Source of the DNA: Micromonospora sp. FIMYZ51 | GTDB taxonomy: Bacteria > Actinomycetota > Actinomycetes > Mycobacteriales > Micromonosporaceae | DNA length: 64,000 bases | Direction: 5' to 3' | Assembly: GCF_038246755.1 (NCBI RefSeq) | Contig: NZ_CP134706.1 | Span: 3,100,001-3,164,000 of the forward strand | Shown here: positions 1-64,000 of the stretch, in pieces | Layout: the number at the start of each line of letters is the position of its first letter | Position numbering within the stretch: position 1 is the first letter of the stretch | The notes under the pieces: generated by a model | Told to the model about the DNA's origin: nothing | Database searches by the model: none | Seen by the model: only the letters and a program-made list of their open reading frames with translations | Position numbers and translations under genes: made by a program

Positions 1-2441
<2,441 letters not shown>

Positions 2442-2578
2442 GTCTACCTCCCCTGACGAGGGCCACGCGCCCGGAGCCGGACGCGTGGGATCGCCCGCGC
2501 TCAGCCGCGAACGACCACCGGAGACGTTGGTCGGCTGGCCCCGGTCTGAGAGGTGGTGACCCTTCGGTCGACTGCGGC

Positions 2579-5500
2579 TCAGCCGGGAAAGAAATGACCT
2601 ACGTCGATATCACAATCCTTCATGATTGTTTCGCTGTCAACAAAAGTCTCAGTGGGTGAGGCCGACGAGGACGTGTCGGGCAATGCGGGAGGCAGGTCCG
2701 GCTCGATGAGGTGATGCAGCAGGTGCAGCGGCGCGGCGACGATCCCGGCCCCGGCCAGCGCCCGCACGTACGCCGTCGCGGTCGAGTCGTCCACCAGACC
2801 GTGCACCAGCGGCAGCTCCGGATCGGCCGCCCACAGCAGCGATTCCAATCGGCAGGAGGCGATCGTCGCGGGCAGCCCGAGCACGGTGCCGGTCACCGGC
2901 ACCGGCGGTAGGTCTGCTGGTATGTCGCGCCTGGTCTCGCCGACGTGCAGCAGTCCACCGCCGACCACCAGGATGTCGCGGTCGCGACGCATCCGGGTCA
3001 GCGCCAGGCCGGTGTCCAACGCGGGCGGGAACGAGTCGTCCACCACGATGGTGCCGGGTGCCAGCCGGTCGACCTCGATCGGGTCGGTGGCCGCGCTGGT
3101 GGCGGCGATGACCACCTCCGCCGCGTAGCCGGCCGCCGCCATCTGCGGCGTCGACGGGCAGCTCTCGATGCTGCCCGCGAAGCCGTCGGCCCGCAGTCGC
3201 GCGGCGTGCTCGGCCAGCCTCGGGGCGGCGGCCGGGATGTCGCAGAGCACCAGCCGCGCGGGACGTTCCGCTCCGGCCAGCAGCAGCCGCAGCGCGGCGA
3301 ACCCGATCGAGCCGAGACCCACCACGGCGAGAGTGCGGCCGGCAAGGCGCCGTCCGGTGGCGGCCAGCGCGGCCTGCACCGTGCGGACGACGGAGACGAC
3401 GGTGACGGCGTGGCCGGTGGTCACCGCGACCCCGCTGCGGGTACGCCGCAGCACGCCGAGACCGTAGCCGGTGCGGGCGGGAATCATGCCGGCCAGCGAC
3501 ACGCAGCGGGCACCGAGGCGGGCGGCCAGGTCGACCGCCTCGGCCGCCTCGGCGGCGAGGGCGTCCCCGGCGGCGGTCAGCTCGTCGGCGAACCGGGGCA
3601 GACAGACGAAGCCGGAGACGCCAAGCGGGGTGTGCAACTCCTCAAGCAGACGTGCCCGGCCGTCGGGAAAGAGCAGCTCGCGTAGCTGTTCCCGGGGCAC
3701 GCTGCCGGCAGGTGATCCGGCGATCGCGGCGAGCTGCGCCGGTGGCGGTAGGTAGCCGACGATGGCTGCGGCCAACCCGGTTCGCCGGGTAGCAGCAGCC
3801 GAGTCCGCCGGTGCGGTGCGGTTGGTTGCTGCGGCGGTGAGGTCGGCGCGTAGCCAGTCGGCGATCCGAACCAACTCGGCTGAACTCACCGCGTCGGGGG
3901 CGCCGCGCAGGGTCACCCGCAGCCCGTCCGGGCCGGGCCGGGCGGTCAGGAACAGGTCGGTGCCGAGCGGCGGCGCGGCCAGCTCGCTTGCGGCGTCCCA
4001 GTCGAGGCTGAGCTGCTCGGCGTGGTCCGGCGGCGACGACGATGCGGCGAGGGCCGCGAAGTCCAGGAAGCTGAAGAAGAACTGGGCGCCGAGGGGCGTG
4101 CCGGCTGGCCCGGTGGGCACTGCCGCCGCGATGGACGGCGGGTCGTCGTGCCGGCGGGCGGCGGCGACCTCGGTCGCCACGTGGGCGAGCTGTGCGGCGA
4201 AGTCGGCCGAGCCGACCAGCCGCAGCGGCAGCATCGCGGCGCAGGGTCCGAAGACCCGGTGCAGGTCCGGCAGCGGATGGTCCCGGCCGGTCACCGCCAG
4301 GCCGAAGACCAGGTCGTCCTGGCCGGTGAACCGGGCCACCGCCCGGTGGTACGCGGTCAGCACCGGGGCGTACAGGGTGGACGCCGCCTCGGTGGCCAGT
4401 CGGCGCAGCCCGTCGAGCACGACCCTGTCCAGGGTGAAACCGCAGACCGGGCCAGCCGTACCGGCCGCGTCGGCTGCGGTGGGGCGGGCGGCGAGCAGCG
4501 GTGGCCGGTACGGGGTGGCGAAGCGTCCACTCCACCAGGTGTGGGCGGTCGGCTCGGGCGGGCCGGCGGCGCGACCGGCAAGCAGTGCGACGTACTCCCG
4601 GAAGTGGATGCGCAGCGGAGGCAGGTCACCGGGCAGGTCCGCGACCAGCCGGTGATAGACCGCCAGCAGTTCCTGGCCGAACAGGGCGGCGCTGTAGCCG
4701 TCGCCGATCAGGTGGTGGGCATGCACCAGCAGGATGTGATCGTCCGGCGCGAACGCCAACAGCCGCAGTCGCAGCAGCGGCCAGGCCCACGGCTCGAAGG
4801 GGCGGTGGCGTTCCTCGGCGACCAGGGCGGCGACCTCGGCGGAGTCGGTCACGGTCTGGTAGCCGACCGGTAGCCGCAACGACGCGGGCAGTTCCTGCTG
4901 GACCGGGGGACGAGCCCCGGCGGGGAACACGGTACGCAGCATCGGGTGCCGAACGACCAGCAGGTCGACGGCACGCTGGAAGACGTCGCGGCGCAGCTGG
5001 CCGCGCAGTCGCAGCCGGGCCAGCCAGGCGGTGCCGGCGCCTGCGGCGATGGCGTCGGCGAGCAGGAAACCACGCTGGGTGGCGGTCACCGGGTACGGTC
5101 CGCCCGGATCGCCGTGCGCCGCCGCAGCGCCGTCCACGTCCGGGCCGGCGACCCGACTCGTACCGGCGGCGCTGCGGTCCGTGCCGGCGGTGCTGCGGCC
5201 GGAGCTGCGGGCCGTGGCTGCGGCGGCGTCGATCTCGGCGGCGAGCGCCCGCAGCGTGCGGTGCTGGTAGCTGACGGTCGGGCTCGGCATGGCCGGGAAC
5301 TGGTGCTGTGCGCGGGCAAAGACCTCCAGCACCAGGATGGAGTCGCCGCCGAGGGCGAAGAAGTCGTCGTCGGGGGCGACCGTCGGCAGGTCGAGCAGTT
5401 CGGCCCAGATCCGGGCCAGTCTCGTCTCGGTCCCGGTGTCTGCGCCGGCACCGGCCGCCGTGCCACCGGGTGCCGGCAGCTGCTCCGCAGCGGCGGGCGC

Positions 5501-8500
5501 CGGCTGCTCTGGAGCGGCGGACGCCGGAAGGTGTTCCGGAGCGGCGGACGCTGGGGCCTGCTCCGGATCGGCGGACGTCGAAAGGTGCTCCGGATCGGCG
5601 GCGGGTGGGAGGCCGCCGAGGGCGCGGAGGCGGTCCCGGTCGACCTTTCCGGTGGGGGTCAGCGGGAGGCTGTCCAGCAGGTGGATCCGGGCCGGGACCA
5701 GCTGCGCGGGCAGCCGGTCGGCGAGAAACTCCCGCAGCTGCGACGCGGTCGGCGCGGTTTCCGGTACGGGGGCGACGAAGGCGTGCAGTCGCGGGTGCGG
5801 CTCGGCCTGGTGCAACACGGTCGCGGCGGCCACCGCCGGATGGGTACGCAGCACCGCCTCGATCTCGCCCGGCTCCAGCCGATAGCCGTGGATCTTCACC
5901 TGGTCGTCGAGTCGGCCGAGGAATTCCAGGCAGCCGTCCGGGCCGACCCGGCCCCGGTCGCCGCTGCGGTAGTACCGCTCGCCGTCGTGGTGCCCGAAGG
6001 CGGCGGCGGTCAGCTCGGGCTCGCCGAGGTATGCGGGCGTGAGGCCGACGCCGCCGATCAGCAGTTCACCGGCCTGGCCGGGCGGGCAGGGGTGCCCGTC
6101 GGGGTCGACGACACGTACCCGCGCCCCGCCGACCGGTCGACCGATCGGCAGCCGGCGTACCGCGTCGTCGGGCCGGCGGTCGATCAGCTGCCAGCTGGCG
6201 TTGATCGTGGCCTCGGTCGGACCGTACAGGTTGGTGATCGAGCAGCCGTCGCCGAACAGGTCGAACCAGCGCCGCACCGGCACCGGCGACAATTCCTCCC
6301 CGCCGACGTGCACCCAGCGCAGGGCGCTGAGATCCGGTGGTACGCCGTCGCGTACCGCCCGGTCCTCGGCGGCCCGCAGAATCCGCTCCCACAGGGTGGG
6401 CACCGAACTCCACACGGTGAGCCGGTCCCGTTCCATCCGGGACAGCAGCGCCTGCGGGTCACGCAGCACCGACCGGCCGAAGGTGACCACGGTGGCACCG
6501 ACGAGCAAGGGTGCCAGGATCTGCCGGACCGAGGCGTCGAAGCAGATCGACGAGGTCTGGGCCAGCCGGTCGCCGGGCCGGTAACCGAACGTGTCGATCG
6601 CCCAGTCGAGATAGTTGACCATCGACCGGTGGGTGATCGGTACCCCCTTCGGCCGTCCCGTCGACCCGGACGTGAAGATCACGTACGCGGTGTCGTCCGG
6701 CGCGGCGACGATCGCCGGCACCTGGACGGGCACCTGCTCCGCCGGCACCGTGACCGGCCGGTGCTCCGGGTCCGAGCCGAGACGGACCGGGCGGACCGCA
6801 CCGGTCAGCCGCGCCACCGTGGCCGCACAGTCCTCGTCGTACAGCACCACCTGGGCCCCGACCCGGCGCAGTTGCTCGTCGAGGCGGGCCGGGGGATGGG
6901 CGGCGTCCAGCGGCACCCAGGCGGCACCGGCGCGCAGGATCCCGACCACCGCGACGACCGACCCGGGTCCGGGCGCGGTGAGCATCCCGACGTGCTGGCC
7001 CGGGCGTACGCCGTGGGCGGCGAGCAGCGCCGCCACCCGGTCGGCGGCCCGGTCCAGGTCCCGGTAGGTGGTCGACCGCTCGCCGTCGCTCACCGCCACC
7101 GCGTCCGGGGTACGCCGGCAGACCGCCCGGATCCGCGCGTTGACATCCACTGCGCCGGCCAGCGGGCGGAGCGGTTCGAGCGGTCCCGGCCGCTGCTCCG
7201 CGACGTCCACCGGCCGAGGCGCGGCGGCGTCGGATGGGCGGTCGGCGGCGAGATCGACAAGTTCCCGGTGGTGCTCGGCGGCGAGCCGGGCCACTGTCCC
7301 GGGTCGGAACAGTCGCAACGGAAAGTTCCAGGACAGCCGCAGTGTCGGGCCCGACTCCCACCAGAGCAGGCTGAGCTGGGTGGCCGCCGAACCCGAGCCG
7401 GCCGCCGTCGGGACGACCCGCACCGGGGCGTCCGGGTCCGTGGTGACCGGGAAGCGGGCGAAGCTGAACCCGGCCGGGCTGGCGGTACGCGGACCGTCGC
7501 CGCTCGGCCGCAGCAGCCGAGCCAGGTCGAGGCTGGACACCGAGCCGTGCCGCTGGGCGGTGGTCCAGGACTGCCGGAGCCGGTCGGCCAGCCGGGCGGC
7601 GGGCTCGGCTGGATCCACCTCGACCAGCAGCGGCAGGGTGTCGGCGAAGGGCCCGACGATCCGCTCGATGCCGGGCAGCCGGGCGTCACGACCGGCCCGC
7701 GCCACGCTCACCGGCACCCGCAGCTGCCCGCTCCACCGTGCCAGGCACCGGACGTAGCCGGCGAGGAGCAGGTGAAACAGCGAGACGCCGGCCTCGGCGG
7801 CCCGCTGCCGCAACCGGCCGACCAGCTCCTCGTCCAATTCGTCCAGGTGCCGCAGGTACGGCGGCGCGGGCAGACTCGCCGGGTCGCCGTCGTACGGCAA
7901 CCGCAGCCGCCACCCGGGATCGGCCAGCCGCTGCCGCCAGTACGCCAGGTCCGCCTCGGTCGGCGGGGCGGCACCGAGGGCGTACTCGGCGAAGCCGGGG
8001 CCGGCGGGCGCGGGCGCCACCTGGCGACCTCGCGCCAGCGCGGTGTAGTCCGCCCAGAGTTCCTCGCTGAGCTGGTTGAGGCTGGCACCGTCTCCGGCCG
8101 CGTGGTGCAGCACCAGGAGCAGGTGAGACCGGTCGGCATCCTCCCGGGCGAGCACCGCACGCAGCGGCGGTTGCCGGGTCAGGTCCACCGGCGTGTTGCA
8201 GAGCCGTTCCTCCAGTTCGGGGAGGGGGTTGGTGAGCGGCTGCACCTCGTACGCGATGGCGGCCCCGGCGGCGGACGGTGGGCGGACCAGCTGACGTGGG
8301 GTGCCGGCGCCGGCACCCGGCACGAACCGGACCCGCAGCATCGGATGGCGGTCGGCGAGACCGGCCAGGGCCCGGCCGAGCAGGTCGGCGTCGAGCGGCC
8401 CGGTGACGGTCTGCCGGACGAAGGCGTAGCTGGCCACGGTCGGGTGCAGCCGTTCGTTGACGTACCAGGCCCGCTGCACCGGGGTGAGCGGGAAGGGTTC

Positions 8501-11500
8501 CCCGTGGGTGATCGGCGCCACCGCCTGCGGTGTCGTCGGCGGCGCGGCCTGCGGAACCGGCGGCACCCCGCCGCCGGGCGGCACCGCACCGCCGTCCGGC
8601 GGCGGCGCGGCATCGGCCTGCGTCAGGTGGGCGGCGAGCGTGGCGACGGTGGTGTACTCGAAGAACAGGGTCACCGGCAGCTGCCGACCGAGTTCGTCCT
8701 CCAGTCGTTTGACCAGGTCCACCGCGGCCAGCGAATCCAGCCCGAGGGCGAGGAACGAGACGTCGTCGGCGATCTCCTCGCTCGGCCGGTGCAGCGGCTC
8801 GGCGAGCAGCCGGCGCAGCAACCGGGCCAGCTCCGCCGCCTCCGGCCGACCCACTGCTGGCCGACCCGTCTCCGGTTGATCCGACACCGGGTGCCCGGCG
8901 GTCGAGCCGACCGTTGCCATGGCGGCCGAGCCGGCGGCCGAGCCGATGGTTGCCCTGGCGTCCGGCACAGCGAGCGGACCGGCGGTGGCCGGGGCAGCGG
9001 TCCGGACGGTACGTGCCCGATGCGCCGTCAGGTCCGCGACGACCAGGTGGGCGGCGTCGACCTCACGGGCGAGCCAGAGGGCACGCAGCGCGTCCCGGAC
9101 GGTCAACCCACCGCTGGCACCGCTGCGGGCGGCCATGCCACGGTCGGTGATCGCGCCGAAGCCGACCGCCTGGACGGGCTGGCCGGCGGCCCGCTGCGCG
9201 GCGGCGAAGGCGTCGAGGAACGCGTTGCCGGCCGCGTAGTCGCCGATCGCACCGGCCATCCCGGGCAGCACCGCGCTGACCGAGGAGAAGCCCACAAGCG
9301 CCGCCCGGTGCTGGCCCCACCGTCGCAGCGCCTGCGCCAGCAGGTGGCTGCCGCGTACCTTGGGCGCGAGCACCGCCAGGATGTCCGGGACGGACTTCGC
9401 CGCCAGGGTGCCGATCCGCACCGTCCCGGCGGCGTGCCAGACGGTGTCCACCCGGGACAGCTCGGCGAACAGCGCATCGACGTCGGCCGGCACGGTCACG
9501 TCGCAACGCCGGTACGTCGCGTCGGCGCCCGCCGCGATCAGCTCCGGCAGAAGGCCGTCCGGGGCGCGCTCCGACCGACCGGCCAGCAACAGGGTGGGCC
9601 GGCCCCGGCGGGCGAGCGTACGGGCCAACTCGGCACCGATCCCGCCGCCGCCTCCCACGATCACGTGCACACCGTCGTCAGTGGACGAATGCGACGACGG
9701 CGATGGGGCGGGCGCACCGGCACCGGAGAAGTCTGTGGGATCGGCCGCCGGGACCAGGTGCCGCGCCAGCCGGCGCCCGGCCCGCCAGGCCACCCCGGTC
9801 GCGGTGGTTACCTCGGTGCGGCTGTCTCCGGCCGTGGGGTCGTCGTCGAGTCGCAGGTCGGACAGCTCCCGGCACACCGACTCCACCCGGACCGCCAACT
9901 CGTCGCGGCCAGACAGATCGATCACCCGGGTACGCAGGCCGGGGCGTTCGTCAGCGAGGGCCCAGCAGAGTCCGGTGAGCACCGCCTGCACCGGCCGGTG
10001 CCGCTCCGACGCCCCGGTGACCTGCACGTCCTCGGTGAGCACCAGCAGCCGGCCGAGCCGCCCGTCCGGCTCGTCGAGCAGGGTCCGCAGGGCGCGTACC
10101 TGCCCGGTGACGGCGGCGTCGAGGGCCGCCACGTCCGGCGGGTCGACCGCCGGCCCGGCGAGCAGCACGGTCACCTCCGGCGGCGCGAGGTCGTCGGCCG
10201 CTCCGGGCGTGACGTGCCCGGCGTCGGGGTGCCCGGACGGCTGCACCGTGACGCCGCGTGCGGTGAGCGTGGCGGCGAGCCGGGCGGCCAGGTCACCGTC
10301 GACGCCGGGTCCACACAGCCGGATCCGGGCCGGCAGTTCGTCGCCGAGCACCGGCGCGTCCCGCCAGGCGATCCGGTGCAGCGGTACGGTCCGAGGTGCC
10401 GGCGACGGCGGGTAGGACCGCCGCTGGAACGGGTACGTCGGCACCGGCACCCGCCGCCGACCGGCGTACAGGGCGGCCCGGTCCAGCGGTCCACCGAGGG
10501 TCCACAAGCGTCCCACCGCCGCCAGCAGCGCCCCGGTCGCGGCACCCGGTTCGGCGGCCAGCAACGGCAGCACGCGCACCGGACCGGCGTCGCACCGGCC
10601 GCCGGTACCCAGGTCGAGGACGACGTCGTACGCCCCGTCGGGCATCGACCGGGGCGGGGCAGGCAACCGTGGCCCGGTCGTCGCGGCGCGTCGGACCGCC
10701 TCGGCCGGGTCCAGTTCACCGCGTACGGCGGCTGCGGTCAGTGCGCCGACGCCGGAGCCGAGCAGCCCGTCCGGACGTACCCCCCAGGCGGTGAGTTGGC
10801 CGGCCAGGGCGACGCCGACGGCGACCGCCACCGCTGCCGCGACCTGCGGTTCGGCGGCCGAATCGGTCAGGCACCAGGTGTGCAGCGGGCGTCCCGCCAC
10901 CGGCGTGGCGGCGACCTCGGCCAGCAGGTTGCGGAAGACCGGCAGCCGGTCGTGCAGGTCGCGCACGGCAGCCGCGGGCAGCGTCGTGCCGTCGTCCGGG
11001 AAGACGAGCACGGTCCTCGGTCGCCGGCCGACCGGTGCCTCGCCGAGGGTGTCGGCGGCGGCGTCGAGCCGGTCGGCGAGGTCCCCGTCGGCGACCACGG
11101 CCAGCCGGTGCGGCCCGTCGTCCCGGGCGGTACCCGCGCTGGCGCAGACGTCGGCCTCGGCGAGTTCCGGGTGGGTACGCAGGTACGCGGCGAGGTCCCG
11201 GGCCGCCCGGCGCAGCGCGGCGGGCGAGTACGCGCTGAGCGTGGCCAGTTGGCAACCGGAGCCGTGCAGGTCGGCCGCGACCCGCGTCGGGCGTGCCTGC
11301 GGTGCCTCGCGCAGCACCGCGTGCGCATTCGTCCCGCCGAAGCCGAACCCGTTGATGCCGGCGAGCAGCGGGCCGGCGGCGGTCCACGGCCGCCCCTCGG
11401 TGACCACCGCGAAGCCGGCCGCGGCGAGGTCGAAGCGGGCGGCCGGACGGGTGTGGTGCAGCGAGGGCGGCAGGTACCGGTGCCGCAGCGCCAGCACCAC

Positions 11501-14500
11501 CTTGACCAGCGCGGGCAGCCCGGCCGAGTTGAGCAGGTGGCCGAGGTTCGTCTTCACCGAGCCCAGCCCGCGCGGCACCCCGTCGGCCGGCGGCGGGTAC
11601 GCCGTGGCCAGCGACCGGACCTCCACCGGGTCACCAATTTCGGTGCCGGTGCCGTGCGCCTCCACGTACGACACCTGCGCCGGGTCCACCCCGGCGTCCC
11701 GGTACGCCCGCGCGATCACCTCCCACTGCCGGTGTGGGTTCGGCGCGAGCAGGCTCAGCGAACGTCCGTCGTTGCCGACGGCGGTCCCGGCGACGACGGC
11801 CAGCACCGGGTCGGCGTCGGTGTGCGCGTCGTCGACGCGGCGCAGCACCAGCGCGGCGCCGCCCTCGCCGGGGACGAAGCCGTCGGCGGCGGCGTCGAAG
11901 GCGCGGCACCGACCGGTGGGGGAGAGCGCCTCGGCGGCGGCGAGCACCCGGTACCCGGTCTCGGTGAGGTTGAGGTTCACCCCGCCGACCACCGCGACGT
12001 CGCACTCCCCGGCGGCCAGGCTGCCGGCGGCCAGGTGCAGCGCGACAAGCGCCGACGAGCAGGCGGTGTCCACCGCCACCGCCGGCCCGGTCAGGTCCAG
12101 GGCCTGCGCCAACCGGGCCGGGATCAGGTTCCGCAGGTTCCCGACAAGTGCCGCCGCCCGATCGACAGCCGTCCCGCCGGCGGCCAGCAACTCGGGGTAG
12201 GCGCTCTCGCCGACGGCGGCGAAGACGCCGATCCGGTGACCGTGCCGGCGGGGTCCGGCGTATCCGGCGCGTTCCAGGGCCTCGTACCCGATCTCCGCGA
12301 AGAGCCGGGCGTGCGGGTCGGTGAGCCGGGCCTCCTGTTCGGTGAGCCCGAAGAACCCGGCATCGAAGAGCATCGGGTCGGTCAGGAAGGAACCCCACTG
12401 TGGGCCGTGCGCGGTCGGGGCCCAGCGGTGGGCGGGGACCGGGGTGACGGCGTCGACGCCGTCGACCAGCTGCTGCCAGAACTCCTCAGGGGTGTCCGCG
12501 CCCGGGAACCGGCAGGCCAAACCGATCACCGCGACACCCGCCCGGTCGACGTCGGTGGTGCTGCGGGTCGGCTGCGGTCCCGCCACCGGACCCGGGTCGC
12601 CGAGCGGTCCGGCGGCGAGCCGGTCGGCGAGCGTCGTGACGGTGGGGCAGTCCCGCAGGTCCGCCGGATTCAAGGCGGTGCCCAGGGCGTCCTCCAACCC
12701 GGCGAGCACCTCCATCGCCTTCAGCGAGGACCCGCCGATGCTCAGGAAGCGGTCGTCCGGGCCGATCGTGGCCGGCGGCCGGTCCAGTACCCGGGCCCAG
12801 ACCTCGCGGATCAGCCCTTCGAGTTCCGGCCGGGACCGCCCGGCCGCGCCCGGCGGCAGCCGGGGTACGGCGACCGGCGCACGGTGGACCGGCGGGCACC
12901 AGCGCCGCTCCCGGTCGGCGAAGTCGCCGGTCAGATACCGCTCGCGCATCCGGCGTCGGCGCAGCTTTCCGCTTGTGGTCCGGGCGAACGCGCCGGGCGG
13001 CAGCGGCAGCACCCGGACGTTGTCGTGGCCGCTTGCCTCGGCGACCCGTCCCCGCACCGCGGCGAGGACGTCTGCCGCGTCGGCCGGTGGGCGGGCCCAC
13101 GGCACGAACACCACGATCCGCTCACCGCCGGAGGCCGGGTCGGTCGCGCCGACCACCACGGCCAGGTCGCCCGGCAGGCCGGGGGTGGCGACGGCCACCG
13201 TCTCCAGGTCCGCGGCGTGGAAGGTCCGGCCGTTGACGAAGACCACGTCCTTGGCCCGGCCGGTGACACAGAGCCGCCCGTCGCGCAGGAAACCCAGATC
13301 GCCGGTACGCAGCCAGCCGGCCACGAAGGTGTCCCGGCTGGCCTGCGGCGCCCGGTGATAGCCGCGCGCCACGTTCGGGCCGCGTACCTCGATCTGGCCG
13401 ACCCGCAGCTCGGGCAGGGGCCGGCCGTGCTCGTCGACCACGCGCAGCGCGCAGCCGGTCACCGGGCGGCCCAGGTCCATCAGCTCGACCGCGTGCTCAC
13501 CGGGCATCGTGGACGCCGCCCGGCCCCGGCTCAACTCGGCGCGGTCGAGCACCAGCGGGACGGCCACCTCACCTTGCGGTGTGAAGGTCACCGCGAGGGT
13601 CGCCTCGGCGAGCCCGTACACCGGTCGCAGCGCGGCCGGGTCGAGCCCGGCCGGTCGGGTGTGGGCCAGGAAGGACCGCCACACCGTCGCCGAGATCGGC
13701 TCGGCACCCACCACCACGCACCGCACCGCACTCAGGTCGAGCTTGGCGAGGGTTCCGGCCGGCACCCGGCGTACTGCCAGGGCCAGCGCGAAGTTCGCCG
13801 CCGACAGCAGGGTGGCCCGATGCCGGTGGGCGGTGGTGAACCAGAGCGCCGGGCGCTTGGCGAACGCCAGCGGGCCGATGCGTACCTGCTTGAGGCCGAC
13901 CGCGAGTGGGGTCAGATGGGTGCCGATCAGTCCCATGTCGTGGAAGTACGGCATCCAGGTCACCAGCACGTCGTCCGGGCGCGCACCGCTGGCCACTCTG
14001 GCCTGCTCCAGGTTCGCCAGCACGTTGTCGTGGGTCAGCTCCACCCCGCGGGGCGCGCCGGTGCTGCCGGAGGAGAACTGGAGGAAGGCGACGTCGTCCC
14101 CGGCCGGCGTCGGCAGCTGCGGCGGTGCGGTCCCGGTGCGCAGCGCGGCCAGCCGCAGCACCGGCGCGGGTAGGCCGTCCGTCACCGGGGCGGTGGCGTC
14201 GTCGGTCACCACCACCGCGTCGGGAAGACTGTCGCGCACCGCCCGTACCCGATGCGGCTCGGGCGGCAACGGCACCGGCACCAGCCCGGCGGCGAGCGCA
14301 CCCCAGAACATCGGCTGGAAGTCGTGGCCGGCGTCGGCGAGCAGCAGCGCGGGCGTGCCCGGCGGCACCCCGGCGGCCCGGTAGCCACCGGCCACCCGCA
14401 GCGACTCGTCGCGCAGCTGCTGGAAGGTCACCGTACGCTCGGTGCCGTCCTCCGCGACGTGCACGATGACCTGGTCAGGCGACCGGTCGGCGGCACCGAG

Positions 14501-14551
14501 GAGTACGTCGAGCAGACCTCGGCGGGCACCCGGCCCAGTCGCAATCGGCAC
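2579..14551 (-). CDS. Hybrid FAAL-PKS-NRPS megasynthase with AAR-like reductase release domain
   Basis: A 3990-residue protein starting at GTG 14551; an in-frame TAG lies four codons upstream. Domains seen: fatty-acyl-AMP ligase (about 1-560, SSGSTG near 157); ACP with Ser609; KS (about 670-1095) with Cys831, a His near 967 (AHGTGT) and a His near 1005 (TNLGH); a short AT-like region (about 1178-1380) whose GHSxG motif reads GSGVG, so the nucleophile is Gly1267; KR (about 1390-1830) with GGGGGIG and Tyr1772; ACP with Ser1940; condensation domain with His2150 in HHAAGDG; adenylation domain (about 2470-2975); PCP with Ser3071; a second condensation domain with His3280 in HHLIGDG; then about 350 residues resembling acyl-ACP reductase, with VVGLGSIG near 3743 and Cys3900. 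Inference: a free fatty acid is activated, possibly extended by a ketide, joined to an amino acid and released reductively. The substrates are unknown. Confidence 0.93.
5477..5602. repeat. Degenerate 24-30-base repeat in the A-PCP linker of the megasynthase
   Basis: Five imperfect units on the minus strand encode Ala/Pro/Glu-rich blocks such as SAAPEHLPA between the adenylation domain and the PCP (Ser3071). It looks like an expanded flexible linker that could let the carrier protein reach two condensation domains and the terminal reductase. Confidence 0.6.
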
Positions 14552-14624
14552 GGCAGGATGCTAGTGGTCCGCTCGGCCCGATCGGTAACCCGTATCGGCT
14601 CGGACACCCTGCTCACCTGCGTGA

Positions 14625-17441
14625 TCAGTCCCGCGTCGGGTCGTCGGTGCCGGCCCGGCCGAGTCGCGCGAGCCGGCTCCGGGCGTCGTCGGCGGCGGGA
14701 TCCCCCAGGTCGTCGTAGATCAACGCGGCCAGGCGCCAGGCCGCCGTGGCGGCGGCGGTGTTGCCCATCACGGCCCGGGTGTCGCCGAGCCGGACCAGGG
14801 TCTCCGCCTGGTGGTAGCGGTCGGCGGAGGCCCGGAACAGCTCGACGGACCGCTCGTAGCAGGAGACGGCCCGGTCGTGCTCGCCCAGCCCGTGGTACGC
14901 GAAGCCGAGACTGTCCAACGTCGCCGCCTGGCCGTTGTGGTCGTCGATCAGCTGCTGCTGGGCCAGCGCCTCCGTGCAGTCGGCGATGGCCTGCCGGTGG
15001 TCGCCCTGCACGGCGTGGATGAAACCGATCGCGTTCAGCGTCCGGCCCTCGCCCGCCCGGTTGCCGGCCAGCCGGTACAGCCGCAGCGCCTCCCGGGCGT
15101 GCGTCAACGCCTCGTCCCGCTGGCCGAGAACGAAACAGTGCTCGGTGTAGTTGTGCAGGGTCTGCGCCAGCCCGGCCGGGTCGTCGAGTTGCTCGTACAG
15201 CTTGATCGCCCGCTGGAGGCGCTCACCGGCGGTGTCGTACTCGCCCAGCCGGTAGGCGGCCCGGCCGAGCAGCCGGTTGGCCGTGGCCTGCGCTTCCAGG
15301 TCGCCGAGGCGTTCGGCCGATTCGAGCGCGGCCTGCTGGGCCACGAGCTGGTCCTGCCAGAGCCCCCGGGGCGCGAGGAAGGTGGTCAGCGCCCAGGCGA
15401 GCTGCCAGGCGTACCCGTCGAAGCCGGTCGCGGTGGCCTGCCGGATCACCCGCAGCAGCACGAGACGTTCCGCCGCGAACCAGGCCAGCGCGGCATCCTG
15501 GTCGGCCATCGGTACGTGCGCGTTGTCGGCGCGGGCCGGCACCACGGTGACCGGTGACCACTGGGGCTGCACCAGCCGGCCGGCCGGATACGCGCTGTGC
15601 AGGTAGTGGTCGTAGAGGCGGTGCAGGGCCTCGTGCCGCTCGTCGGCGTGCCCGGCTTCCTGGGCCAGCTCGGCCGCGTAGGAGCGCAGCAGGTCATGCA
15701 GGGCGTACCGGTCGGGTTGGTGCTCGGTCAGCAGGTGCGACCGGGTCAGTTCGTTGAGGACCGGGGTGAGCGCGGCCCGTGGCCGGCCGAGCAGCGCGGC
15801 GGCGGCGGATCCGCTCAGCTCGGGCCCCGGATGCAGGCCGAGCAGGCGGAACAGGCGCGCCGCGTCCGGGCTCAGCGCCGCGTACGACCAGGAGAAGACC
15901 CGCCGCACGTCGCCGTCGGCCAGGATCTCCAACCGGGTCTCCGGCGCACGCAGCTCGGCGGCGATCGCATCGAGCGGGAAGCGGGGTCTGGTGGCCACCC
16001 GCGCGGCCACGATCGACAGGGCGAGCGGAAGGCGACCGGCTGCCTCGATCATCTCGGTCACGGCGGCCGGCTCGGCGTCGAGGCGGTCGCCGATCCGGCC
16101 GCGCAGCAGGTGCGTCGACTCGGCGTCGGTAAGCACGTCGAGCGCGAGCAGTCGGGCACCCTCGGCGGCGACCAGGCTGCTGAGCTGGTCCCGGCTGGTC
16201 ACCACGACGACGCACCGGCCGGCGCCCGGCAACAGCGGCCGTACCTGGCCGGCGTCGCGGGCGTTGTCGAGCACGATGAGCATCTCGCGGTTGGCCAGCA
16301 GGCTGCGGTAGAGACCGGTCCGGGCGTCCGTGCTGCTCGGCATGCGGGCCAGCGGCACGTCCAGCGCCTCGAGGAAACCGAGCAGGGCGTCGGCCGGGGA
16401 GACCGCCTCGCCGTCGTCGTACCCGCGCAGGTTGACGTAAAGCTGCCCATCCGGGAAGCGATCCGCCACCCGGTGTGCCCAGTGCAGCGCCAGCGCGGTC
16501 TTGCCGACGCCGGCCATCCCGCAGATCGCGGTGATGACCACGTTGCGTGGCCTGCTCGCCACCGCTTCCACTGCGGCGTCGAGGCGGTCGAGCTGCGCCT
16601 GCCGGCCGACGAAGTCGGGCGTGGCAAGCGGTAGCTGGGCCGGGCGGGTGCGGCCCCGGCCGGTCGTCCGATTGTCGGAACGCGGCACCGGCCCGGCGGG
16701 GACGGAACGGTGGTGCAGGATGTCGTCGTGCAGGCGGGTCAGCTCGGGTCCCGGGTCCATCCCGGTCTCCTCGGCGAGTACCTGCCGGGCCTGCCGGAAG
16801 GCCGCCGCCGCCCCAGCCACGTCACCGCTGTGATAGAGACCCGTCATCAGCTGCGCCCACGCCCGCTGCCGTAGCGGATGCCGTTCGAGCAGGCCGCGCA
16901 GCCTGGGGATCACCTGCGCGTACGCGCCGAGCGCGAGCTTCGCGGCGGCATGCTCCTCCTCGGCCAGCAGCCGCCGTTCGGTGACCTGCTCGGCCCAGCG
17001 GGACAGCGGCCTGGGCAGCGGCAGTCCGGCCAGCGCGGGGCCACGCCACAGGGCCAGCGCCTCGGCCAGCTCGGCCTCGGCCAGCGCGGGATCGCCCTGG
17101 GCCAGAGCGTCGCGTCCGCGGGTGGCTGCGGTGTCGAACCGGTCGAGGTCGCGCTCGTCCGGCTCCACTCGCAACAGGTAGCCCCCGGCGGTGGTGACGA
17201 TCCGCCCGTCATGGTCGAGGGCCTGCCGCAGTCCGCGCACGTAGGTGCGGATGTTGGCCCCGGCCGACGCCGGTGGCTGGTCGCCCCAGAGCGCGTTGAC
17301 CAGCTCGTCGGTGCATACCGCCTCGCCGGGGCGGGCCAGCAGCAGCGCGAGCAGCAGCCGTTGTTTCACCGAACCGAGTTCGACCGCACGGCCGTCCCGG
17401 GACACCGACAACGGGCCGAGGAGATCGAAGCGGAGCAGCAT
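14625..17441 (-). CDS. SARP/AfsR-family transcriptional regulator with NB-ARC and TPR domains
   Basis: A 938-residue protein from ATG 17441. The N-terminus is an OmpR-type winged-helix domain (about 1-90) followed by the bacterial transcriptional activation domain (about 95-240). A STAND/NB-ARC NTPase follows, with a P-loop GMAGVGKTA near residue 305 and LIVLDNARD near residue 385. The C-terminal third (about 690-910) holds helical TPR-like repeats. This is the AfsR layout known from Streptomyces, where such proteins activate antibiotic clusters after an NTP-dependent or signal-dependent switch. It ends 73 bases before the megasynthase start on the same strand, so it is probably co-transcribed with it or its direct pathway-specific activator. 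Confidence 0.93.
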   Translation of the reverse strand: MLLRFDLLGPLSVSRDGRAVELGSVKQRLLLALLLARPGEAVCTDELVNALWGDQPPASAGANIRTYVRGLRQALDHDGRIVTTAGGYLLRVEPDERDLDRFDTAATRGRDALAQGDPALAEAELAEALALWRGPALAGLPLPRPLSRWAEQVTERRLLAEEEHAAAKLALGAYAQVIPRLRGLLERHPLRQRAWAQLMTGLYHSGDVAGAAAAFRQARQVLAEETGMDPGPELTRLHDDILHHRSVPAGPVPRSDNRTTGRGRTRPAQLPLATPDFVGRQAQLDRLDAAVEAVASRPRNVVITAICGMAGVGKTALALHWAHRVADRFPDGQLYVNLRGYDDGEAVSPADALLGFLEALDVPLARMPSSTDARTGLYRSLLANREMLIVLDNARDAGQVRPLLPGAGRCVVVVTSRDQLSSLVAAEGARLLALDVLTDAESTHLLRGRIGDRLDAEPAAVTEMIEAAGRLPLALSIVAARVATRPRFPLDAIAAELRAPETRLEILADGDVRRVFSWSYAALSPDAARLFRLLGLHPGPELSGSAAAALLGRPRAALTPVLNELTRSHLLTEHQPDRYALHDLLRSYAAELAQEAGHADERHEALHRLYDHYLHSAYPAGRLVQPQWSPVTVVPARADNAHVPMADQDAALAWFAAERLVLLRVIRQATATGFDGYAWQLAWALTTFLAPRGLWQDQLVAQQAALESAERLGDLEAQATANRLLGRAAYRLGEYDTAGERLQRAIKLYEQLDDPAGLAQTLHNYTEHCFVLGQRDEALTHAREALRLYRLAGNRAGEGRTLNAIGFIHAVQGDHRQAIADCTEALAQQQLIDDHNGQAATLDSLGFAYHGLGEHDRAVSCYERSVELFRASADRYHQAETLVRLGDTRAVMGNTAAATAAWRLAALIYDDLGDPAADDARSRLARLGRAGTDDPTRD

Positions 17442-17680
17442 CAGTCACCCCAACCGACGGCCGAAGACAATTCACTTTGTACGCCGATTGTGCGCGGTTG
17501 ATACGCGGGCAACCGTACCATCGGCAGCCGGGTCGGCGATCTTCCCGAATAACCACTTTCGGGGGGTTCGGGCGTTAGCGATCCACTTCACGGGGGGCGT
17601 GTGAACACGCGCAGGTCGGCGTACTGGTCTGGACCGTCGGCGTCGGGATGGCCGACGGCCCGGACCAGCACGCCGACTGG

Positions 17681-19054
17681 CTACCTCGGGCCCGGAGGCT
17701 GCGCTGCGTCCGCCGGCCCGCCGTCGTCCGCCGTCCGGGACGGAAAGAGCACAAGCGCGGCAGTCCAGTCGCGGACCGACCGACCCGCCAGCAACAGCCC
17801 CGCGGCCAGCAGGTAGAGGCCGGCCGAGATGGGCCACCAGTGCCCCACCCCGTCGCGCAGGAAGAGACTGGCCAGCAGGAGCAGCACCGCGAGCACACCG
17901 ACGAGTACCGCGAGGAACGCCGCCGCCCGGACCGCCAGGTAGCCGCCGTGCCAGACCCGGTGACCGAGCAGCGCCAGGAGCGGTAACCCGACCCCGGCGA
18001 TCACGCCCTCCCAGACGTTACCGTCCACGGCGGAGCTGATCAGCAGCACCGCGACGGTCACCGCCGCCGGGGCAGCCAGGGCGAGGGCCGCCGGCACCGC
18101 CCAGGGCCGCCGACGCGGCTCGCTGGGCAGGCCCGGCACGGGAACGCCAGCGCGCCCGTAGAGCGGCCAGATGGCCAGCGGAACGGTCGTCTCGACCCAG
18201 CGGTGCAGCTTGACCAGGGGCCACCGGTGGTCCTGATCGTCACCAAGCGGCACCAGGTGTGGCGTCCAGTCGGGGTCGAACCAGACCACCGCCTGAAGGT
18301 GGGACGCCCGGATCGTCGTGTTGGAGGGGCGCGGCAGCGGCTGGTACGGCGGCAGTTCGCGCGGGAAGACCGCCGACAGTTCGGCCCGGAACCGTTCGTA
18401 CCGCTGGCCGTCGCCGGTGACGAGCACGACCAGCCGATCGGCCAGGCCGCGCTCGACGACCTGTTCGGTCTCCCACCGGATCGCCTCGCCCGGCGAGGCG
18501 ACAAGCAGCACGAGCTGGGCCCGGTCCAGACCTGCCAGCACCCGGGACCGCCACTCGTCGTCCCCGGCGTAGTCGCGTCCCGCGCCGACCTGCGGCAGTG
18601 TGTCGCGCGGACTGCCGAGGGCCACCAGCCGGCCGAAGGTGGCCGTGGCGTTACCGAGCTGCTGCTCCTCCGTGGTGAGGTCCGCCGCCCAGGGGCCGCG
18701 CAGATCCCCACCCTGCACCCGCGCCAGGCCCGCGTCCTCGTCGAAGGACCGCAGCAACAGCACGATCGGCTCTGCCTCGGCGAGATCGGTGAGCGGATCC
18801 ATCAGCCGGGCGCGATGTCGGGATCCGTGCCGGTAGGCCCAGCGTCCGAAACCCAGCAGCACGAACATCAGCACAACGGCCACCAGGGGATGGATCGGTG
18901 CGACGCTGCGGCTGCCGCCGGAGCGCAGTGCCGCGTAGCCGATCCCGCCGAAGGTCGTGCCGAGGACGAGCGCGATCAGGCCGGTCGTCTTGAGCGCCAG
19001 GCCCCAGTGTGGACGTTGCCGGATCGAGGCGGGCGGGCGAGGCGGCTGGGCCAT
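17681..19054 (-). CDS. Multipass membrane protein with TIR-like cytoplasmic domain
   Basis: 457 residues from ATG 19054, preceded by AGGAGG at short spacing. Two membrane segments near the N-terminus (about 22-43 and 52-70) are followed by a soluble domain with LLLRSFDED, then LPQVGAGRDY, then DEWRSRVLAGLDRAQLVLLV and a WETE motif. This order resembles a widespread bacterial TIR-like domain. Four further membrane helices lie at about 325-440. TIR domains can act as NAD hydrolases or as signalling scaffolds; a catalytic Glu candidate is the WETE glutamate, but activity is not shown by sequence alone. It stands alone between the SARP locus and the divergent thaumatin-like gene. The function is unknown. 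Confidence 0.75.
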   Translation of the reverse strand: MAQPPRPPASIRQRPHWGLALKTTGLIALVLGTTFGGIGYAALRSGGSRSVAPIHPLVAVVLMFVLLGFGRWAYRHGSRHRARLMDPLTDLAEAEPIVLLLRSFDEDAGLARVQGGDLRGPWAADLTTEEQQLGNATATFGRLVALGSPRDTLPQVGAGRDYAGDDEWRSRVLAGLDRAQLVLLVASPGEAIRWETEQVVERGLADRLVVLVTGDGQRYERFRAELSAVFPRELPPYQPLPRPSNTTIRASHLQAVVWFDPDWTPHLVPLGDDQDHRWPLVKLHRWVETTVPLAIWPLYGRAGVPVPGLPSEPRRRPWAVPAALALAAPAAVTVAVLLISSAVDGNVWEGVIAGVGLPLLALLGHRVWHGGYLAVRAAAFLAVLVGVLAVLLLLASLFLRDGVGHWWPISAGLYLLAAGLLLAGRSVRDWTAALVLFPSRTADDGGPADAAQPPGPR

Positions 19055-19228
19055 CGCGCCTCCTGTCAGTGCCGCACCGACGGGCCCCGAAAGTGTACGC
19101 GGGAAAGTTTTGGTCGGCTTGCCCGTCGCCGGTGAACCAGCACCCGTTCAGCGCCGTCATGAGGGCGTGCAACTGCTGCGTACGTTCGCGGACCTCGTGC
19201 GTCCGCTGCCAGGCCGATGGAGGGCTTG

Positions 19229-20467
19229 ATGACACTGAGCACCGTTTCGTCCCCGATCCGGCGGGCCTTCACGAGCACGAGAGTCGCGCTCCTCACCGTC
19301 GTGGTGCTCGCGCTCGGCCTGATCGTGGTCATGTCGAGCAGCTCGGACGCCGTCGCCGGGGAGCGGGTGACGTTCGTCAACGCGACCGGTGAGACGCTCT
19401 GGGTCGGTGCCGGGGAGAGCGGAGACGGCTCGCGCCCGATCACCGGCCTGCCCGTCCTGCGGCCCGGTGAGTCGAAGACCATCGTCATCCCCGACGACGG
19501 TCATCCGGGCCATTGGCGCGGGCGGTTCTTCGCCCGGCAACGCTGTAGCGGCGAGCCGGGCAGCACCTTCAGCTGCGTGGTGGGGGACTGCGGTCCCTTC
19601 CCGGACCGCTGTGAGCGGGGCGCGGAGCCGGTGAGCCTGGCCGAGTTCAACTTCGACCAGCACAACCCGGCGGCTCCCTGGTACAACGTCAGCTACGTCG
19701 ATGCCCTGTCGGTGACGATCACGATCGACGCACCCGGTGGTGCCAATCCGCTGGCCGGCAGCTGTGTCCGGTGGGACTGTTCGGGCGGGCAGCTGCTCGC
19801 CGCCTGCCCCGAGGCACACGCCGTACGCGATCCGGGTCGCGGTGACCGGGTGAACTGCGTCAACCCCAACCGGGACGCGGAGAGCGCCTACACCGCCGCC
19901 CTGCGCCCCTTCGGCGCTCGGGCCTACCTGTGGTCCACGCACGACAAGGTTCCCGGCAACGAAACCGTCTTCGCCTGCCCCGGCTGCGCGGACTTCGTGG
20001 TGACCTTCCGCAACGGCGGCGCCTCGGCGCCCCGGCCCGCCGACCAGCCCGTCGCCGACCGGCCCGACCCGCAGCCAGGCGGCGGCTTCGCCCTGCGCGG
20101 GTACGTGAACAAGTGCGTCGACGTGCCCGGTGGCGTCTCGGCCGACGGTGCCCAGTTGCAGCTCTGGAAGTGCAACGGCACGCCGGCACAGCGGTTCGCG
20201 CGGGGACCCAACGGCTCGCTGGTGGCGCTCGACAAGTGCATGGACGTCGCCTGGGCGTCGCGGGACAACGGGGCCAAGGTGCAGCTCGCGCACTGCAACG
20301 GCGGCCCGGCGCAGGTCTGGGTCGTCGAGCGGGAGATGGTGCGGAACCCGCATTCGGGCAAGTGCCTCGACGTACGCGACCGCAACCGCGGCAACGGCGC
20401 CCCGTTGCAGATCTGGCAGTGCGCGCCCGGACAGGACAACCAGACCTGGCGTACGGTCGGCCGCTGA
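19229..20467 (+). CDS. Secreted thaumatin-like protein fused to a ricin-type beta-trefoil lectin
   Basis: The ATG at 19229 was chosen over the in-frame ATG at 19217 because GGAGGG lies four bases upstream. An N-terminal hydrophobic helix gives a signal peptide or anchor. Residues about 45-250 match a thaumatin-like domain: an NATGETLWVG start, a GRFFARQ segment, many paired Cys, LAEFNFD, and a YNVSYVDAL segment corresponding to the family's YDVSLVD motif. A Pro-rich linker is followed by a ricin B domain (about 285-412) with the trefoil CVDVPGG / CMDVAW / CLDVRD repeats and QxW motifs. Thaumatin-like proteins in plants and fungi bind or cleave beta-glucans; ricin-type lectins bind galactose or xylose polymers. 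Inference: an exported glycan-binding, possibly antifungal or wall-active, protein. Confidence 0.85.
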   Translation: MTLSTVSSPIRRAFTSTRVALLTVVVLALGLIVVMSSSSDAVAGERVTFVNATGETLWVGAGESGDGSRPITGLPVLRPGESKTIVIPDDGHPGHWRGRFFARQRCSGEPGSTFSCVVGDCGPFPDRCERGAEPVSLAEFNFDQHNPAAPWYNVSYVDALSVTITIDAPGGANPLAGSCVRWDCSGGQLLAACPEAHAVRDPGRGDRVNCVNPNRDAESAYTAALRPFGARAYLWSTHDKVPGNETVFACPGCADFVVTFRNGGASAPRPADQPVADRPDPQPGGGFALRGYVNKCVDVPGGVSADGAQLQLWKCNGTPAQRFARGPNGSLVALDKCMDVAWASRDNGAKVQLAHCNGGPAQVWVVEREMVRNPHSGKCLDVRDRNRGNGAPLQIWQCAPGQDNQTWRTVGR

Positions 20468-20566
20468 CGAGCCGGGGCGGACCGAACAGGGCGCGCAATG
20501 GCCGGCCCGGCGGTGGCCGGGAGGGCCGCCGCGCCGCATCAGGTGGCACGAGACGGAAGGATGCGA

Positions 20567-22201
20567 ATGAAGTCAGGTGGTCCGGAGCGGGCGGCGACGC
20601 CCTGGTGGGCGGTGGCGTTACTGCTGGCGGCCCTGTTCGGGGCGCTCACTCCGGCGACAGCGGCGACGGCGGCGCCCGGCGACACCGGCAAGTACTACGT
20701 CGTCGGTCCGCCGGTCAACGGCCAGCGCGAGTACCTGTACAGCATCGCCCTGACCACCCTCGGAAACGGCAACCGGTTCCGCGAGATCATCGAACTCAAC
20801 CGGGGGCGGGCACAGCCCGACGGGGCCACCTTCACCGACGGCGTCGAACTCGCACCCGGCTGGGTCCTCGTGTTGCCCCGCGACGCCGACGGGCCGGGCG
20901 TGCGTACCGGCCCGCTCCCGGCCATCGCACCGCCGACCCCCCGGCCGTCGCCGCGTACCGTGGCGCCAGCGACGGCGGCACCGACACCGAGCACGGCACC
21001 GACACCGAGCATGGCGCCGCCCACCTCCGCCGCCCCGACGCCGCCCGCGTCGCCGAGCCCGGTCAGCTCGGACCCGGCGGCCGGTGGTTCGGCCCCGGCC
21101 GTGGCCGAACCGCCGGCGCGCTCCGAGCCCTCCGGGCCGGGCCTGCTCACTCCCGGAGTGGTCCGGATCGGCGCGGGCGTGCTCGCGGTGGTGTTCGCAG
21201 TCGTCGCGCTGCTGGTGCTGCCCCGGCGGGTGCACCAACTGCGCTCGGCGACTCTCGACGACGGGCCATGGCCGCCGGAACGACACCACACGCCGACCCC
21301 GGCCGAACGTGCGGCCCGCGCGGCGGCCACCCCGCCACCACCTCCGCCGGCCCCGGGCGAGCCACCGCCGCAGCCGTCGGCGGAACTACGGACGGCGGAG
21401 CATCCGCAGCTGCGGCTGGCGGAGCCGGCTCAGGTCGCTGCGCCGTCCATGCCACCACCCGAATGGCCGCCCCGCACCGGCACCTCACCGACCCGGGTAC
21501 CGTCCGGGCCGCCGCCGCAGGCGCCACCGGACGGCGGGGTGGGCACAGAACCGGCTGCGGAGGTCGGCGATCCGCCCCGGCCCGCGTTGCCGGCCGACGG
21601 CGACGTGCCGTACGTCCGGGTGGACGCTCGCACCGAGGTCGGTCCGATCCTGGTCCGCCTGGCCGGCGTGACCACCGGACCGACCACGCCCGCGTACGCC
21701 TGGCTCGCCGACGACGAGCCGGTGCCGGCGGCGGCGGTGCCGTTGATGCTGGGCCGGAAGGGACCGTGGCGGCTCCACGTCGACCTCGGCCGGGCACCCG
21801 ACGTCTTCACCCTGGTCGGCGAGATGGCCGAGTGCCGACGGCTGGCCGCCGCGTACGCCCGGCAGCTGCACGCGGACGGGATCGAGGTCGCCGTCCTCGG
21901 TGATGCACTGGGCGCCGAGATCTTCGAGGGCTGTCGGAGCCTGACCCGGCTCCCCGAGCCGGGCGACGGCGGCGCCGACCCGTACGTCGTGATCACGGCG
22001 GGCCTGCCCGAGGGCCTGGCCGCCGGGATACGCGAACTCGCTGCCGGCGGTCGCTGCGTGCCGATGGTGATCGGTCGGGTCGCCGACGGCCGCTGGTCGG
22101 TTCAGCTCGGTGCCGGTGCCGGTGCCGGTGCCGGTGCCGGTGGCGGTGCCGGTGGCGGTGCCGGTGGCGGTGCCGGTGGCGGTGCCGGTGGCGGTGCCTG
22201 A
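20567..22201 (+). CDS. Membrane protein with LysM-like extracellular domain and Ala/Gly-repeat C-terminus
   Basis: Two in-frame ATGs lie at 20561 and 20567; the second is preferred because GGAAGG lies about seven bases upstream. A signal peptide (about 10-38) is followed by a LysM-like domain (KYYVV start, about 43-105) that closely parallels the N-terminus of the protein encoded at 24621. A Pro/Thr/Ala-rich stretch leads to one transmembrane helix (about 200-222), an intracellular proline-rich region and an unrecognised folded domain (about 345-510). The last 35 residues are pure Ala/Gly repeats. The LysM resemblance suggests peptidoglycan contact, but the function is unknown. Confidence 0.8.
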   Translation: MKSGGPERAATPWWAVALLLAALFGALTPATAATAAPGDTGKYYVVGPPVNGQREYLYSIALTTLGNGNRFREIIELNRGRAQPDGATFTDGVELAPGWVLVLPRDADGPGVRTGPLPAIAPPTPRPSPRTVAPATAAPTPSTAPTPSMAPPTSAAPTPPASPSPVSSDPAAGGSAPAVAEPPARSEPSGPGLLTPGVVRIGAGVLAVVFAVVALLVLPRRVHQLRSATLDDGPWPPERHHTPTPAERAARAAATPPPPPPAPGEPPPQPSAELRTAEHPQLRLAEPAQVAAPSMPPPEWPPRTGTSPTRVPSGPPPQAPPDGGVGTEPAAEVGDPPRPALPADGDVPYVRVDARTEVGPILVRLAGVTTGPTTPAYAWLADDEPVPAAAVPLMLGRKGPWRLHVDLGRAPDVFTLVGEMAECRRLAAAYARQLHADGIEVAVLGDALGAEIFEGCRSLTRLPEPGDGGADPYVVITAGLPEGLAAGIRELAAGGRCVPMVIGRVADGRWSVQLGAGAGAGAGAGGGAGGGAGGGAGGGAGGGA

Positions 22202-24399
22202 TGCCGGGGCACGACGGTCGACAGCGGTCCCTTCTCCGGTTCGGGTACCCGCTGCCAGGCCCCCGCCTCGGCGCGGTACGCCCGACACACCCGCACCCGC
22301 CGGTAGGAGCGGCTACTGAGGATCAGCTCCACCTGGGCGGCGCGCAGCGGTTCCGCCCGGGAGCGGAGCCGGCGCAGCGGGGCGAGCAGGTCCGCCGTTG
22401 ACGTGACGTCGATGGCCCGGTCCCTCGGCACCCGCAGCTCCAGCAGCAGCCGGCCCGGCCGGACCGCCGGCTGCCGGCGGTAGAGCCGCAGCCAGTGGCG
22501 GGGCAGGCGGACATGGTCCGCCGGCAGCAGGGCGTACGCCCGCCGGGAGCCGAAGCTCGGCCAGCGCCGTACGTCGTTGGGCAGACCGGCGATCGACCGG
22601 CCGGGTGCGGAACGGATCTGCAACGGCTCGTCGGCGCACTCGCCGGCCGGGGTCAGCTGGCCGGCCCGGTCGACGTCGAAGGTGTCCACCGCGCAGATCC
22701 GGTCCAGGCGCGCCGCCGGCAGGAGGTACGCCTCGCGGAGACCACGCAGGTGTTGCAGGCGGGCGGGTAGACGGGCCCGGAGCACCGCCATCGGGATCGC
22801 GCCGCCGGCCCCCACCCGGACCCGCAACAGCCGACCAGCATCCGGCACCGATCGGGGATCCAGGAACGCCAACAGGAACAGCTCGGCGCTGGGCAGGCCG
22901 TCGGCGACCGACCGGGCGTCGACAGGCGAGGCGACGAACGCCTCGAACGGCTCCGCGTTGACCTGCTGCCCGGCGGACAGCCACGGCGGACCGTACGCCG
23001 CCGCGCGGCGCTCCTCGGTGGTAAGCGCGGGACGGGGCAGCGGCGTCTCCGGAACGGCGGCCGACTGCCGCGACCGCTCCCCGACCCCCGTGTCCGGCTC
23101 GGCCGTGTCCGGCTCGGCCGGTTCGGGCTTAGCCGGTTGCGGCTTGGCCGGCTCCGGCTCGGGCTCGGGCTCCGGCTCGGGCTCGGGCTCGGGTTCGGTC
23201 GGCTCTGGCTCGGTCGGCTCAGTGGCCTGCTTCGTCGCCTCCGGCCGGGCAGTGTCTGGCGCCAGCTCGCCTGTCGGCGCCGGATCGGCCGGTTGCGGCT
23301 TGGCCGGCTCGGGTTCGGTCGGCTCGGGTTCGGTCGGCTCTGGCTTGGTGGGTTCGGGTTCGGCCGGTTGGGGCTCGGGTGGGTTCGGGCCGCTCGCCGT
23401 GATGCTGGGCCGGGCCGACGCCGGTAGGAGCAGGCCGTCCGGGGTGGTTCGCAGTGCCGGCGGCGCGGCGGCGAACCGGGGCCGATGCGCCTGCCACCCG
23501 GCCGGCCGACCCGCGTAGTCGAGGGCGCGCAGGTCCTTGCGGCCGTCGACCAGCTCCGCGCTGCCGCCCGGCGGTGGTGTCCAGACGGTGGCACCGGTCG
23601 TCTCGGCCAGCTCGCGTGCCTGGTTAACGAGGCTCTGCTGCTCGTCCGGGTCGGACGGCCAGGTCAGCCAGAGCCGCAGGTCGATGCCGTAGAGGGGCAG
23701 GTCACCCAGGAGGGCGGCCAGCTGGCCGCCGCTGTACACCCGCTGCGTGCCGCCGTAGTCGCCGACCAGGAAGCCACCGGCCCGAGCGGTGACCGCGACG
23801 GTCACCAGCCCGTCCGAGGCCGAGCTGAGCCGGTGCGCGGTGGCCCGCCGGGTGACGAAGTCGGCCCGGGTGGCGAGGACGACACCGCCGCGCAGCGGCA
23901 GACCCACCACGCCCCGGCGGGGGCGGACCAGACCACGCTCCACGGTGAACCAGCCGGGCAGCGGGGTGGCCAATTCGGGTGGCTGGATCACGACCCAGTC
24001 CCGGGCCCGGCGGGTGCGACGGTCCAGCGGCACCGCGTGCAGTGGCCCGTTCCCGCCCTGCCGGTCGTGGTGCCGGATCTCCGCGCCGTCGGGAGTCACC
24101 AGGACGTCGTGCGCGAGCAGCCCGGCGACCTCGCTGAACAACTCACTGTGTCGGGTGCCGTCGGCGGTGAGGATCCGTACGTCGTTGGCGTCCTCGCCGG
24201 AGCGTCGGACCAGGTCGGCGATGACCCGTGCGGTGACCGGCCGGTCCGGTTTCAGCGGCAGGACCAGGCCGCCGCGCGTCCCGGGCTCCAGCCACAGGTC
24301 GAACAGTCCGGTGATGCGCCGGTGCCGGCGGGGATCGAAGCGGCGAGTTGCCGGTGCCTTGCCGACGTCCCCGTCCCTCGTCGTGGGCCTGGCGTACAT
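22102..24399 (-). CDS. Large cytoplasmic protein of unknown function with Glu-Pro repeats
   Basis: 765 residues from ATG 24399, converging on and overlapping the 3' end of the preceding plus-strand gene by 100 bases. No signal peptide or membrane segment is seen. Residues about 1-330 form a compact domain (GLFDLWLEPGTRGGLVLPLKPD and following) of no family I recognise; about 335-450 is a repetitive Pro/Glu/Thr/Lys stretch; about 465-735 forms a second domain rich in Arg and Leu; the end is a PAPPPAPPP tail. It is flanked by the two LysM-like genes, so it may belong to the same surface system. Codon use is like that of its neighbours. Confidence 0.75.
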   Translation of the reverse strand: MYARPTTRDGDVGKAPATRRFDPRRHRRITGLFDLWLEPGTRGGLVLPLKPDRPVTARVIADLVRRSGEDANDVRILTADGTRHSELFSEVAGLLAHDVLVTPDGAEIRHHDRQGGNGPLHAVPLDRRTRRARDWVVIQPPELATPLPGWFTVERGLVRPRRGVVGLPLRGGVVLATRADFVTRRATAHRLSSASDGLVTVAVTARAGGFLVGDYGGTQRVYSGGQLAALLGDLPLYGIDLRLWLTWPSDPDEQQSLVNQARELAETTGATVWTPPPGGSAELVDGRKDLRALDYAGRPAGWQAHRPRFAAAPPALRTTPDGLLLPASARPSITASGPNPPEPQPAEPEPTKPEPTEPEPTEPEPAKPQPADPAPTGELAPDTARPEATKQATEPTEPEPTEPEPEPEPEPEPEPEPAKPQPAKPEPAEPDTAEPDTGVGERSRQSAAVPETPLPRPALTTEERRAAAYGPPWLSAGQQVNAEPFEAFVASPVDARSVADGLPSAELFLLAFLDPRSVPDAGRLLRVRVGAGGAIPMAVLRARLPARLQHLRGLREAYLLPAARLDRICAVDTFDVDRAGQLTPAGECADEPLQIRSAPGRSIAGLPNDVRRWPSFGSRRAYALLPADHVRLPRHWLRLYRRQPAVRPGRLLLELRVPRDRAIDVTSTADLLAPLRRLRSRAEPLRAAQVELILSSRSYRRVRVCRAYRAEAGAWQRVPEPEKGPLSTVVPRHQAPPPAPPPAPPPAPPPAPPPAPAPAPAPAPS
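22104..22199. repeat. 6/12-base GC repeat shared by two convergent coding ends
   Basis: GCCGGT units (22111-22140) followed by five 12-base GCCGGTGGCGGT units. On the plus strand they encode AGAGAGGGAGGGA, the C-terminus of one protein; on the minus strand they encode PAPPPAPPPAPAPAPS, the C-terminus of the other. Both stop codons sit at the repeat borders. Confidence 0.9.
23085..23400. repeat. Imperfect short repeats encoding Pro-Glu-Pro-Thr/Ala/Lys
   Basis: Many copies of 6-, 12- and 15-base units (GGCTCGGGTTCGGTC-like on the plus strand) inside the minus-strand gene encode EPEPTEPEPAKPQPA-type sequence. A low-complexity, probably extended acidic-proline spacer. Confidence 0.85.
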
Positions 24400-24620
24400 G
24401 CGCTTTCACCACCGTCCGCTCGGTTGCCGGCCGTGGCGGCCCGTGACCCGCCGCATCATCTGGTCCCGTGGCCCGTACGTCTTCACGACGAAGATCATCG
24501 GGTTCTGGTTCAGATGAATTCGAATGATCTGGCACTTGGATTGAACGTACCCGGCCCAAATCCGCTGTAGAGGGTGTCGGCCGCGCTGATCGGCCGAAGG
24601 CTACTGAAGGAGGAACATCA
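24400..24620. promoter_or_regulatory. Divergent intergenic region upstream of the pseudoprotease gene
   Basis: 221 bases between the divergent starts at 24399 and 24621, noticeably richer in A and T than the surroundings, with an ATTCGAAT palindrome at 24518-24525. It must hold promoters for both genes, but no -35/-10 pair is convincing. AAGGAGG at 24607-24613 is the ribosome binding site for GTG 24621. Confidence 0.5.
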
Positions 24621-26138
24621 GTGCTGGCAAAGCGACCGAACCTTGGACGCCTGCTCGCGGGCGTGGCGGTTGCCTGCTGCCTGGTCGTGGCCATGGGCGG
24701 TACGTCGGCGGCCCAGAAAGCCCCGCCGGACCCGCAGGCATATGTCAAGTACTACGTGGTCACCGCCGCGTACCAGGGTCAACCGGAGAACCTCACCGAG
24801 ATCGCGCTCCGGTTCCTCGGCAGCGGCGAGCGGTCCGCAGAGATCTACAACCTGAACGCCGGGCGGGTGCAGCCGGACGGAGCAAGCCTGACCGACCCGG
24901 CCCGACTCAACCGTGGCTGGTACCTGGTGCTGCCGTGGGATGCGGTCGGCGACGGGGTGAAGCACGGCCAGATTCCGGCCGGACCGAAGCCGACCCCCAA
25001 GGCGTCGTCGCCCACCGCGAAGCCGCCCGTGCAACAGCCCGGCAGCCCCAGCCCCAACCCCAGCTCCAGCCCCAGCGTCAGTCCGAGCGCCAGCCCGGCA
25101 CCGAAGGGCACGAAGGGTGCCACCGAATGCACCGCCCTGGTCGCGTCGAGCAGCCGATCGGAATGGGCCCAGCTGAGATTGGCGGCCGACGGAGCCTGGG
25201 ACCTGAGCCGCGGCAACGGGGTCATGGTGGCGGTGCTCGACTCCGGGGTGGACGGTAGCCTCGAACAGCTCAGCGGCCGGGTGGCGGTCGGCGCGGACGT
25301 CACCGTCGGAAACGGTCGTGGCGACACCGACTGCCTCGGCACCGGCACCGCGATGGCGAGCATCATCGGCGCAAATCCGGGTGCCAAGAAGGGCCCGGCC
25401 GGTCTGGCGCCCGACGCCACGATCCTGCCCGTGCGGATGGTCGGTACCTCGGGCAAGGGCCGGGCCACGGACGCGGCGAACGCGATCGAGGTGGCGGTGA
25501 GCGCGGGCGCCTCGGTGGTGGCGCTCGGCGCCGACGTGGACCTCTCCGCCCCGGCGGTCACCGCCTCGCTCACCACCGCGCTCAACCACGACGTGGTCGT
25601 GGTGGCCGCCGCGCCGACCAAACCGGTCACCCTGCCCACGCCCAGCGAACCCGAGGCCACCGGCGCCCTGCTGCTGGTCGGTGGGGTCGGTGCCGACAAC
25701 GGCCTGGTCGAGGACTATCAGCCGGAAACGGTCGAGGTGGTCGCGCCCGGTGCGGACGTGACCAGCATCGGTCCGGGGAAGACTGGCGCGTTGAGCTACA
25801 CCGGCACCCGCTTCGCCGTGGCCTTCGCGGCCGGGCAGGCGGCACTGGTCCGGGCCGCCTACCCGGAATTGAGCGCCGTTCAGGTCGAGCAGCGGATCCA
25901 GGGCACCGCGGACGCGGTGGGCGGCGACACGCCGGACGCCAGATACGGCTCCGGCATGATCAACCCCGCCGCGTCGGTCGCCCAGCCGGTCGAGGGCGAG
26001 CAGCCGGTCGGCAACGGAGCGGGCACCGGTGGCGGTGGCGGTGGGCTGGGTGCCCTCGTCCTGCTCGGGTTCGCCCTGGTCGGTGGTGGTGCCTTCCTGG
26101 CACTCCAGATCCTGCGCCGCCGCCGAGCCTTCGGCTGA
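24621..26138 (+). CDS. Mycosin-type S8 pseudoprotease with N-terminal LysM-like domain and C-terminal membrane anchor
   Basis: 505 residues from GTG 24621, with AAGGAGG seven bases upstream. Signal peptide about 1-33; LysM-like domain about 40-115 (VKYYVV start), paralogous to that of the gene at 20567; Pro/Ser linker about 120-165; subtilisin-like fold about 180-455; Gly-rich spacer and transmembrane helix about 470-495 with an Arg-rich tail. This matches the layout of mycosins, the membrane-anchored subtilisins of type VII secretion loci. Asp is kept in VAVLDSGVDG, but the HGT motif reads TGT (His to Thr, near 25341), the oxyanion Asn segment is absent, and GTS reads GTR (Ser to Arg, near 25811). 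By known S8 chemistry it should be inactive. No ESX core genes are nearby. Confidence 0.85.
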   Translation: MLAKRPNLGRLLAGVAVACCLVVAMGGTSAAQKAPPDPQAYVKYYVVTAAYQGQPENLTEIALRFLGSGERSAEIYNLNAGRVQPDGASLTDPARLNRGWYLVLPWDAVGDGVKHGQIPAGPKPTPKASSPTAKPPVQQPGSPSPNPSSSPSVSPSASPAPKGTKGATECTALVASSSRSEWAQLRLAADGAWDLSRGNGVMVAVLDSGVDGSLEQLSGRVAVGADVTVGNGRGDTDCLGTGTAMASIIGANPGAKKGPAGLAPDATILPVRMVGTSGKGRATDAANAIEVAVSAGASVVALGADVDLSAPAVTASLTTALNHDVVVVAAAPTKPVTLPTPSEPEATGALLLVGGVGADNGLVEDYQPETVEVVAPGADVTSIGPGKTGALSYTGTRFAVAFAAGQAALVRAAYPELSAVQVEQRIQGTADAVGGDTPDARYGSGMINPAASVAQPVEGEQPVGNGAGTGGGGGGLGALVLLGFALVGGGAFLALQILRRRRAFG

Positions 26139-26157
26139 CGGACCGAGGCAGCGCATG

Positions 26158-26194
26158 CGAAAGGGGTACGGGCAGCAGGCCCGTACCCCTTTCG
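26158..26194. terminator. Bidirectional terminator hairpin
   Basis: A perfect 16-base inverted repeat (26158-26173 with 26179-26194) around a five-base loop lies between two convergent genes whose stop codons are at 26138 and 26205. The stem ends in AAAGG/CCTTT, giving short U-runs on both strands. Confidence 0.9.
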
Positions 26195-26204
26195 GGTTGC
26201 TCGG

Positions 26205-27842
26205 TTACCGCTGTCGCCAGGTCTGCTCGGCGTTGCCCACGTAGATCCAGAGCTCGAGCGGCTTGTCCTTGGCGCCCAGGTCCACGTCGACGGACTTGCC
26301 GTTGAGCCCGCTGATGATGCCGCCCTTGTCGTTGAGCCGCCAGTCCTGGGCCTTGTTGCCACTACAGACGGCCACCTGGATCGCCGTGCCGTCCTCGGAG
26401 GCGGCCCAGGCGATGTCCATGCAGAGACCTCGGGAGCGGATGGTCCCGTCCTTGCGGAAGTCCCACCACTGGGACGCTTCCTCCGCGCAGGTCTTCAGCG
26501 TGAGCCGGGTCCCGTCACCGGTCTGGCCCGAGCTGACGCAGAGCCCGGTACGCGGATGGTAGATCTGCTTGGCACCAGTCGGCCGGACCGGCTTCGGAGC
26601 GGCCGGCTGCTCGGCCGGTGGCTTCGGCTTGGCCGTGGTCGGTGCCGGCTTCGGCTCGGTGGCGGGCGGGTTGGCCGGCTGCTCCGGCCCAGCGGCTGGC
26701 GGATCGGCCGTCTCGGTCTCCTCCGGCGTCGGCTCGGTGGAGGACGTCTCGGACGGAGTGACGGGCTCGGTCAGGACCGGCCGGGCGAGCCGGGTGTCGA
26801 GCGCGTAGAGGTCGGTGAGGGCCCGCACCGCGCGCAGGTGCGTCTCGGTGTCCGGGTCCACGGAGCCGCCGGCCTGCCGAACGGCCGTGGGGCCGTTGCG
26901 GTGGGCGGCGAGCGCCAGCAGGTACGGGTCGCCGTCGAGGCTGGACAGCTCCTCGACCAACTGGCACATGGCGGTGCCGAGGGCCGGGATCGCCGCCGTG
27001 GGGTCCCAGGCGGAGCCGCGCTCGGGGCCGTACGCCTGCCACACGTCGGAGCGGAACTGCGCGATACCGCGCTGCCCGGCCGGACCGAGCAGGTTGGCGT
27101 CGAGCCCGGAGAGCGCCATCAGTTGGGCGGCGACCATCGGCGGCGTCACCTGGTCGCAGAACGATCCGGCCGCGACGACGAGCGGCACGTACTCGGCGGG
27201 GATCCCCTTCGCGTCGTTCGGCGGCGGGGCGACCGGTGCGGGCGCTCCGCGCCCGCCGAACTGCTTCAGCTGGTCGTAGTACCCGGCGTAGCCGCTGACC
27301 TGGTCGACGTAGGAGACCGCGTCGGCGGGTACGCCCTTGGCCTTGGTGACCGCGGGCAGCCCGGCGTGGAAGGCAGCCACCGCCAGCCGCCACTGGTCAC
27401 CGGAGAGGCCGGCCAACCGGAGTTGACCGGTGAAGTCGCACATCTGGTGGGCGAGCGCCAGGATGTTCGCCGAGATGTCCGAGCGGCGGGCGTCCGGCCA
27501 CGGTTTCCACGTCTTCCAGTCGTCGGCGTCGAGGCCGGCAATGCCCCGACCGCCGGAGGCGGTCTGCCGCGCCCGGTTGTCCAGGCCCGATTCGGCCATC
27601 AGCTGCCCGGCGATCCGCGCCGGAGTGAGCACCGGACAGGATCGGGCGGCGGCGACGATTGCCGTCATCTGCTTCTCGGTGACTGTCTCACCGATCACCG
27701 TGTCGTCGCGGGCCGAGGCGACACCCCAGTTGATGGTGGCGACGACGGCGGAGAGCACCGCCAGTCCGGCCAGCACGGCCGCCACGATTCGGCGCGGCGT
27801 CCGGCCGAGTCTGGACCTGATGGATGCAAGGTCGGTGGTCAC
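26205..27842 (-). CDS. Exported protein with two lytic-transglycosylase-like domains and a ricin-type lectin domain
   Basis: GTG 27842 was chosen over in-frame GTG 27869 because AAAGGGA lies six bases upstream; 545 residues. A transmembrane/signal helix (about 17-38) precedes two SLT-like repeats. The first (about 55-185) keeps the catalytic-type Glu in QLMAESGLD; the second (about 205-330) has Leu in its place (QLMALSGLD). A Pro/Glu/Thr linker (about 345-420) leads to a ricin B trefoil (about 425-545) with GLCVSS, GLCMDIAW and QxW motifs. The lectin domain resembles that of the thaumatin fusion at 19229. Inference: a wall-modifying or wall-binding protein that may assist the neighbouring secretion-like operon. 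Confidence 0.85.
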   Translation of the reverse strand: MTTDLASIRSRLGRTPRRIVAAVLAGLAVLSAVVATINWGVASARDDTVIGETVTEKQMTAIVAAARSCPVLTPARIAGQLMAESGLDNRARQTASGGRGIAGLDADDWKTWKPWPDARRSDISANILALAHQMCDFTGQLRLAGLSGDQWRLAVAAFHAGLPAVTKAKGVPADAVSYVDQVSGYAGYYDQLKQFGGRGAPAPVAPPPNDAKGIPAEYVPLVVAAGSFCDQVTPPMVAAQLMALSGLDANLLGPAGQRGIAQFRSDVWQAYGPERGSAWDPTAAIPALGTAMCQLVEELSSLDGDPYLLALAAHRNGPTAVRQAGGSVDPDTETHLRAVRALTDLYALDTRLARPVLTEPVTPSETSSTEPTPEETETADPPAAGPEQPANPPATEPKPAPTTAKPKPPAEQPAAPKPVRPTGAKQIYHPRTGLCVSSGQTGDGTRLTLKTCAEEASQWWDFRKDGTIRSRGLCMDIAWAASEDGTAIQVAVCSGNKAQDWRLNDKGGIISGLNGKSVDVDLGAKDKPLELWIYVGNAEQTWRQR

Positions 27843-28227
27843 GGGCCATCCCTTTCGGCGTAGCGACACCTGTCGTGACGGATGCCCACCACCCGGCGTT
27901 CACCTCGGCCGCGAACTTTTTTGTCGGATTGTTCGGTCGGGAAGTGAACCGGCCGGGGCGCGGAGCCGTCAACCGGGCAGCGCGCGACCTTACCGGCAGG
28001 TCGCGGTCCGCACGCTGAGCAGCGCCGTCGACAGTGGAGGCAAGCATGACCGATGGGTACGGTCCAGGCGGGACGCATCAGCCCAACGTGGCCTACGGCA
28101 TACCGGGTACCTACCCGGCATGCTCCGCTGGCGGTACGGCTATGCTCGCCGTCAGGGCCGCGAGGACGCCGATGCGTGATGTCCACCCGGCCGGCAGGAT
28201 GCGATCCGTCCGTCAGGGAGGCGGTCT
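27843..28227. promoter_or_regulatory. Divergent intergenic region between lectin/SLT gene and ECF sigma gene
   Basis: 385 bases with no convincing gene. It contains an AT-rich island (27912-27935) with CGAAC and GTTCG arms around a T-run, and a palindrome CCGGGTA-CC-TACCCGG at 28103-28118 upstream of the sigma gene. AGGGAGG near 28214 is the ribosome binding site for GTG 28228. Promoters for both divergent genes are expected here, but none could be assigned firmly. Confidence 0.45.
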
Positions 28228-28920
28228 GTGTCGGCGGTGCCCAACGAATCGGTTGGACCGTGTCTATCGGACAGTGCCGCTGTCGACTCGCCTGCCGCTG
28301 TCGACTCGCCTGCCGCTGTCGACTCGCCTGCCGCTGTCGACTCGCCTGCCGCTGTCGGCCCGTCCGCCACTGTCGACCGGTCCGCCACTGTCGACCGGTC
28401 CGCCGTCGACCCGTCCGCCGCCGAGGCCATGCTCCGGCAGGTCGTCGAGGAGTACCGCCGGCCCCTGCACCGCTTCCTCACCCGCCTGCTGCTCGGGCAG
28501 CAGGATCTTGCCGAGGATCTGGTGCAGGAGACGTTTCTGCGCGCCTGGCGGCACGCGGAGACCCTCGCCGCCGATCCGTCGAAGATCGCGCCATGGCTCT
28601 ACACGGTCGCCCGGCACGTGGCGATCGACGCGATGCGGGCCCGACAGGCCCGGCCACCCGAGGTCAGCCTGCCGGACCTGAACCGGGTGCCCACCTCGGA
28701 CGACGAGATGGACCGGGTGGTGAACGTGCACGCGGTACGGCTCGCACTGGGCAAGATCAGCCCGGAACACCGTGCCGTGTTGCTGGAGATGTACTACCGA
28801 GGCGCATCCGTGGCCGAGGCGGCGGTGCGGCTGGGAATACCCGAGGGTACGGTGAAGTCCAGAGCCTTCTACGCGGTGCGCGCCCTGCACGCCGCGATCG
28901 GCTCTACCGAGTCGTCCTGA
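28228..28920 (+). CDS. ECF RNA polymerase sigma factor with repeat-bearing N-terminal extension
   Basis: 230 residues from GTG 28228. After an unusual N-terminal tail of about 65 residues made of AAVDSP-type repeats come sigma region 2 (about 70-140, with DLAEDLVQETFLRAWR) and region 4 (about 165-220, with SPEHRAVLLEMYYRG and a helix-turn-helix ending in IPEGTVKSR). The predicted anti-sigma gene starts 67 bases downstream, the usual arrangement. A close relative lies at 41529 (EHRAVLIELYYGG, IPEGTVRSR), on the other side of the secretion-like operon. Confidence 0.92.
   Translation: MSAVPNESVGPCLSDSAAVDSPAAVDSPAAVDSPAAVDSPAAVGPSATVDRSATVDRSAVDPSAAEAMLRQVVEEYRRPLHRFLTRLLLGQQDLAEDLVQETFLRAWRHAETLAADPSKIAPWLYTVARHVAIDAMRARQARPPEVSLPDLNRVPTSDDEMDRVVNVHAVRLALGKISPEHRAVLLEMYYRGASVAEAAVRLGIPEGTVKSRAFYAVRALHAAIGSTESS
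28276..28407. repeat. 18-base tandem repeat in sigma-factor N-terminus
   Basis: Four near-identical copies of GCCGCTGTCGACTCGCCT (28276-28347) are followed by diverged units ending in GACCGGTCC. They encode AAVDSP and ATVDRS. The reading frame is kept, so copy number could change without breaking the gene. Confidence 0.85.
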
Positions 28921-28987
28921 TCCCAAGGTCGCCCGGGACAGCAGACAGACACACCGCGTGGTGCCGACCCGTTGAGGAGAGGGCTGG

Positions 28988-29911
28988 ATGCGCGCAGGCG
29001 GGGAGCACGCCACGGCCGAGCGGGAGAGGTTGGCCCTCTACCTGCTCGGTGCCTTGGACGACGCGGAGCGCGTGGCGTTCGAGGAACATCTCGCTGGCTG
29101 CTGGCAGTGCCTCGACGAGGCGGCCACGGTCGGCCCCTCGATCAGCGGGCTGGCCGGGCTCGGCGAGGCGGACTGGTCGCCGCCCCCCGCCGCCGCAGAA
29201 CCGCCCGTACCGGCCGTGCCGGAAGCGCCCGCACCCGTCATCGCAATGCCGGCCGTACCCGTCGCCGAAAGCGACGCGAGCTCCGGGCCGGTGGGCGGTG
29301 CTGGGTCGGAGGATGCTGCCGAGTCGGCCGACGGCGGCGAGCCCGACACCGGCGGGGTGACCCGGGAACGCGGCGACGCCGAGGGGCTTGCGGGTCCGCT
29401 CCGGCCCACCGGTGCCCGACCCGGTGGACGGCGGCCCGCCGGAGCCCGTCCGGCGGCCACGGCCAGTCGCCCGTCGGCGGCCGGATCGCGTCGTCGGCGG
29501 CGGTTCGTCTGGGCCGGCGCGGCAGCGGTCCTTGCCCTCGCCCTGGCCGGGGGAGTGGTAGCGGTGAACGAGTGGAATGCGGGCTCGGAGCCGGTGCTGA
29601 CCGCCTCGGGCGAGGCGCCCGGCTACGGCGCGAGCCTTTCCGTCGCCATCGTCGCCAGCAACGAGGGCAGTGCCACGATCCGGATCACCGTCACCGGCCT
29701 GCGGCCGGGACTGAGGTACCGGCTCTTCGCGGTGACCCGCGACGGTGCCACCCATGTGGTCCGGGACTGGACCGCCTCCGCCGGGCCGCAGGAGGTGGCC
29801 GGCGAGACCTCGCTTCCCGTCGACCAACTGTCGTTCATCACGGTCGGGCTGGTCGACGGCTCCGCGATCGTGACGGCTCCGCTGTCCCAGGACCCGGCCG
29901 CGCCGCGCTGA
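28988..29911 (+). CDS. Membrane-anchored zinc-finger anti-sigma factor
   Basis: 307 residues from ATG 28988 with GGAGAGGG upstream. The N-terminus has the zf-HC2 signature in EEHLAGCWQC (residues about 33-42) with an upstream His candidate absent from the expected position, so zinc binding is likely but not certain. A long Ala/Pro-rich linker leads to a transmembrane helix (about 172-194, WAGAAAVLALALAGG) and an extracytoplasmic domain of about 110 residues ending in a beta-rich segment. Position directly after the ECF sigma gene supports the role: it would hold the sigma factor at the membrane until an envelope signal arrives. Confidence 0.82.
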   Translation: MRAGGEHATAERERLALYLLGALDDAERVAFEEHLAGCWQCLDEAATVGPSISGLAGLGEADWSPPPAAAEPPVPAVPEAPAPVIAMPAVPVAESDASSGPVGGAGSEDAAESADGGEPDTGGVTRERGDAEGLAGPLRPTGARPGGRRPAGARPAATASRPSAAGSRRRRRFVWAGAAAVLALALAGGVVAVNEWNAGSEPVLTASGEAPGYGASLSVAIVASNEGSATIRITVTGLRPGLRYRLFAVTRDGATHVVRDWTASAGPQEVAGETSLPVDQLSFITVGLVDGSAIVTAPLSQDPAAPR

Positions 29912-29974
29912 TCGCGCCGGTTGGTAAGTGTTCTCGCGGCGGTGACTGCCGGCGGTTGACGGCGGCAGCCGGCC

Positions 29975-30493
29975 TCATCGGGCGCGTACCTGTCGGCGGC
30001 GGGGGCTGCCGAGCGTCGGGAGGCTGACCGGCCGGCCCGCCCGACCCACGCCGCGCACGCTTGTGAGGTGTGCGGCGGTGGCGACCCGCTGACCGGCCAG
30101 GGCCGCGCCGCGCAGCCGGGAGTGTTCAACCCTGGTCCAGTTCCGTTCCTGCCGTTCCTTCTCGTACGCCTGATGCCCCGCCGGGGTGGCGCGGTGGTCG
30201 AGGTACTCCTTCGCGGCGAGCGCGCCCGCCCGGTTGGCGCGGCTGAAGGCATTGTCCACTTCGATTCCGGGCGGCTCCGTCGTGCGGACCGGCCGTTGGT
30301 CGACCCAGCTGGTCTGCGCCGTGGGCACGCGACGGACGCTGGCCAGGGCCGCGGCCAGCGACACGCCCGGCGGCGGGCCGGTCACGCCCGGCGGCGGGCC
30401 GGTCACGGGCGGCGGCAGCGGCCGGTGTCGCCGGTCCTGGCGCGGGTTCCGGCTGGACGCGTCGGTGTTCGGGCGGGAGAGCGGCGGCGGCAT
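29975..30493 (-). CDS. Small basic protein of unknown function
   Basis: 172 residues from ATG 30493, supported by an excellent GGAGGAA site five bases upstream. The N-terminal 70 residues are Pro/Arg-rich and low in complexity, with a repeated VTGPPPG. The centre (about 80-140, NAFSRANRAGALAAKEYLDH and on) looks helical with many charged residues. There is no signal peptide or membrane segment and I recognise no family. It converges on the anti-sigma gene and diverges from the secretion-like operon. Confidence 0.65.
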   Translation of the reverse strand: MPPPLSRPNTDASSRNPRQDRRHRPLPPPVTGPPPGVTGPPPGVSLAAALASVRRVPTAQTSWVDQRPVRTTEPPGIEVDNAFSRANRAGALAAKEYLDHRATPAGHQAYEKERQERNWTRVEHSRLRGAALAGQRVATAAHLTSVRGVGRAGRPVSLPTLGSPRRRQVRAR

Positions 30494-30711
30494 CGGTTCC
30501 TCCGGAGGTCGGGGTCGCGCCCTGCTTCTACGGATGCGGGGCCGTCGGGTTCGCCGTGCCCGCCAGTTCTTTTCCGCAGGCCGTGGAAAAACCCGGAACT
30601 TGTGCTGAACCGAGCGGGTGGCTGCGCCGTAGAGCGGCCGTCACCGGTTCCGGTCGCCGCTGGCCGGTGCCCGGTGACGGTGACGGCGAGCAGAGATGGG
30701 AGGCGAGGCGA

Positions 30712-31266
30712 GTGGGCAACGGGTCGGTGGCGGTGCGGCGACCGGGGATGTCAACCCTGGGACCAGCGCCCGACGAGACCTCCGTGCGGGAGTACGACGA
30801 TCGCCCGACCTGGCGGCGCGACGAGCTCTCCGACGACGGCATCGGTTGGATCGGCGCCCACGGCGGTGCCGGCGCGAGCACCCTCACCCGGCTGTTGGGC
30901 GGGACCGACCTCGGCTGCCGATGGCCGGACCCGGCGCGGTCCGAACCCGCCCGGGTCATGGTGGTGGGGCGGACGAACCTGGACGGGCTGGGGGCGGTCT
31001 CCCGGGCGTTGCACGCCTTGCGGGAGGGGCGGCATCCGGCGGGGATGCGGCTGGTGGGCGTGGTGCTGATCGCCGATGCCCCGGGCCGGCTGCCGGCGCC
31101 GCTGCTCGGTCGGATCCGGCTGATCCGGTCGATCGCGCCGGTGTACCGGTTGCCGTGGATCCCGTCGTACCGGGTGGGTGTGGAGCCGAAGCGGCCACCT
31201 CGGCAACTGTCCCGGCTGGCCGACCTGGTGTCCGCCGGTGCCGAGCCGGTCCGGAGGTGGCCGTGA
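30712..31266 (+). CDS. Degenerate P-loop NTPase-like protein, first gene of type IV-like operon
   Basis: 184 residues from GTG 30712 (GGGAGG upstream; ATG 30748 is a possible alternative). The segment WIGAHGGAGASTLTRLLGG (about 46-64) looks like a ParA/SIMIBI Walker A loop in which both lysines are missing (HGGAGAST in place of KGGxGKST). VMVVGRTNLDGL and RLVGVVLIADAP look like the later beta strands of that fold. It resembles small actinobacterial proteins found beside conjugation-like genes (DUF6668-like, from memory). Its stop overlaps the next start as GTGA, indicating translational coupling. The function is unknown. Confidence 0.72.
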   Translation: MGNGSVAVRRPGMSTLGPAPDETSVREYDDRPTWRRDELSDDGIGWIGAHGGAGASTLTRLLGGTDLGCRWPDPARSEPARVMVVGRTNLDGLGAVSRALHALREGRHPAGMRLVGVVLIADAPGRLPAPLLGRIRLIRSIAPVYRLPWIPSYRVGVEPKRPPRQLSRLADLVSAGAEPVRRWP

Positions 31267-31949
31267 ACAGGTTGCTCCGGCTCGTCGCCGGTTGCGTACT
31301 GGGGATGCTCGGGCTGGTGGCGCTGCCGGCGTCCACCGCGATGGCCGCGGAGACCTACAGCGTGACGACCGACGTGGGTAGCGCCGCGTTCTACTACAAG
31401 CTCTGTCTCAAGACCACCACCACGATGAAGAACCCGCCGTCCACCGGCAAGGACCGGGTCTGCTCAGGGCAGCAGAGCTCGGTCATCGGCTCCTACACCC
31501 TCACCGCCGACTACACCCCTGGCGACACGGTGTGGATGGACGTGGAAATGATGGTCGACCTCAGTGGCCACTCCCGGACCAAGGACGACATCGAGATCAC
31601 CGGTGCCAGGAACTGCAAGCTCTCGGGTGCCCTGTACGCCGGAAAGTTCAAGTGCGACAACGCGATCAACAAGAAGCAGTTCGAGCCGCCGGACATCAAG
31701 GCGTACACGATCAAAGTCGAGGATCAGAACCAGCCGATCGTGAAACTGCTGAACCTGATGGCGTGGTGCGTGAGCGCGGCTGCCGTGTTGGGGCTGCTGA
31801 TCACCGGCGCGACGCTGGCGTCGCAGTTGCGTCGCGGTGCGCTCGAGGAGCGGACCGAGTACATGAAGCACCTCGCCTTCGTCGTCGCGGCGTGCCTGAT
31901 CGCGACCATGGCCGGTCCGTTCGTCCGGTGGCTGGCCCTCACCGGATGA
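31263..31949 (+). CDS. Exported protein with C-terminal VirB2/TrbC-like two-helix membrane module
   Basis: 228 residues from GTG 31263, overlapping the previous stop by four bases. Signal peptide about 1-28 (ASTAMAAE). An extracytoplasmic domain of about 130 residues with four Cys follows (CLKT, RVC, NCKL, KCDN), then two membrane helices (about 160-183 and 200-223). The two-helix segment closely parallels the small protein encoded next (MAW...LITGA...RRG...MAGP...W). Inference: a surface-exposed component sharing the pilin-like membrane module of the following gene, possibly part of a channel or surface appendage. Confidence 0.78.
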   Translation: MNRLLRLVAGCVLGMLGLVALPASTAMAAETYSVTTDVGSAAFYYKLCLKTTTTMKNPPSTGKDRVCSGQQSSVIGSYTLTADYTPGDTVWMDVEMMVDLSGHSRTKDDIEITGARNCKLSGALYAGKFKCDNAINKKQFEPPDIKAYTIKVEDQNQPIVKLLNLMAWCVSAAAVLGLLITGATLASQLRRGALEERTEYMKHLAFVVAACLIATMAGPFVRWLALTG

Positions 31950-32013
31950 CCACCCGGCCGAGCGGTGCCGACCCAACCGAAACAACCACCCGCTGATTCT
32001 CGAAGGAGTCGAA

Positions 32014-32364
32014 GTGTCCCTCTCCGACATCTACTACAGCACCCTGGCACGTGTCTCGACCCTGCTCGCGGCACCCGACCCGGCCGGGGGCGGCGTCCCG
32101 CAGCCCTCGATCAACGGAACGCTGCCGACCGGCCTCAGCAGCAAGGTGCAGCAGGTGCTCGGCCTGGTCGCCTGGGCGGGCACGGCAGCCGGTGTGGTCG
32201 GCGTTCTGATCACCGGTGCGGTCATGGCCATCTCACACAAGCGCGGTGAGAGCTCGGAGCACATGAGCCGGCTGGGCATGGTGCTGGGCGGCTGCATCCT
32301 GATCGCCATGGCCGGGCCCATCGTCAGCTGGCTGTTCAGCGCCGGGACCGCATCGACCAACTGA
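32014..32364 (+). CDS. VirB2/TrbC-like small membrane protein (candidate pilin or channel subunit)
   Basis: 116 residues from GTG 32014 with AAGGAG upstream. Two transmembrane helices (about 45-72 and 84-110) are joined by a short basic/acidic loop (SHKRGESSEHMSR). The two-helix form is typical of VirB2/TrbC-type subunits of type IV systems. It lacks a clear cleavable signal peptide. The position between the paralogous exported protein and the VirB8-like gene fits a structural subunit. Confidence 0.75.
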   Translation: MSLSDIYYSTLARVSTLLAAPDPAGGGVPQPSINGTLPTGLSSKVQQVLGLVAWAGTAAGVVGVLITGAVMAISHKRGESSEHMSRLGMVLGGCILIAMAGPIVSWLFSAGTASTN

Positions 32365-32412
32365 CCACCCGTGCGCTGCGCGCGGTGGTCGTCCGCCGAA
32401 CAGGAAGGTGCC

Positions 32413-33156
32413 ATGAGACTGAGCTACGCAGCCGACGACGAGATGGACGAGGAGCAGCCGTTCTGGCGGCACCGTCGATGGCAGCTGTCGGCCAGCTTTC
32501 TCGCCCTCGCCCTCTGCGTCGGCCTGGCCGCGGTGCTCGGTGGCGGCCGGGACGCCACGCCCAGTGCCGCGGCGCCCGCCGGGCCGGTGATCGGCACCCT
32601 CGGCCCGGACGGCTCCCGGCCGCAGGGCTGCCGCACCGACGACTCGGCGCAGCAGATCCCGAGTGCGGCGCCGCGGGACATCACCTGGCGACCGCTGAAC
32701 GGGGCCCAGACGCCGCTGTCCGCCTCGGCCGGACCGCTGAAGACCACCGGCCCGCTGCTGTGGTGCTTCGCGCACACCCCGATGGGTGCGGTGATGGCGA
32801 CGCACACCATCTCCCGGCAGATGAGCGGTCCCGACTGGCCCACGGTCAGCCAGCAGCAGCTCGTGCCCGGTCTGGGGCGTGACTACTTCGACGCGATGCG
32901 GGCGTCGATCCCGGACACCGGGCCGGTGCAGACCCCCAACACCCTGGCCGGCTTCCTGGTGGTGAAGTACTCGCCCGGCACCGCCACCGTGCGGGTCCTC
33001 GTCCGGCAGGCGACCGTGCGGTACGTGTCGCTCGACTACACCGTCGACTGGAACGGTGTCGACTGGCAGCTGCGGCCGTTGAGCTCCGGCGGCCTGCACA
33101 CCCGTGCCCTCCCCGTCGTCTCGCTCGTCGGCTTCGTGCTGTGGGACGAGGTGTGA
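32413..33156 (+). CDS. VirB8/TcpC-like bitopic membrane protein of type IV-like system
   Basis: 247 residues from ATG 32413 with AGGAAGG seven bases upstream. A short acidic cytoplasmic N-terminus, one transmembrane helix (about 25-43) and an extracytoplasmic domain of about 195 residues, of which the last 110 (VKYSPGTATVRVLVRQ ... YTVDWNGVDWQL) have the alternating strands of an NTF2-like fold. VirB8 and TcpC proteins have this layout and nucleate type IV channel assembly. The assignment rests on topology and neighbours, not on strong sequence identity. Confidence 0.75.
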   Translation: MRLSYAADDEMDEEQPFWRHRRWQLSASFLALALCVGLAAVLGGGRDATPSAAAPAGPVIGTLGPDGSRPQGCRTDDSAQQIPSAAPRDITWRPLNGAQTPLSASAGPLKTTGPLLWCFAHTPMGAVMATHTISRQMSGPDWPTVSQQQLVPGLGRDYFDAMRASIPDTGPVQTPNTLAGFLVVKYSPGTATVRVLVRQATVRYVSLDYTVDWNGVDWQLRPLSSGGLHTRALPVVSLVGFVLWDEV

Positions 33157-33157
33157 G

Positions 33158-34372
33158 GTGGGCACCTGCGCTACTGGTGACGCCGTCTACATCGGCGAGA
33201 TCGGCCAGGTTGTCGGCTTCTTCGAGCGGGGCATCGACGGCATTCTCAGCGACATCGCCAGCGCCATCATGGGCGCGGCGGTCGAACTCTTCGCAAACCT
33301 CGGCGACGTTCCCGCGCTCGGTAACGAGGAGCTGAACGGCAAAATCCATCTACAGACCGACTGGCTGGTCGTCACGATCGCGGTGGCGTCGCTGCTGGCG
33401 GCGGCGTTCCGGATGGCGCTGGAACGCAAGGGTCAGTCCCTCGTCGTGGCGCTGATGGGCCTGGTTCGCATGGTCCTCACCGTCACGGCCGCGTGGGCCG
33501 TGGTCAGTTGGCTCGCCGCCGAGGCGGACAACTACGCCGACCATCTCTACGAAGAGGGGATCAAGGCACAGCTCAAGCTGATCGCCAACTGCGGCACGGA
33601 TGGCCTCACCGCCTTCCTGTTGATCATCATCGGCCTGTTGCTGCTGATCGCCGGTTGCATCCACGTCATCCTGATGTACATCCGGCTCGGCGTGATGGTG
33701 CTGCTCACCGGCACGCTTCCGCTGGCTGCGGCGGCCTCGATGTCCGAGTGGGGCGGGGGCTGGTGGCGCAAGCACATCGCCTGGATGGTCGCCTGGCTGG
33801 CGTTCAAACCGGTGGTTGGGCTGATCATGTATTCGGGCGCGGCGATGATCGGGGCCGTCGATGAGGGCGCCGCCGGTGACGAGGCCAAACACTACAAGCT
33901 CGCCGGGGCCGCCGTACTGCTGATGGCCGCCGTCGCCCTGCCCGCGTTGATGCGGCTGGTCGTGCCGGCCATGTCGGCGCTCGGTTCCCGCGACGGCGTC
34001 GGCGCTGGCGTCGGCGCCGGTGCGGGCGCCATCGCCTCCGGTGCCAAGAAGATCGCCGGCGGTGGTGGTGGGCACGGGCCATCCGTGGCGGCGGGCAGGT
34101 CCCGGGCGCCGAGCGGCGGCGGTAGCTCGGCCGGTGGCGGCAAGCCGAGCGGCGGGTCCGGTGGCGGCTCGGCCAGTGGTTCCGGTGGCGGGTCCGGCGG
34201 CGGATCTGGCGGTGGTTCCGGCGGCGGTTCGCGAGCCGGGCGGGTAGCCCGGGGCGCGGCCGGCGTCGCCGCCGCCACGGTGGGCGCTGCCGCGTCGACC
34301 GCGCAGGCCGTGGCCAGTACCCACAAGCACGCCAGCAACATCGCCAGCGGAGCGCTGCCCGACCGGGACTAG
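33158..34372 (+). CDS. VirB6/TrbL-like polytopic membrane protein
   Basis: 404 residues from GTG 33158, beginning one base after the previous stop codon. At least five or six hydrophobic helices lie between residues about 65 and 275, with a large basic loop (RMALERKGQ). After residue 280 comes a Gly/Ser/Ala-rich tail with GGGSGGGSG repeats (about 305-365) and a final amphipathic segment. VirB6/TrbL proteins are central inner-membrane channel parts, and long Gly-rich or extended C-termini are common among them. Confidence 0.82.
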   Translation: MGTCATGDAVYIGEIGQVVGFFERGIDGILSDIASAIMGAAVELFANLGDVPALGNEELNGKIHLQTDWLVVTIAVASLLAAAFRMALERKGQSLVVALMGLVRMVLTVTAAWAVVSWLAAEADNYADHLYEEGIKAQLKLIANCGTDGLTAFLLIIIGLLLLIAGCIHVILMYIRLGVMVLLTGTLPLAAAASMSEWGGGWWRKHIAWMVAWLAFKPVVGLIMYSGAAMIGAVDEGAAGDEAKHYKLAGAAVLLMAAVALPALMRLVVPAMSALGSRDGVGAGVGAGAGAIASGAKKIAGGGGGHGPSVAAGRSRAPSGGGSSAGGGKPSGGSGGGSASGSGGGSGGGSGGGSGGGSRAGRVARGAAGVAAATVGAAASTAQAVASTHKHASNIASGALPDRD

Positions 34373-34405
34373 CCGGTGCCGGAACGGAAAAGGAGAACGA
34401 TCATC

Positions 34406-35905
34406 GTGAGTACGACTGCCGAACCCATGAAGACACCGACCTACGGCAACTGGCGTCGGCCGCGTAAGGCCGGGCTGGGCTCGCTGGGCCTGATCGGAAC
34501 CGTCGGCCTGTTCGGCGGGCTGGTGCTGGTCCTGATCTCCTCAATGGTGTCCCTGGACGCGGCCCTGGTGGTGGGGCTTCCGTTCGCGCTGATGCTGGCG
34601 CCGCTGGCGATCCGGACCCAGGACGGCCGCAACGTCTACAACATGGCCGCCGTCCGGGTCGGCTGGCTGCGCCGCAAATCCAAGCGGCAGCACCTGTACG
34701 TCTCCGGTCCGTTGTCGACCCGACCCGGCGGCCGGTTCCGGCCACCCGGTCTGCTCAGTCGGGTGACCATGCTGGAGGGACGCGACCCGTACGACCGCCC
34801 CTTCGGGGTGCTGCACCACCGCAACCGCAACCAGTACACCATCGTGCTCAGCTGCGAGCCGGACGGTGGCTCGCTCGTCGACCCCGACCAGGTCGACACC
34901 TGGGTGGCGCTGTGGGGGGAGTGGCTCTCCCGGCTGGCCCACGAGCCGGGGCTGCGCGGCGCCTCCGTGGTCGTCGAGACCGCACCGGATCCCGGCACCC
35001 GACTCGCCACCGAGGTGCTCGGACGCATCTCGCCGGACGCCCCGCCCGCCGCCCGCGCGGTGATGGAGGAGGTGGTGCAGAACTACCCGGACGCGTCGTC
35101 GGAGATGAACACCTACCTCACCCTCACCTACGCGGCGCCGGGCGGTGCCCGGCGCGACAAGGAGGCGGTGCTGATCGACCTCGCCCTGCGGCTCCAGGGC
35201 GTGCTCAGCGGCGTGGTCGCCGCCGGTGGCGGATGGGCGGAACCGCTGTCGGCGGAGCGCATCGCCGAGGTCGTCCGGGTCGCGTACGACCCGGCCGTCG
35301 CCGCGGAGGTGCTCGACGTACGCGCCCAGCACGGCGGCACCGGGCTGGAGTGGGCCGACGCCGGGCCGGCCGCCGCCGTCGAGACGGTCGGTCACTACCA
35401 GCACGATTCCGGGGTCTCCCGCAGTTGGCTGCTCACCCTGGCCCCGCGCGGCACGGTGCGGTCAAACGTCCTGCGTAGCCTGCTCGACCCGGCGCTGGGC
35501 ATCCGCCGTAAGCGGGTGGCGCTGATCTACCGGCCGATCGATCCGGCCACCTCCGCCAAGATCGTCGAGTCGGACCGTCGCTCCGCGCAGTTCATGGCCA
35601 ACTCGACCCGCGGCCTGGTCCGGGCCCGGGCGATCTCCGAGATCGAGGCCGCCGAGCAGACGGCGGCCGAGGAGGCGTCCGGCGCGGGACTTGTCGAGTT
35701 CTCGATGGTGGTGACGCTCACCGTCGACTCGGCCGCCGAGATCCGTGATGCCGACGTGACGATGCGCAACCTGCTGGGTGCCACCCGGATCGCGATGCGT
35801 CCGGCCGACCGGATGCAGGCCGCGGCCTTCACCTGCGCTCTTCCGGTCGGGATCCTGCCGTGGGAGCAGACCATGATCCCGCACGAGCTACAGGAGGCGC
35901 TGTGA
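34406..35905 (+). CDS. SCO6880-type protein: fused VirB3/PrgI-like and VirB4 N-terminal domain
   Basis: GTG 34406 was chosen over ATG 34376 because AAAAGGAG lies about ten bases upstream; 499 residues. Two transmembrane helices near residues 25-70 are followed by a large cytoplasmic domain (about 80-499) containing DPDQVDTWVALWGEWL and a long central alpha/beta region. It has no Walker motif. It resembles the actinobacterial family represented by Streptomyces SCO6880. In other Gram-positive systems the PrgI/VirB3 helices and the VirB4 N-domain play this part. The stop overlaps the ATPase start, consistent with a two-polypeptide VirB4. Confidence 0.85.
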   Translation: MSTTAEPMKTPTYGNWRRPRKAGLGSLGLIGTVGLFGGLVLVLISSMVSLDAALVVGLPFALMLAPLAIRTQDGRNVYNMAAVRVGWLRRKSKRQHLYVSGPLSTRPGGRFRPPGLLSRVTMLEGRDPYDRPFGVLHHRNRNQYTIVLSCEPDGGSLVDPDQVDTWVALWGEWLSRLAHEPGLRGASVVVETAPDPGTRLATEVLGRISPDAPPAARAVMEEVVQNYPDASSEMNTYLTLTYAAPGGARRDKEAVLIDLALRLQGVLSGVVAAGGGWAEPLSAERIAEVVRVAYDPAVAAEVLDVRAQHGGTGLEWADAGPAAAVETVGHYQHDSGVSRSWLLTLAPRGTVRSNVLRSLLDPALGIRRKRVALIYRPIDPATSAKIVESDRRSAQFMANSTRGLVRARAISEIEAAEQTAAEEASGAGLVEFSMVVTLTVDSAAEIRDADVTMRNLLGATRIAMRPADRMQAAAFTCALPVGILPWEQTMIPHELQEAL

Positions 35906-37674
35906 CGCCAGGTGTGTCGGATCTTGCCGCAGGCTGGCCGCGTGGGGCGGCCGGGCCCACCACCGCCCTGGACGACCTGGTCGTGCCGGCGGTCGAGGAG
36001 CAGGCCCGGGAACTCGACGAGACGGGCAGCCGGACCCCGAGGGCGCTGCGGCGGGAGCGTCGGCGGCGGGCGCAGGAGGAGGCCGCCGAGCGGCGGTACC
36101 TGGCGCGGCTGGCCCGGGCGAACCGGGAGGACAGCGTGCCGCACCGCGGCTCGTACGCCCTGGGTGGCGGCCGGGTGGCGGCGCTGGATCCGCCGACCAT
36201 GTGGCGGGCCACCACGGTGCAGGCGTGCGGTCTGTGGCCCTTCGCCTCCGGCTCCGGGGCGCCGATGACCGGGGTCCCGCTCGGCCAGCACATCAGCACC
36301 GGAGCCACGGTCTGCGGGGACCCGCTCAACTGGTTCACCCGGGCCCGGTACATCTCCAACCCGTCGCTGTTCATGCTCGGCATGCCGGGCCTGGGCAAGT
36401 CGACGCTTATCAACCGGATGCTGATCGGGCTCGCCGCGCAGGGCGTCGTCCCGCTGGTGCTCGGTGACCTCAAGCCCGACTACGCCGACACCGTCCGCGC
36501 CCTCGGTGGGCAGGTGATCACCATCGCCCGTGGTCTCGGCGGGCTGAACATCCTCGACCCCGGTGCGATGGGCGCGGCGGCTGCCAGGATCGGCGGGCAG
36601 GCGGGCCAGGCGCTGGACGCCGAGACCCACGGCCGGGTGCTCAACATGGTGGCGGCGCTGCTCACCATCGTCCGGGGTGTACCGATCAGCGACCACGAGC
36701 AGTCGGTGCTCTCGGCCTGCCTGCGACACCTGCGGGAACGTACCCCGCAGGGGCAGACGTTCCGCCTGCCGCAGCTGCTCAGCGTGCTCCAGGAAGGGCC
36801 GCCGCGGGTCCGGCAGGTCACCCTCGACCGGGGGCAGGAATCCCGCTACCGCGACGCCGTCGACCCGCTGCACCGCTCGCTGCTCGGCATCCTCGACGGC
36901 CCGCTCGGCGACACCTTCGCCGCCGAGACCTCGACCAGGATCGACCCGGACGCCACCGCCGTCTGCATCGACATCTCCCGCATCGGCGAGGCCGACGGGC
37001 AGTTGACCGCCGCCGCAATGCTCGCGGCCTGGTCGGACGGACTGGGTACGGTGGCCGCCTCGCACGCCCTGGCCGACGCGGGGCTGGCACCCCGGCGCTG
37101 GTTCTTCACCGTCCTCGACGAGCTGTGGCGACCGCTGCGCGCGGCCTCCGGCATCGTCGACCGGATCGACGCGCTCACCCGGCTGAACCGCTCCCTCGGG
37201 CTTGCCGACGCGAAGATCACCCACACCCTGAAGGACGCCGAGGCGCTCGGTTCCGAGGCGGACAAGGCCAAGGCCCGGGGGTTCGTCGAGCGCGCCGGCA
37301 TGGTGGCCTGCGCCGGGCTGCCCCGGGCGGAGATGGAGGAGCTGGGTCGGGTGGTGGGGCTGTCCCGGCGGGAGATCGAGCTGGTGTCGTCCTGGTCCTC
37401 GCCCCCGGGCTGGGCCCAGGACGGCGGCAACGAGGAGCCGCCCGGCCGGGGCCGTTTCCTGATCAAGGTGGGTGGCCGTCCCGGCATCCCGATCCGGGTC
37501 GCGATCACCGAGGCCGAGCGCCACCTGCACGACACAAACACCCGCTGGATCGCCAACGGGGACGCGGAACGGATGCTTGCCGAACGCGCGGCGGTGATGG
37601 CCGCCGTGACCGCCGGCGACCTGCCCGATCTGGGCGGCGCGTACGTCCGGCTGCCGGAGCGGGGGAGCCGATGA
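35902..37674 (+). CDS. VirB4-like secretion ATPase
   Basis: 590 residues from GTG 35902, overlapping the previous stop as GTGA. Walker A is LGMPGLGKSTL (about 165-175); Walker B with catalytic acidic pair is FFTVLDELW (about 402-410); a DHEQ segment and an Arg-rich C-terminal part follow the VirB4/HerA pattern. The N-terminal 100 residues are charged and helical. VirB4 ATPases drive assembly and transport in type IV systems. No N-terminal VirB4 domain is seen here; the preceding gene supplies it. Confidence 0.9.
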   Translation: MTPGVSDLAAGWPRGAAGPTTALDDLVVPAVEEQARELDETGSRTPRALRRERRRRAQEEAAERRYLARLARANREDSVPHRGSYALGGGRVAALDPPTMWRATTVQACGLWPFASGSGAPMTGVPLGQHISTGATVCGDPLNWFTRARYISNPSLFMLGMPGLGKSTLINRMLIGLAAQGVVPLVLGDLKPDYADTVRALGGQVITIARGLGGLNILDPGAMGAAAARIGGQAGQALDAETHGRVLNMVAALLTIVRGVPISDHEQSVLSACLRHLRERTPQGQTFRLPQLLSVLQEGPPRVRQVTLDRGQESRYRDAVDPLHRSLLGILDGPLGDTFAAETSTRIDPDATAVCIDISRIGEADGQLTAAAMLAAWSDGLGTVAASHALADAGLAPRRWFFTVLDELWRPLRAASGIVDRIDALTRLNRSLGLADAKITHTLKDAEALGSEADKAKARGFVERAGMVACAGLPRAEMEELGRVVGLSRREIELVSSWSSPPGWAQDGGNEEPPGRGRFLIKVGGRPGIPIRVAITEAERHLHDTNTRWIANGDAERMLAERAAVMAAVTAGDLPDLGGAYVRLPERGSR

Positions 37675-39434
37675 GCCGCCCCGGCGGGGCGGGAAACGAG
37701 TTCCTGCCCTGGCTGATCCCCGGTTTCGCGTTGCTCAACGTCGTGATCTTCGGTCTGCTCTGGCTTGGTGGCACCCTCGGTGCCGGTCTGACCGGGCACG
37801 GCTGGGCGCCGCCACCGTTCACCCTTGAGGTCTACCTCAGCCTGGTCGGCGGTGCCAGCGAGCAGGTCTGGCCGGGTGTCCCGTCGTACGTGGTCTACGG
37901 CGGGCCGGTCGCGCTGCTGCCGCTCGGTGCCGTACCGGTGGTCGTGCTGGGTCGTACGGTGCTGCGTCGGCTCCGGGAGCCGAAGAGCCTCGCCCGGGCG
38001 AGTGAACTCAGCGGCATGACGGGCAAGGCGCTCGCGGCCCGCGCCCGCGACCTGCGGCCCAGCCTCAGCCGCACCGACCGACTGCACCCCGACGACACCG
38101 GCAATCTGCTCGGCGACCTGATGCCGGCCGGACCCGAACTGCGTTCCTCCTACGAGGACGTCGAGCTGGATCTGATGGCGCCGCGCGCCGGCAAGTCCAC
38201 CGGCATCGCCATCCCGCGGGTGCTGCGTGCTCCCGGGGCGGTCCTGCTTACCTCGAACAAGTCCGACGTGTTCACCGTCACCCGGCAGGAGCGCGCCCGG
38301 GTCGGCCGGGTATGGACCTTCGACCCGCAGGGCATCGCGTACACCGAGCGCGAGATGTGGTGGGACATGCTGGGCGCCTGCGACACCATCGAAGGCGCAC
38401 GCCGGTTGGCCGGGCACTTCGTCAGCTCGGTGAACGACGACGCGGCCAAGAAGGACTTCTGGATCGCGGCGGCGCAGAACACCCTGACCGCGCTCTTCCT
38501 CGCCGCCTGCCGGGGTGGCGCGACGGTGAACGAGATGCTGGCCTGGCTCGCCGACCCGGCCGACCGGACCCCGGTCGACCTGCTCCGGGACTGCGGCATG
38601 CCCGCCATGGCCGACCAACTCCAGGGCACGGTACGCGGTGCCGTCGAGACCCGCGACGGCATCTACGAGACCGCCCGGCAGTGCGTCGCCTGCCTGCTCG
38701 ACCCGGAGATCCTGGCCTGGGTCAGCCCCGACCCGTCCCGCCCGCAGTTCATCCCGGAGCAGCACGTGCTCAGCCGGGACACCCTCTACCTGCTCTCCAA
38801 GGACGGCGGTGGCTCCGCTGCCGGGGTGATCGCCGGCCTGGCCGACGCCATCATCCGGGCCGGCGTGGTGGCCGCCGAGCGGATGGGCGGCCGGCTGGAT
38901 CCGCCCATGACCGCGATCCTGGACGAGGCGGCAAACGTGTGCCGCATCTCCGACCTGCCCGACCTCTACAGCCACCTGGGCTCGCGCGGGATCAGTGTGG
39001 TGACCCTGCTACAGAGCTACCGGCAGGGGGTCCGGGTCTGGGGCGAGGCGGGCATGGACGCGCTGTGGAGCGCCGCCACCATCAAGCTGCTCGGTGCCGG
39101 TCTGGACGACGCCGACTTCGTGGACAAGATCGCCCGCCTGGTCGGCCAGCACGACGTACGGACCCCCACCTACTCCCGTTCCCGGGACGGCTCGTCGCGC
39201 TCGGTGTCGTACCGGCAGGAGCACGTGCTGCCGGCGGACAAGATCCGGGCGCTGCCGAAGGGCACCGCCCTGTTGCTGGCCACCGGCATCCGGCCGGCCC
39301 TGATCCGGCTGCGGCCCTGGTACAAGGAGCCGAACGCCGGGCCGATCTCGGCGGCGGCAAAGGCCGAGGTGCAGGCCATCACCGAACGGGCGGCGGCGAG
39401 CTGGCAGCGCCGGGATCTGCGCCGGGTGGGTTGA
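37671..39434 (+). CDS. VirD4/TraG-family type IV coupling protein
   Basis: 587 residues from ATG 37671, overlapping the previous stop as ATGA. Two N-terminal transmembrane helices (about 12-35 and 68-95) are followed by a RecA-like domain with Walker A MAPRAGKSTGIAIP (about 167-180), FDPQG, and Walker B TAILDEAANV (about 410-420). A helical all-alpha domain (about 240-320) corresponds to substrate recognition in coupling proteins. These ATPases feed DNA-protein or protein substrates into the channel, so this gene points to a transfer machine and not merely a pilus. Confidence 0.92.
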   Translation: MSRPGGAGNEFLPWLIPGFALLNVVIFGLLWLGGTLGAGLTGHGWAPPPFTLEVYLSLVGGASEQVWPGVPSYVVYGGPVALLPLGAVPVVVLGRTVLRRLREPKSLARASELSGMTGKALAARARDLRPSLSRTDRLHPDDTGNLLGDLMPAGPELRSSYEDVELDLMAPRAGKSTGIAIPRVLRAPGAVLLTSNKSDVFTVTRQERARVGRVWTFDPQGIAYTEREMWWDMLGACDTIEGARRLAGHFVSSVNDDAAKKDFWIAAAQNTLTALFLAACRGGATVNEMLAWLADPADRTPVDLLRDCGMPAMADQLQGTVRGAVETRDGIYETARQCVACLLDPEILAWVSPDPSRPQFIPEQHVLSRDTLYLLSKDGGGSAAGVIAGLADAIIRAGVVAAERMGGRLDPPMTAILDEAANVCRISDLPDLYSHLGSRGISVVTLLQSYRQGVRVWGEAGMDALWSAATIKLLGAGLDDADFVDKIARLVGQHDVRTPTYSRSRDGSSRSVSYRQEHVLPADKIRALPKGTALLLATGIRPALIRLRPWYKEPNAGPISAAAKAEVQAITERAAASWQRRDLRRVG

Positions 39435-39440
39435 CCGGCG

Positions 39441-40922
39441 ATGGCGTTGCGGAAGGCACAGGCGGCCCGGCAGGCCCAACAGCCGGTGATCGGTTTCGAC
39501 TCCGCGCGGCTGGCCTGGTTGGTGATCTCGGGGATCGGGCTGTTCCCGCTTGTGGTCCTGGCCCTGCTGGCGCTGATCGTGCTGCTGATCATCTTCGGCA
39601 TGGCCGGCGGCTCGCAGATGACCTCCTCCCCGGCGTCGTCGAGCACCGCCGGGCCGGGCACCGGAACCAGTGTGCTCATCGAACTCGCCGGCGGCGACGG
39701 TCGTGGCACCTTCGACGAGTCGAAGGTGCCGGATCAGGACCTGGTCGCGCCGATCAAGGAGGCCGCGAAAAAGTGCGACCTGCTCACTCCGGTCATTCTC
39801 GCGGCGCAGATCGAGTACGCGTCCGGCTTCGACGCGGCGAAGGAGGGGCCGCAGGGCCGCAAGGGGCTCTCCCAGCTGACGCCCGAGGTCTTCGACGAGT
39901 ACGGCGAGGACGACGACGACAGCGGCGAAGCCTCGGCGCTGGATCCGGAGGACTCGATCCACGCCCACGCCCGGTACTTCTGCCACCTGGCCAGCGAGAC
40001 CAGGAAACTGCTGGACGAGGGGAAGGTCGTCGGTGACCAGCTCAGCCTGACCCTGATGGCCTGGGACATCGGCCTGGAGGGGGTCAAGGCCCAGGGCGGC
40101 ATGCCCGTGCTCGCCCTCGGCAGCTATCCGTTCCAGGTCCGTGCCCTGTTCGCGCAGTTCACCACCGACGGCTCGGAGGCAGAGTCACCGTCTCCCTCCG
40201 TATCCGCCACCCAGGACGATCCAGCCGGCCAGGACGGTCCGGACGGCGAGGCGGATCCGGACGGCCAGCCGGATCCGGACGGTGGCGAGGACACCGGATC
40301 CTCGCTGCTCAGTGGCTCCGAGTTCCAGGCGATGTTTCCCGGGCGGAACTCCTTCTACACCTACGACGGGCTGACCGACGCGATGGCGAAGTTTCCCACC
40401 TTCGCCGCCACCGGCGACGAACGGACCCGGAAGCGGGAACTGGCCGCCTTCCTGGCCAACATCGACCACGAGTCCGGTGGTCTGGTGCACGTCGAGGAGA
40501 TCAATCGGTCCGCGTGGGGTAACTACTGCGATGCCGGCCAGCCCTACGGGTGCCCCGCCGGCCAGAGCGCCTACCACGGGCGGGGGCCCATCCAGCTCAG
40601 CTGGAACACCAACTACAAGGCTGCCGGCGACGCCCTCGGTCTGGACCTGCTCAACAACCCTGACCTGGTGAAGAACGACCCCTCGGTGGCGTGGCAGACC
40701 GCCCTGTGGTTCTGGATGACGCAGTCCGGGGCGGGCACCATGACGGCGCACGCCGCGATCACCGGGGGCGGGGGATTCGGCGAGACCATCAGAACCATAA
40801 ACGGCGCGCTGGAATGCGGCGGCGGCAACCCGGCCCAGGTGCGGGCCCGGGTCGAGGCGTACCAGCGGTTCAGCGCCACGCTCGGCGTCGATCCCGGCGA
40901 CGAGAGCACGCTCACGTGCTAG
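39441..40922 (+). CDS. VirB1-like cell-wall hydrolase: inactive SLT-like domain plus GH19 lysozyme/chitinase domain
   Basis: 493 residues from ATG 39441, six bases after the coupling-protein stop. One transmembrane helix (about 25-54) anchors an extracytoplasmic part: an SLT-like domain (about 95-215) with AAQIEYASGFD, where the expected catalytic Glu before Ser is Ala; an Asp/Pro/Gly spacer (about 245-285); and a GH19 domain (about 295-485) with both catalytic Glu candidates in IDHESGG and HVEEINRSAWGNYC, plus YHGRGPIQLSW. GH19 enzymes cleave chitin or peptidoglycan glycan chains. Position in the operon suggests local wall opening for the channel. Confidence 0.9.
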   Translation: MALRKAQAARQAQQPVIGFDSARLAWLVISGIGLFPLVVLALLALIVLLIIFGMAGGSQMTSSPASSSTAGPGTGTSVLIELAGGDGRGTFDESKVPDQDLVAPIKEAAKKCDLLTPVILAAQIEYASGFDAAKEGPQGRKGLSQLTPEVFDEYGEDDDDSGEASALDPEDSIHAHARYFCHLASETRKLLDEGKVVGDQLSLTLMAWDIGLEGVKAQGGMPVLALGSYPFQVRALFAQFTTDGSEAESPSPSVSATQDDPAGQDGPDGEADPDGQPDPDGGEDTGSSLLSGSEFQAMFPGRNSFYTYDGLTDAMAKFPTFAATGDERTRKRELAAFLANIDHESGGLVHVEEINRSAWGNYCDAGQPYGCPAGQSAYHGRGPIQLSWNTNYKAAGDALGLDLLNNPDLVKNDPSVAWQTALWFWMTQSGAGTMTAHAAITGGGGFGETIRTINGALECGGGNPAQVRARVEAYQRFSATLGVDPGDESTLTC

Positions 40923-40933
40923 GAGGAGGCGAC

Positions 40934-41362
40934 ATGACGCAGGCGATCCAGCAGGACGAGCCGGTCCTGGACCAGCCGGCGGTGGTGCCACCGCCACCGG
41001 GAGAGCCGGAGCCCCGGCCGTTCTTCATTCTCTATCTGGACGGACCGGAGTACGCCGAGGAGCTGTGGCGATTGTCGCAGTGGGTGGAGAACCTGCTGCT
41101 GCCGGTCTACGGCGGCGAGGTCAGCTCCGGTTCGCCGTGGTGTCCCCGCTGGCGTGAGCATCCGGAGGCGATCGCCTACCTGCACGGGCTCTGGCTGGCC
41201 TGGCAGGAGCGAACCGGCCCGCAGGCCCAGGCGTCCGACCCGGCGACGTGGCACCAGAGCTATCTCTGGCCGACCATGGAGGCGCTGCGGAGCCCCAACG
41301 GCCCCTTCGCGGGTTGCAAACCCGGCTCGCACCGGCCGAAGGAGCGGCCCCAGGTGGAGTGA
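40934..41362 (+). CDS. DUF4913-family protein
   Basis: 142 residues from ATG 40934 with AGGAGGAGG upstream. The core (about 40-135) has the family pattern: WVENLLLPVYG, WCPRWREHPEAIAYLHGLWLAWQ, a W-H-x-S-Y-L-W segment and a final GPF. DUF4913 proteins are widespread beside conjugation-like genes in actinobacteria; their role is unknown. This is the last gene of the operon and is followed by a hairpin at 41414. Confidence 0.88.
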   Translation: MTQAIQQDEPVLDQPAVVPPPPGEPEPRPFFILYLDGPEYAEELWRLSQWVENLLLPVYGGEVSSGSPWCPRWREHPEAIAYLHGLWLAWQERTGPQAQASDPATWHQSYLWPTMEALRSPNGPFAGCKPGSHRPKERPQVE

Positions 41363-41413
41363 GTAGCCACCCCACCGGGACCGTCGGCGGTGCGAACCAC
41401 GGACCGATGCGCC

Positions 41414-41434
41414 TGGGGCCGGATCTGGGCCCCA
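41414..41434 (+). terminator. Hairpin after type IV-like operon
   Basis: A seven-base inverted repeat TGGGGCC / GGCCCCA with a seven-base loop, 52 bases after the last operon stop. No long U-run follows, as is common in high-GC actinomycetes. Confidence 0.55.
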
Positions 41435-41528
41435 CTGGGTCCTTCGACTCAGGCGCAGGAACCGGTTGATCACTAGCGTCCGTGCCGGGGGCACGCTCAG
41501 ATCAGCCGGGCCGGAGGAGAGCACAGCC

Positions 41529-42071
41529 ATGACCACCGACGTCTGCCCGACCGAACGGATCGGGGCCGAGACCGACCCGGTGAGCCGGATGCGGTCCATC
41601 CACGCCGCCAACGCCCAGCCGCTGTACTACTACCTGCTCCGGCTGACCTGCGGTCAGCGTGAACTTGCCGAGGACCTGCTCCAGGAGACCATGCTGCGGG
41701 CGTGGCGTCGGCTGGAGGAGTTGCCGACCGAGCCGGATCGGATCCGCCGCTGGCTCTTCATCGTCGCCCGCCACCTGGTGATCGACGCCGCCCGGGCCCG
41801 GGCGGCCCGGCCGGCCGAGATCTACGGGGTGGACGTGGGCTGGATGCCGTCCCCGGAGAACGCGCTCGATGAAGTCGTGGACCGCTCCGTCCTCTCCGAC
41901 GCGCTCTGCCGGCTCACCCCGGAGCACCGCGCCGTGCTGATCGAGCTCTACTACGGCGGCGTCTCGGTCGCGGAGGCGGCCAGCCGGATCGGGATTCCGG
42001 AGGGGACCGTACGCTCGCGGTCCTTCTATGCCCTGCGCGCGGCGCGGGGGATCCTGGAAAGCGAGTCATAG
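41529..42071 (+). CDS. ECF RNA polymerase sigma factor
   Basis: 180 residues from ATG 41529 with GGAGGAG about ten bases upstream (an upstream in-frame ATG at 41466 lacks such a site). Sigma region 2 has ELAEDLLQETMLRAWRRLEE and region 4 has TPEHRAVLIELYYGG with a helix-turn-helix ending IPEGTVRSR. It is closely related to the sigma factor at 28228 but lacks the repeat tail and has no anti-sigma gene beside it. Location just downstream of the secretion-like operon suggests, without proof, a regulatory link. Confidence 0.9.
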   Translation: MTTDVCPTERIGAETDPVSRMRSIHAANAQPLYYYLLRLTCGQRELAEDLLQETMLRAWRRLEELPTEPDRIRRWLFIVARHLVIDAARARAARPAEIYGVDVGWMPSPENALDEVVDRSVLSDALCRLTPEHRAVLIELYYGGVSVAEAASRIGIPEGTVRSRSFYALRAARGILESES

Positions 42072-42578
42072 CTCCCGACCGGCGGGTCCGGGTTGGTCAC
42101 TACAGCCCGCCGGCCGGGTCCGCAGCGCCCAGCTCGCGGCGGCCACCGCCACCGGCGAGAGCCAGCCCAGCCCGGCGGCGACCGCGCGGACGGCACCGCG
42201 CAGGTCGGCTGCGTCGAAGTGACCGTGCACCAGGCAGCCGCACACCGGTGCCCGGAGCAGAGCGGTGATGCTCCGGCGGTCGGTGGTCCCGGTCATGATG
42301 ATCACCTGCGACCGTCCGGCCAGGGCGCGCACCAGATCCCGGTCGTCGGGTGCGCGGACCTGGTCGTCAAGCAGCGTCACGGTGGGACGCATCCGGTGTG
42401 CCAGGGCCACCGCCTCGGCGCCGCAACCGGTGACGGCGACGACCCGGATCCGGTCGCCGCAGCCGAGCATGGCGCGCAGGGCGGCCCGCTCGGATGCACC
42501 GGGATGGACGATCAGCGCGGTGAGTGTCGTGCCCTGGCCGCCAGGGTCGCCGCTCAGCGCTCCGTTCGCCTCGCTCAT
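42066..42578 (-). CDS. Degenerate stand-alone receiver-domain protein lacking HTH output
   Basis: 170 residues from ATG 42578. It parallels the receiver of the response regulator encoded upstream (compare LVHGHFDAADLRGAVRAVAAGLGWLSP with the same stretch there), so it looks like a diverged paralogue. The acidic pair expected after the first strand is replaced (ALIVHPGASER), while an Asp remains in TLLDDQ. No LuxR helix-turn-helix follows. It may act as a decoy or partner of the adjacent two-component pair. It overlaps the convergent sigma-factor gene by six bases. Confidence 0.75.
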   Translation of the reverse strand: MSEANGALSGDPGGQGTTLTALIVHPGASERAALRAMLGCGDRIRVVAVTGCGAEAVALAHRMRPTVTLLDDQVRAPDDRDLVRALAGRSQVIIMTGTTDRRSITALLRAPVCGCLVHGHFDAADLRGAVRAVAAGLGWLSPVAVAAASWALRTRPAGCSDQPGPAGREL

Positions 42579-42705
42579 CGGCCGTCCGCCGATCCGTCGC
42601 TCATGGTCATCCGATCCGGGCGGGTGGTGCCGGGCGGAAGGGCCCGTCGAGACTACGACGACCGTCCGTACCCGAGCGTTCAGCCAACGGCCGGATCCGC
42701 TTGAA

Positions 42706-43365
42706 CTACCGCCGTCCCGTCCATCGCACCACAGCCTCGGTGCGGTTACCGACCTGCAACTTGCTGAAAATGTTGGCGAGGTGGTTCTTGACCGTTTTTT
42801 CGGTAAGCAGTAGCCGACGGGCGATCGCCGCGTTCGAGTGCCCGGCGCAGAGCAGGGCCATCACGTCCTGCTCGCGCCGGGTCAGGCCGAACCTCTCGCG
42901 CGCGGCCCGGAGGCGCTCCGCAGCGTCCGCGTCGGCCTGCTCGCGGGCCGCCTGCTCCCGCAAGGCGGAGATGGTGACCGAGGCAGTGCGCGGGGACAAC
43001 CAGCCCTGGCCGGCCGCCACGGCCCGCACCGCGCGCAGCAACTCCGCCGGATCGAACTCGCCGTGCACCAGGTAGCCCCGGGCGCCGCCGCGCAGCATCC
43101 CGGCGATCAACTCGTCGGCGTCGTCACTTGTCAGTACGAGGACGTGGGAGTACTTCGCGACCTGGCTGACCACGCTGAGCCCGTCGGCGATGGGCATCCG
43201 GTGGTCCAGCAGGGTCACCTCCGGGCGCAATCGCTGGGCCATGGCCACCGCGGTGCGCCCGTCGGGCGCCTCACCAACCACGGTCACATCCTCGGCGCTG
43301 GCGAGCCAGCCGCGTAGCGCCGACCGTACGATGGGATTGTCATCTACGAGCATTACTTCGATCAC
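42706..43365 (-). CDS. NarL/LuxR-family response regulator
   Basis: 219 residues from GTG 43365, overlapping the kinase stop as GTGA (ATG 43353 is an alternative). The receiver has the acidic pair in MLVDDNP, the phospho-acceptor Asp in TLLDHRMP (near 58), a Thr in VLTSDD and a Lys-less YLVHG loop. The C-terminal LuxR-type helix-turn-helix (about 150-215) contains LTRREQDVMALLCAGHSNAAIARRL. It forms a two-component pair with the kinase gene that precedes it. Confidence 0.93.
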   Translation of the reverse strand: MIEVMLVDDNPIVRSALRGWLASAEDVTVVGEAPDGRTAVAMAQRLRPEVTLLDHRMPIADGLSVVSQVAKYSHVLVLTSDDADELIAGMLRGGARGYLVHGEFDPAELLRAVRAVAAGQGWLSPRTASVTISALREQAAREQADADAAERLRAARERFGLTRREQDVMALLCAGHSNAAIARRLLLTEKTVKNHLANIFSKLQVGNRTEAVVRWTGRR

Positions 43366-44552
43366 GGTGACCACCCGCCGGAGCTGGTCAGCGCGGGGGA
43401 GAGGGGCAGCGTGGCGATCACGGCGGTGCCCAGGCCGGTGCGGGAGTCGAGCCGCAGCCTGCCGCCGGCCGCCTGGGCGCGTTCGATCATCCCGATGATG
43501 CCGAAGCTGCCCGCGGCGGAGAGTGTGGTCAGGTCGCGGGGAGGGGTGAAGCCCGCACCGTCGTCTCGGATGACCATCACCACCTGTCCTTCCCATTCGT
43601 GCAGGCTTACCCAGACCAGCGTGGCGTGCGCGTGCCGGGCCACGTTCTCCAACGCCTCGTTGAGAATCCGGGTCAACTCGTACCGCGTCGCTGGGGCCGG
43701 TTCCACGGCGCCGGCGTCGAGCCGTATCGGCACCCCGGTTCGCTCGGTCCACTCCTGACACGTCTGCCGCAGGTAGTCGAGCAACGGCCGGCGCAGCAGA
43801 TCCCGGCGCAGTCCGGAGAGCAGCTCGCGGGCCTCTCGGATCGCGGTGTCCGCCCCGGTGGAGACGGTGTTTGCGAGTTCCTCGGCCAGATCGGGCTGGC
43901 GGCGTAGCAGGGTGGGCAGGGCGACCGCGGCGAAGGACACGCCACGCAGCGTCTTGGCGACCGAGTCGTGCAGCTCACGAGCCAACCGTGCCCGCTCGGA
44001 GGCGGCCGCTGAGTGTTGGGCGTTGGCCACCGCCGCGACCGAGGCATCGAGGTAGCGCGCGACGGTGGCGGTCACCACGGCGGCACCGTACCCGCAGACC
44101 AGGTTGATCATAGGAAAGGCGAGGACGAACGGGGCGGCAACGGAGTCCACCGGCCCTGTGGTGCGGAGCAGTTGCGTCGCGACGGCCAGCCCGAGCCCGG
44201 CATCGATGATCCACAGTGGTAGTGCGCGAGTGCCCAGCAGTGCGCCGGTGAGCGCGGCGAAGCCGGCCGCGTAGCAGAAGAAGGCGATGCCGCCGCCACT
44301 GAGCACCAAGATGGCGATCATGAGAGCGGCGTCGATGGTCAGGAAGCGCATCGGCCAACGGATGGCGGCTGGCCAGCGGCTCAGTACGGTGACCTGGATG
44401 GTCGTGACGGCGACGATGACGGCGAGCGTGCCGACCGCCCGCCAGGTGTCGTCGACGAGCTGGATGCCGACGCCGACCGCCGCGACCGTCAGCGCCAACC
44501 GGCCGAGCAACAGGGCTCGGCACAGGGCAACGTATGCGACGAATCGGTTCAT
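43362..44552 (-). CDS. NarL-type sensor histidine kinase
   Basis: 396 residues from ATG 44552. Five or six membrane helices (about 8-175) form the sensor, with almost no extracytoplasmic loop. The HisKA_3 dimerisation domain has the phospho-acceptor in ARELHDSVAKTL (His about 197). The ATPase domain follows with NEALENVARHA, RDDGAGF and GIIGMIERAQ. This is the usual partner of LuxR-type regulators; the ligand is unknown, probably membrane-associated. Confidence 0.93.
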   Translation of the reverse strand: MNRFVAYVALCRALLLGRLALTVAAVGVGIQLVDDTWRAVGTLAVIVAVTTIQVTVLSRWPAAIRWPMRFLTIDAALMIAILVLSGGGIAFFCYAAGFAALTGALLGTRALPLWIIDAGLGLAVATQLLRTTGPVDSVAAPFVLAFPMINLVCGYGAAVVTATVARYLDASVAAVANAQHSAAASERARLARELHDSVAKTLRGVSFAAVALPTLLRRQPDLAEELANTVSTGADTAIREARELLSGLRRDLLRRPLLDYLRQTCQEWTERTGVPIRLDAGAVEPAPATRYELTRILNEALENVARHAHATLVWVSLHEWEGQVVMVIRDDGAGFTPPRDLTTLSAAGSFGIIGMIERAQAAGGRLRLDSRTGLGTAVIATLPLSPALTSSGGWSP

Positions 44553-44770
44553 CCGGTCGCGGTCAGCTTGTGGCGATCAGGTCGCGGTGCGGGGTGAAAC
44601 CGTCGGCGTTGGACAGTGCGTCGTTGGACACCGCTCGACTCCCCCACGATGACCATGATCCCTGCGCATGATGGGCCAACCGTACACACGAGTATGCGCG
44701 CGACAAACGCCGGGCCGGCCGGATCCTGGTGGTGACCGGTGCGGTGACGAGGGCGAAGATGGTGAATGTC

Positions 44771-44792
44771 AGCCACCGTCGAGACGGTGGCT
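44771..44792. promoter_or_regulatory. 10-base inverted repeat with two-base centre
   Basis: AGCCACCGTC-GA-GACGGTGGCT, a perfect dyad. It could be an operator for the kinase or xylanase promoter, or the stem of a terminator; the two-base centre favours a protein-binding site. Confidence 0.55.
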
Positions 44793-44950
44793 GGGCAGGG
44801 GTGCGCAGCCGAAACCGTCGTCCGGGTACTGTCCGGAAGGCTTCTGGAACTTTCGCTGCCGCCGGCCCCGAACTTCGGCACTCATCCGATGATTGCTGCC
44901 GCCGGTGCCCGGACAGCCGGCTCGGCTACCGCTGCTGAGCAGGGCGGATG

Positions 44951-44988
44951 CTGGAAACCCGGGCGGTCTGTAAAACCATGGTTTCCAG
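44951..44988. promoter_or_regulatory. Inverted repeat CTGGAAAC / GTTTCCAG upstream of xylanase
   Basis: Perfect eight-base arms separated by 22 bases, about 235 bases upstream of the xylanase start. Two helical turns between arms would suit a dimeric regulator. The regulator is not identified. Confidence 0.45.
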
Positions 44989-45213
44989 AGGATTTCCGGA
45001 AGTTGTTGACGGGTGGACGGTACCCGCCCAATACTGTTGGCCATCGACACAACTAGATGACGTCGATTGTCGCGACCTATTCGGCCGGTCGTGCTCGCCG
45101 ACGATCGGCACCCCACCACCACCGCGGTACGCGCCGGCAGTCGATGGCGGCTGGCCAGCCACCCAAGCCTGCCGGCGCGTAGCGCACTGCTGGCCACCCG
45201 CCAGCCGTCATGA

Positions 45214-46257
<1,044 letters not shown>

Positions 46258-46266
46258 CCTGCCGGT

Positions 46267-46304
46267 CCGGACGGGGCGTCGGCAACTGCCGGCGCCCCGT
46301 CCGG
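46267..46304 (+). terminator. Strong hairpin after xylanase gene
   Basis: CCGGACGGGGCG pairs with CGCCCCGTCCGG and an inner CGGCA pairs with TGCCG around one T-G pair, giving an 18-base stem with a very small loop, ten bases after the stop codon. Confidence 0.8.
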
Positions 46305-46418
46305 CATGTCCGCCCTGGGCGGCAACCGGACGCCACTGATCCGCCGGACCGATCGACGATGGTGTCCGGTGGGGGCGGTGCCGGATGTGGTGCTGAGCGG
46401 GGCCGCCAACTGACGTGA

Positions 46419-46455
46419 CGGTCCGGGCCGCATCCGCAGGATGGGGCCCGGACCG
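46419..46455 (-). terminator. Hairpin after carboxypeptidase gene
   Basis: CGGTCCGGGCC pairs with GGCCCGGACCG, extended inward by CATCC/GGATG past one G-G mismatch, with a GCA loop. It lies just past the stop codon of the convergent minus-strand gene. Confidence 0.75.
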
Positions 46456-46468
46456 CCGTCGTCGACCG

Positions 46469-48961
46469 TCAGCGGTTGACGATCGTGACCGTCGCCTTGC
46501 GGTAGTTGTTGCCCTTGCCCTTGGTCGGGTCGTAGCCCTTCTCGACGTTGCCGGCCGCGTCGACCGAGAACCAGTGGAACGTGGTCGTCTCGGTCACGTG
46601 GAACACCTCGCCCGGCTCCCGGAACTCGGTCGCCTGGTAACGCGGCGAGTCCAGGGTGGGACGGCTGCCATCCGTCGTGTAGTAGATGGTGGCCGGTTCG
46701 TCGGTCTCGAAGCGCACGTCGACCGAGCCGTGGTAGCGCCCGCCGCCGGGAACGAGGGTGGAGGTGGGCTTCTTCTTGTCCTTGCCCCAGTCCGCCGCGA
46801 CCCGGAACATCTCCATGATGCCGTTGGCGTACTCCATGGTCTCGGCGTGGCCGCTGACCAGCTCGGGGTTGCCCTCCCACGGCGGCTGGAACGAGCCGCC
46901 CTGCCAGTTGCCGGTCGCCGGGTTGTAGACCGAGCCGCCGACCTCCCAGCCGAAGGCGTAGATCCCGTAGGTGTGGTACAGATCCTCACGTACGTTGCCG
47001 GCGGAGGAGTAGAGCACGTCCGACGAGCCACCGACGTTCTCCGGCGTGACGACGGTCTCCCGGTAGGCCTTCACCTGCGACAGGATCCGACCGGCCGACT
47101 GCCAGTAGAACGCCTCGTCGCCCAGCGGCGGGCGGGGCGTGGTGATCCGTCCGTCCGCGATGTACGCACCCGGCTGCCAGAAGAGCTGACCACCGTTGGA
47201 GTGCACCGACATCATGAACTTGATGTTGTCGAACTTCTCGACAAGCCAGATGACGTTCTTCGACTCCGGCTCGGAGAGCTTCTCCGGGCCCTGGTAGGTG
47301 TTGCTGATGCAGCTGGTGGAGCCGCCCGCGTAACCGTCGTGACCCGACCCGACCCGGTAGTTGCGGTTCAGGTCCACGCCCCAGGAGTCGCGCCGACCCG
47401 GGTCGGCGTTCTCGTCCGGGCAGTGGTTGGTCAGGTTCCGGCGCTGCGACGCGAAGTTGTAGAAGCTGTAGTTCGCGCCGTCCGGGTTGTTGGACAGGAT
47501 GAAGAAGACGTCGGTGTTGTCGACGATCTTCTTGGTCTCCTTGTCGGAGTTGTAGTTCTGCACCAGCCGCTCGGCGGCTTCCAGCGACGTCGTCGCGGGC
47601 ACCCACTCGCGGGCGTGGTCCTGCGCCTGGATCAGCACGCCCGGGTTGCGCCCGTCGCGGTGCTTGCCGATCCGCAGCACCGGAATCGTCGCCTCGCCAC
47701 GCGGCGGATCGCCCGCCGGCGCACCGGCGCGCTTCTGGTCCAGGAAGTCGGTGAGCGCGATCGGGGTGGCCGTCGACGCGACGATGCCGGTGCCGGCGTT
47801 CGTGCGGTACGGATGCGCCCGGTCGATCAGACCCTGGGACTGGGTCCGCAGCGCCGTCGCCACCTCAGCGGCGGTGCTCGCGAGCTCACCAGCGGCGTTC
47901 TTGGCCAGCAGCACACGTACCGCCTTGCCGTTCACCTCGACCGCGAGCGGAAGGTTCGCCCCCGACCGGTTCACGAACTCGACGGTGATGTCGTTACCGC
48001 CCTCGTGACCCCACGCCGCCGAGTGGACCACGACCGCCGACTGCCCGGTGCCACCGATCGTGGCCATCGCCTTGCGCTGGTAGCCGTTCGTCTTGTTCGG
48101 CAGGTAGACGATCTGCGCGATCTTCGGGTACTCGCGGGCGATCTCCTCAGCGCGCTGGAAGAGCTGCTGCGGGGTCTTGTATCCGTCGACCAGGTTCCAC
48201 TTGTAGCCCCGCTTGTCCGTCAACGGCGGAGGGGCGTTCTCCAGCCAGTTCGAGACCTTGCCGGTGGTCACGCCGCCGGTCGCGCTGGTGACCCGGATCT
48301 GGTCCGGGCGAGTGTCCAACTTGAACAGGTTCCGGTGGAACATGTACTGCCCGGAGTCGACGAAGCGGCTCATCGTCCGGGCAAAGCCGAACGAGGTGCC
48401 CGGGCCGGAGTCGTTCTCGAGCTGCATGCCGACGATCGGGTTGGTCTGCGCCCCCTCGGTGGTGCGCGCCTCCACGTAGAGGAAACCCTGCCCCTTGGTG
48501 GTGAACCAGTCGGCGCGGGCGATCCGCACCGTCGCCTGGTGGCTGGCCGGCTGGACCGTCTGAGCCGTACGAGCACCGGACGTGCTGACGGCCTGTAGAC
48601 CGCCGTCGGCCTCGTCGCTCCAGGTGAAGCCCTCGTCGTCGCCGAGGATCTTGACGCCCATCGCCTCGAGTTCGGCGATCTGCTCGGCGGTGGCCATCAC
48701 CTCGCCCTCGATGCCGTCGGGCACCCGCTGGAGACCGTGCTCCAGGTCGAAGCCGGCGTCGACGACCTTCTCCAGCATCTCGGCGCCGGTCAGTTGGATG
48801 CGTACGTGGCCTATCTCCGCCTGATGCTCCAGGTGCGAGCGCTCTGCGCCGGTCGACGCGGCGGGCTCCGCGCCGACCGGCGCGGGCGCGCCGGCCAAGA
48901 GCGTGCTGCCCACCAGGGCGGGCAGCACGAGAAGCGCGATGCGCAGTTTGGTGCGCCGCAT
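46469..48961 (-). CDS. Secreted M14 zinc carboxypeptidase with chitobiase-like C-terminal domain
   Basis: ATG 48961 was chosen over GTG 48976 because GGAAGGGGAA lies directly upstream; 830 residues. A signal peptide (about 1-32, APAPVGAE) and an N-terminal region of about 370 residues precede the M14 catalytic domain: zinc ligands in QDHAREW (HxxE) and SVHSNG, NPDG and NRNY substrate-binding motifs, and catalytic Glu in FGWEVGG. The last 90 residues (PTSTLVPGGG ... FHWFSVDAAGNVE) form a chitobiase/beta-hexosaminidase C-terminal-type Ig-like domain. It removes C-terminal residues from extracellular peptides. Confidence 0.93.
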   Translation of the reverse strand: MRRTKLRIALLVLPALVGSTLLAGAPAPVGAEPAASTGAERSHLEHQAEIGHVRIQLTGAEMLEKVVDAGFDLEHGLQRVPDGIEGEVMATAEQIAELEAMGVKILGDDEGFTWSDEADGGLQAVSTSGARTAQTVQPASHQATVRIARADWFTTKGQGFLYVEARTTEGAQTNPIVGMQLENDSGPGTSFGFARTMSRFVDSGQYMFHRNLFKLDTRPDQIRVTSATGGVTTGKVSNWLENAPPPLTDKRGYKWNLVDGYKTPQQLFQRAEEIAREYPKIAQIVYLPNKTNGYQRKAMATIGGTGQSAVVVHSAAWGHEGGNDITVEFVNRSGANLPLAVEVNGKAVRVLLAKNAAGELASTAAEVATALRTQSQGLIDRAHPYRTNAGTGIVASTATPIALTDFLDQKRAGAPAGDPPRGEATIPVLRIGKHRDGRNPGVLIQAQDHAREWVPATTSLEAAERLVQNYNSDKETKKIVDNTDVFFILSNNPDGANYSFYNFASQRRNLTNHCPDENADPGRRDSWGVDLNRNYRVGSGHDGYAGGSTSCISNTYQGPEKLSEPESKNVIWLVEKFDNIKFMMSVHSNGGQLFWQPGAYIADGRITTPRPPLGDEAFYWQSAGRILSQVKAYRETVVTPENVGGSSDVLYSSAGNVREDLYHTYGIYAFGWEVGGSVYNPATGNWQGGSFQPPWEGNPELVSGHAETMEYANGIMEMFRVAADWGKDKKKPTSTLVPGGGRYHGSVDVRFETDEPATIYYTTDGSRPTLDSPRYQATEFREPGEVFHVTETTTFHWFSVDAAGNVEKGYDPTKGKGNNYRKATVTIVNR

Positions 48962-49256
48962 GCTTTCCCCTTCCACGTTGTGACGTGCGGTCTCCTATCG
49001 GGTGCGTGGAACCTATCGGTGCCGATGAAACTAGACCGGCCTTGATCTGCGCAGTTGAGAGAATCTTGAGCTTCGCCGCCGGCGGGTGCGCCACCTTGCC
49101 GGACGAAAACCTCTTCGGCCGCTGGCCGCCGCGGCGAAGACGGTGTGGATCCCGGCGCGAGGGCAGCGCACTGGGAAGAAACATCTAACACGGCGCGGAT
49201 CCGGGTGCAGGTGACCGGATCGGCCGGTGACCGACGCGGTCTCGCCGGGCAGGGCG
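48962..49256. other. Intergenic region upstream of carboxypeptidase gene
   Basis: 295 bases. It should contain the carboxypeptidase promoter. A TTGAGAGAATCTTGAG stretch near 49048 is the most AT-rich part, but no -35/-10 pair is convincing. Nothing else is seen. Confidence 0.4.
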
Positions 49257-50942
49257 CTACGGCAGCTCGGGTTGGCGGCCGACCCGAATCGCCAGCCGGT
49301 CGAGGTACCGCACCTGAAGCGCGACCAGCGCGACCAGGAACAGCACCATGATCGGTAGTGGGAGCACCGCGCCGAGGGCCAGTTCGTCGCCACGGACTCG
49401 GCCGGTGCCGCCCTGCGCCATCGCCTCGACCGCTGCCGTCCGGGTGCCCGGCGTCTGCCCCACGAGCCACGGCCAGAGCAGTTGCCCGGCGGTGACCAGC
49501 CAGGTCACCAGACCGGCCAGCAGCACCATCGGTGCGGCCGGGGCGAGCATCGTGCGCCCCAGCCCGCCGCCGGCCCGCCACCTGGGCTCCAGTCCGCGAA
49601 ACAGCACGGTGAACAGGAACAGCGCCGGGATGCTGACCCAGCCGGGCGGCATGATCCCGAGGAAGGTGTTGAGCTGGCCGAGGTCACGGGTCCGTAGGTA
49701 GGACTCGATGGCGAGCGGTCCGGTGCCGACGAACAGCCACGGCGCGAACGGCAGAAGGAGCAACTCGCTGAACCGGCCCAGGGGGCGCAGCCCGCCGATG
49801 GCGAAGCCGCCGGCCACGGCGACACCGATGGTGACGACCGTCGTCAGCAGCGTCGGCAGCCAGGTCCAGACCAGCAGGTCGCCCAGGCTGGCGCCCGGCA
49901 GCAGCCCAAGGTCGTTGGTGTACCGGAAGCTGCGGCGCAGCCACGGCCACGCCGCCCACAGCATCAGGCCGACCGACACCACGCCCGCCGCGGCCAGCCC
50001 GATCCGGGCCGCACGACTGCCCTCGCCCGGCGCTGCCGGCGGCCCGGCAGGCGCGGTGGCCTTCGGTCCGGACGTGTCGGGGTGCGCGGCCGGTCGTTCG
50101 GCGATCTCGATCCGGGTGCGGCTGGCCAGCAGCAGTGCCGTCGCCGCCAGGCCCAGCACGGCCAGGACGGCGAGCAGCAGCACTGCCTCGGCGGAGCCGC
50201 GACCGAGGTCCATCCGAGCCAGGGACAGGGCGACAATGTTCGTCAGGGGCAGGGGCGCGCGGTTGCTGGCGATCAGCATCGGCGCGACGAAGCTCTGCAA
50301 CGTGGCCGCGATGATCCCGATCAGCAGCAGGCCGGCCACGGTCGCTGCCGCCGGCAGCGCGTCGTTCAGCCGGCGACGACCGCGTAGCGTGCCGAGGAAG
50401 GCGGTGGTGGCGACGGCGACGACGAGCCCCGCGCCACCGACCGCGGTCAGCTCCGCGAGCATCGCGTACGGGCGGGCCAGCGAGCCCGGTTCGATGCGGT
50501 CGAGGCGCCAACCGAGGATCAGCGCCACCGGCGCGTACCCGGCGACCGGCACGGCCAACAGGGCTCGGGTGGCCAGCCGAGCCCGCCGCCCGGCCCGGTC
50601 GGCGAGCAGTGCCAGCACCGGTGCGACCAGCAGGGCCAGCACGAGCGGGACGATCGCCAACAGCAGGGCCATTCGGTACTCGCCGACGATGCCCTGCTCG
50701 AAGCGCTGTCGGTAGTGGTCGGTGCCGACGTCGATCGACGGGTTGAGCAGGCGGTCCTGGGTCGACGGGCCGAGCAGGCGGTCCCGGGTCGTGGAGCGAG
50801 CTATCGCCAGCCCGGTGGGCAGCAGATAGGACCAGGCGAGGGCGAGAAGGGCGGGAAGCAGCAGCAGGAATCCGATGCCGATCCGGATGCCGGTGCCCAG
50901 TGGGGCGCGCGGTGCCGGCACGGACAGTGCTGGGCTGGTCAT
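49257..50942 (-). CDS. Polytopic membrane protein resembling two fused ABC permease halves
   Basis: ATG 50942 with GAGGAGCACG upstream; 561 residues. About twelve hydrophobic helices fall into two sets of about six (residues 20-275 and 325-550), separated by a Pro/Ala-rich linker (about 288-320). The first half begins like a CUT1 sugar permease (LLLLPALLALAWSYLLPTGLAIAR) and the second like its partner, but neither half has a clear EAA loop. It lies 172 bases downstream of the sugar ABC genes in the same direction. A fused MalF/MalG-like permease is likely; substrate and ATPase are unknown. Confidence 0.6.
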   Translation of the reverse strand: MTSPALSVPAPRAPLGTGIRIGIGFLLLLPALLALAWSYLLPTGLAIARSTTRDRLLGPSTQDRLLNPSIDVGTDHYRQRFEQGIVGEYRMALLLAIVPLVLALLVAPVLALLADRAGRRARLATRALLAVPVAGYAPVALILGWRLDRIEPGSLARPYAMLAELTAVGGAGLVVAVATTAFLGTLRGRRRLNDALPAAATVAGLLLIGIIAATLQSFVAPMLIASNRAPLPLTNIVALSLARMDLGRGSAEAVLLLAVLAVLGLAATALLLASRTRIEIAERPAAHPDTSGPKATAPAGPPAAPGEGSRAARIGLAAAGVVSVGLMLWAAWPWLRRSFRYTNDLGLLPGASLGDLLVWTWLPTLLTTVVTIGVAVAGGFAIGGLRPLGRFSELLLLPFAPWLFVGTGPLAIESYLRTRDLGQLNTFLGIMPPGWVSIPALFLFTVLFRGLEPRWRAGGGLGRTMLAPAAPMVLLAGLVTWLVTAGQLLWPWLVGQTPGTRTAAVEAMAQGGTGRVRGDELALGAVLPLPIMVLFLVALVALQVRYLDRLAIRVGRQPELP

Positions 50943-51113
50943 CGTGCTCCTCGTGTGATCGGGTGCTTGGCCGGCCCGACGATAGGCGCAACGATCAAGT
51001 AGGGCCATCACCGTCCGCAACTTATGTCCACAAGGGCCAGACAGTGTGGCGGTGTGGCCAAGCCCGGTACGCGAGCAGCGAGTACGCGGCCCACCGTCGT
51101 GGCCGGTAGCCGG

Positions 51114-52034
51114 TCAGCCCTTGACGGCACCGATCAGCACGCCCTTGACGAAGTGCCGCTGGATGAACGGGTAGACGGCGACGATCGGCGCGACGGTGAC
51201 GATGACCACCGCCATCTTGATCGCCTCGGTGGGCGGCATGGTGACGCCGCTGCTGCCGCCGGAGGTGTTCGGAGCCTGCCCGGCCAGCAGGTAGCTCTGC
51301 AACACCCGCTGGATCGGGTACATGTCGTTGCTGTCGATGAAGAGCACCGCGTCGAACCAGACGTTCCAGTAGGCCACCGCGTAGAAGAGGCCGACCACCG
51401 CGATCACCGCCCGGGACAGCGGCAGGACGATCCGGGCCAGGGTCAGGAAGTCGTTGGCGCCGTCGATGCGGGCGCTGTCCAGCAGTTCCTGCGGGATGCC
51501 CTGGAAGAAGCCCCGGACGACGACCAGGTTGAACACGCTGATCGCGGGGGGCAGGATCAGCGCCCAGATGGTGTCCTTGAGGCCCAGCCCGGTCACCACG
51601 AGGTACTTCGGCACCAGCGGCGGGTAGATCAGGAACGGCAGCAGGAAGTACGCGAGCAGCCACCGGTAGCCCAACGAGCGCGGCCGGGACAGCCCGTACG
51701 CGGCGAGCACCGTCACGGTCAGCGCGATGGCGGTGCCGATGACGGTGACCAGGGTGCTGATCCACAGTGCCCGGGTGACGGCGCCACCGGCGAAGATGGT
51801 CTCGTACGCGGAGGTGTCGATTCCCCTGGGGACGACCACGAAGCCGCCGGCCTCGGCGATCGTCTCCCGCGAGGAGAGGCTGGTCACCAGGATCACCCAG
51901 AACGGGAAGAGCACGCCGAGCACGAGCAGGCCGAGCAGCAGCGCCTTGCCGGCCTGACCGACCGCTGTGGGTTTCTCCTCCCACACCGGGCGGGTACGCG
52001 GCCGGGGCGGCTTCCGGGCGATGGTGGTGGTCAT
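51114..52034 (-). CDS. CUT1-type sugar ABC transporter permease (MalG/YcjP-like)
   Basis: 306 residues from ATG 52034, overlapping the previous gene's stop as ATGA. Six membrane helices; the EAA-type loop reads ELLDSARIDGANDFLTLARIVLPLS (near residues 190-214). The C-terminal helix ends FVKGVLIGAVKG, typical for the family. With the upstream permease it forms the membrane part of a carbohydrate importer. The ATPase is not encoded here; actinobacterial CUT1 systems often share an MsiK-type ATPase. Confidence 0.93.
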   Translation of the reverse strand: MTTTIARKPPRPRTRPVWEEKPTAVGQAGKALLLGLLVLGVLFPFWVILVTSLSSRETIAEAGGFVVVPRGIDTSAYETIFAGGAVTRALWISTLVTVIGTAIALTVTVLAAYGLSRPRSLGYRWLLAYFLLPFLIYPPLVPKYLVVTGLGLKDTIWALILPPAISVFNLVVVRGFFQGIPQELLDSARIDGANDFLTLARIVLPLSRAVIAVVGLFYAVAYWNVWFDAVLFIDSNDMYPIQRVLQSYLLAGQAPNTSGGSSGVTMPPTEAIKMAVVIVTVAPIVAVYPFIQRHFVKGVLIGAVKG

Positions 52035-53062
52035 GAGCGCGAGTAGATCCCTCGTTCGCCGAGCAGGTGCGCCACCTTGTTGGCGGCCAGGATCAGGCAG
52101 AGCCCGATGGCGGCCTTGAAGAGGCCGGCCGCGGCACCGTAGCCGTAGTTCCCGGTGGCGATGGAGAAGTGGTAGACGAAGGTGTCGAGCACCTCCGAGG
52201 CCTGCCGGCCGACGGCCTCGCGTTGCAGGAGGAACTGCTCGAAGCCGACCGAGAGCGCGTCGCCCAACCGCAGGATGAGCAGCAGTACGATCACCGGGCG
52301 CAGGCCGGGCAGGGTGATGTGCCAGAGCCGGCGCCACCGTCCGGCGCCGTCGGCCGCCGCCGCCTCGTAGAGGTTCTGGTCGATGGTGGATAGCGCGGCC
52401 AGGAAGACGATGGTGCCCCAGCCGACGTCCTTCCAGACCGCCTCGGCGGTGACCAGGATGATGAAGGTGTCCGGGTTGGTCATGATGTGCCACGGTTCCA
52501 TCCCGGCCTCGCGCATCGTCTGCGCCAGCAGACCGGCGCCGCCGAACATGGCGACGAAGAAGGTGACCACCAGCACCCAGCTGAAGAAGTGCGGCAGGTA
52601 CACCACGGTCTGGATGAAGCCGCGCAGCCGGCTGGAGAGCAGGTTGTGCAGCGCGATCGCCAGCAGGATCGGCAGCGGAAAGAAGAAGACCAGCTGGAAC
52701 GCGGTGATCGCCAGGGTGTTGCGGAACGCGCCCCAGAACGCCGGGTCCTCGAAGAGGAGCTGGAACTGCCCGAAGCCGATCCAGTTGCTCTGCGTGAACG
52801 CCTCAAGTGGATTGTCACCGAGGTACGGGTTGTAGTCCTGAAAGGCGATGACGTTGCCGAGGATCGGCAGGTAGCTGAAGACCAGCAGGATGAGGAAGCC
52901 CGGTGCGACCATGGCCAGCAGCTGCCAGTCGCGGCGCAGCCGGGCCCGCAGCGAGATCCGGCGACGGCCGGTGCGGGGCGCGGGTGGCCCGGCCGGTGGG
53001 CTCGCCCCGCGAGGCCGGGTCCGGTCGGTCCCGGCCTCGACGGGTGCGTGACTGGTGCTCAT
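52031..53062 (-). CDS. CUT1-type sugar ABC transporter permease (LplB/MalF-like)
   Basis: 343 residues from ATG 53062, whose start overlaps the binding-protein stop (TGATG). After a Pro/Arg-rich cytoplasmic tail there are six membrane helices; the EAA loop reads LYEAAAADGAGRWRRLWHITLPGL (near residues 238-261). The FQDYNPY segment is typical of LplB-type permeases for oligosaccharides. Confidence 0.93.
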   Translation of the reverse strand: MSTSHAPVEAGTDRTRPRGASPPAGPPAPRTGRRRISLRARLRRDWQLLAMVAPGFLILLVFSYLPILGNVIAFQDYNPYLGDNPLEAFTQSNWIGFGQFQLLFEDPAFWGAFRNTLAITAFQLVFFFPLPILLAIALHNLLSSRLRGFIQTVVYLPHFFSWVLVVTFFVAMFGGAGLLAQTMREAGMEPWHIMTNPDTFIILVTAEAVWKDVGWGTIVFLAALSTIDQNLYEAAAADGAGRWRRLWHITLPGLRPVIVLLLILRLGDALSVGFEQFLLQREAVGRQASEVLDTFVYHFSIATGNYGYGAAAGLFKAAIGLCLILAANKVAHLLGERGIYSRS

Positions 53063-54738
53063 CAGTTGGCCTTGGGCAGCGATTCCGCGAGCAGGCGCCG
53101 GGCCTCCTCACCGCCGTTGGCCTTCCATTCCTGCACGATGGCGTCGACGTCGGACAGCGGCCGGCGGCCCCGCAGCACGTCGTTGAACTTGTCCTCGGTG
53201 GGCACCTGGTTGGCCTTGTAGGCGGCCGGCATCTCCAGCTTCACCCCGTTCCAGGGGTCCTTCTCCAGGTACTTGACCATCTGGTTGGAGTAGTTCAGCA
53301 GGTCCGGGACGTAGTTGGGGGTGTCCGGGAACGGCCCGATGGCCGGGTTGCGACCGCTGATGAAGAAGTACTGGTTGACGATTTCCTTGAACGCCAGGTC
53401 GGTCTTGCGGGGGCCGTTCGGCGTCGGGGTGTGGTGTTTGCCCTCCACCCCGTAGTCGCGTAGCTGTGCCTCCTGGCTACCCAGCGGCGCGGAGCACCAG
53501 TTGATGACGCGCAGCAGTTCCTCGACGCGTTCCTTGCCGACGCCCTTCTTGACGAAGGTGAACGAGATCGGCTCGTCGTCGCCCCAGACCAGGGGATCCC
53601 CGCCGGTGGCGGAGTAGATCGGCACCGGCTGGATGTTGAGCTTGGGGTTCACCTTCTGGTGTTCGGCCTGGGCCGGCTGCCACATGCCGACCCCCGCCCG
53701 GGTGAAGACGATCGCGCCGTTCTTGGCGAAGAGTTGGGCGGAGTCGGCGCCCCGGCTGGCGATGATGTCCGGGTGGACCAGGCCGTCCTGGTAGATCTTC
53801 GCCATCACCTCAAGTGCCTGGCGGAACTCCGGGGTCTCGTACTTGAACTCGGGGGTGCCGTCGGAGGTCAGCCGCCAGCCCTGCTTGGAGCCGGGCACCT
53901 TGTGGTACATCTGGATCATGGCGAAGACGTCGTCGAAGGCCCACACCTTCTTCGCCGGGTCGGTGACCTCCTTCGCCATCGCCAGCAGTTCGTCAAGCGA
54001 GGTCGGGATGGTCAGGCCGCGGGCGTCCAGCAGGTCCTTGCGGGTGAACATCGCCCACGGGAACGGTCCGTCGGTCGGGTTGGGCACCGCCGCGAGGCGT
54101 CCGTTCCAGATGGCGTGCCGCCAGGCCCCGGTCGGGAAGGCAGCCAGCATCGGGTAGGCGTCTGCCGCGTCGCCCTTGAGGTGGTCGGTCAGATCCTCGA
54201 AGAGTACGCCGATGGCCTCGGCGAACCGCGGGATCTTCTCCACCTCCCAGCCCGGTACGCAGAGCAGTTCCGGAACGTCCCGGCCGCCGAACATGGCGTT
54301 GAGCTTGTCCGCGTACGTGTTGCCGTCCTGGATGGTGAAGTTGACCGGGACGCCGAGTTCCGCGTTTACCGCCTGGAGGTAGGCGCTCTGGGCGATGCCG
54401 GGCGGTGCGGGACCCCACTGTGGGGTCATCGCCGTGATCTCCTTGCCGCTGCTGCCCGGCTTCTCGCTGATCAGGTCGACCAGGTTGCTCGGATATTTGG
54501 TGTATCCGTCCGGCACCGGCCGGGTGCCGACGATGTCCGGCGCGATGCTCTGGGTCAGCTCCTTGTGGGTGGGCAGGATGTCGGCGAAGGCGTCCAGGTT
54601 CTGCGCGGTGCCGCTGCCGGCCGGCTTCTCCGAGCAGCCGGTGAGCAGTGGGCCGCCGGCGACGGTGGCCGCGCCGAGGCCCACCAGGCCGAGGAAGGTA
54701 CGGCGGCTGCTCCTCGCACCGGAGTGCTGATATGTCAT
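53062..54738 (-). CDS. Sugar ABC transporter substrate-binding lipoprotein
   Basis: 558 residues from ATG 54738 (GAAGGGGAAG upstream). The N-terminus has an Arg pair (SRRTFLGLVG) and a lipobox LTGC (Cys about 35), suggesting Tat or Sec export and lipid anchoring. At about 520 mature residues it matches the large LplA-type binding proteins of the CUT1 family and has the aromatic-rich ligand-site pattern (GWRLTSDGTPEFKYETPEFRQAL). It is first in the three-gene operon and has a xylose-repressor-like operator upstream, so xylo-oligosaccharides are a plausible ligand. Confidence 0.92.
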   Translation of the reverse strand: MTYQHSGARSSRRTFLGLVGLGAATVAGGPLLTGCSEKPAGSGTAQNLDAFADILPTHKELTQSIAPDIVGTRPVPDGYTKYPSNLVDLISEKPGSSGKEITAMTPQWGPAPPGIAQSAYLQAVNAELGVPVNFTIQDGNTYADKLNAMFGGRDVPELLCVPGWEVEKIPRFAEAIGVLFEDLTDHLKGDAADAYPMLAAFPTGAWRHAIWNGRLAAVPNPTDGPFPWAMFTRKDLLDARGLTIPTSLDELLAMAKEVTDPAKKVWAFDDVFAMIQMYHKVPGSKQGWRLTSDGTPEFKYETPEFRQALEVMAKIYQDGLVHPDIIASRGADSAQLFAKNGAIVFTRAGVGMWQPAQAEHQKVNPKLNIQPVPIYSATGGDPLVWGDDEPISFTFVKKGVGKERVEELLRVINWCSAPLGSQEAQLRDYGVEGKHHTPTPNGPRKTDLAFKEIVNQYFFISGRNPAIGPFPDTPNYVPDLLNYSNQMVKYLEKDPWNGVKLEMPAAYKANQVPTEDKFNDVLRGRRPLSDVDAIVQEWKANGGEEARRLLAESLPKAN

Positions 54739-54974
54739 CGGTCTTCCCCTTCGAGAAGGGCTCGGTCGCGAACCGACGCGCACAAGTGCGCGACTTCGTC
54801 TGGATGCTAAACAAACTAATCGACGGTCGTGACGCCCACAAGAGCCCCGGCCCAGGACCCGAGGCGCGGCAGAGGTTCTGGTCGCACCGTGCCGGCTCGA
54901 TGGGATTTGCGCTCGGTGACCTAAGCTTGCGAGCGGTACTCGGCTTTTGCTCCAAACAAGACTGAGGTGCGATC
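54739..54974. promoter_or_regulatory. Divergent promoter region of sugar ABC operon and methyltransferase gene
   Basis: 236 bases. The AT-rich segment near 54805-54822 carries the operator described separately. GAGG at 54964 serves the methyltransferase start. Promoter elements could not be fixed with confidence. Confidence 0.5.
54795..54820. promoter_or_regulatory. Xylose-repressor (ROK/XylR)-like operator
   Basis: The right half AACAAACTAAT is identical to the right half of the Bacillus XylR operator as I remember it, and the left half TTCGTCTGGATG matches that operator at about 8 of 12 positions with the same spacing. It lies 57-82 bases upstream of the binding-protein start, where a repressor would block transcription. 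The ROK regulator itself is not in the window. Confidence 0.5.
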
Positions 54975-55787
54975 GTGGTGGACGGTACCGCCGTGGCGGG
55001 CGGCGAACAGGACAGGCCCAAGTTGGATACCGGTGTGCCGCAGACGGCTCGGATCTGGAACTACCTGCTCGGCGGCAAGGACAACTTCGCCGCCGATCGT
55101 GAGGTCGGCGACCAGATCATCGCCAACCTGCCACATCTCGCGCAGAACGCCAGGCTCTCCCGGGCCTACCTCACCCGCGCGGTGCGCTACCTGGCCGGTG
55201 CGGCCGGCATCCGGCAGTTCCTCGACATCGGCACCGGCCTGCCCACCGCCGACAACACCCACGAGGTGGCCCAGTCGGTCAACCCGCAGGCGCGGATCGT
55301 CTACGTCGACAACGACCCGCTGGTGCTGACCCATGCCCGCGCGCTGCTGGTGGGCACGTCCGAAGGCGCCACCGACTACGTCGACGCGGACATCCGCGAC
55401 CCCGAGACAATTCTCCGGGAGGCGTCGCGGACGCTGGACCTGAACCAGCCGGTCGCGCTGATCCTGATGGGCATCCTCGGCCACATCGAGTCCGACGACG
55501 AGGCCAAGTCGATCATCGACAGCGTCATGGCCAAGCTGCCCTCCGGCAGTTACCTGGCGATGTACGACGGCAGCGACACCAGCGAGGCGGTCACCGAGGC
55601 CGTACGGATCTGGAACATCTCCGCCAATCCGAAGTACCACCTGCGCAGCCCGGAGCGGATCGCGGCTCTCTTCGACGGTCTGGAGCTGGTCGAGCCCGGC
55701 GTCGTCTCGGTCACCCGCTGGCGCCCCGACGCGAACCCGGCGCCCGAGGAGATCGACCAGTACTGCGCGGTCGGCCGCAAGCCGTAA
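54975..55787 (+). CDS. SAM-dependent methyltransferase, DUF574 family
   Basis: 270 residues from GTG 54975, seven bases after a GAGG site (GTG 54978 is possible). The family marks are present: ARIWNYLLGGKDNFAADRE near the N-terminus, the SAM site FLDIGTGLPTADNTHE (about 82-97), VYVDNDPLVL, and a C-terminal WRP segment. DUF574 proteins are abundant in actinomycetes; the substrates are mostly unknown. It is divergent from the sugar operon and monocistronic. Confidence 0.92.
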   Translation: MVDGTAVAGGEQDRPKLDTGVPQTARIWNYLLGGKDNFAADREVGDQIIANLPHLAQNARLSRAYLTRAVRYLAGAAGIRQFLDIGTGLPTADNTHEVAQSVNPQARIVYVDNDPLVLTHARALLVGTSEGATDYVDADIRDPETILREASRTLDLNQPVALILMGILGHIESDDEAKSIIDSVMAKLPSGSYLAMYDGSDTSEAVTEAVRIWNISANPKYHLRSPERIAALFDGLELVEPGVVSVTRWRPDANPAPEEIDQYCAVGRKP

Positions 55788-55800
55788 GTCAGGGACGCTC

Positions 55801-55834
55801 GGCGGCTGCGGTCACGCTCGGGACCGCAGCCGCC
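55801..55834. terminator. Bidirectional terminator hairpin
   Basis: Perfect 13-base arms GGCGGCTGCGGTC / GACCGCAGCCGCC around an eight-base loop, between convergent stops at 55787 and 55840. Confidence 0.88.
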
Positions 55835-55839
55835 CCTCC

Positions 55840-56718
55840 TCAGTGGGACCGGCCGACCCGGGTGCGTTGGGTCAGGGCGACGCAGGCCAGCACCACCAGC
55901 GCGGCAACGATCGAGGCCGGGGTGACGTGCTCGCCGAGCAGCAGTGCCGACCAGAGCAGGGTGAGCACCGGCTGAGCGAGTTGGAGCTGGCCGACCTGCG
56001 CGATGCCGCCCCGGGCCAGGCCGGCGTACCAGGCGAAGAAGCCGAGGAACATGGAGACCACGGTGAGGTAGCCGAACGCCGACCAGGCGGGCGGACCGGC
56101 GTGCGGGGGGTGGGCCAGCGCCGCCACGGCAGCGATCGGCAGGGTGGCGGGCAGCGACAGCAGCAGGGCCCAGCAGATCGTCCGGGCTCCGCCCAGTTCG
56201 CGGGCGAGCGCGCCGCCCTCGGCGTACCCGAGACCGGCGAGCGCGACTGCCGCGAGCAGGAACAGGTCGGCCACGGAGAGGGCGCCGCGCAGCGTGCCGC
56301 TGACGGCCAGGAAGGCGAGCACGGCCAGCAGCCCGCCGGCGCTCGCGAGCCAGAACAGCGGCGGCGGGCGCTCACCGGCGCGCAGCACCGCGAAGACGGC
56401 GGTCATGGCGGGCAGCACGGTGATCACGATCGCGCCGTGCGCGGAGGTCTGGCTGGTCAACGCCAGCGAGGTGAAGAGCGGGAAGCCGACCACGACGCCG
56501 AGGGCAACCAGCACCAGCCGGCGCCACTGGCCCCGGCTGGGGCGCGGCGCGCCGGTGACGCGCAGGTAGCCCCAGGCCAGCAGCGCCGCACCGACGGACC
56601 GGCCGAACGAGACGAACCAGGGGTCGAGTTGTTGCACGGCGACCCGGGTGGCCGGCAGCGACATGCTGAACGCGAGCACGCCCAGCGCGCCGAGGGTGAG
56701 GCCGACCGTCCGCTCCAC
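55840..56718 (-). CDS. EamA/DMT-family transporter
   Basis: 292 residues from GTG 56718, which gives the usual family length; an ATG at 56760 is in frame but would overlap the divergent regulator start and the operator. Ten hydrophobic helices in two EamA repeats (about 5-135 and 145-285), with RVAVQQLDPWFVSFGR in the first and GGIAQVGQLQLAQPVLTLL in the second. DMT exporters move metabolites or drugs. Divergence from a MocR regulator suggests control by it. Confidence 0.88.
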   Translation of the reverse strand: MERTVGLTLGALGVLAFSMSLPATRVAVQQLDPWFVSFGRSVGAALLAWGYLRVTGAPRPSRGQWRRLVLVALGVVVGFPLFTSLALTSQTSAHGAIVITVLPAMTAVFAVLRAGERPPPLFWLASAGGLLAVLAFLAVSGTLRGALSVADLFLLAAVALAGLGYAEGGALARELGGARTICWALLLSLPATLPIAAVAALAHPPHAGPPAWSAFGYLTVVSMFLGFFAWYAGLARGGIAQVGQLQLAQPVLTLLWSALLLGEHVTPASIVAALVVLACVALTQRTRVGRSH

Positions 56719-56719
56719 C

Positions 56720-56742
56720 GTTACCGCCGACCTGGCGGTAAC
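56720..56742. promoter_or_regulatory. Perfect 9-base inverted repeat, probable MocR operator
   Basis: GTTACCGCC-GACCT-GGCGGTAAC. The half GGTAACGC recurs as a direct repeat at 56767 inside the regulator's first codons. MocR/PdxR-type regulators typically bind such direct and inverted repeats between themselves and a divergent target gene. Confidence 0.75.
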
Positions 56743-56750
56743 GCTACTAT
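56721..56750 (+). promoter_or_regulatory. Probable promoter of MocR gene, leaderless transcript likely
   Basis: TACTAT at 56745-56750 is a good -10 box, with TTACCG at 56721 as a weak -35 at 18 bases. The ATG lies only eight bases after the -10 and no ribosome binding site is present, which points to a leaderless mRNA. The operator dyad overlaps the promoter, implying autorepression. Confidence 0.55.
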
Positions 56751-56758
56751 CAACTCTC

Positions 56759-58147
56759 ATGAAAGACGGTAACGCAGCCGAGCGTGTTATCCAAGATCTG
56801 CGTCGGCTGGTGGCTGCGGCGGCACCCGGCACGCGACTGCCCTCGGTGCGCGAGCTGACCGCCCGGCACCAGGCATCCCCGGTCACCGTCGCCGGGGCGC
56901 TCCGGCAGTTGGTCGCCCAGGGGCTGGTCGAGACCCGATCCGGCCGGGGCACCTACGTGGCTGCCCGGCCGCAGCGACCGCACGCACCCGACCTGGCCTG
57001 GCAGACCGTTGCCCTCGGTTCCCGCCGTCCCGGCGAGGAGGAGATGCAGGCGCTACTGGCGCTACCGCCGGCCGGGGCCATCGCGCTCTCCGGTGGTTAC
57101 CTCGACGCGGAGTTGCAGCCCGCCGCCGCGCTCGGCACCGCGCTCACCCGCGCCGCCCGGCAGCCCGCGTCCTGGCAACGTGGGCCGGTCGAGGGGCGGG
57201 CCGACCTGCGTGCCTGGTTCGCCCGCGAGGTCGGCGGTGGACTGCGCGCCGAGGACATGGTGATCTGCCCCGGTGGGCAGGCCGCGCTCTCCACGGCGCT
57301 ACGCGCGCTCGCCGTACCCGGTGACGCCCTGCTCGTCGAGGCGCCGACCTACCTGGGCGCGCTGGCCGCCGCCGGGGCGGCCGGGCTGCGGGTGGTGCCG
57401 GTGCCCGCCGACGCCGACGGCGTACGACCCGATCAGCTCGCCGCCGCGTTCGCCCGGACCGGAGCGCGGCTGTTCTACTGCCAGCCGCTGCACGCCAACC
57501 CGCATGGCGCGACCCTGGCCGCGCACCGGCGGGCCCGGGTCGCCGAGACCGTACGCGACGCCGGGGCGTTCCTGATCGAGGACGACTACGCCCGCGATCT
57601 GACCATCGACGGGGAGCCGCCGGCACCGCTGGCCGCCGACGATCCCGACGGGCACGTCGTCTACCTGCGGTCGCTGACGAAGTCCACCGCCCCGGGGTTG
57701 CGGGTCGCCGCGCTCGGTGCCCGGGGGCCGGCCGGTGCCCGGTTGCGCGCGGCCCGCCTGCTCGACGACTTCTTCGTCGCCGGACCACTGCAACAGGCCA
57801 CCATCGAGTTCGTCACCGCCCCGGCCTGGACGCGGCACCGGCGCGCCCTGCGTACCGCGCTGCGGGCCCGCCGCGAGGCGCTGCTGACCGCGCTGCGCCG
57901 GCACCTGCCGCACCTGCTCGACGGGCAGCCGGTCCCGCGTGGCGGCCTGCACCTCTGGGTGCGGCTGGCCGACGGCACCGACGACGTCGCGCTGGCCGCC
58001 GCCGCAGCCGCCGAAGGCGTCGTCGTCTTTCCCGGCCGCCCCTGGTACGCGACCGAACCGCCGGCGGCGCACCTGCGCCTCAGCTACGCCGCCACCCCAC
58101 CGGAACTGATGGACGAGGCCGTGCGCCGCCTGGCCCGCGCCATCTAG
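56759..58147 (+). CDS. MocR/PdxR-type GntR regulator with aminotransferase-like domain
   Basis: 462 residues from ATG 56759. The N-terminal GntR winged helix (about 5-70) has LPSVRELTARHQASPVTVAGALRQL and RSGRGTYV. The C-terminal fold-type I aminotransferase-like domain (about 95-460) has CPGGQAALSTAL, EDDYARDL, and the PLP-lysine candidate in SLTKSTAPGLR. Family members sense PLP, GABA or amino compounds. The target is probably the divergent EamA exporter. Confidence 0.93.
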   Translation: MKDGNAAERVIQDLRRLVAAAAPGTRLPSVRELTARHQASPVTVAGALRQLVAQGLVETRSGRGTYVAARPQRPHAPDLAWQTVALGSRRPGEEEMQALLALPPAGAIALSGGYLDAELQPAAALGTALTRAARQPASWQRGPVEGRADLRAWFAREVGGGLRAEDMVICPGGQAALSTALRALAVPGDALLVEAPTYLGALAAAGAAGLRVVPVPADADGVRPDQLAAAFARTGARLFYCQPLHANPHGATLAAHRRARVAETVRDAGAFLIEDDYARDLTIDGEPPAPLAADDPDGHVVYLRSLTKSTAPGLRVAALGARGPAGARLRAARLLDDFFVAGPLQQATIEFVTAPAWTRHRRALRTALRARREALLTALRRHLPHLLDGQPVPRGGLHLWVRLADGTDDVALAAAAAAEGVVVFPGRPWYATEPPAAHLRLSYAATPPELMDEAVRRLARAI

Positions 58148-58191
58148 GGCGCTGGCTGCTCCGCGCCCGGTCCAGCACGAGCCGGGCCGGC

Positions 58192-59040
58192 TCACAGGTC
58201 GCGACGGCGAAAGACCACCGTGGTGAGCCCGAGCACGAGGACGACCCAGAGCGCGGCCCAGGCGAGGTAGGTGCCGGTGAGTGCGGCCTCGCCCAGGAAC
58301 GGGTGGCCTTGCATGGCCGGCCCGAACTCGATCAGCATGGACGGGTCCTGGAAGGCGTTCATCGCCCCGCGCCACAGTCCGTCGGTCGGCAACAGCATCC
58401 GGGAGACGGTGCCCACCCGGGCCACGCTCTCGTTGTCCAACGCGGTGCCGAAGGCGCCGACCACCCCCGCGATCCAGGTCGACCCGAACAGGCCGACGGC
58501 CACCACGCCCGAGGCCATCGGTGAGCTGACGCTGGACAGCAGCAGACCCAGGGTCAGCAGGACGGTGGCCTGTGCGGCGAGCAACGCCAGGCCGGTCACC
58601 GGCGCCGGTGGCCAGTAGCCCACGGTGAGCCGGACGACGAGCAACTGAGCGAGTCCGGCCACGGTCACGAAGCCCGCGCCGAAGCAGACCAGCCCCAGCC
58701 ACTTACCCAGTAGCACCGCCGAGCGGCGTACCGGCCGGGCCAGGATCGCCAACGCCGCACCGGACTCCATGTCGCCGGCCAGGGTGGGGCCGGCGAGGAA
58801 CGCGGTACCGAGCGCGGCGATCAGGCTCAGGCCGAACATCACCAGGTTGAGCACGAGGGATGCGACCAGTCGCGCCTCGCCGCTGGTGAGCCCGTCGAAC
58901 TCGGCGTCGATCCGGGAGAACCCCCAGGCGCTGAGCGCGAGCAGCAGGACCGTCAGCACCGCGAGCGAGCGCAGCACGCGGCGACGCGCGGCCTCCTGGA
59001 GGGTCAGGCCGGCGACGGTGAGTACGGTCCGGACGGTCAT
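58192..59040 (-). CDS. ABC-2-type transporter permease
   Basis: 282 residues from ATG 59040 (GTG 59043 also possible; both overlap the ATPase stop). Six membrane helices, with a GDMESGAALAILARPVRRS segment typical of ABC-2 permeases that work with a separate ATPase. It is the last gene of a sigma/anti-sigma/ABC operon. Confidence 0.9.
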   Translation of the reverse strand: MTVRTVLTVAGLTLQEAARRRVLRSLAVLTVLLLALSAWGFSRIDAEFDGLTSGEARLVASLVLNLVMFGLSLIAALGTAFLAGPTLAGDMESGAALAILARPVRRSAVLLGKWLGLVCFGAGFVTVAGLAQLLVVRLTVGYWPPAPVTGLALLAAQATVLLTLGLLLSSVSSPMASGVVAVGLFGSTWIAGVVGAFGTALDNESVARVGTVSRMLLPTDGLWRGAMNAFQDPSMLIEFGPAMQGHPFLGEAALTGTYLAWAALWVVLVLGLTTVVFRRRDL

Positions 59041-60044
59041 CACCGGTCACCTCCGGTACGCAGGATGTCCAACAGCCGTTCCTCGAGGCTGATCCGTCCC
59101 GGCTCGACGGCGTGCACGCGTACCCCGAGGGCGACCAGGTCGGCGACGAGGTCCGGCACGGTGGCGGGATCCGGATCGGCGGGCAGCGTGACGGTGAAGG
59201 TGCCGGCGGTGTCGGTGACCTCGCCAGCGGCGGCCAACCGGGCCTGCGCCCGCGCGTCCACCCCGTCGAGCCGTAGCCGCAGCTCGCGGCGGCCCAGCAG
59301 CTCCGCCAGGGTGCCGGCGGCGGCGACCCGCCCCTTGTCCAGCACGACGACCCGGTCGCAGACCCGCTCGACCTCGCCGATCAGGTGCGAGTTGAGCAGC
59401 ACGGCCACCCCCCGGGCGCGGAGGGACAGCAGCAGGTCCCGCACGTCGGCGCGGCCGAGCGGATCCAGGGCGCTGGTCGGCTCGTCGAGGATCACCAGTT
59501 CCGGACCGGCCACCAGCGCGACGGCCAGCCCGAGTCGCTGCTGCATGCCCTTGGAGAAGCCACCCACCCGGTCGCCCGCCCGGTCGGCGAGGCCGACCGC
59601 GGCCAGGCACTCGTCGCGCGTCCGCTGCGGCACCACCGCGCCGGCCAGCCGTACGTGCAGCGCCAGCACCTCCGCCGCGGTGAGCCACGGTTGGTAGCGG
59701 AACAGCTCCGGCAGGTAGCCGACGCGGCTGCGGGCCCGGGGATCCCGGCCCGGGCGCCCGAGCAGCAGCACCTCCCCGGCATCGGGCCGGACGAGACCGA
59801 GCAGCATCTTGATGACGCTTGTCTTGCCGGCTCCGTTGGGTCCGAGCAGGCCCACCACCTCACCCCGGCCGACGGTGAAGGACACCCCGTCGACGGCGGT
59901 CCGCCGCCGGTACCGCTTGCGCAGGCCCGAGCACCACACGGCGGGGGAGGGGGGCAACTCGGCGAGCAACCGCTCGACCTGCGCCCCGGCCGGACCGGTA
60001 GTGCCGGCCGCGTCGCCGAGCGCGGCGGTGGGGCCGGCGCTCAC
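59040..60044 (-). CDS. ABC transporter ATP-binding protein
   Basis: GTG 60044 was chosen over GTG 60053 because it gives the four-base GTGA overlap with the upstream stop; 334 residues. Walker A GPNGAGKTS, signature GGFSKGMQQR, Walker B LVILDEPTSALD and the His switch in LLNSHLI are all intact. A C-terminal extension of about 80 residues is usual for ABC-2 ATPases of the CcmA/DrrA type. It pairs with the following permease. Confidence 0.95.
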   Translation of the reverse strand: MSAGPTAALGDAAGTTGPAGAQVERLLAELPPSPAVWCSGLRKRYRRRTAVDGVSFTVGRGEVVGLLGPNGAGKTSVIKMLLGLVRPDAGEVLLLGRPGRDPRARSRVGYLPELFRYQPWLTAAEVLALHVRLAGAVVPQRTRDECLAAVGLADRAGDRVGGFSKGMQQRLGLAVALVAGPELVILDEPTSALDPLGRADVRDLLLSLRARGVAVLLNSHLIGEVERVCDRVVVLDKGRVAAAGTLAELLGRRELRLRLDGVDARAQARLAAAGEVTDTAGTFTVTLPADPDPATVPDLVADLVALGVRVHAVEPGRISLEERLLDILRTGGDR

Positions 60045-61141
60045 CGGTCCCACCGCAGCTCGCGCGCCACCGACAACACCTCGTCGGCGCTCAGCGAGCC
60101 GGCCACTGCGGTGACGGCACCGTCCTGCACCCAGACCACCCCCGCCAGTACGCCGTCGCGGGAGGTGAGCACCGTGGCCGGCAGGCCGTGCACCTGCGCG
60201 GCGGCGGCGGTCAGGTAGCGGTCGTTCACCGGCAGCGGCAGCGTGGTCGCGTCACCGGAGAAGCCGCGCAGCTGCGACGCGACGTTCTCCGGCAGCCCCG
60301 GCAGGGTCAGCAGGTAGTCGACGGCCGTGGCGAACGGGATGCCCGAGGAGTAGGCGGTCGGGGCGGTCGCGCGGGCCACGATCAGCGCCGGCACACCCTG
60401 GTTCGCTGACCAGACGGCGGCGACGCCGGGGCCGGCGGTCAACCGGAACTGACTGCCGTCGAGACCGGCCGGCGGCGGGGGCAGCGGTTCGCCGGCCGTG
60501 GCCGCCGTCTGCCTCGCCCTCTCCACCGAGAAGGTGAAGACCGCGCTCATCCGGTCGCCGACCTGGTACGCGGGCGCTCCGGTCACGCCGCGCGGCAACT
60601 CGTTCACCTGCGGCACGGCCAGCCCGGTGACCTGCTTCGCCGTGGCGGCGTCGGGGACCTGGCGTAGGTTGGCCCGCTCGGTCAGCTCGACCTCGCCGTA
60701 CGCGGACAGGTCGGGCAACGCGACCAGGTCGGCCTGGGCGAGCGTGACCGGGGCGATCCGTTCGGTGTGGAACACCGGCAACCAGTTCGCGGCGGCCGCC
60801 GCGCCGGCCCCGGCCAGCAGCGCGAGTACGGCCACACCGGCGACCACCGGGCTGCGCAGCGCGGCCCGCCACCGGGGCACCCGGCCGTACCCGGCCAGCT
60901 GCCGGGTGGGCGTGGGCAGCCGGTCGCCCTCGACGGCGCGGGACAGGCGCTGCCATCCCGCCGCCACATCGGTGTTCAGCCGCACGTCCAGGGCCGCGCC
61001 GGTGAGCGTGGCGTCCTGTCGGGCGGCGGCCAGGCGCCAGCGGCAGACCGGGCAGCCGGCGATGTGCTCCCGGTCGGCGTCGGCCACGCCGGCCGGCTCG
61101 TCCAGCAGCCGACGCAGAATTCCCTCATTCGGATGACGCAT
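60041..61141 (-). CDS. Zinc-finger anti-sigma factor with large extracytoplasmic domain
   Basis: 366 residues from ATG 61141, overlapping the sigma gene by 17 bases. The N-terminus has the HxxxCxxC motif in REHIAGCPVC (about 24-33). A single transmembrane helix (about 98-122) is followed by about 240 outside residues. The overlap shows translational coupling to the sigma factor. The outer domain presumably senses the stress that the ABC exporter relieves. Confidence 0.85.
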   Translation of the reverse strand: MRHPNEGILRRLLDEPAGVADADREHIAGCPVCRWRLAAARQDATLTGAALDVRLNTDVAAGWQRLSRAVEGDRLPTPTRQLAGYGRVPRWRAALRSPVVAGVAVLALLAGAGAAAAANWLPVFHTERIAPVTLAQADLVALPDLSAYGEVELTERANLRQVPDAATAKQVTGLAVPQVNELPRGVTGAPAYQVGDRMSAVFTFSVERARQTAATAGEPLPPPPAGLDGSQFRLTAGPGVAAVWSANQGVPALIVARATAPTAYSSGIPFATAVDYLLTLPGLPENVASQLRGFSGDATTLPLPVNDRYLTAAAAQVHGLPATVLTSRDGVLAGVVWVQDGAVTAVAGSLSADEVLSVARELRWDR

Positions 61142-61649
61142 GACCGTTCAACTCCTTCCGTAGGGCGGACTCGGCGCGTCGTACGGTGGTGCCCACGCTG
61201 CCGGGGGAAAGTTCGAGAGCGACCGCGACCTCGGCGTAGCTCAGACCGCTGTGCCGCAGCACGAGGGCCACGGCCTGCCGGCGCGGCAGCCGGGCCAGCG
61301 CCGCGCGCACCCGGCGGCGCTCGTCGAGGGTCACCACCGCGTCGGCGACGTCGGGGCAGACGTCGTCGGAGTCGCCGGCGATCTGCTCCCGGGCGGTGCG
61401 GCGGCGACGTGACCGGACCTGGTTCAGGGCGGTGTGCGCCGCCGCGACCGAGAGCCAACCCGCTGCCTGCCCCGCCGGCACCGAGGAGCGCCCGAACGCC
61501 AGGAACACCTCCTGGGCCACGTCCTCGGCCTCGGTACGGGAGCCGAGCACCCGGGCCGCGACCCCGACTACGCGCGGATAGACGGCACGAAACACCTGTT
61601 CGAGGTCGGCGCGGACGCCGTCGCGACCGGCCGAGGCCGAAGCGCTCAC
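61125..61649 (-). CDS. ECF RNA polymerase sigma factor
   Basis: 174 residues from GTG 61649, preceded by GGAGGGAG. Region 2 has YPRVVGVAARVLGSRTEAEDVAQEVFLAF and region 4 has LPRRQAVALVLRHSGLSYAEVAVAL with SPGSVGTTVRRAESAL. It heads an operon with its anti-sigma factor and an ABC-2 exporter, a common layout for envelope or antibiotic stress response. Confidence 0.93.
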   Translation of the reverse strand: MSASASAGRDGVRADLEQVFRAVYPRVVGVAARVLGSRTEAEDVAQEVFLAFGRSSVPAGQAAGWLSVAAAHTALNQVRSRRRRTAREQIAGDSDDVCPDVADAVVTLDERRRVRAALARLPRRQAVALVLRHSGLSYAEVAVALELSPGSVGTTVRRAESALRKELNGHASSE

Positions 61650-62046
61650 GCCGTACTCCCTCCGCTCGGCCCGCCCGACGGGCCCGGCGCGACCGAGCGC
61701 GGTCCGGACCGACCCGGCACGGCCGGTCCCGGAGCGGACCGCCGGTGCGCCGGCGACGATCGGAATCTGCCCTGGCCCGATGGGACCAGCTTCCTCCTCC
61801 ATACCTACGAAGCACCGCCGACGCCCCGGATGTGACACCGCACGCTGCCCGCTGCCACGCGGTGGCCACCGGCTGGTTCGGGCCGGTGCCCGAGGCCCCC
61901 GGCTGTGACACCGGGAACTGACCGCTGTCACCCCCGCTTCGCAGCAGAGGGCTCCCCGGTAGCGTCGCGGGAACGGCCGGTCCGTGCCGCCGCTCGGCGC
62001 GGGCGTGATCGCCCGGCCGACCGAACCCGGTGAGGAGATTGACAAG
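61650..62046. promoter_or_regulatory. Divergent intergenic region with repeated TGTGACACCG
   Basis: 397 bases with no convincing gene. TGTGACACCG occurs at 61831-61840 and again at 61904-61913; on the minus strand it reads CGGTGTCACA, and the TGTCAC core resembles ECF -35 boxes. This could be the autoregulated promoter region of the sigma operon, though a matching -10 was not found at the usual spacing. A ribosome binding site for the plus-strand gene lies near 62031. Confidence 0.4.
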
Positions 62047-62514
62047 GTGAGTTCTGCTGAGCTGCCCCCGCCGTCGCCGGTACGCCAGTTGCGGCTGGTG
62101 GTGGCGGCCGACGACTACGAGGCGGCGGTCCGGTTCTTCCGCGACGTGCTCGGCCTGCCGGAACAGGCGGCGTACTCCGGTGACGGCGACGCCCGGGTGG
62201 TGATCCTGGAGGCCGGGCGGGCCACGCTGGAGATCGCCAACCCGGCGCAGCGGCGGATGATCGACGACGTCGAGGTGGGCCGGCAGGTCGCGCCGCAGAT
62301 CCGGGTGGCCTTCGAGGTGGACGACACCGCCGCCACCACCGAGCGACTGGTGGCGGCGGGCGCCACCCAGGTCGCGCCGCCGACCACCACCCCGTGGCAG
62401 TCGGTGAACGCCCGCCTGGACGCGCCGGCCGGCCTGCACATCACCGTCTTTCAGGAGTTGCGTACGCCCGACGAGCGCGCCGCGCTCGACGGCTTCGGCA
62501 CCGAGTCCGCGTAG
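62047..62514 (+). CDS. VOC-family (glyoxalase/bleomycin resistance-like) protein
   Basis: 155 residues from GTG 62047 (GAGGAG about ten bases upstream). Two beta-alpha-beta-beta-beta modules are seen: QLRLVVAADDYEAAVRFFRDVLGLPE at the start and IRVAFEVDDTAATTERLVAAGA in the second half. VOC proteins use a metal site for lyases, dioxygenases or drug binding; the metal ligands cannot be fixed here, so the activity is unknown. Confidence 0.88.
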   Translation: MSSAELPPPSPVRQLRLVVAADDYEAAVRFFRDVLGLPEQAAYSGDGDARVVILEAGRATLEIANPAQRRMIDDVEVGRQVAPQIRVAFEVDDTAATTERLVAAGATQVAPPTTTPWQSVNARLDAPAGLHITVFQELRTPDERAALDGFGTESA

Positions 62515-62541
62515 CTCGGGTCGGTTGAACGCCGGGCGGCG

Positions 62542-62982
62542 TCACGCCGGTTCGTGCCGGGCGAGGAGTTGACGGAGCAGGCGGGTCAGCGTCTGCCGGT
62601 CCTGGGCCGACAGTGGCGCGAGCAACTCGTCCTGAACCTGGTCGAGCACCTGGTCAATCCGCCGCAGTTGCCGTCGACCGGGCTCGGTCAGGGCCACCTT
62701 GTTGCGTCGTCCGTGCTCCGGATCCGGTGTCCGGTCGACGGAGCCCTGCTCGACCAGTTCGTTGACGGCCGCCACGACGTCGCTGCGGTCGATGCGGCAG
62801 CGGCGGCCCAGGTCGGCCTGGCTGGACGGCCCGAACTCGTGCAGCGCGGCCAGAATCCGGTAGTGGTATCCGCGTGCGTCGGCGGCGGCGAATCCGTCGG
62901 ACACCAGCCGGCGAACGTGCACGGCCAACTGGGTGATCAGCCAGCTCGGCTTCACCGCCAGGCGCTCCGGGACCTCGTTCAT
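62542..62982 (-). CDS. MarR-family transcriptional regulator
   Basis: 146 residues from ATG 62982 (GTG 62991 possible). The winged helix has SQADLGRRCRIDRSDVVAAVNELVEQGSV and the wing DPEHGRRNKVALTEPGRRQL. It is divergent from the SnoaL-like gene, with a perfect dyad in between, and so probably represses itself and that gene. Confidence 0.93.
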   Translation of the reverse strand: MNEVPERLAVKPSWLITQLAVHVRRLVSDGFAAADARGYHYRILAALHEFGPSSQADLGRRCRIDRSDVVAAVNELVEQGSVDRTPDPEHGRRNKVALTEPGRRQLRRIDQVLDQVQDELLAPLSAQDRQTLTRLLRQLLARHEPA

Positions 62983-63000
62983 GCCGGCCACTCTAGCGGT

Positions 63001-63044
63001 ATTGGTTGCACCAACACTCTACTGCTAGTGTTGGTGCAACCAAT
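63001..63044. promoter_or_regulatory. Perfect 18-base inverted repeat, MarR operator
   Basis: Arms at 63001-63018 and 63027-63044 around an eight-base centre. Each arm itself contains a TTGGT-TGC-ACCAA dyad, so two MarR dimers could bind. It lies between the two divergent starts, 19 bases from the MarR ATG and 28 from the SnoaL-like GTG. Confidence 0.85.
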
Positions 63045-63071
63045 GTTGGACAGACCATCAAAGGAGGCGTC

Positions 63072-63485
63072 GTGTCCGCTGCGACCCAGATCGCCGACCG
63101 TGTCGACATCGCCGAACTCTTCGCCCGCTTGGCCAACCTCCTCGACGACGATCGTGTCGACGACGCCCACACCGTCTATCGCGCCGACGTCGTGGCGCGC
63201 TCGCCGCGCGGTGCCGAGTTGTACGGCCTTGACCAGGTCGTCGCGCACCTGAAGCGGAGCCGAGTCGAGGGGGAGCGTACTCAGCACGTGCACGGTGACG
63301 TGCTGGTGCACGTCGACGGCGACCACGCGACGGCCACCGCGAACCAGGTGGTGTACTTCTACCGCGACGGTGCGCCACCGCACCGGACGAGCGGCCTGCG
63401 GACGGCCTGCACCGCCGTGCGGACCCCGGTGGGCTGGCGATTCAGCACGATCGACATCACGCTCGCCTGGATGCGGGAGAGCTGA
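63072..63485 (+). CDS. SnoaL-like / NTF2-fold protein
   Basis: 137 residues from GTG 63072 with AAAGGAGG upstream. The pattern DIAELFARLANLLDDDRVDDA..., a central VDGDHATATANQVVYF strand pair and a C-terminal GWRFSTIDITLAWM fit the SnoaL-like domain of small cyclases, isomerases or binding proteins. It is probably controlled by the divergent MarR repressor. Confidence 0.85.
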   Translation: MSAATQIADRVDIAELFARLANLLDDDRVDDAHTVYRADVVARSPRGAELYGLDQVVAHLKRSRVEGERTQHVHGDVLVHVDGDHATATANQVVYFYRDGAPPHRTSGLRTACTAVRTPVGWRFSTIDITLAWMRES

Positions 63486-63543
63486 CCCCGTCGCTTCGAT
63501 AACGGATCTTCACAAGCGGGAAGCCGCGCGACTCGTCCGTCGA

Positions 63544-64000
63544 TCACAGAACCTGCGGTAGGTCGCCGTGGGCCGGCTCCCGGGTGGTGTGCACGAGGCG
63601 ATGGCAGGCCGGCAGGGCGCGCATGCCGTGGGCGTCGAGGGTGCCGCGTACGAAGCGGTGGAAGCTGGGGCGGGCGAGCTGTCCGGCGAGGAACGGGACC
63701 GGTCCGGCCGGCAGCCGTACGTAGTTGACGAGCGTGAACGGCGACGCACCGGTGGGTCGTAGGGCGGTGGAGTTGTCGACTCCGATCTTGCCGGTGTACC
63801 AGCCGGTCAGCGAGCGCCAGACGGCCTCGGCGTCGACGTCCGCTCCGGCGGTGAAGTGGTTGAACAGGAAGGTGCCGTCGGTGCGGGCCTCGGTGTCGCC
63901 GATCCGCGCCACGTTGACCCCGGCCAGGAGCTGTTCCCCGCCGAGCGCGGACAGCTCCTCGCAGGCGCCTACGGTGTCGAGCTGGTCCACGCGCACGGTG
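63544..64000 (-). CDS. Protein of unknown function, 5' end probably outside window
   Basis: The frame remains open to the window edge; a GTG at 63996 is available but need not be the start. About 150 residues are visible, with ARIGDTEARTDGTFLFNHF, GWYTGKIGVDNSTALRP and LPAGPVPFLAGQLARPSFHRFVRGTLDAHG. There are no membrane segments or motifs that I recognise. Confidence 0.65.
   Translation of the reverse strand, partial: TVRVDQLDTVGACEELSALGGEQLLAGVNVARIGDTEARTDGTFLFNHFTAGADVDAEAVWRSLTGWYTGKIGVDNSTALRPTGASPFTLVNYVRLPAGPVPFLAGQLARPSFHRFVRGTLDAHGMRALPACHRLVHTTREPAHGDLPQVL

Follow-up and report, generated by a model that had tools for sequence, protein, structure and literature searches.

A TAD-like terminal domain of the acyl-ACP reductase superfamily in a family of actinobacterial polyketide-nonribosomal peptide megasynthases

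Domain architecture of the megasynthase

How does a megasynthase let go of its product when it ends in neither a thioesterase nor a standard reductase domain? The question is raised by a 3990-aa protein coded in the window, as we call the whole stretch of 64,000 nucleotides of Micromonospora DNA analyzed here. The initial annotation had compared its terminal part with the acyl-ACP reductase (AAR) of cyanobacteria, predicted an NADPH-dependent release of the chain as an aldehyde, and considered the fusion to be undescribed. The gene and its domains are arranged as follows, from the N terminus to the C terminus of the protein.

2579..14551, minus strand: megasynthase of 3990 aa, FAAL-ACP-KS-AT(degenerate)-KR-ACP-C-A-PCP-C-TADlike (ORF list, Pfam, NCBIfam)
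12917..14551, minus strand: N-terminal AMP-binding domain, fatty acyl-AMP ligase type, approximately residues 1-545 (PRK09192 match at residues 38-545)
11105..12535, minus strand: ketosynthase, residues 673-1149, active site VDTACSS (Pfam, motif)
10679..10834, minus strand: acyltransferase remnant, Pfam match only at residues 1240-1291, with GSGVG in the place of GHSxG
9146..9673, minus strand: ketoreductase, residues 1627-1802 (Pfam)
8624..8821, minus strand: second carrier, residues 1911-1976, GLDSL (Pfam, motif)
7496..8494, minus strand: condensation domain 1, residues 2020-2352 by Pfam, HHAAGDG (Pfam, motif)
5645..7126, minus strand: adenylation domain, residues 2476-2969, specificity residues DARSHGLINK (Pfam; code positions taken to be those of the GrsA numbering)
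5237..5449, minus strand: third carrier (PCP), the last in the protein, GGDSI, approximate boundaries (Pfam, motif)
3842..5104, minus strand: condensation domain 2 (C2), HHLIGDG intact, approximate boundaries (Pfam, motif)
2702..3772, minus strand: TAD-like (AAR-superfamily) terminal domain, residues 3594-3950 (phmmer, profile, alignment, tree)
3302..3319, minus strand: dinucleotide loop G-L-G-S-I-G, residues 3745-3750 (alignment)
2852..2854, minus strand: Cys3900, aligned with C294 of SeAAR and Cys2238 of the carmabin TAD (alignment)
2582..2660, no strand given: low-GC 3' tail of the megasynthase gene, outside the TAD-like domain (GC, alignment)

By Pfam and motifs, C2 lies after the last carrier and before the terminal domain. 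The acyltransferase has lost GHSxG in the window, while ketosynthase and ketoreductase stay intact, and the motif is present in 12 of the 24 synthases that we aligned, which suggests acyltransferase help in trans; as these 12 members keep GHSxG, the acyltransferase seems to have been lost within the family. The span originally given to the terminal domain, 2579..3775, needs one correction, in that the last ~36 residues of the protein (2582-2690) form a tail outside the domain, of a kind seen in none of nine other aligned synthases. GC content is 45.6% in 2582-2660 (the last ~26 codons) versus 74.7% in the TAD-like domain, and this end of the gene looks like a recent foreign stretch.

Affiliation of the terminal domain

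The AAR-like motifs of the initial annotation are found in the terminal part of the ORF at the places indicated there (SLAGM at residue 3685, TTGHAVT at 3711, and VVGLGSIG at 3743, with residue 3900 as the Cys of CRLES), and its quotes from the cyanobacterial enzyme agree with the SeAAR chain, which contains ALGGF, TTGNTHTAYVICRQVEAAA, VVGATGDIG, and ACFAE in the HMMER output. It was also right about what is missing, as Pfam at E values of up to 0.1 gave neither a thioesterase nor an NAD_binding_4-type reductase in the megasynthase or in its 398-aa C-terminal piece. The only Pfam match of this piece was a sub-threshold one to 2-Hacid_dh_C (E 0.036).

Among solved structures, the nearest relative by phmmer is the "TAD from Carmabin Biosynthetic Pathway" (7.7e-31), in a match that is far beyond chance and spans residues 51-357 of the window domain. 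PigE reached an E value of 0.0007 in the same comparison, and no AAR chain was matched among the solved chains at E values of up to 1. A profile built from 10 synthase domains gave 2.1e-52 to the TAD and 0.0015 to SeAAR. With the single sequence, the PigE model of NCBIfam (NF053554) matched residues 58-277 of the C-terminal piece with 50 bits (E 1.5e-13), and the AAR model TIGR04058 scored 15.3 bits (E 0.0091), short of its curated cut-off of 449.7 bits. The predicted structure was poor (mean pLDDT of 46.8, from two sequences) and its use was limited to the Rossmann core, where model residues 119-275 match residues 2042-2198 of the TAD.

Other families were considered as the nearest one and set aside: classical AAR for its weak TIGR04058 score, the far closer TAD, and the changed NADPH-phosphate arginines described below; a standard R domain or thioesterase for want of such a Pfam match; the SbnB/ornithine-cyclodeaminase type, which reached just 28.4 bits (E 8.1e-07); and 2-hydroxyacid dehydrogenase, whose Pfam match is sub-threshold. 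The best match is an AAR-superfamily domain and not a non-reductase Rossmann family. What stands of the AAR assignment is the superfamily fold, the active-site Cys, and the terminal position, while AAR as the nearest family gives way to the TAD, which is much closer. Within the AAR superfamily, these similarities make the terminal domain very probably a TAD-like one that off-loads the chain through an acyl-Cys.

Active site and cofactor site

The equivalence of Cys3900 with the acylated Cys of AAR was borne out, as it aligns with C294 of SeAAR. In the carmabin TAD chain T138 is residue 2042 (an offset of 1904), which makes the aligned Cys, number 334 of the chain, Cys2238, the residue trapped with dephospho-CoA. 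Cys3900 occupies the same place as both in the alignment. The residue is kept in all 24 aligned synthases, in the five TAD-type rows (the carmabin TAD and loci L113-L116, grouped by sequence), and in 11/11 AAR-type rows. It is also kept in 86 motif-found loci, several of which repeat one genome, 80 of them by pattern and six (L062 and L113-L117) by inspection. Five loci (L061, L067, L068, L078, and L122) have STG or TSG in place of TTG, with Cys and Glu kept; L122, which the motif pattern did not match, is not among the 24 aligned synthases. Loss of the Cys and the nucleotide site, which would have spoken against the initial proposal, was not seen, both being kept in every homologue examined.

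The cofactor side departs from AAR. In SeAAR, Arg 189, 193, and 314 hold the NADPH phosphate, according to the excerpted account (PMC7089970). In all 24 synthases V, L, I, or A stands in the R189 column, and L, P, or T in that of R314. Just before the R189 column lies D3771, invariant in the synthases (24/24) and in the TAD-type rows (5/5) and absent from the AAR-type ones (0/11). NAD(H) sites are usually marked by an Asp after the second strand, and the carmabin TAD has been solved in NAD and NADH complexes, to go by the PDB entry titles. With two of the arginines lost and the Asp beside them, the proposed use of NADPH is not supported. Against the TAD-like reading, the R193 column retains Arg in 22/24 synthases.

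The Glu of C-x-x-E follows the opposite pattern, as it is present in all synthases (24/24) and AAR-type rows (11/11) and in 0/5 TAD-type rows. A strict count, which leaves out five gap columns, gave 11 TAD-type columns and two AAR-type ones (P3604 and E3903), both absent from the TAD-type rows; a looser count gave 30 TAD-type, 11 AAR-type, and 23 common columns. Because of these counts we describe the terminal domain, on its sequence, as a mosaic that is nearer to TAD. As the domain combines a TAD-type cofactor site with the AAR Glu, its comparison with the carmabin TAD and SeAAR would show the residues that decide between amide and aldehyde release.

Phylogeny

In an unrooted tree, the 24 synthases, four TAD-like rows, and the carmabin TAD were split from AAR, PigE, and nine AAR-like proteins with support of 100/100, although, with three clades in the tree, this split is silent on which two are sisters. 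Rooting on five glutamyl-tRNA reductases (11 of the 24 synthases included; L138, a sixth outgroup row, left out) grouped the synthases with TAD at just 71/82, and the alternative of synthases with AAR stands, not rejected, at a p-AU of 0.06 in what is a weak test; this counts against the TAD-like reading. For that reason our claim rests on similarity and diagnostic residues, and we use the name "TAD-like"; plain TAD was also avoided because of the condensation domain between PCP and terminal domain. L113 branches with the carmabin TAD (95/62), a grouping flagged as two long branches meeting. A more distant relative, the 461-aa frame of L117, has Cys-x-x-Glu and TTGH and falls outside the TAD-like and synthase clades; it may represent an intermediate type.

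Comparison with known systems

The carmabin TAD (PDB 9e4s, 9e4u, 9e4x, 9e50, and 9e56) is likewise a domain in an NRPS protein, annotated as 'amino acid adenylation domain protein' and solved for residues ~1967-2297. It shares TTGH, GLGS-V-G, LCD, VDDS-x-P, and the active Cys with the window domain and differs in having Ser in the place of the Glu of C-x-x-E. We read the acronym TAD as referring to a terminal-amide function. SeAAR (TIGR04058) shares the superfamily fold, C294/E297, and the dinucleotide loop, but it is a stand-alone protein with TTGN, whereas the window domain is fused and has TTGH and changed Arg189 and Arg314 columns.

The 'amidotransferase' domains of VatR (vatiamide) and HcaD (hectoramide B) are cyanobacterial and are likened here to the window domain by description, not by sequence. 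According to the hectoramide B paper (PMC10949194), the HcaD domain comes after a PCP, is 83.5% identical to that of VatR, and off-loads in the thioesterase's place in what is believed to be a terminal amidation, with dragonamides, carmabin A, and vatiamides E and F named as terminal amides; ammonolysis is proposed there as a hypothesis whose enzymology is unstudied. In both proteins the terminal domain directly follows the PCP, while in the window synthase a condensation domain intervenes. With NRPSs for carmabin, vatiamide, and hectoramide already carrying such a domain, by the carmabin PDB entries and the hectoramide B paper (PMC10949194), the fusion was not a new one, and an NRPS-borne domain of the TAD kind is already known. 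What is new here is that a C domain separates the TAD-like domain from the last carrier, that the Cys-x-x-Glu of AAR is retained, and that the adenylation code is near-invariant. Our search of open-licence papers found no TAD structure paper, no description of an NRPS-AAR fusion, and no account of the actinobacterial synthase variant. TAD-like release, described before only for marine cyanobacterial NRPSs in the open-licence literature searched, would thus extend into actinobacteria.

Distribution of the synthase family

Other NRPS proteins with the domain, for which the initial annotation had proposed a search, are common. The domain occurs in 48/300 genomes of the window's family (Micromonosporaceae), 44 of them with frames of at least 3500 aa, and in 48/295 genomes of genus g27, 38 of them with such frames, while the remaining finds in both samples are shorter frames, fragments, or relatives. 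Genus g27 is probably Streptomyces, because the Streptomyces fungicidicus domain (L007) falls among its rows in the tree. The window's genome has one copy, and the one close locus with a name, of Micromonospora echinofusca, is 73% identical. In a phylum-wide draw 25/296 genomes gave a match, four of them a close one, namely that of the window itself and three from g27; the other 21 have frames of 281-436 aa, AAR-like where read. Stand-alone AAR-like proteins of ~360-400 aa, where read, were seen at L013-L031 in distant Actinomycetota, mostly with small genomes, and match TIGR04058 with E values down to 1.5e-37. Scans of viral contigs for further homologues, and of phage records, gave none.

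The 24 aligned synthases keep the ketosynthase Cys and both condensation HHxxxDG motifs, and C2 is followed by the terminal domain with no carrier in between in each of the 23 rows with both motifs (L129 was unmatched). The specificity residues of the adenylation domain are DARSHGLINK in 22/24 and DARSHGLVNK in 2/24. The pocket contains Arg and His, and its substrate is perhaps acidic. As the family is common and its building-block code nearly constant, one product, or a few similar ones, may come from many strains.

The domain is also found in other contexts. L113, from another genus of the window's family, is a C-A-PCP-TADlike protein adjoining a second NRPS protein; it differs from the window synthase in its length of 1501 aa, in having the domain directly after the PCP, and in its Cys-x-x-Ala. 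At L115 and L116 a stand-alone TAD-like gene lies beside two acyl-AMP ligases, with a GcvT-like protein, a PLP enzyme (PALP), and an FAD oxidoreductase also at L116. ABC-transporter genes were seen at L114 and L115, and, judged by how their sequences begin, L114-L116 seem to share the same genes. On a Pantoea stewartii plasmid (L133, 11827-13116) a TAD-like gene, annotated as a hypothetical protein, sits in a ketosynthase-NRPS cluster, with a MupA-type luciferase-like monooxygenase on one side and two NRPS genes on the other, and on a Streptomyces plasmid (L134, 11806-13002) a stand-alone one lies near an acyl carrier protein and a ketosynthase gene. Because the domain is found both fused and stand-alone, the TAD-like type occurs in cis and perhaps works in trans.

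Release of the product

In the reading that we prefer, the FAAL/PKS/NRPS part would build an acyl-(ketide, reduced)-aminoacyl chain on PCP3, and this acyl-aminoacyl chain would move from the last PCP to Cys3900, beside bound NAD(H). It would be released most probably as an amide and not as a free carboxylate, with ammonia attacking the acyl-Cys or an aldehyde-level intermediate made from it; C2 may supply an amine or alter the chain while it is still on the PCP. Acyl transfer to the Cys, the use of NAD(H), and the amide product are what we infer, and for the reading as a whole we consider the chances of its being right or wrong to be even. Provided that off-loading is TAD-like, an amide would be the mildly favored product by analogy with the described relatives, an aldehyde or alcohol would be possible if doubtful, and any other product would be unlikely.

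Several points weigh against the amide: TAD amidation is itself a printed hypothesis in the excerpts cited above (PMC10949194), the AAR Glu of C-x-x-E is kept here and absent in the TAD-type rows, and the terminal domain comes after a condensation domain instead of a PCP, unlike in hectoramide and vatiamide. The neighbors run against Pfam also showed no recognisable gene for supplying ammonia.

The aldehyde proposed at first is disfavored by the nearest described relatives, which the literature connects with terminal amides, although as a hypothesis. It remains a live rival because C-x-x-E is kept in the synthases and lost in the TAD-type rows, and because a related domain is described as reducing with NADH. 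The acyl group would then pass to Cys3900 and be reduced by NAD(P)H to an aldehyde, perhaps later cyclised or transaminated, a course that we rate as rather unlikely. Beyond the AAR-superfamily fold, the Cys, and the AAR-like C-x-x-E in 24/24 synthases, it finds precedent in PigE (N-terminal) and PtTamH (C-terminal), which likewise carry AAR-superfamily domains of natural-product enzymes, reported to reduce thioesters to aldehydes, in PtTamH as an NADH-dependent thioester reductase (PMC9594044 and PMC8341465, as excerpted). An NAD(H) site by itself is therefore no proof of amidation and leaves the choice between amide and aldehyde to other evidence. Yet NAD(P)H use was not seen with purified PigE, in the same excerpts; both enzymes are fused to aminotransferases, unlike the window domain on its NRPS, and PigE groups with AAR in trees. 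The closest relative of the window domain is TAD, neither AAR nor PigE; two of the three NADPH-phosphate arginines are missing, and no aminotransferase or aldehyde-using gene was recognised among 19 ORFs of the window and one flank, 10 of them without a Pfam family.

A variant would join both chemistries in a hydride-borrowing amide synthase, where NADH reduces the acyl-Cys3900 to the aldehyde level, ammonia or a C2-brought amine adds, and NAD+ takes back the hydride, to yield a conserved lipo-amino-acid amide from a single gene. We regard it as speculative and improbable. If true, it would explain why an aldehyde-making fold is kept in an amidating domain, and a redox-neutral step would release one conserved, undescribed lipo-amino-acid amide from a single-gene pathway in ~1/7 of the genomes sampled from the window's family and from the probable Streptomyces genus (44/300 and 38/295).

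Slightly less credible still is C2 as the true release catalyst, joining the PCP-bound chain to a free amine, with the TAD-like domain as a docking or regulatory remnant. Terminal C domains that use free amines do exist, HHxxxDG of C2 is intact in 24/24 synthases, and no carrier follows C2 in the 23 rows measured, but the TAD-like domain retains its Cys and nucleotide loop, and the 53 columns that it has in common with the TAD-type rows (30 TAD-type and 23 shared by AAR too) argue for a function. Finally, that the domain is a non-enzymatic Rossmann domain, structural or a cofactor sensor, and that a separate thioesterase releases the chain is very improbable: the protein has no thioesterase domain and discrete thioesterases occur in such bacteria, but Cys3900 is equivalent to the CoA-trapping Cys2238 and the Cys is kept over the domain family.

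Gene neighborhood

A regulatory gene lies next to the megasynthase.

14625..17441, minus strand: BTAD-type (SARP/AfsR-like) regulator of 938 aa, adjoining the megasynthase (Pfam)

It is a possible pathway regulator, with long matches (65-82% identity) only at two same-genus loci (L035 and L036) among the loci listed. Among the eight loci listed (seven synthase loci and one window flank, most flanks being of a few kb and genes being called by a simple GC-position rule), no neighbor ORF matched more than six other loci. Of 19 ORFs from the window and one flank, nine have a Pfam family: a subtilase, the BTAD regulator, lectin and thaumatin-like proteins, and a second subtilase on the window side, and a helix-turn-helix regulator, an acetyltransferase, a glyoxalase-like protein, and a family-10 glycosyl hydrolase on the other flank. 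Because no further biosynthetic gene was recognised among these 19 ORFs, 10 without a Pfam family, the pathway seems to consist of a single gene.

Directly downstream of the megasynthase, a subtilase with a P-domain (window 3-2441) has at its C-terminal end a repeat of 15-bp units (21-196) coding for Thr-Pro runs. A 416-aa ORF at 19217-20467 combines thaumatin-like and ricin-type lectin domains and is 88% identical to an ORF of L033.
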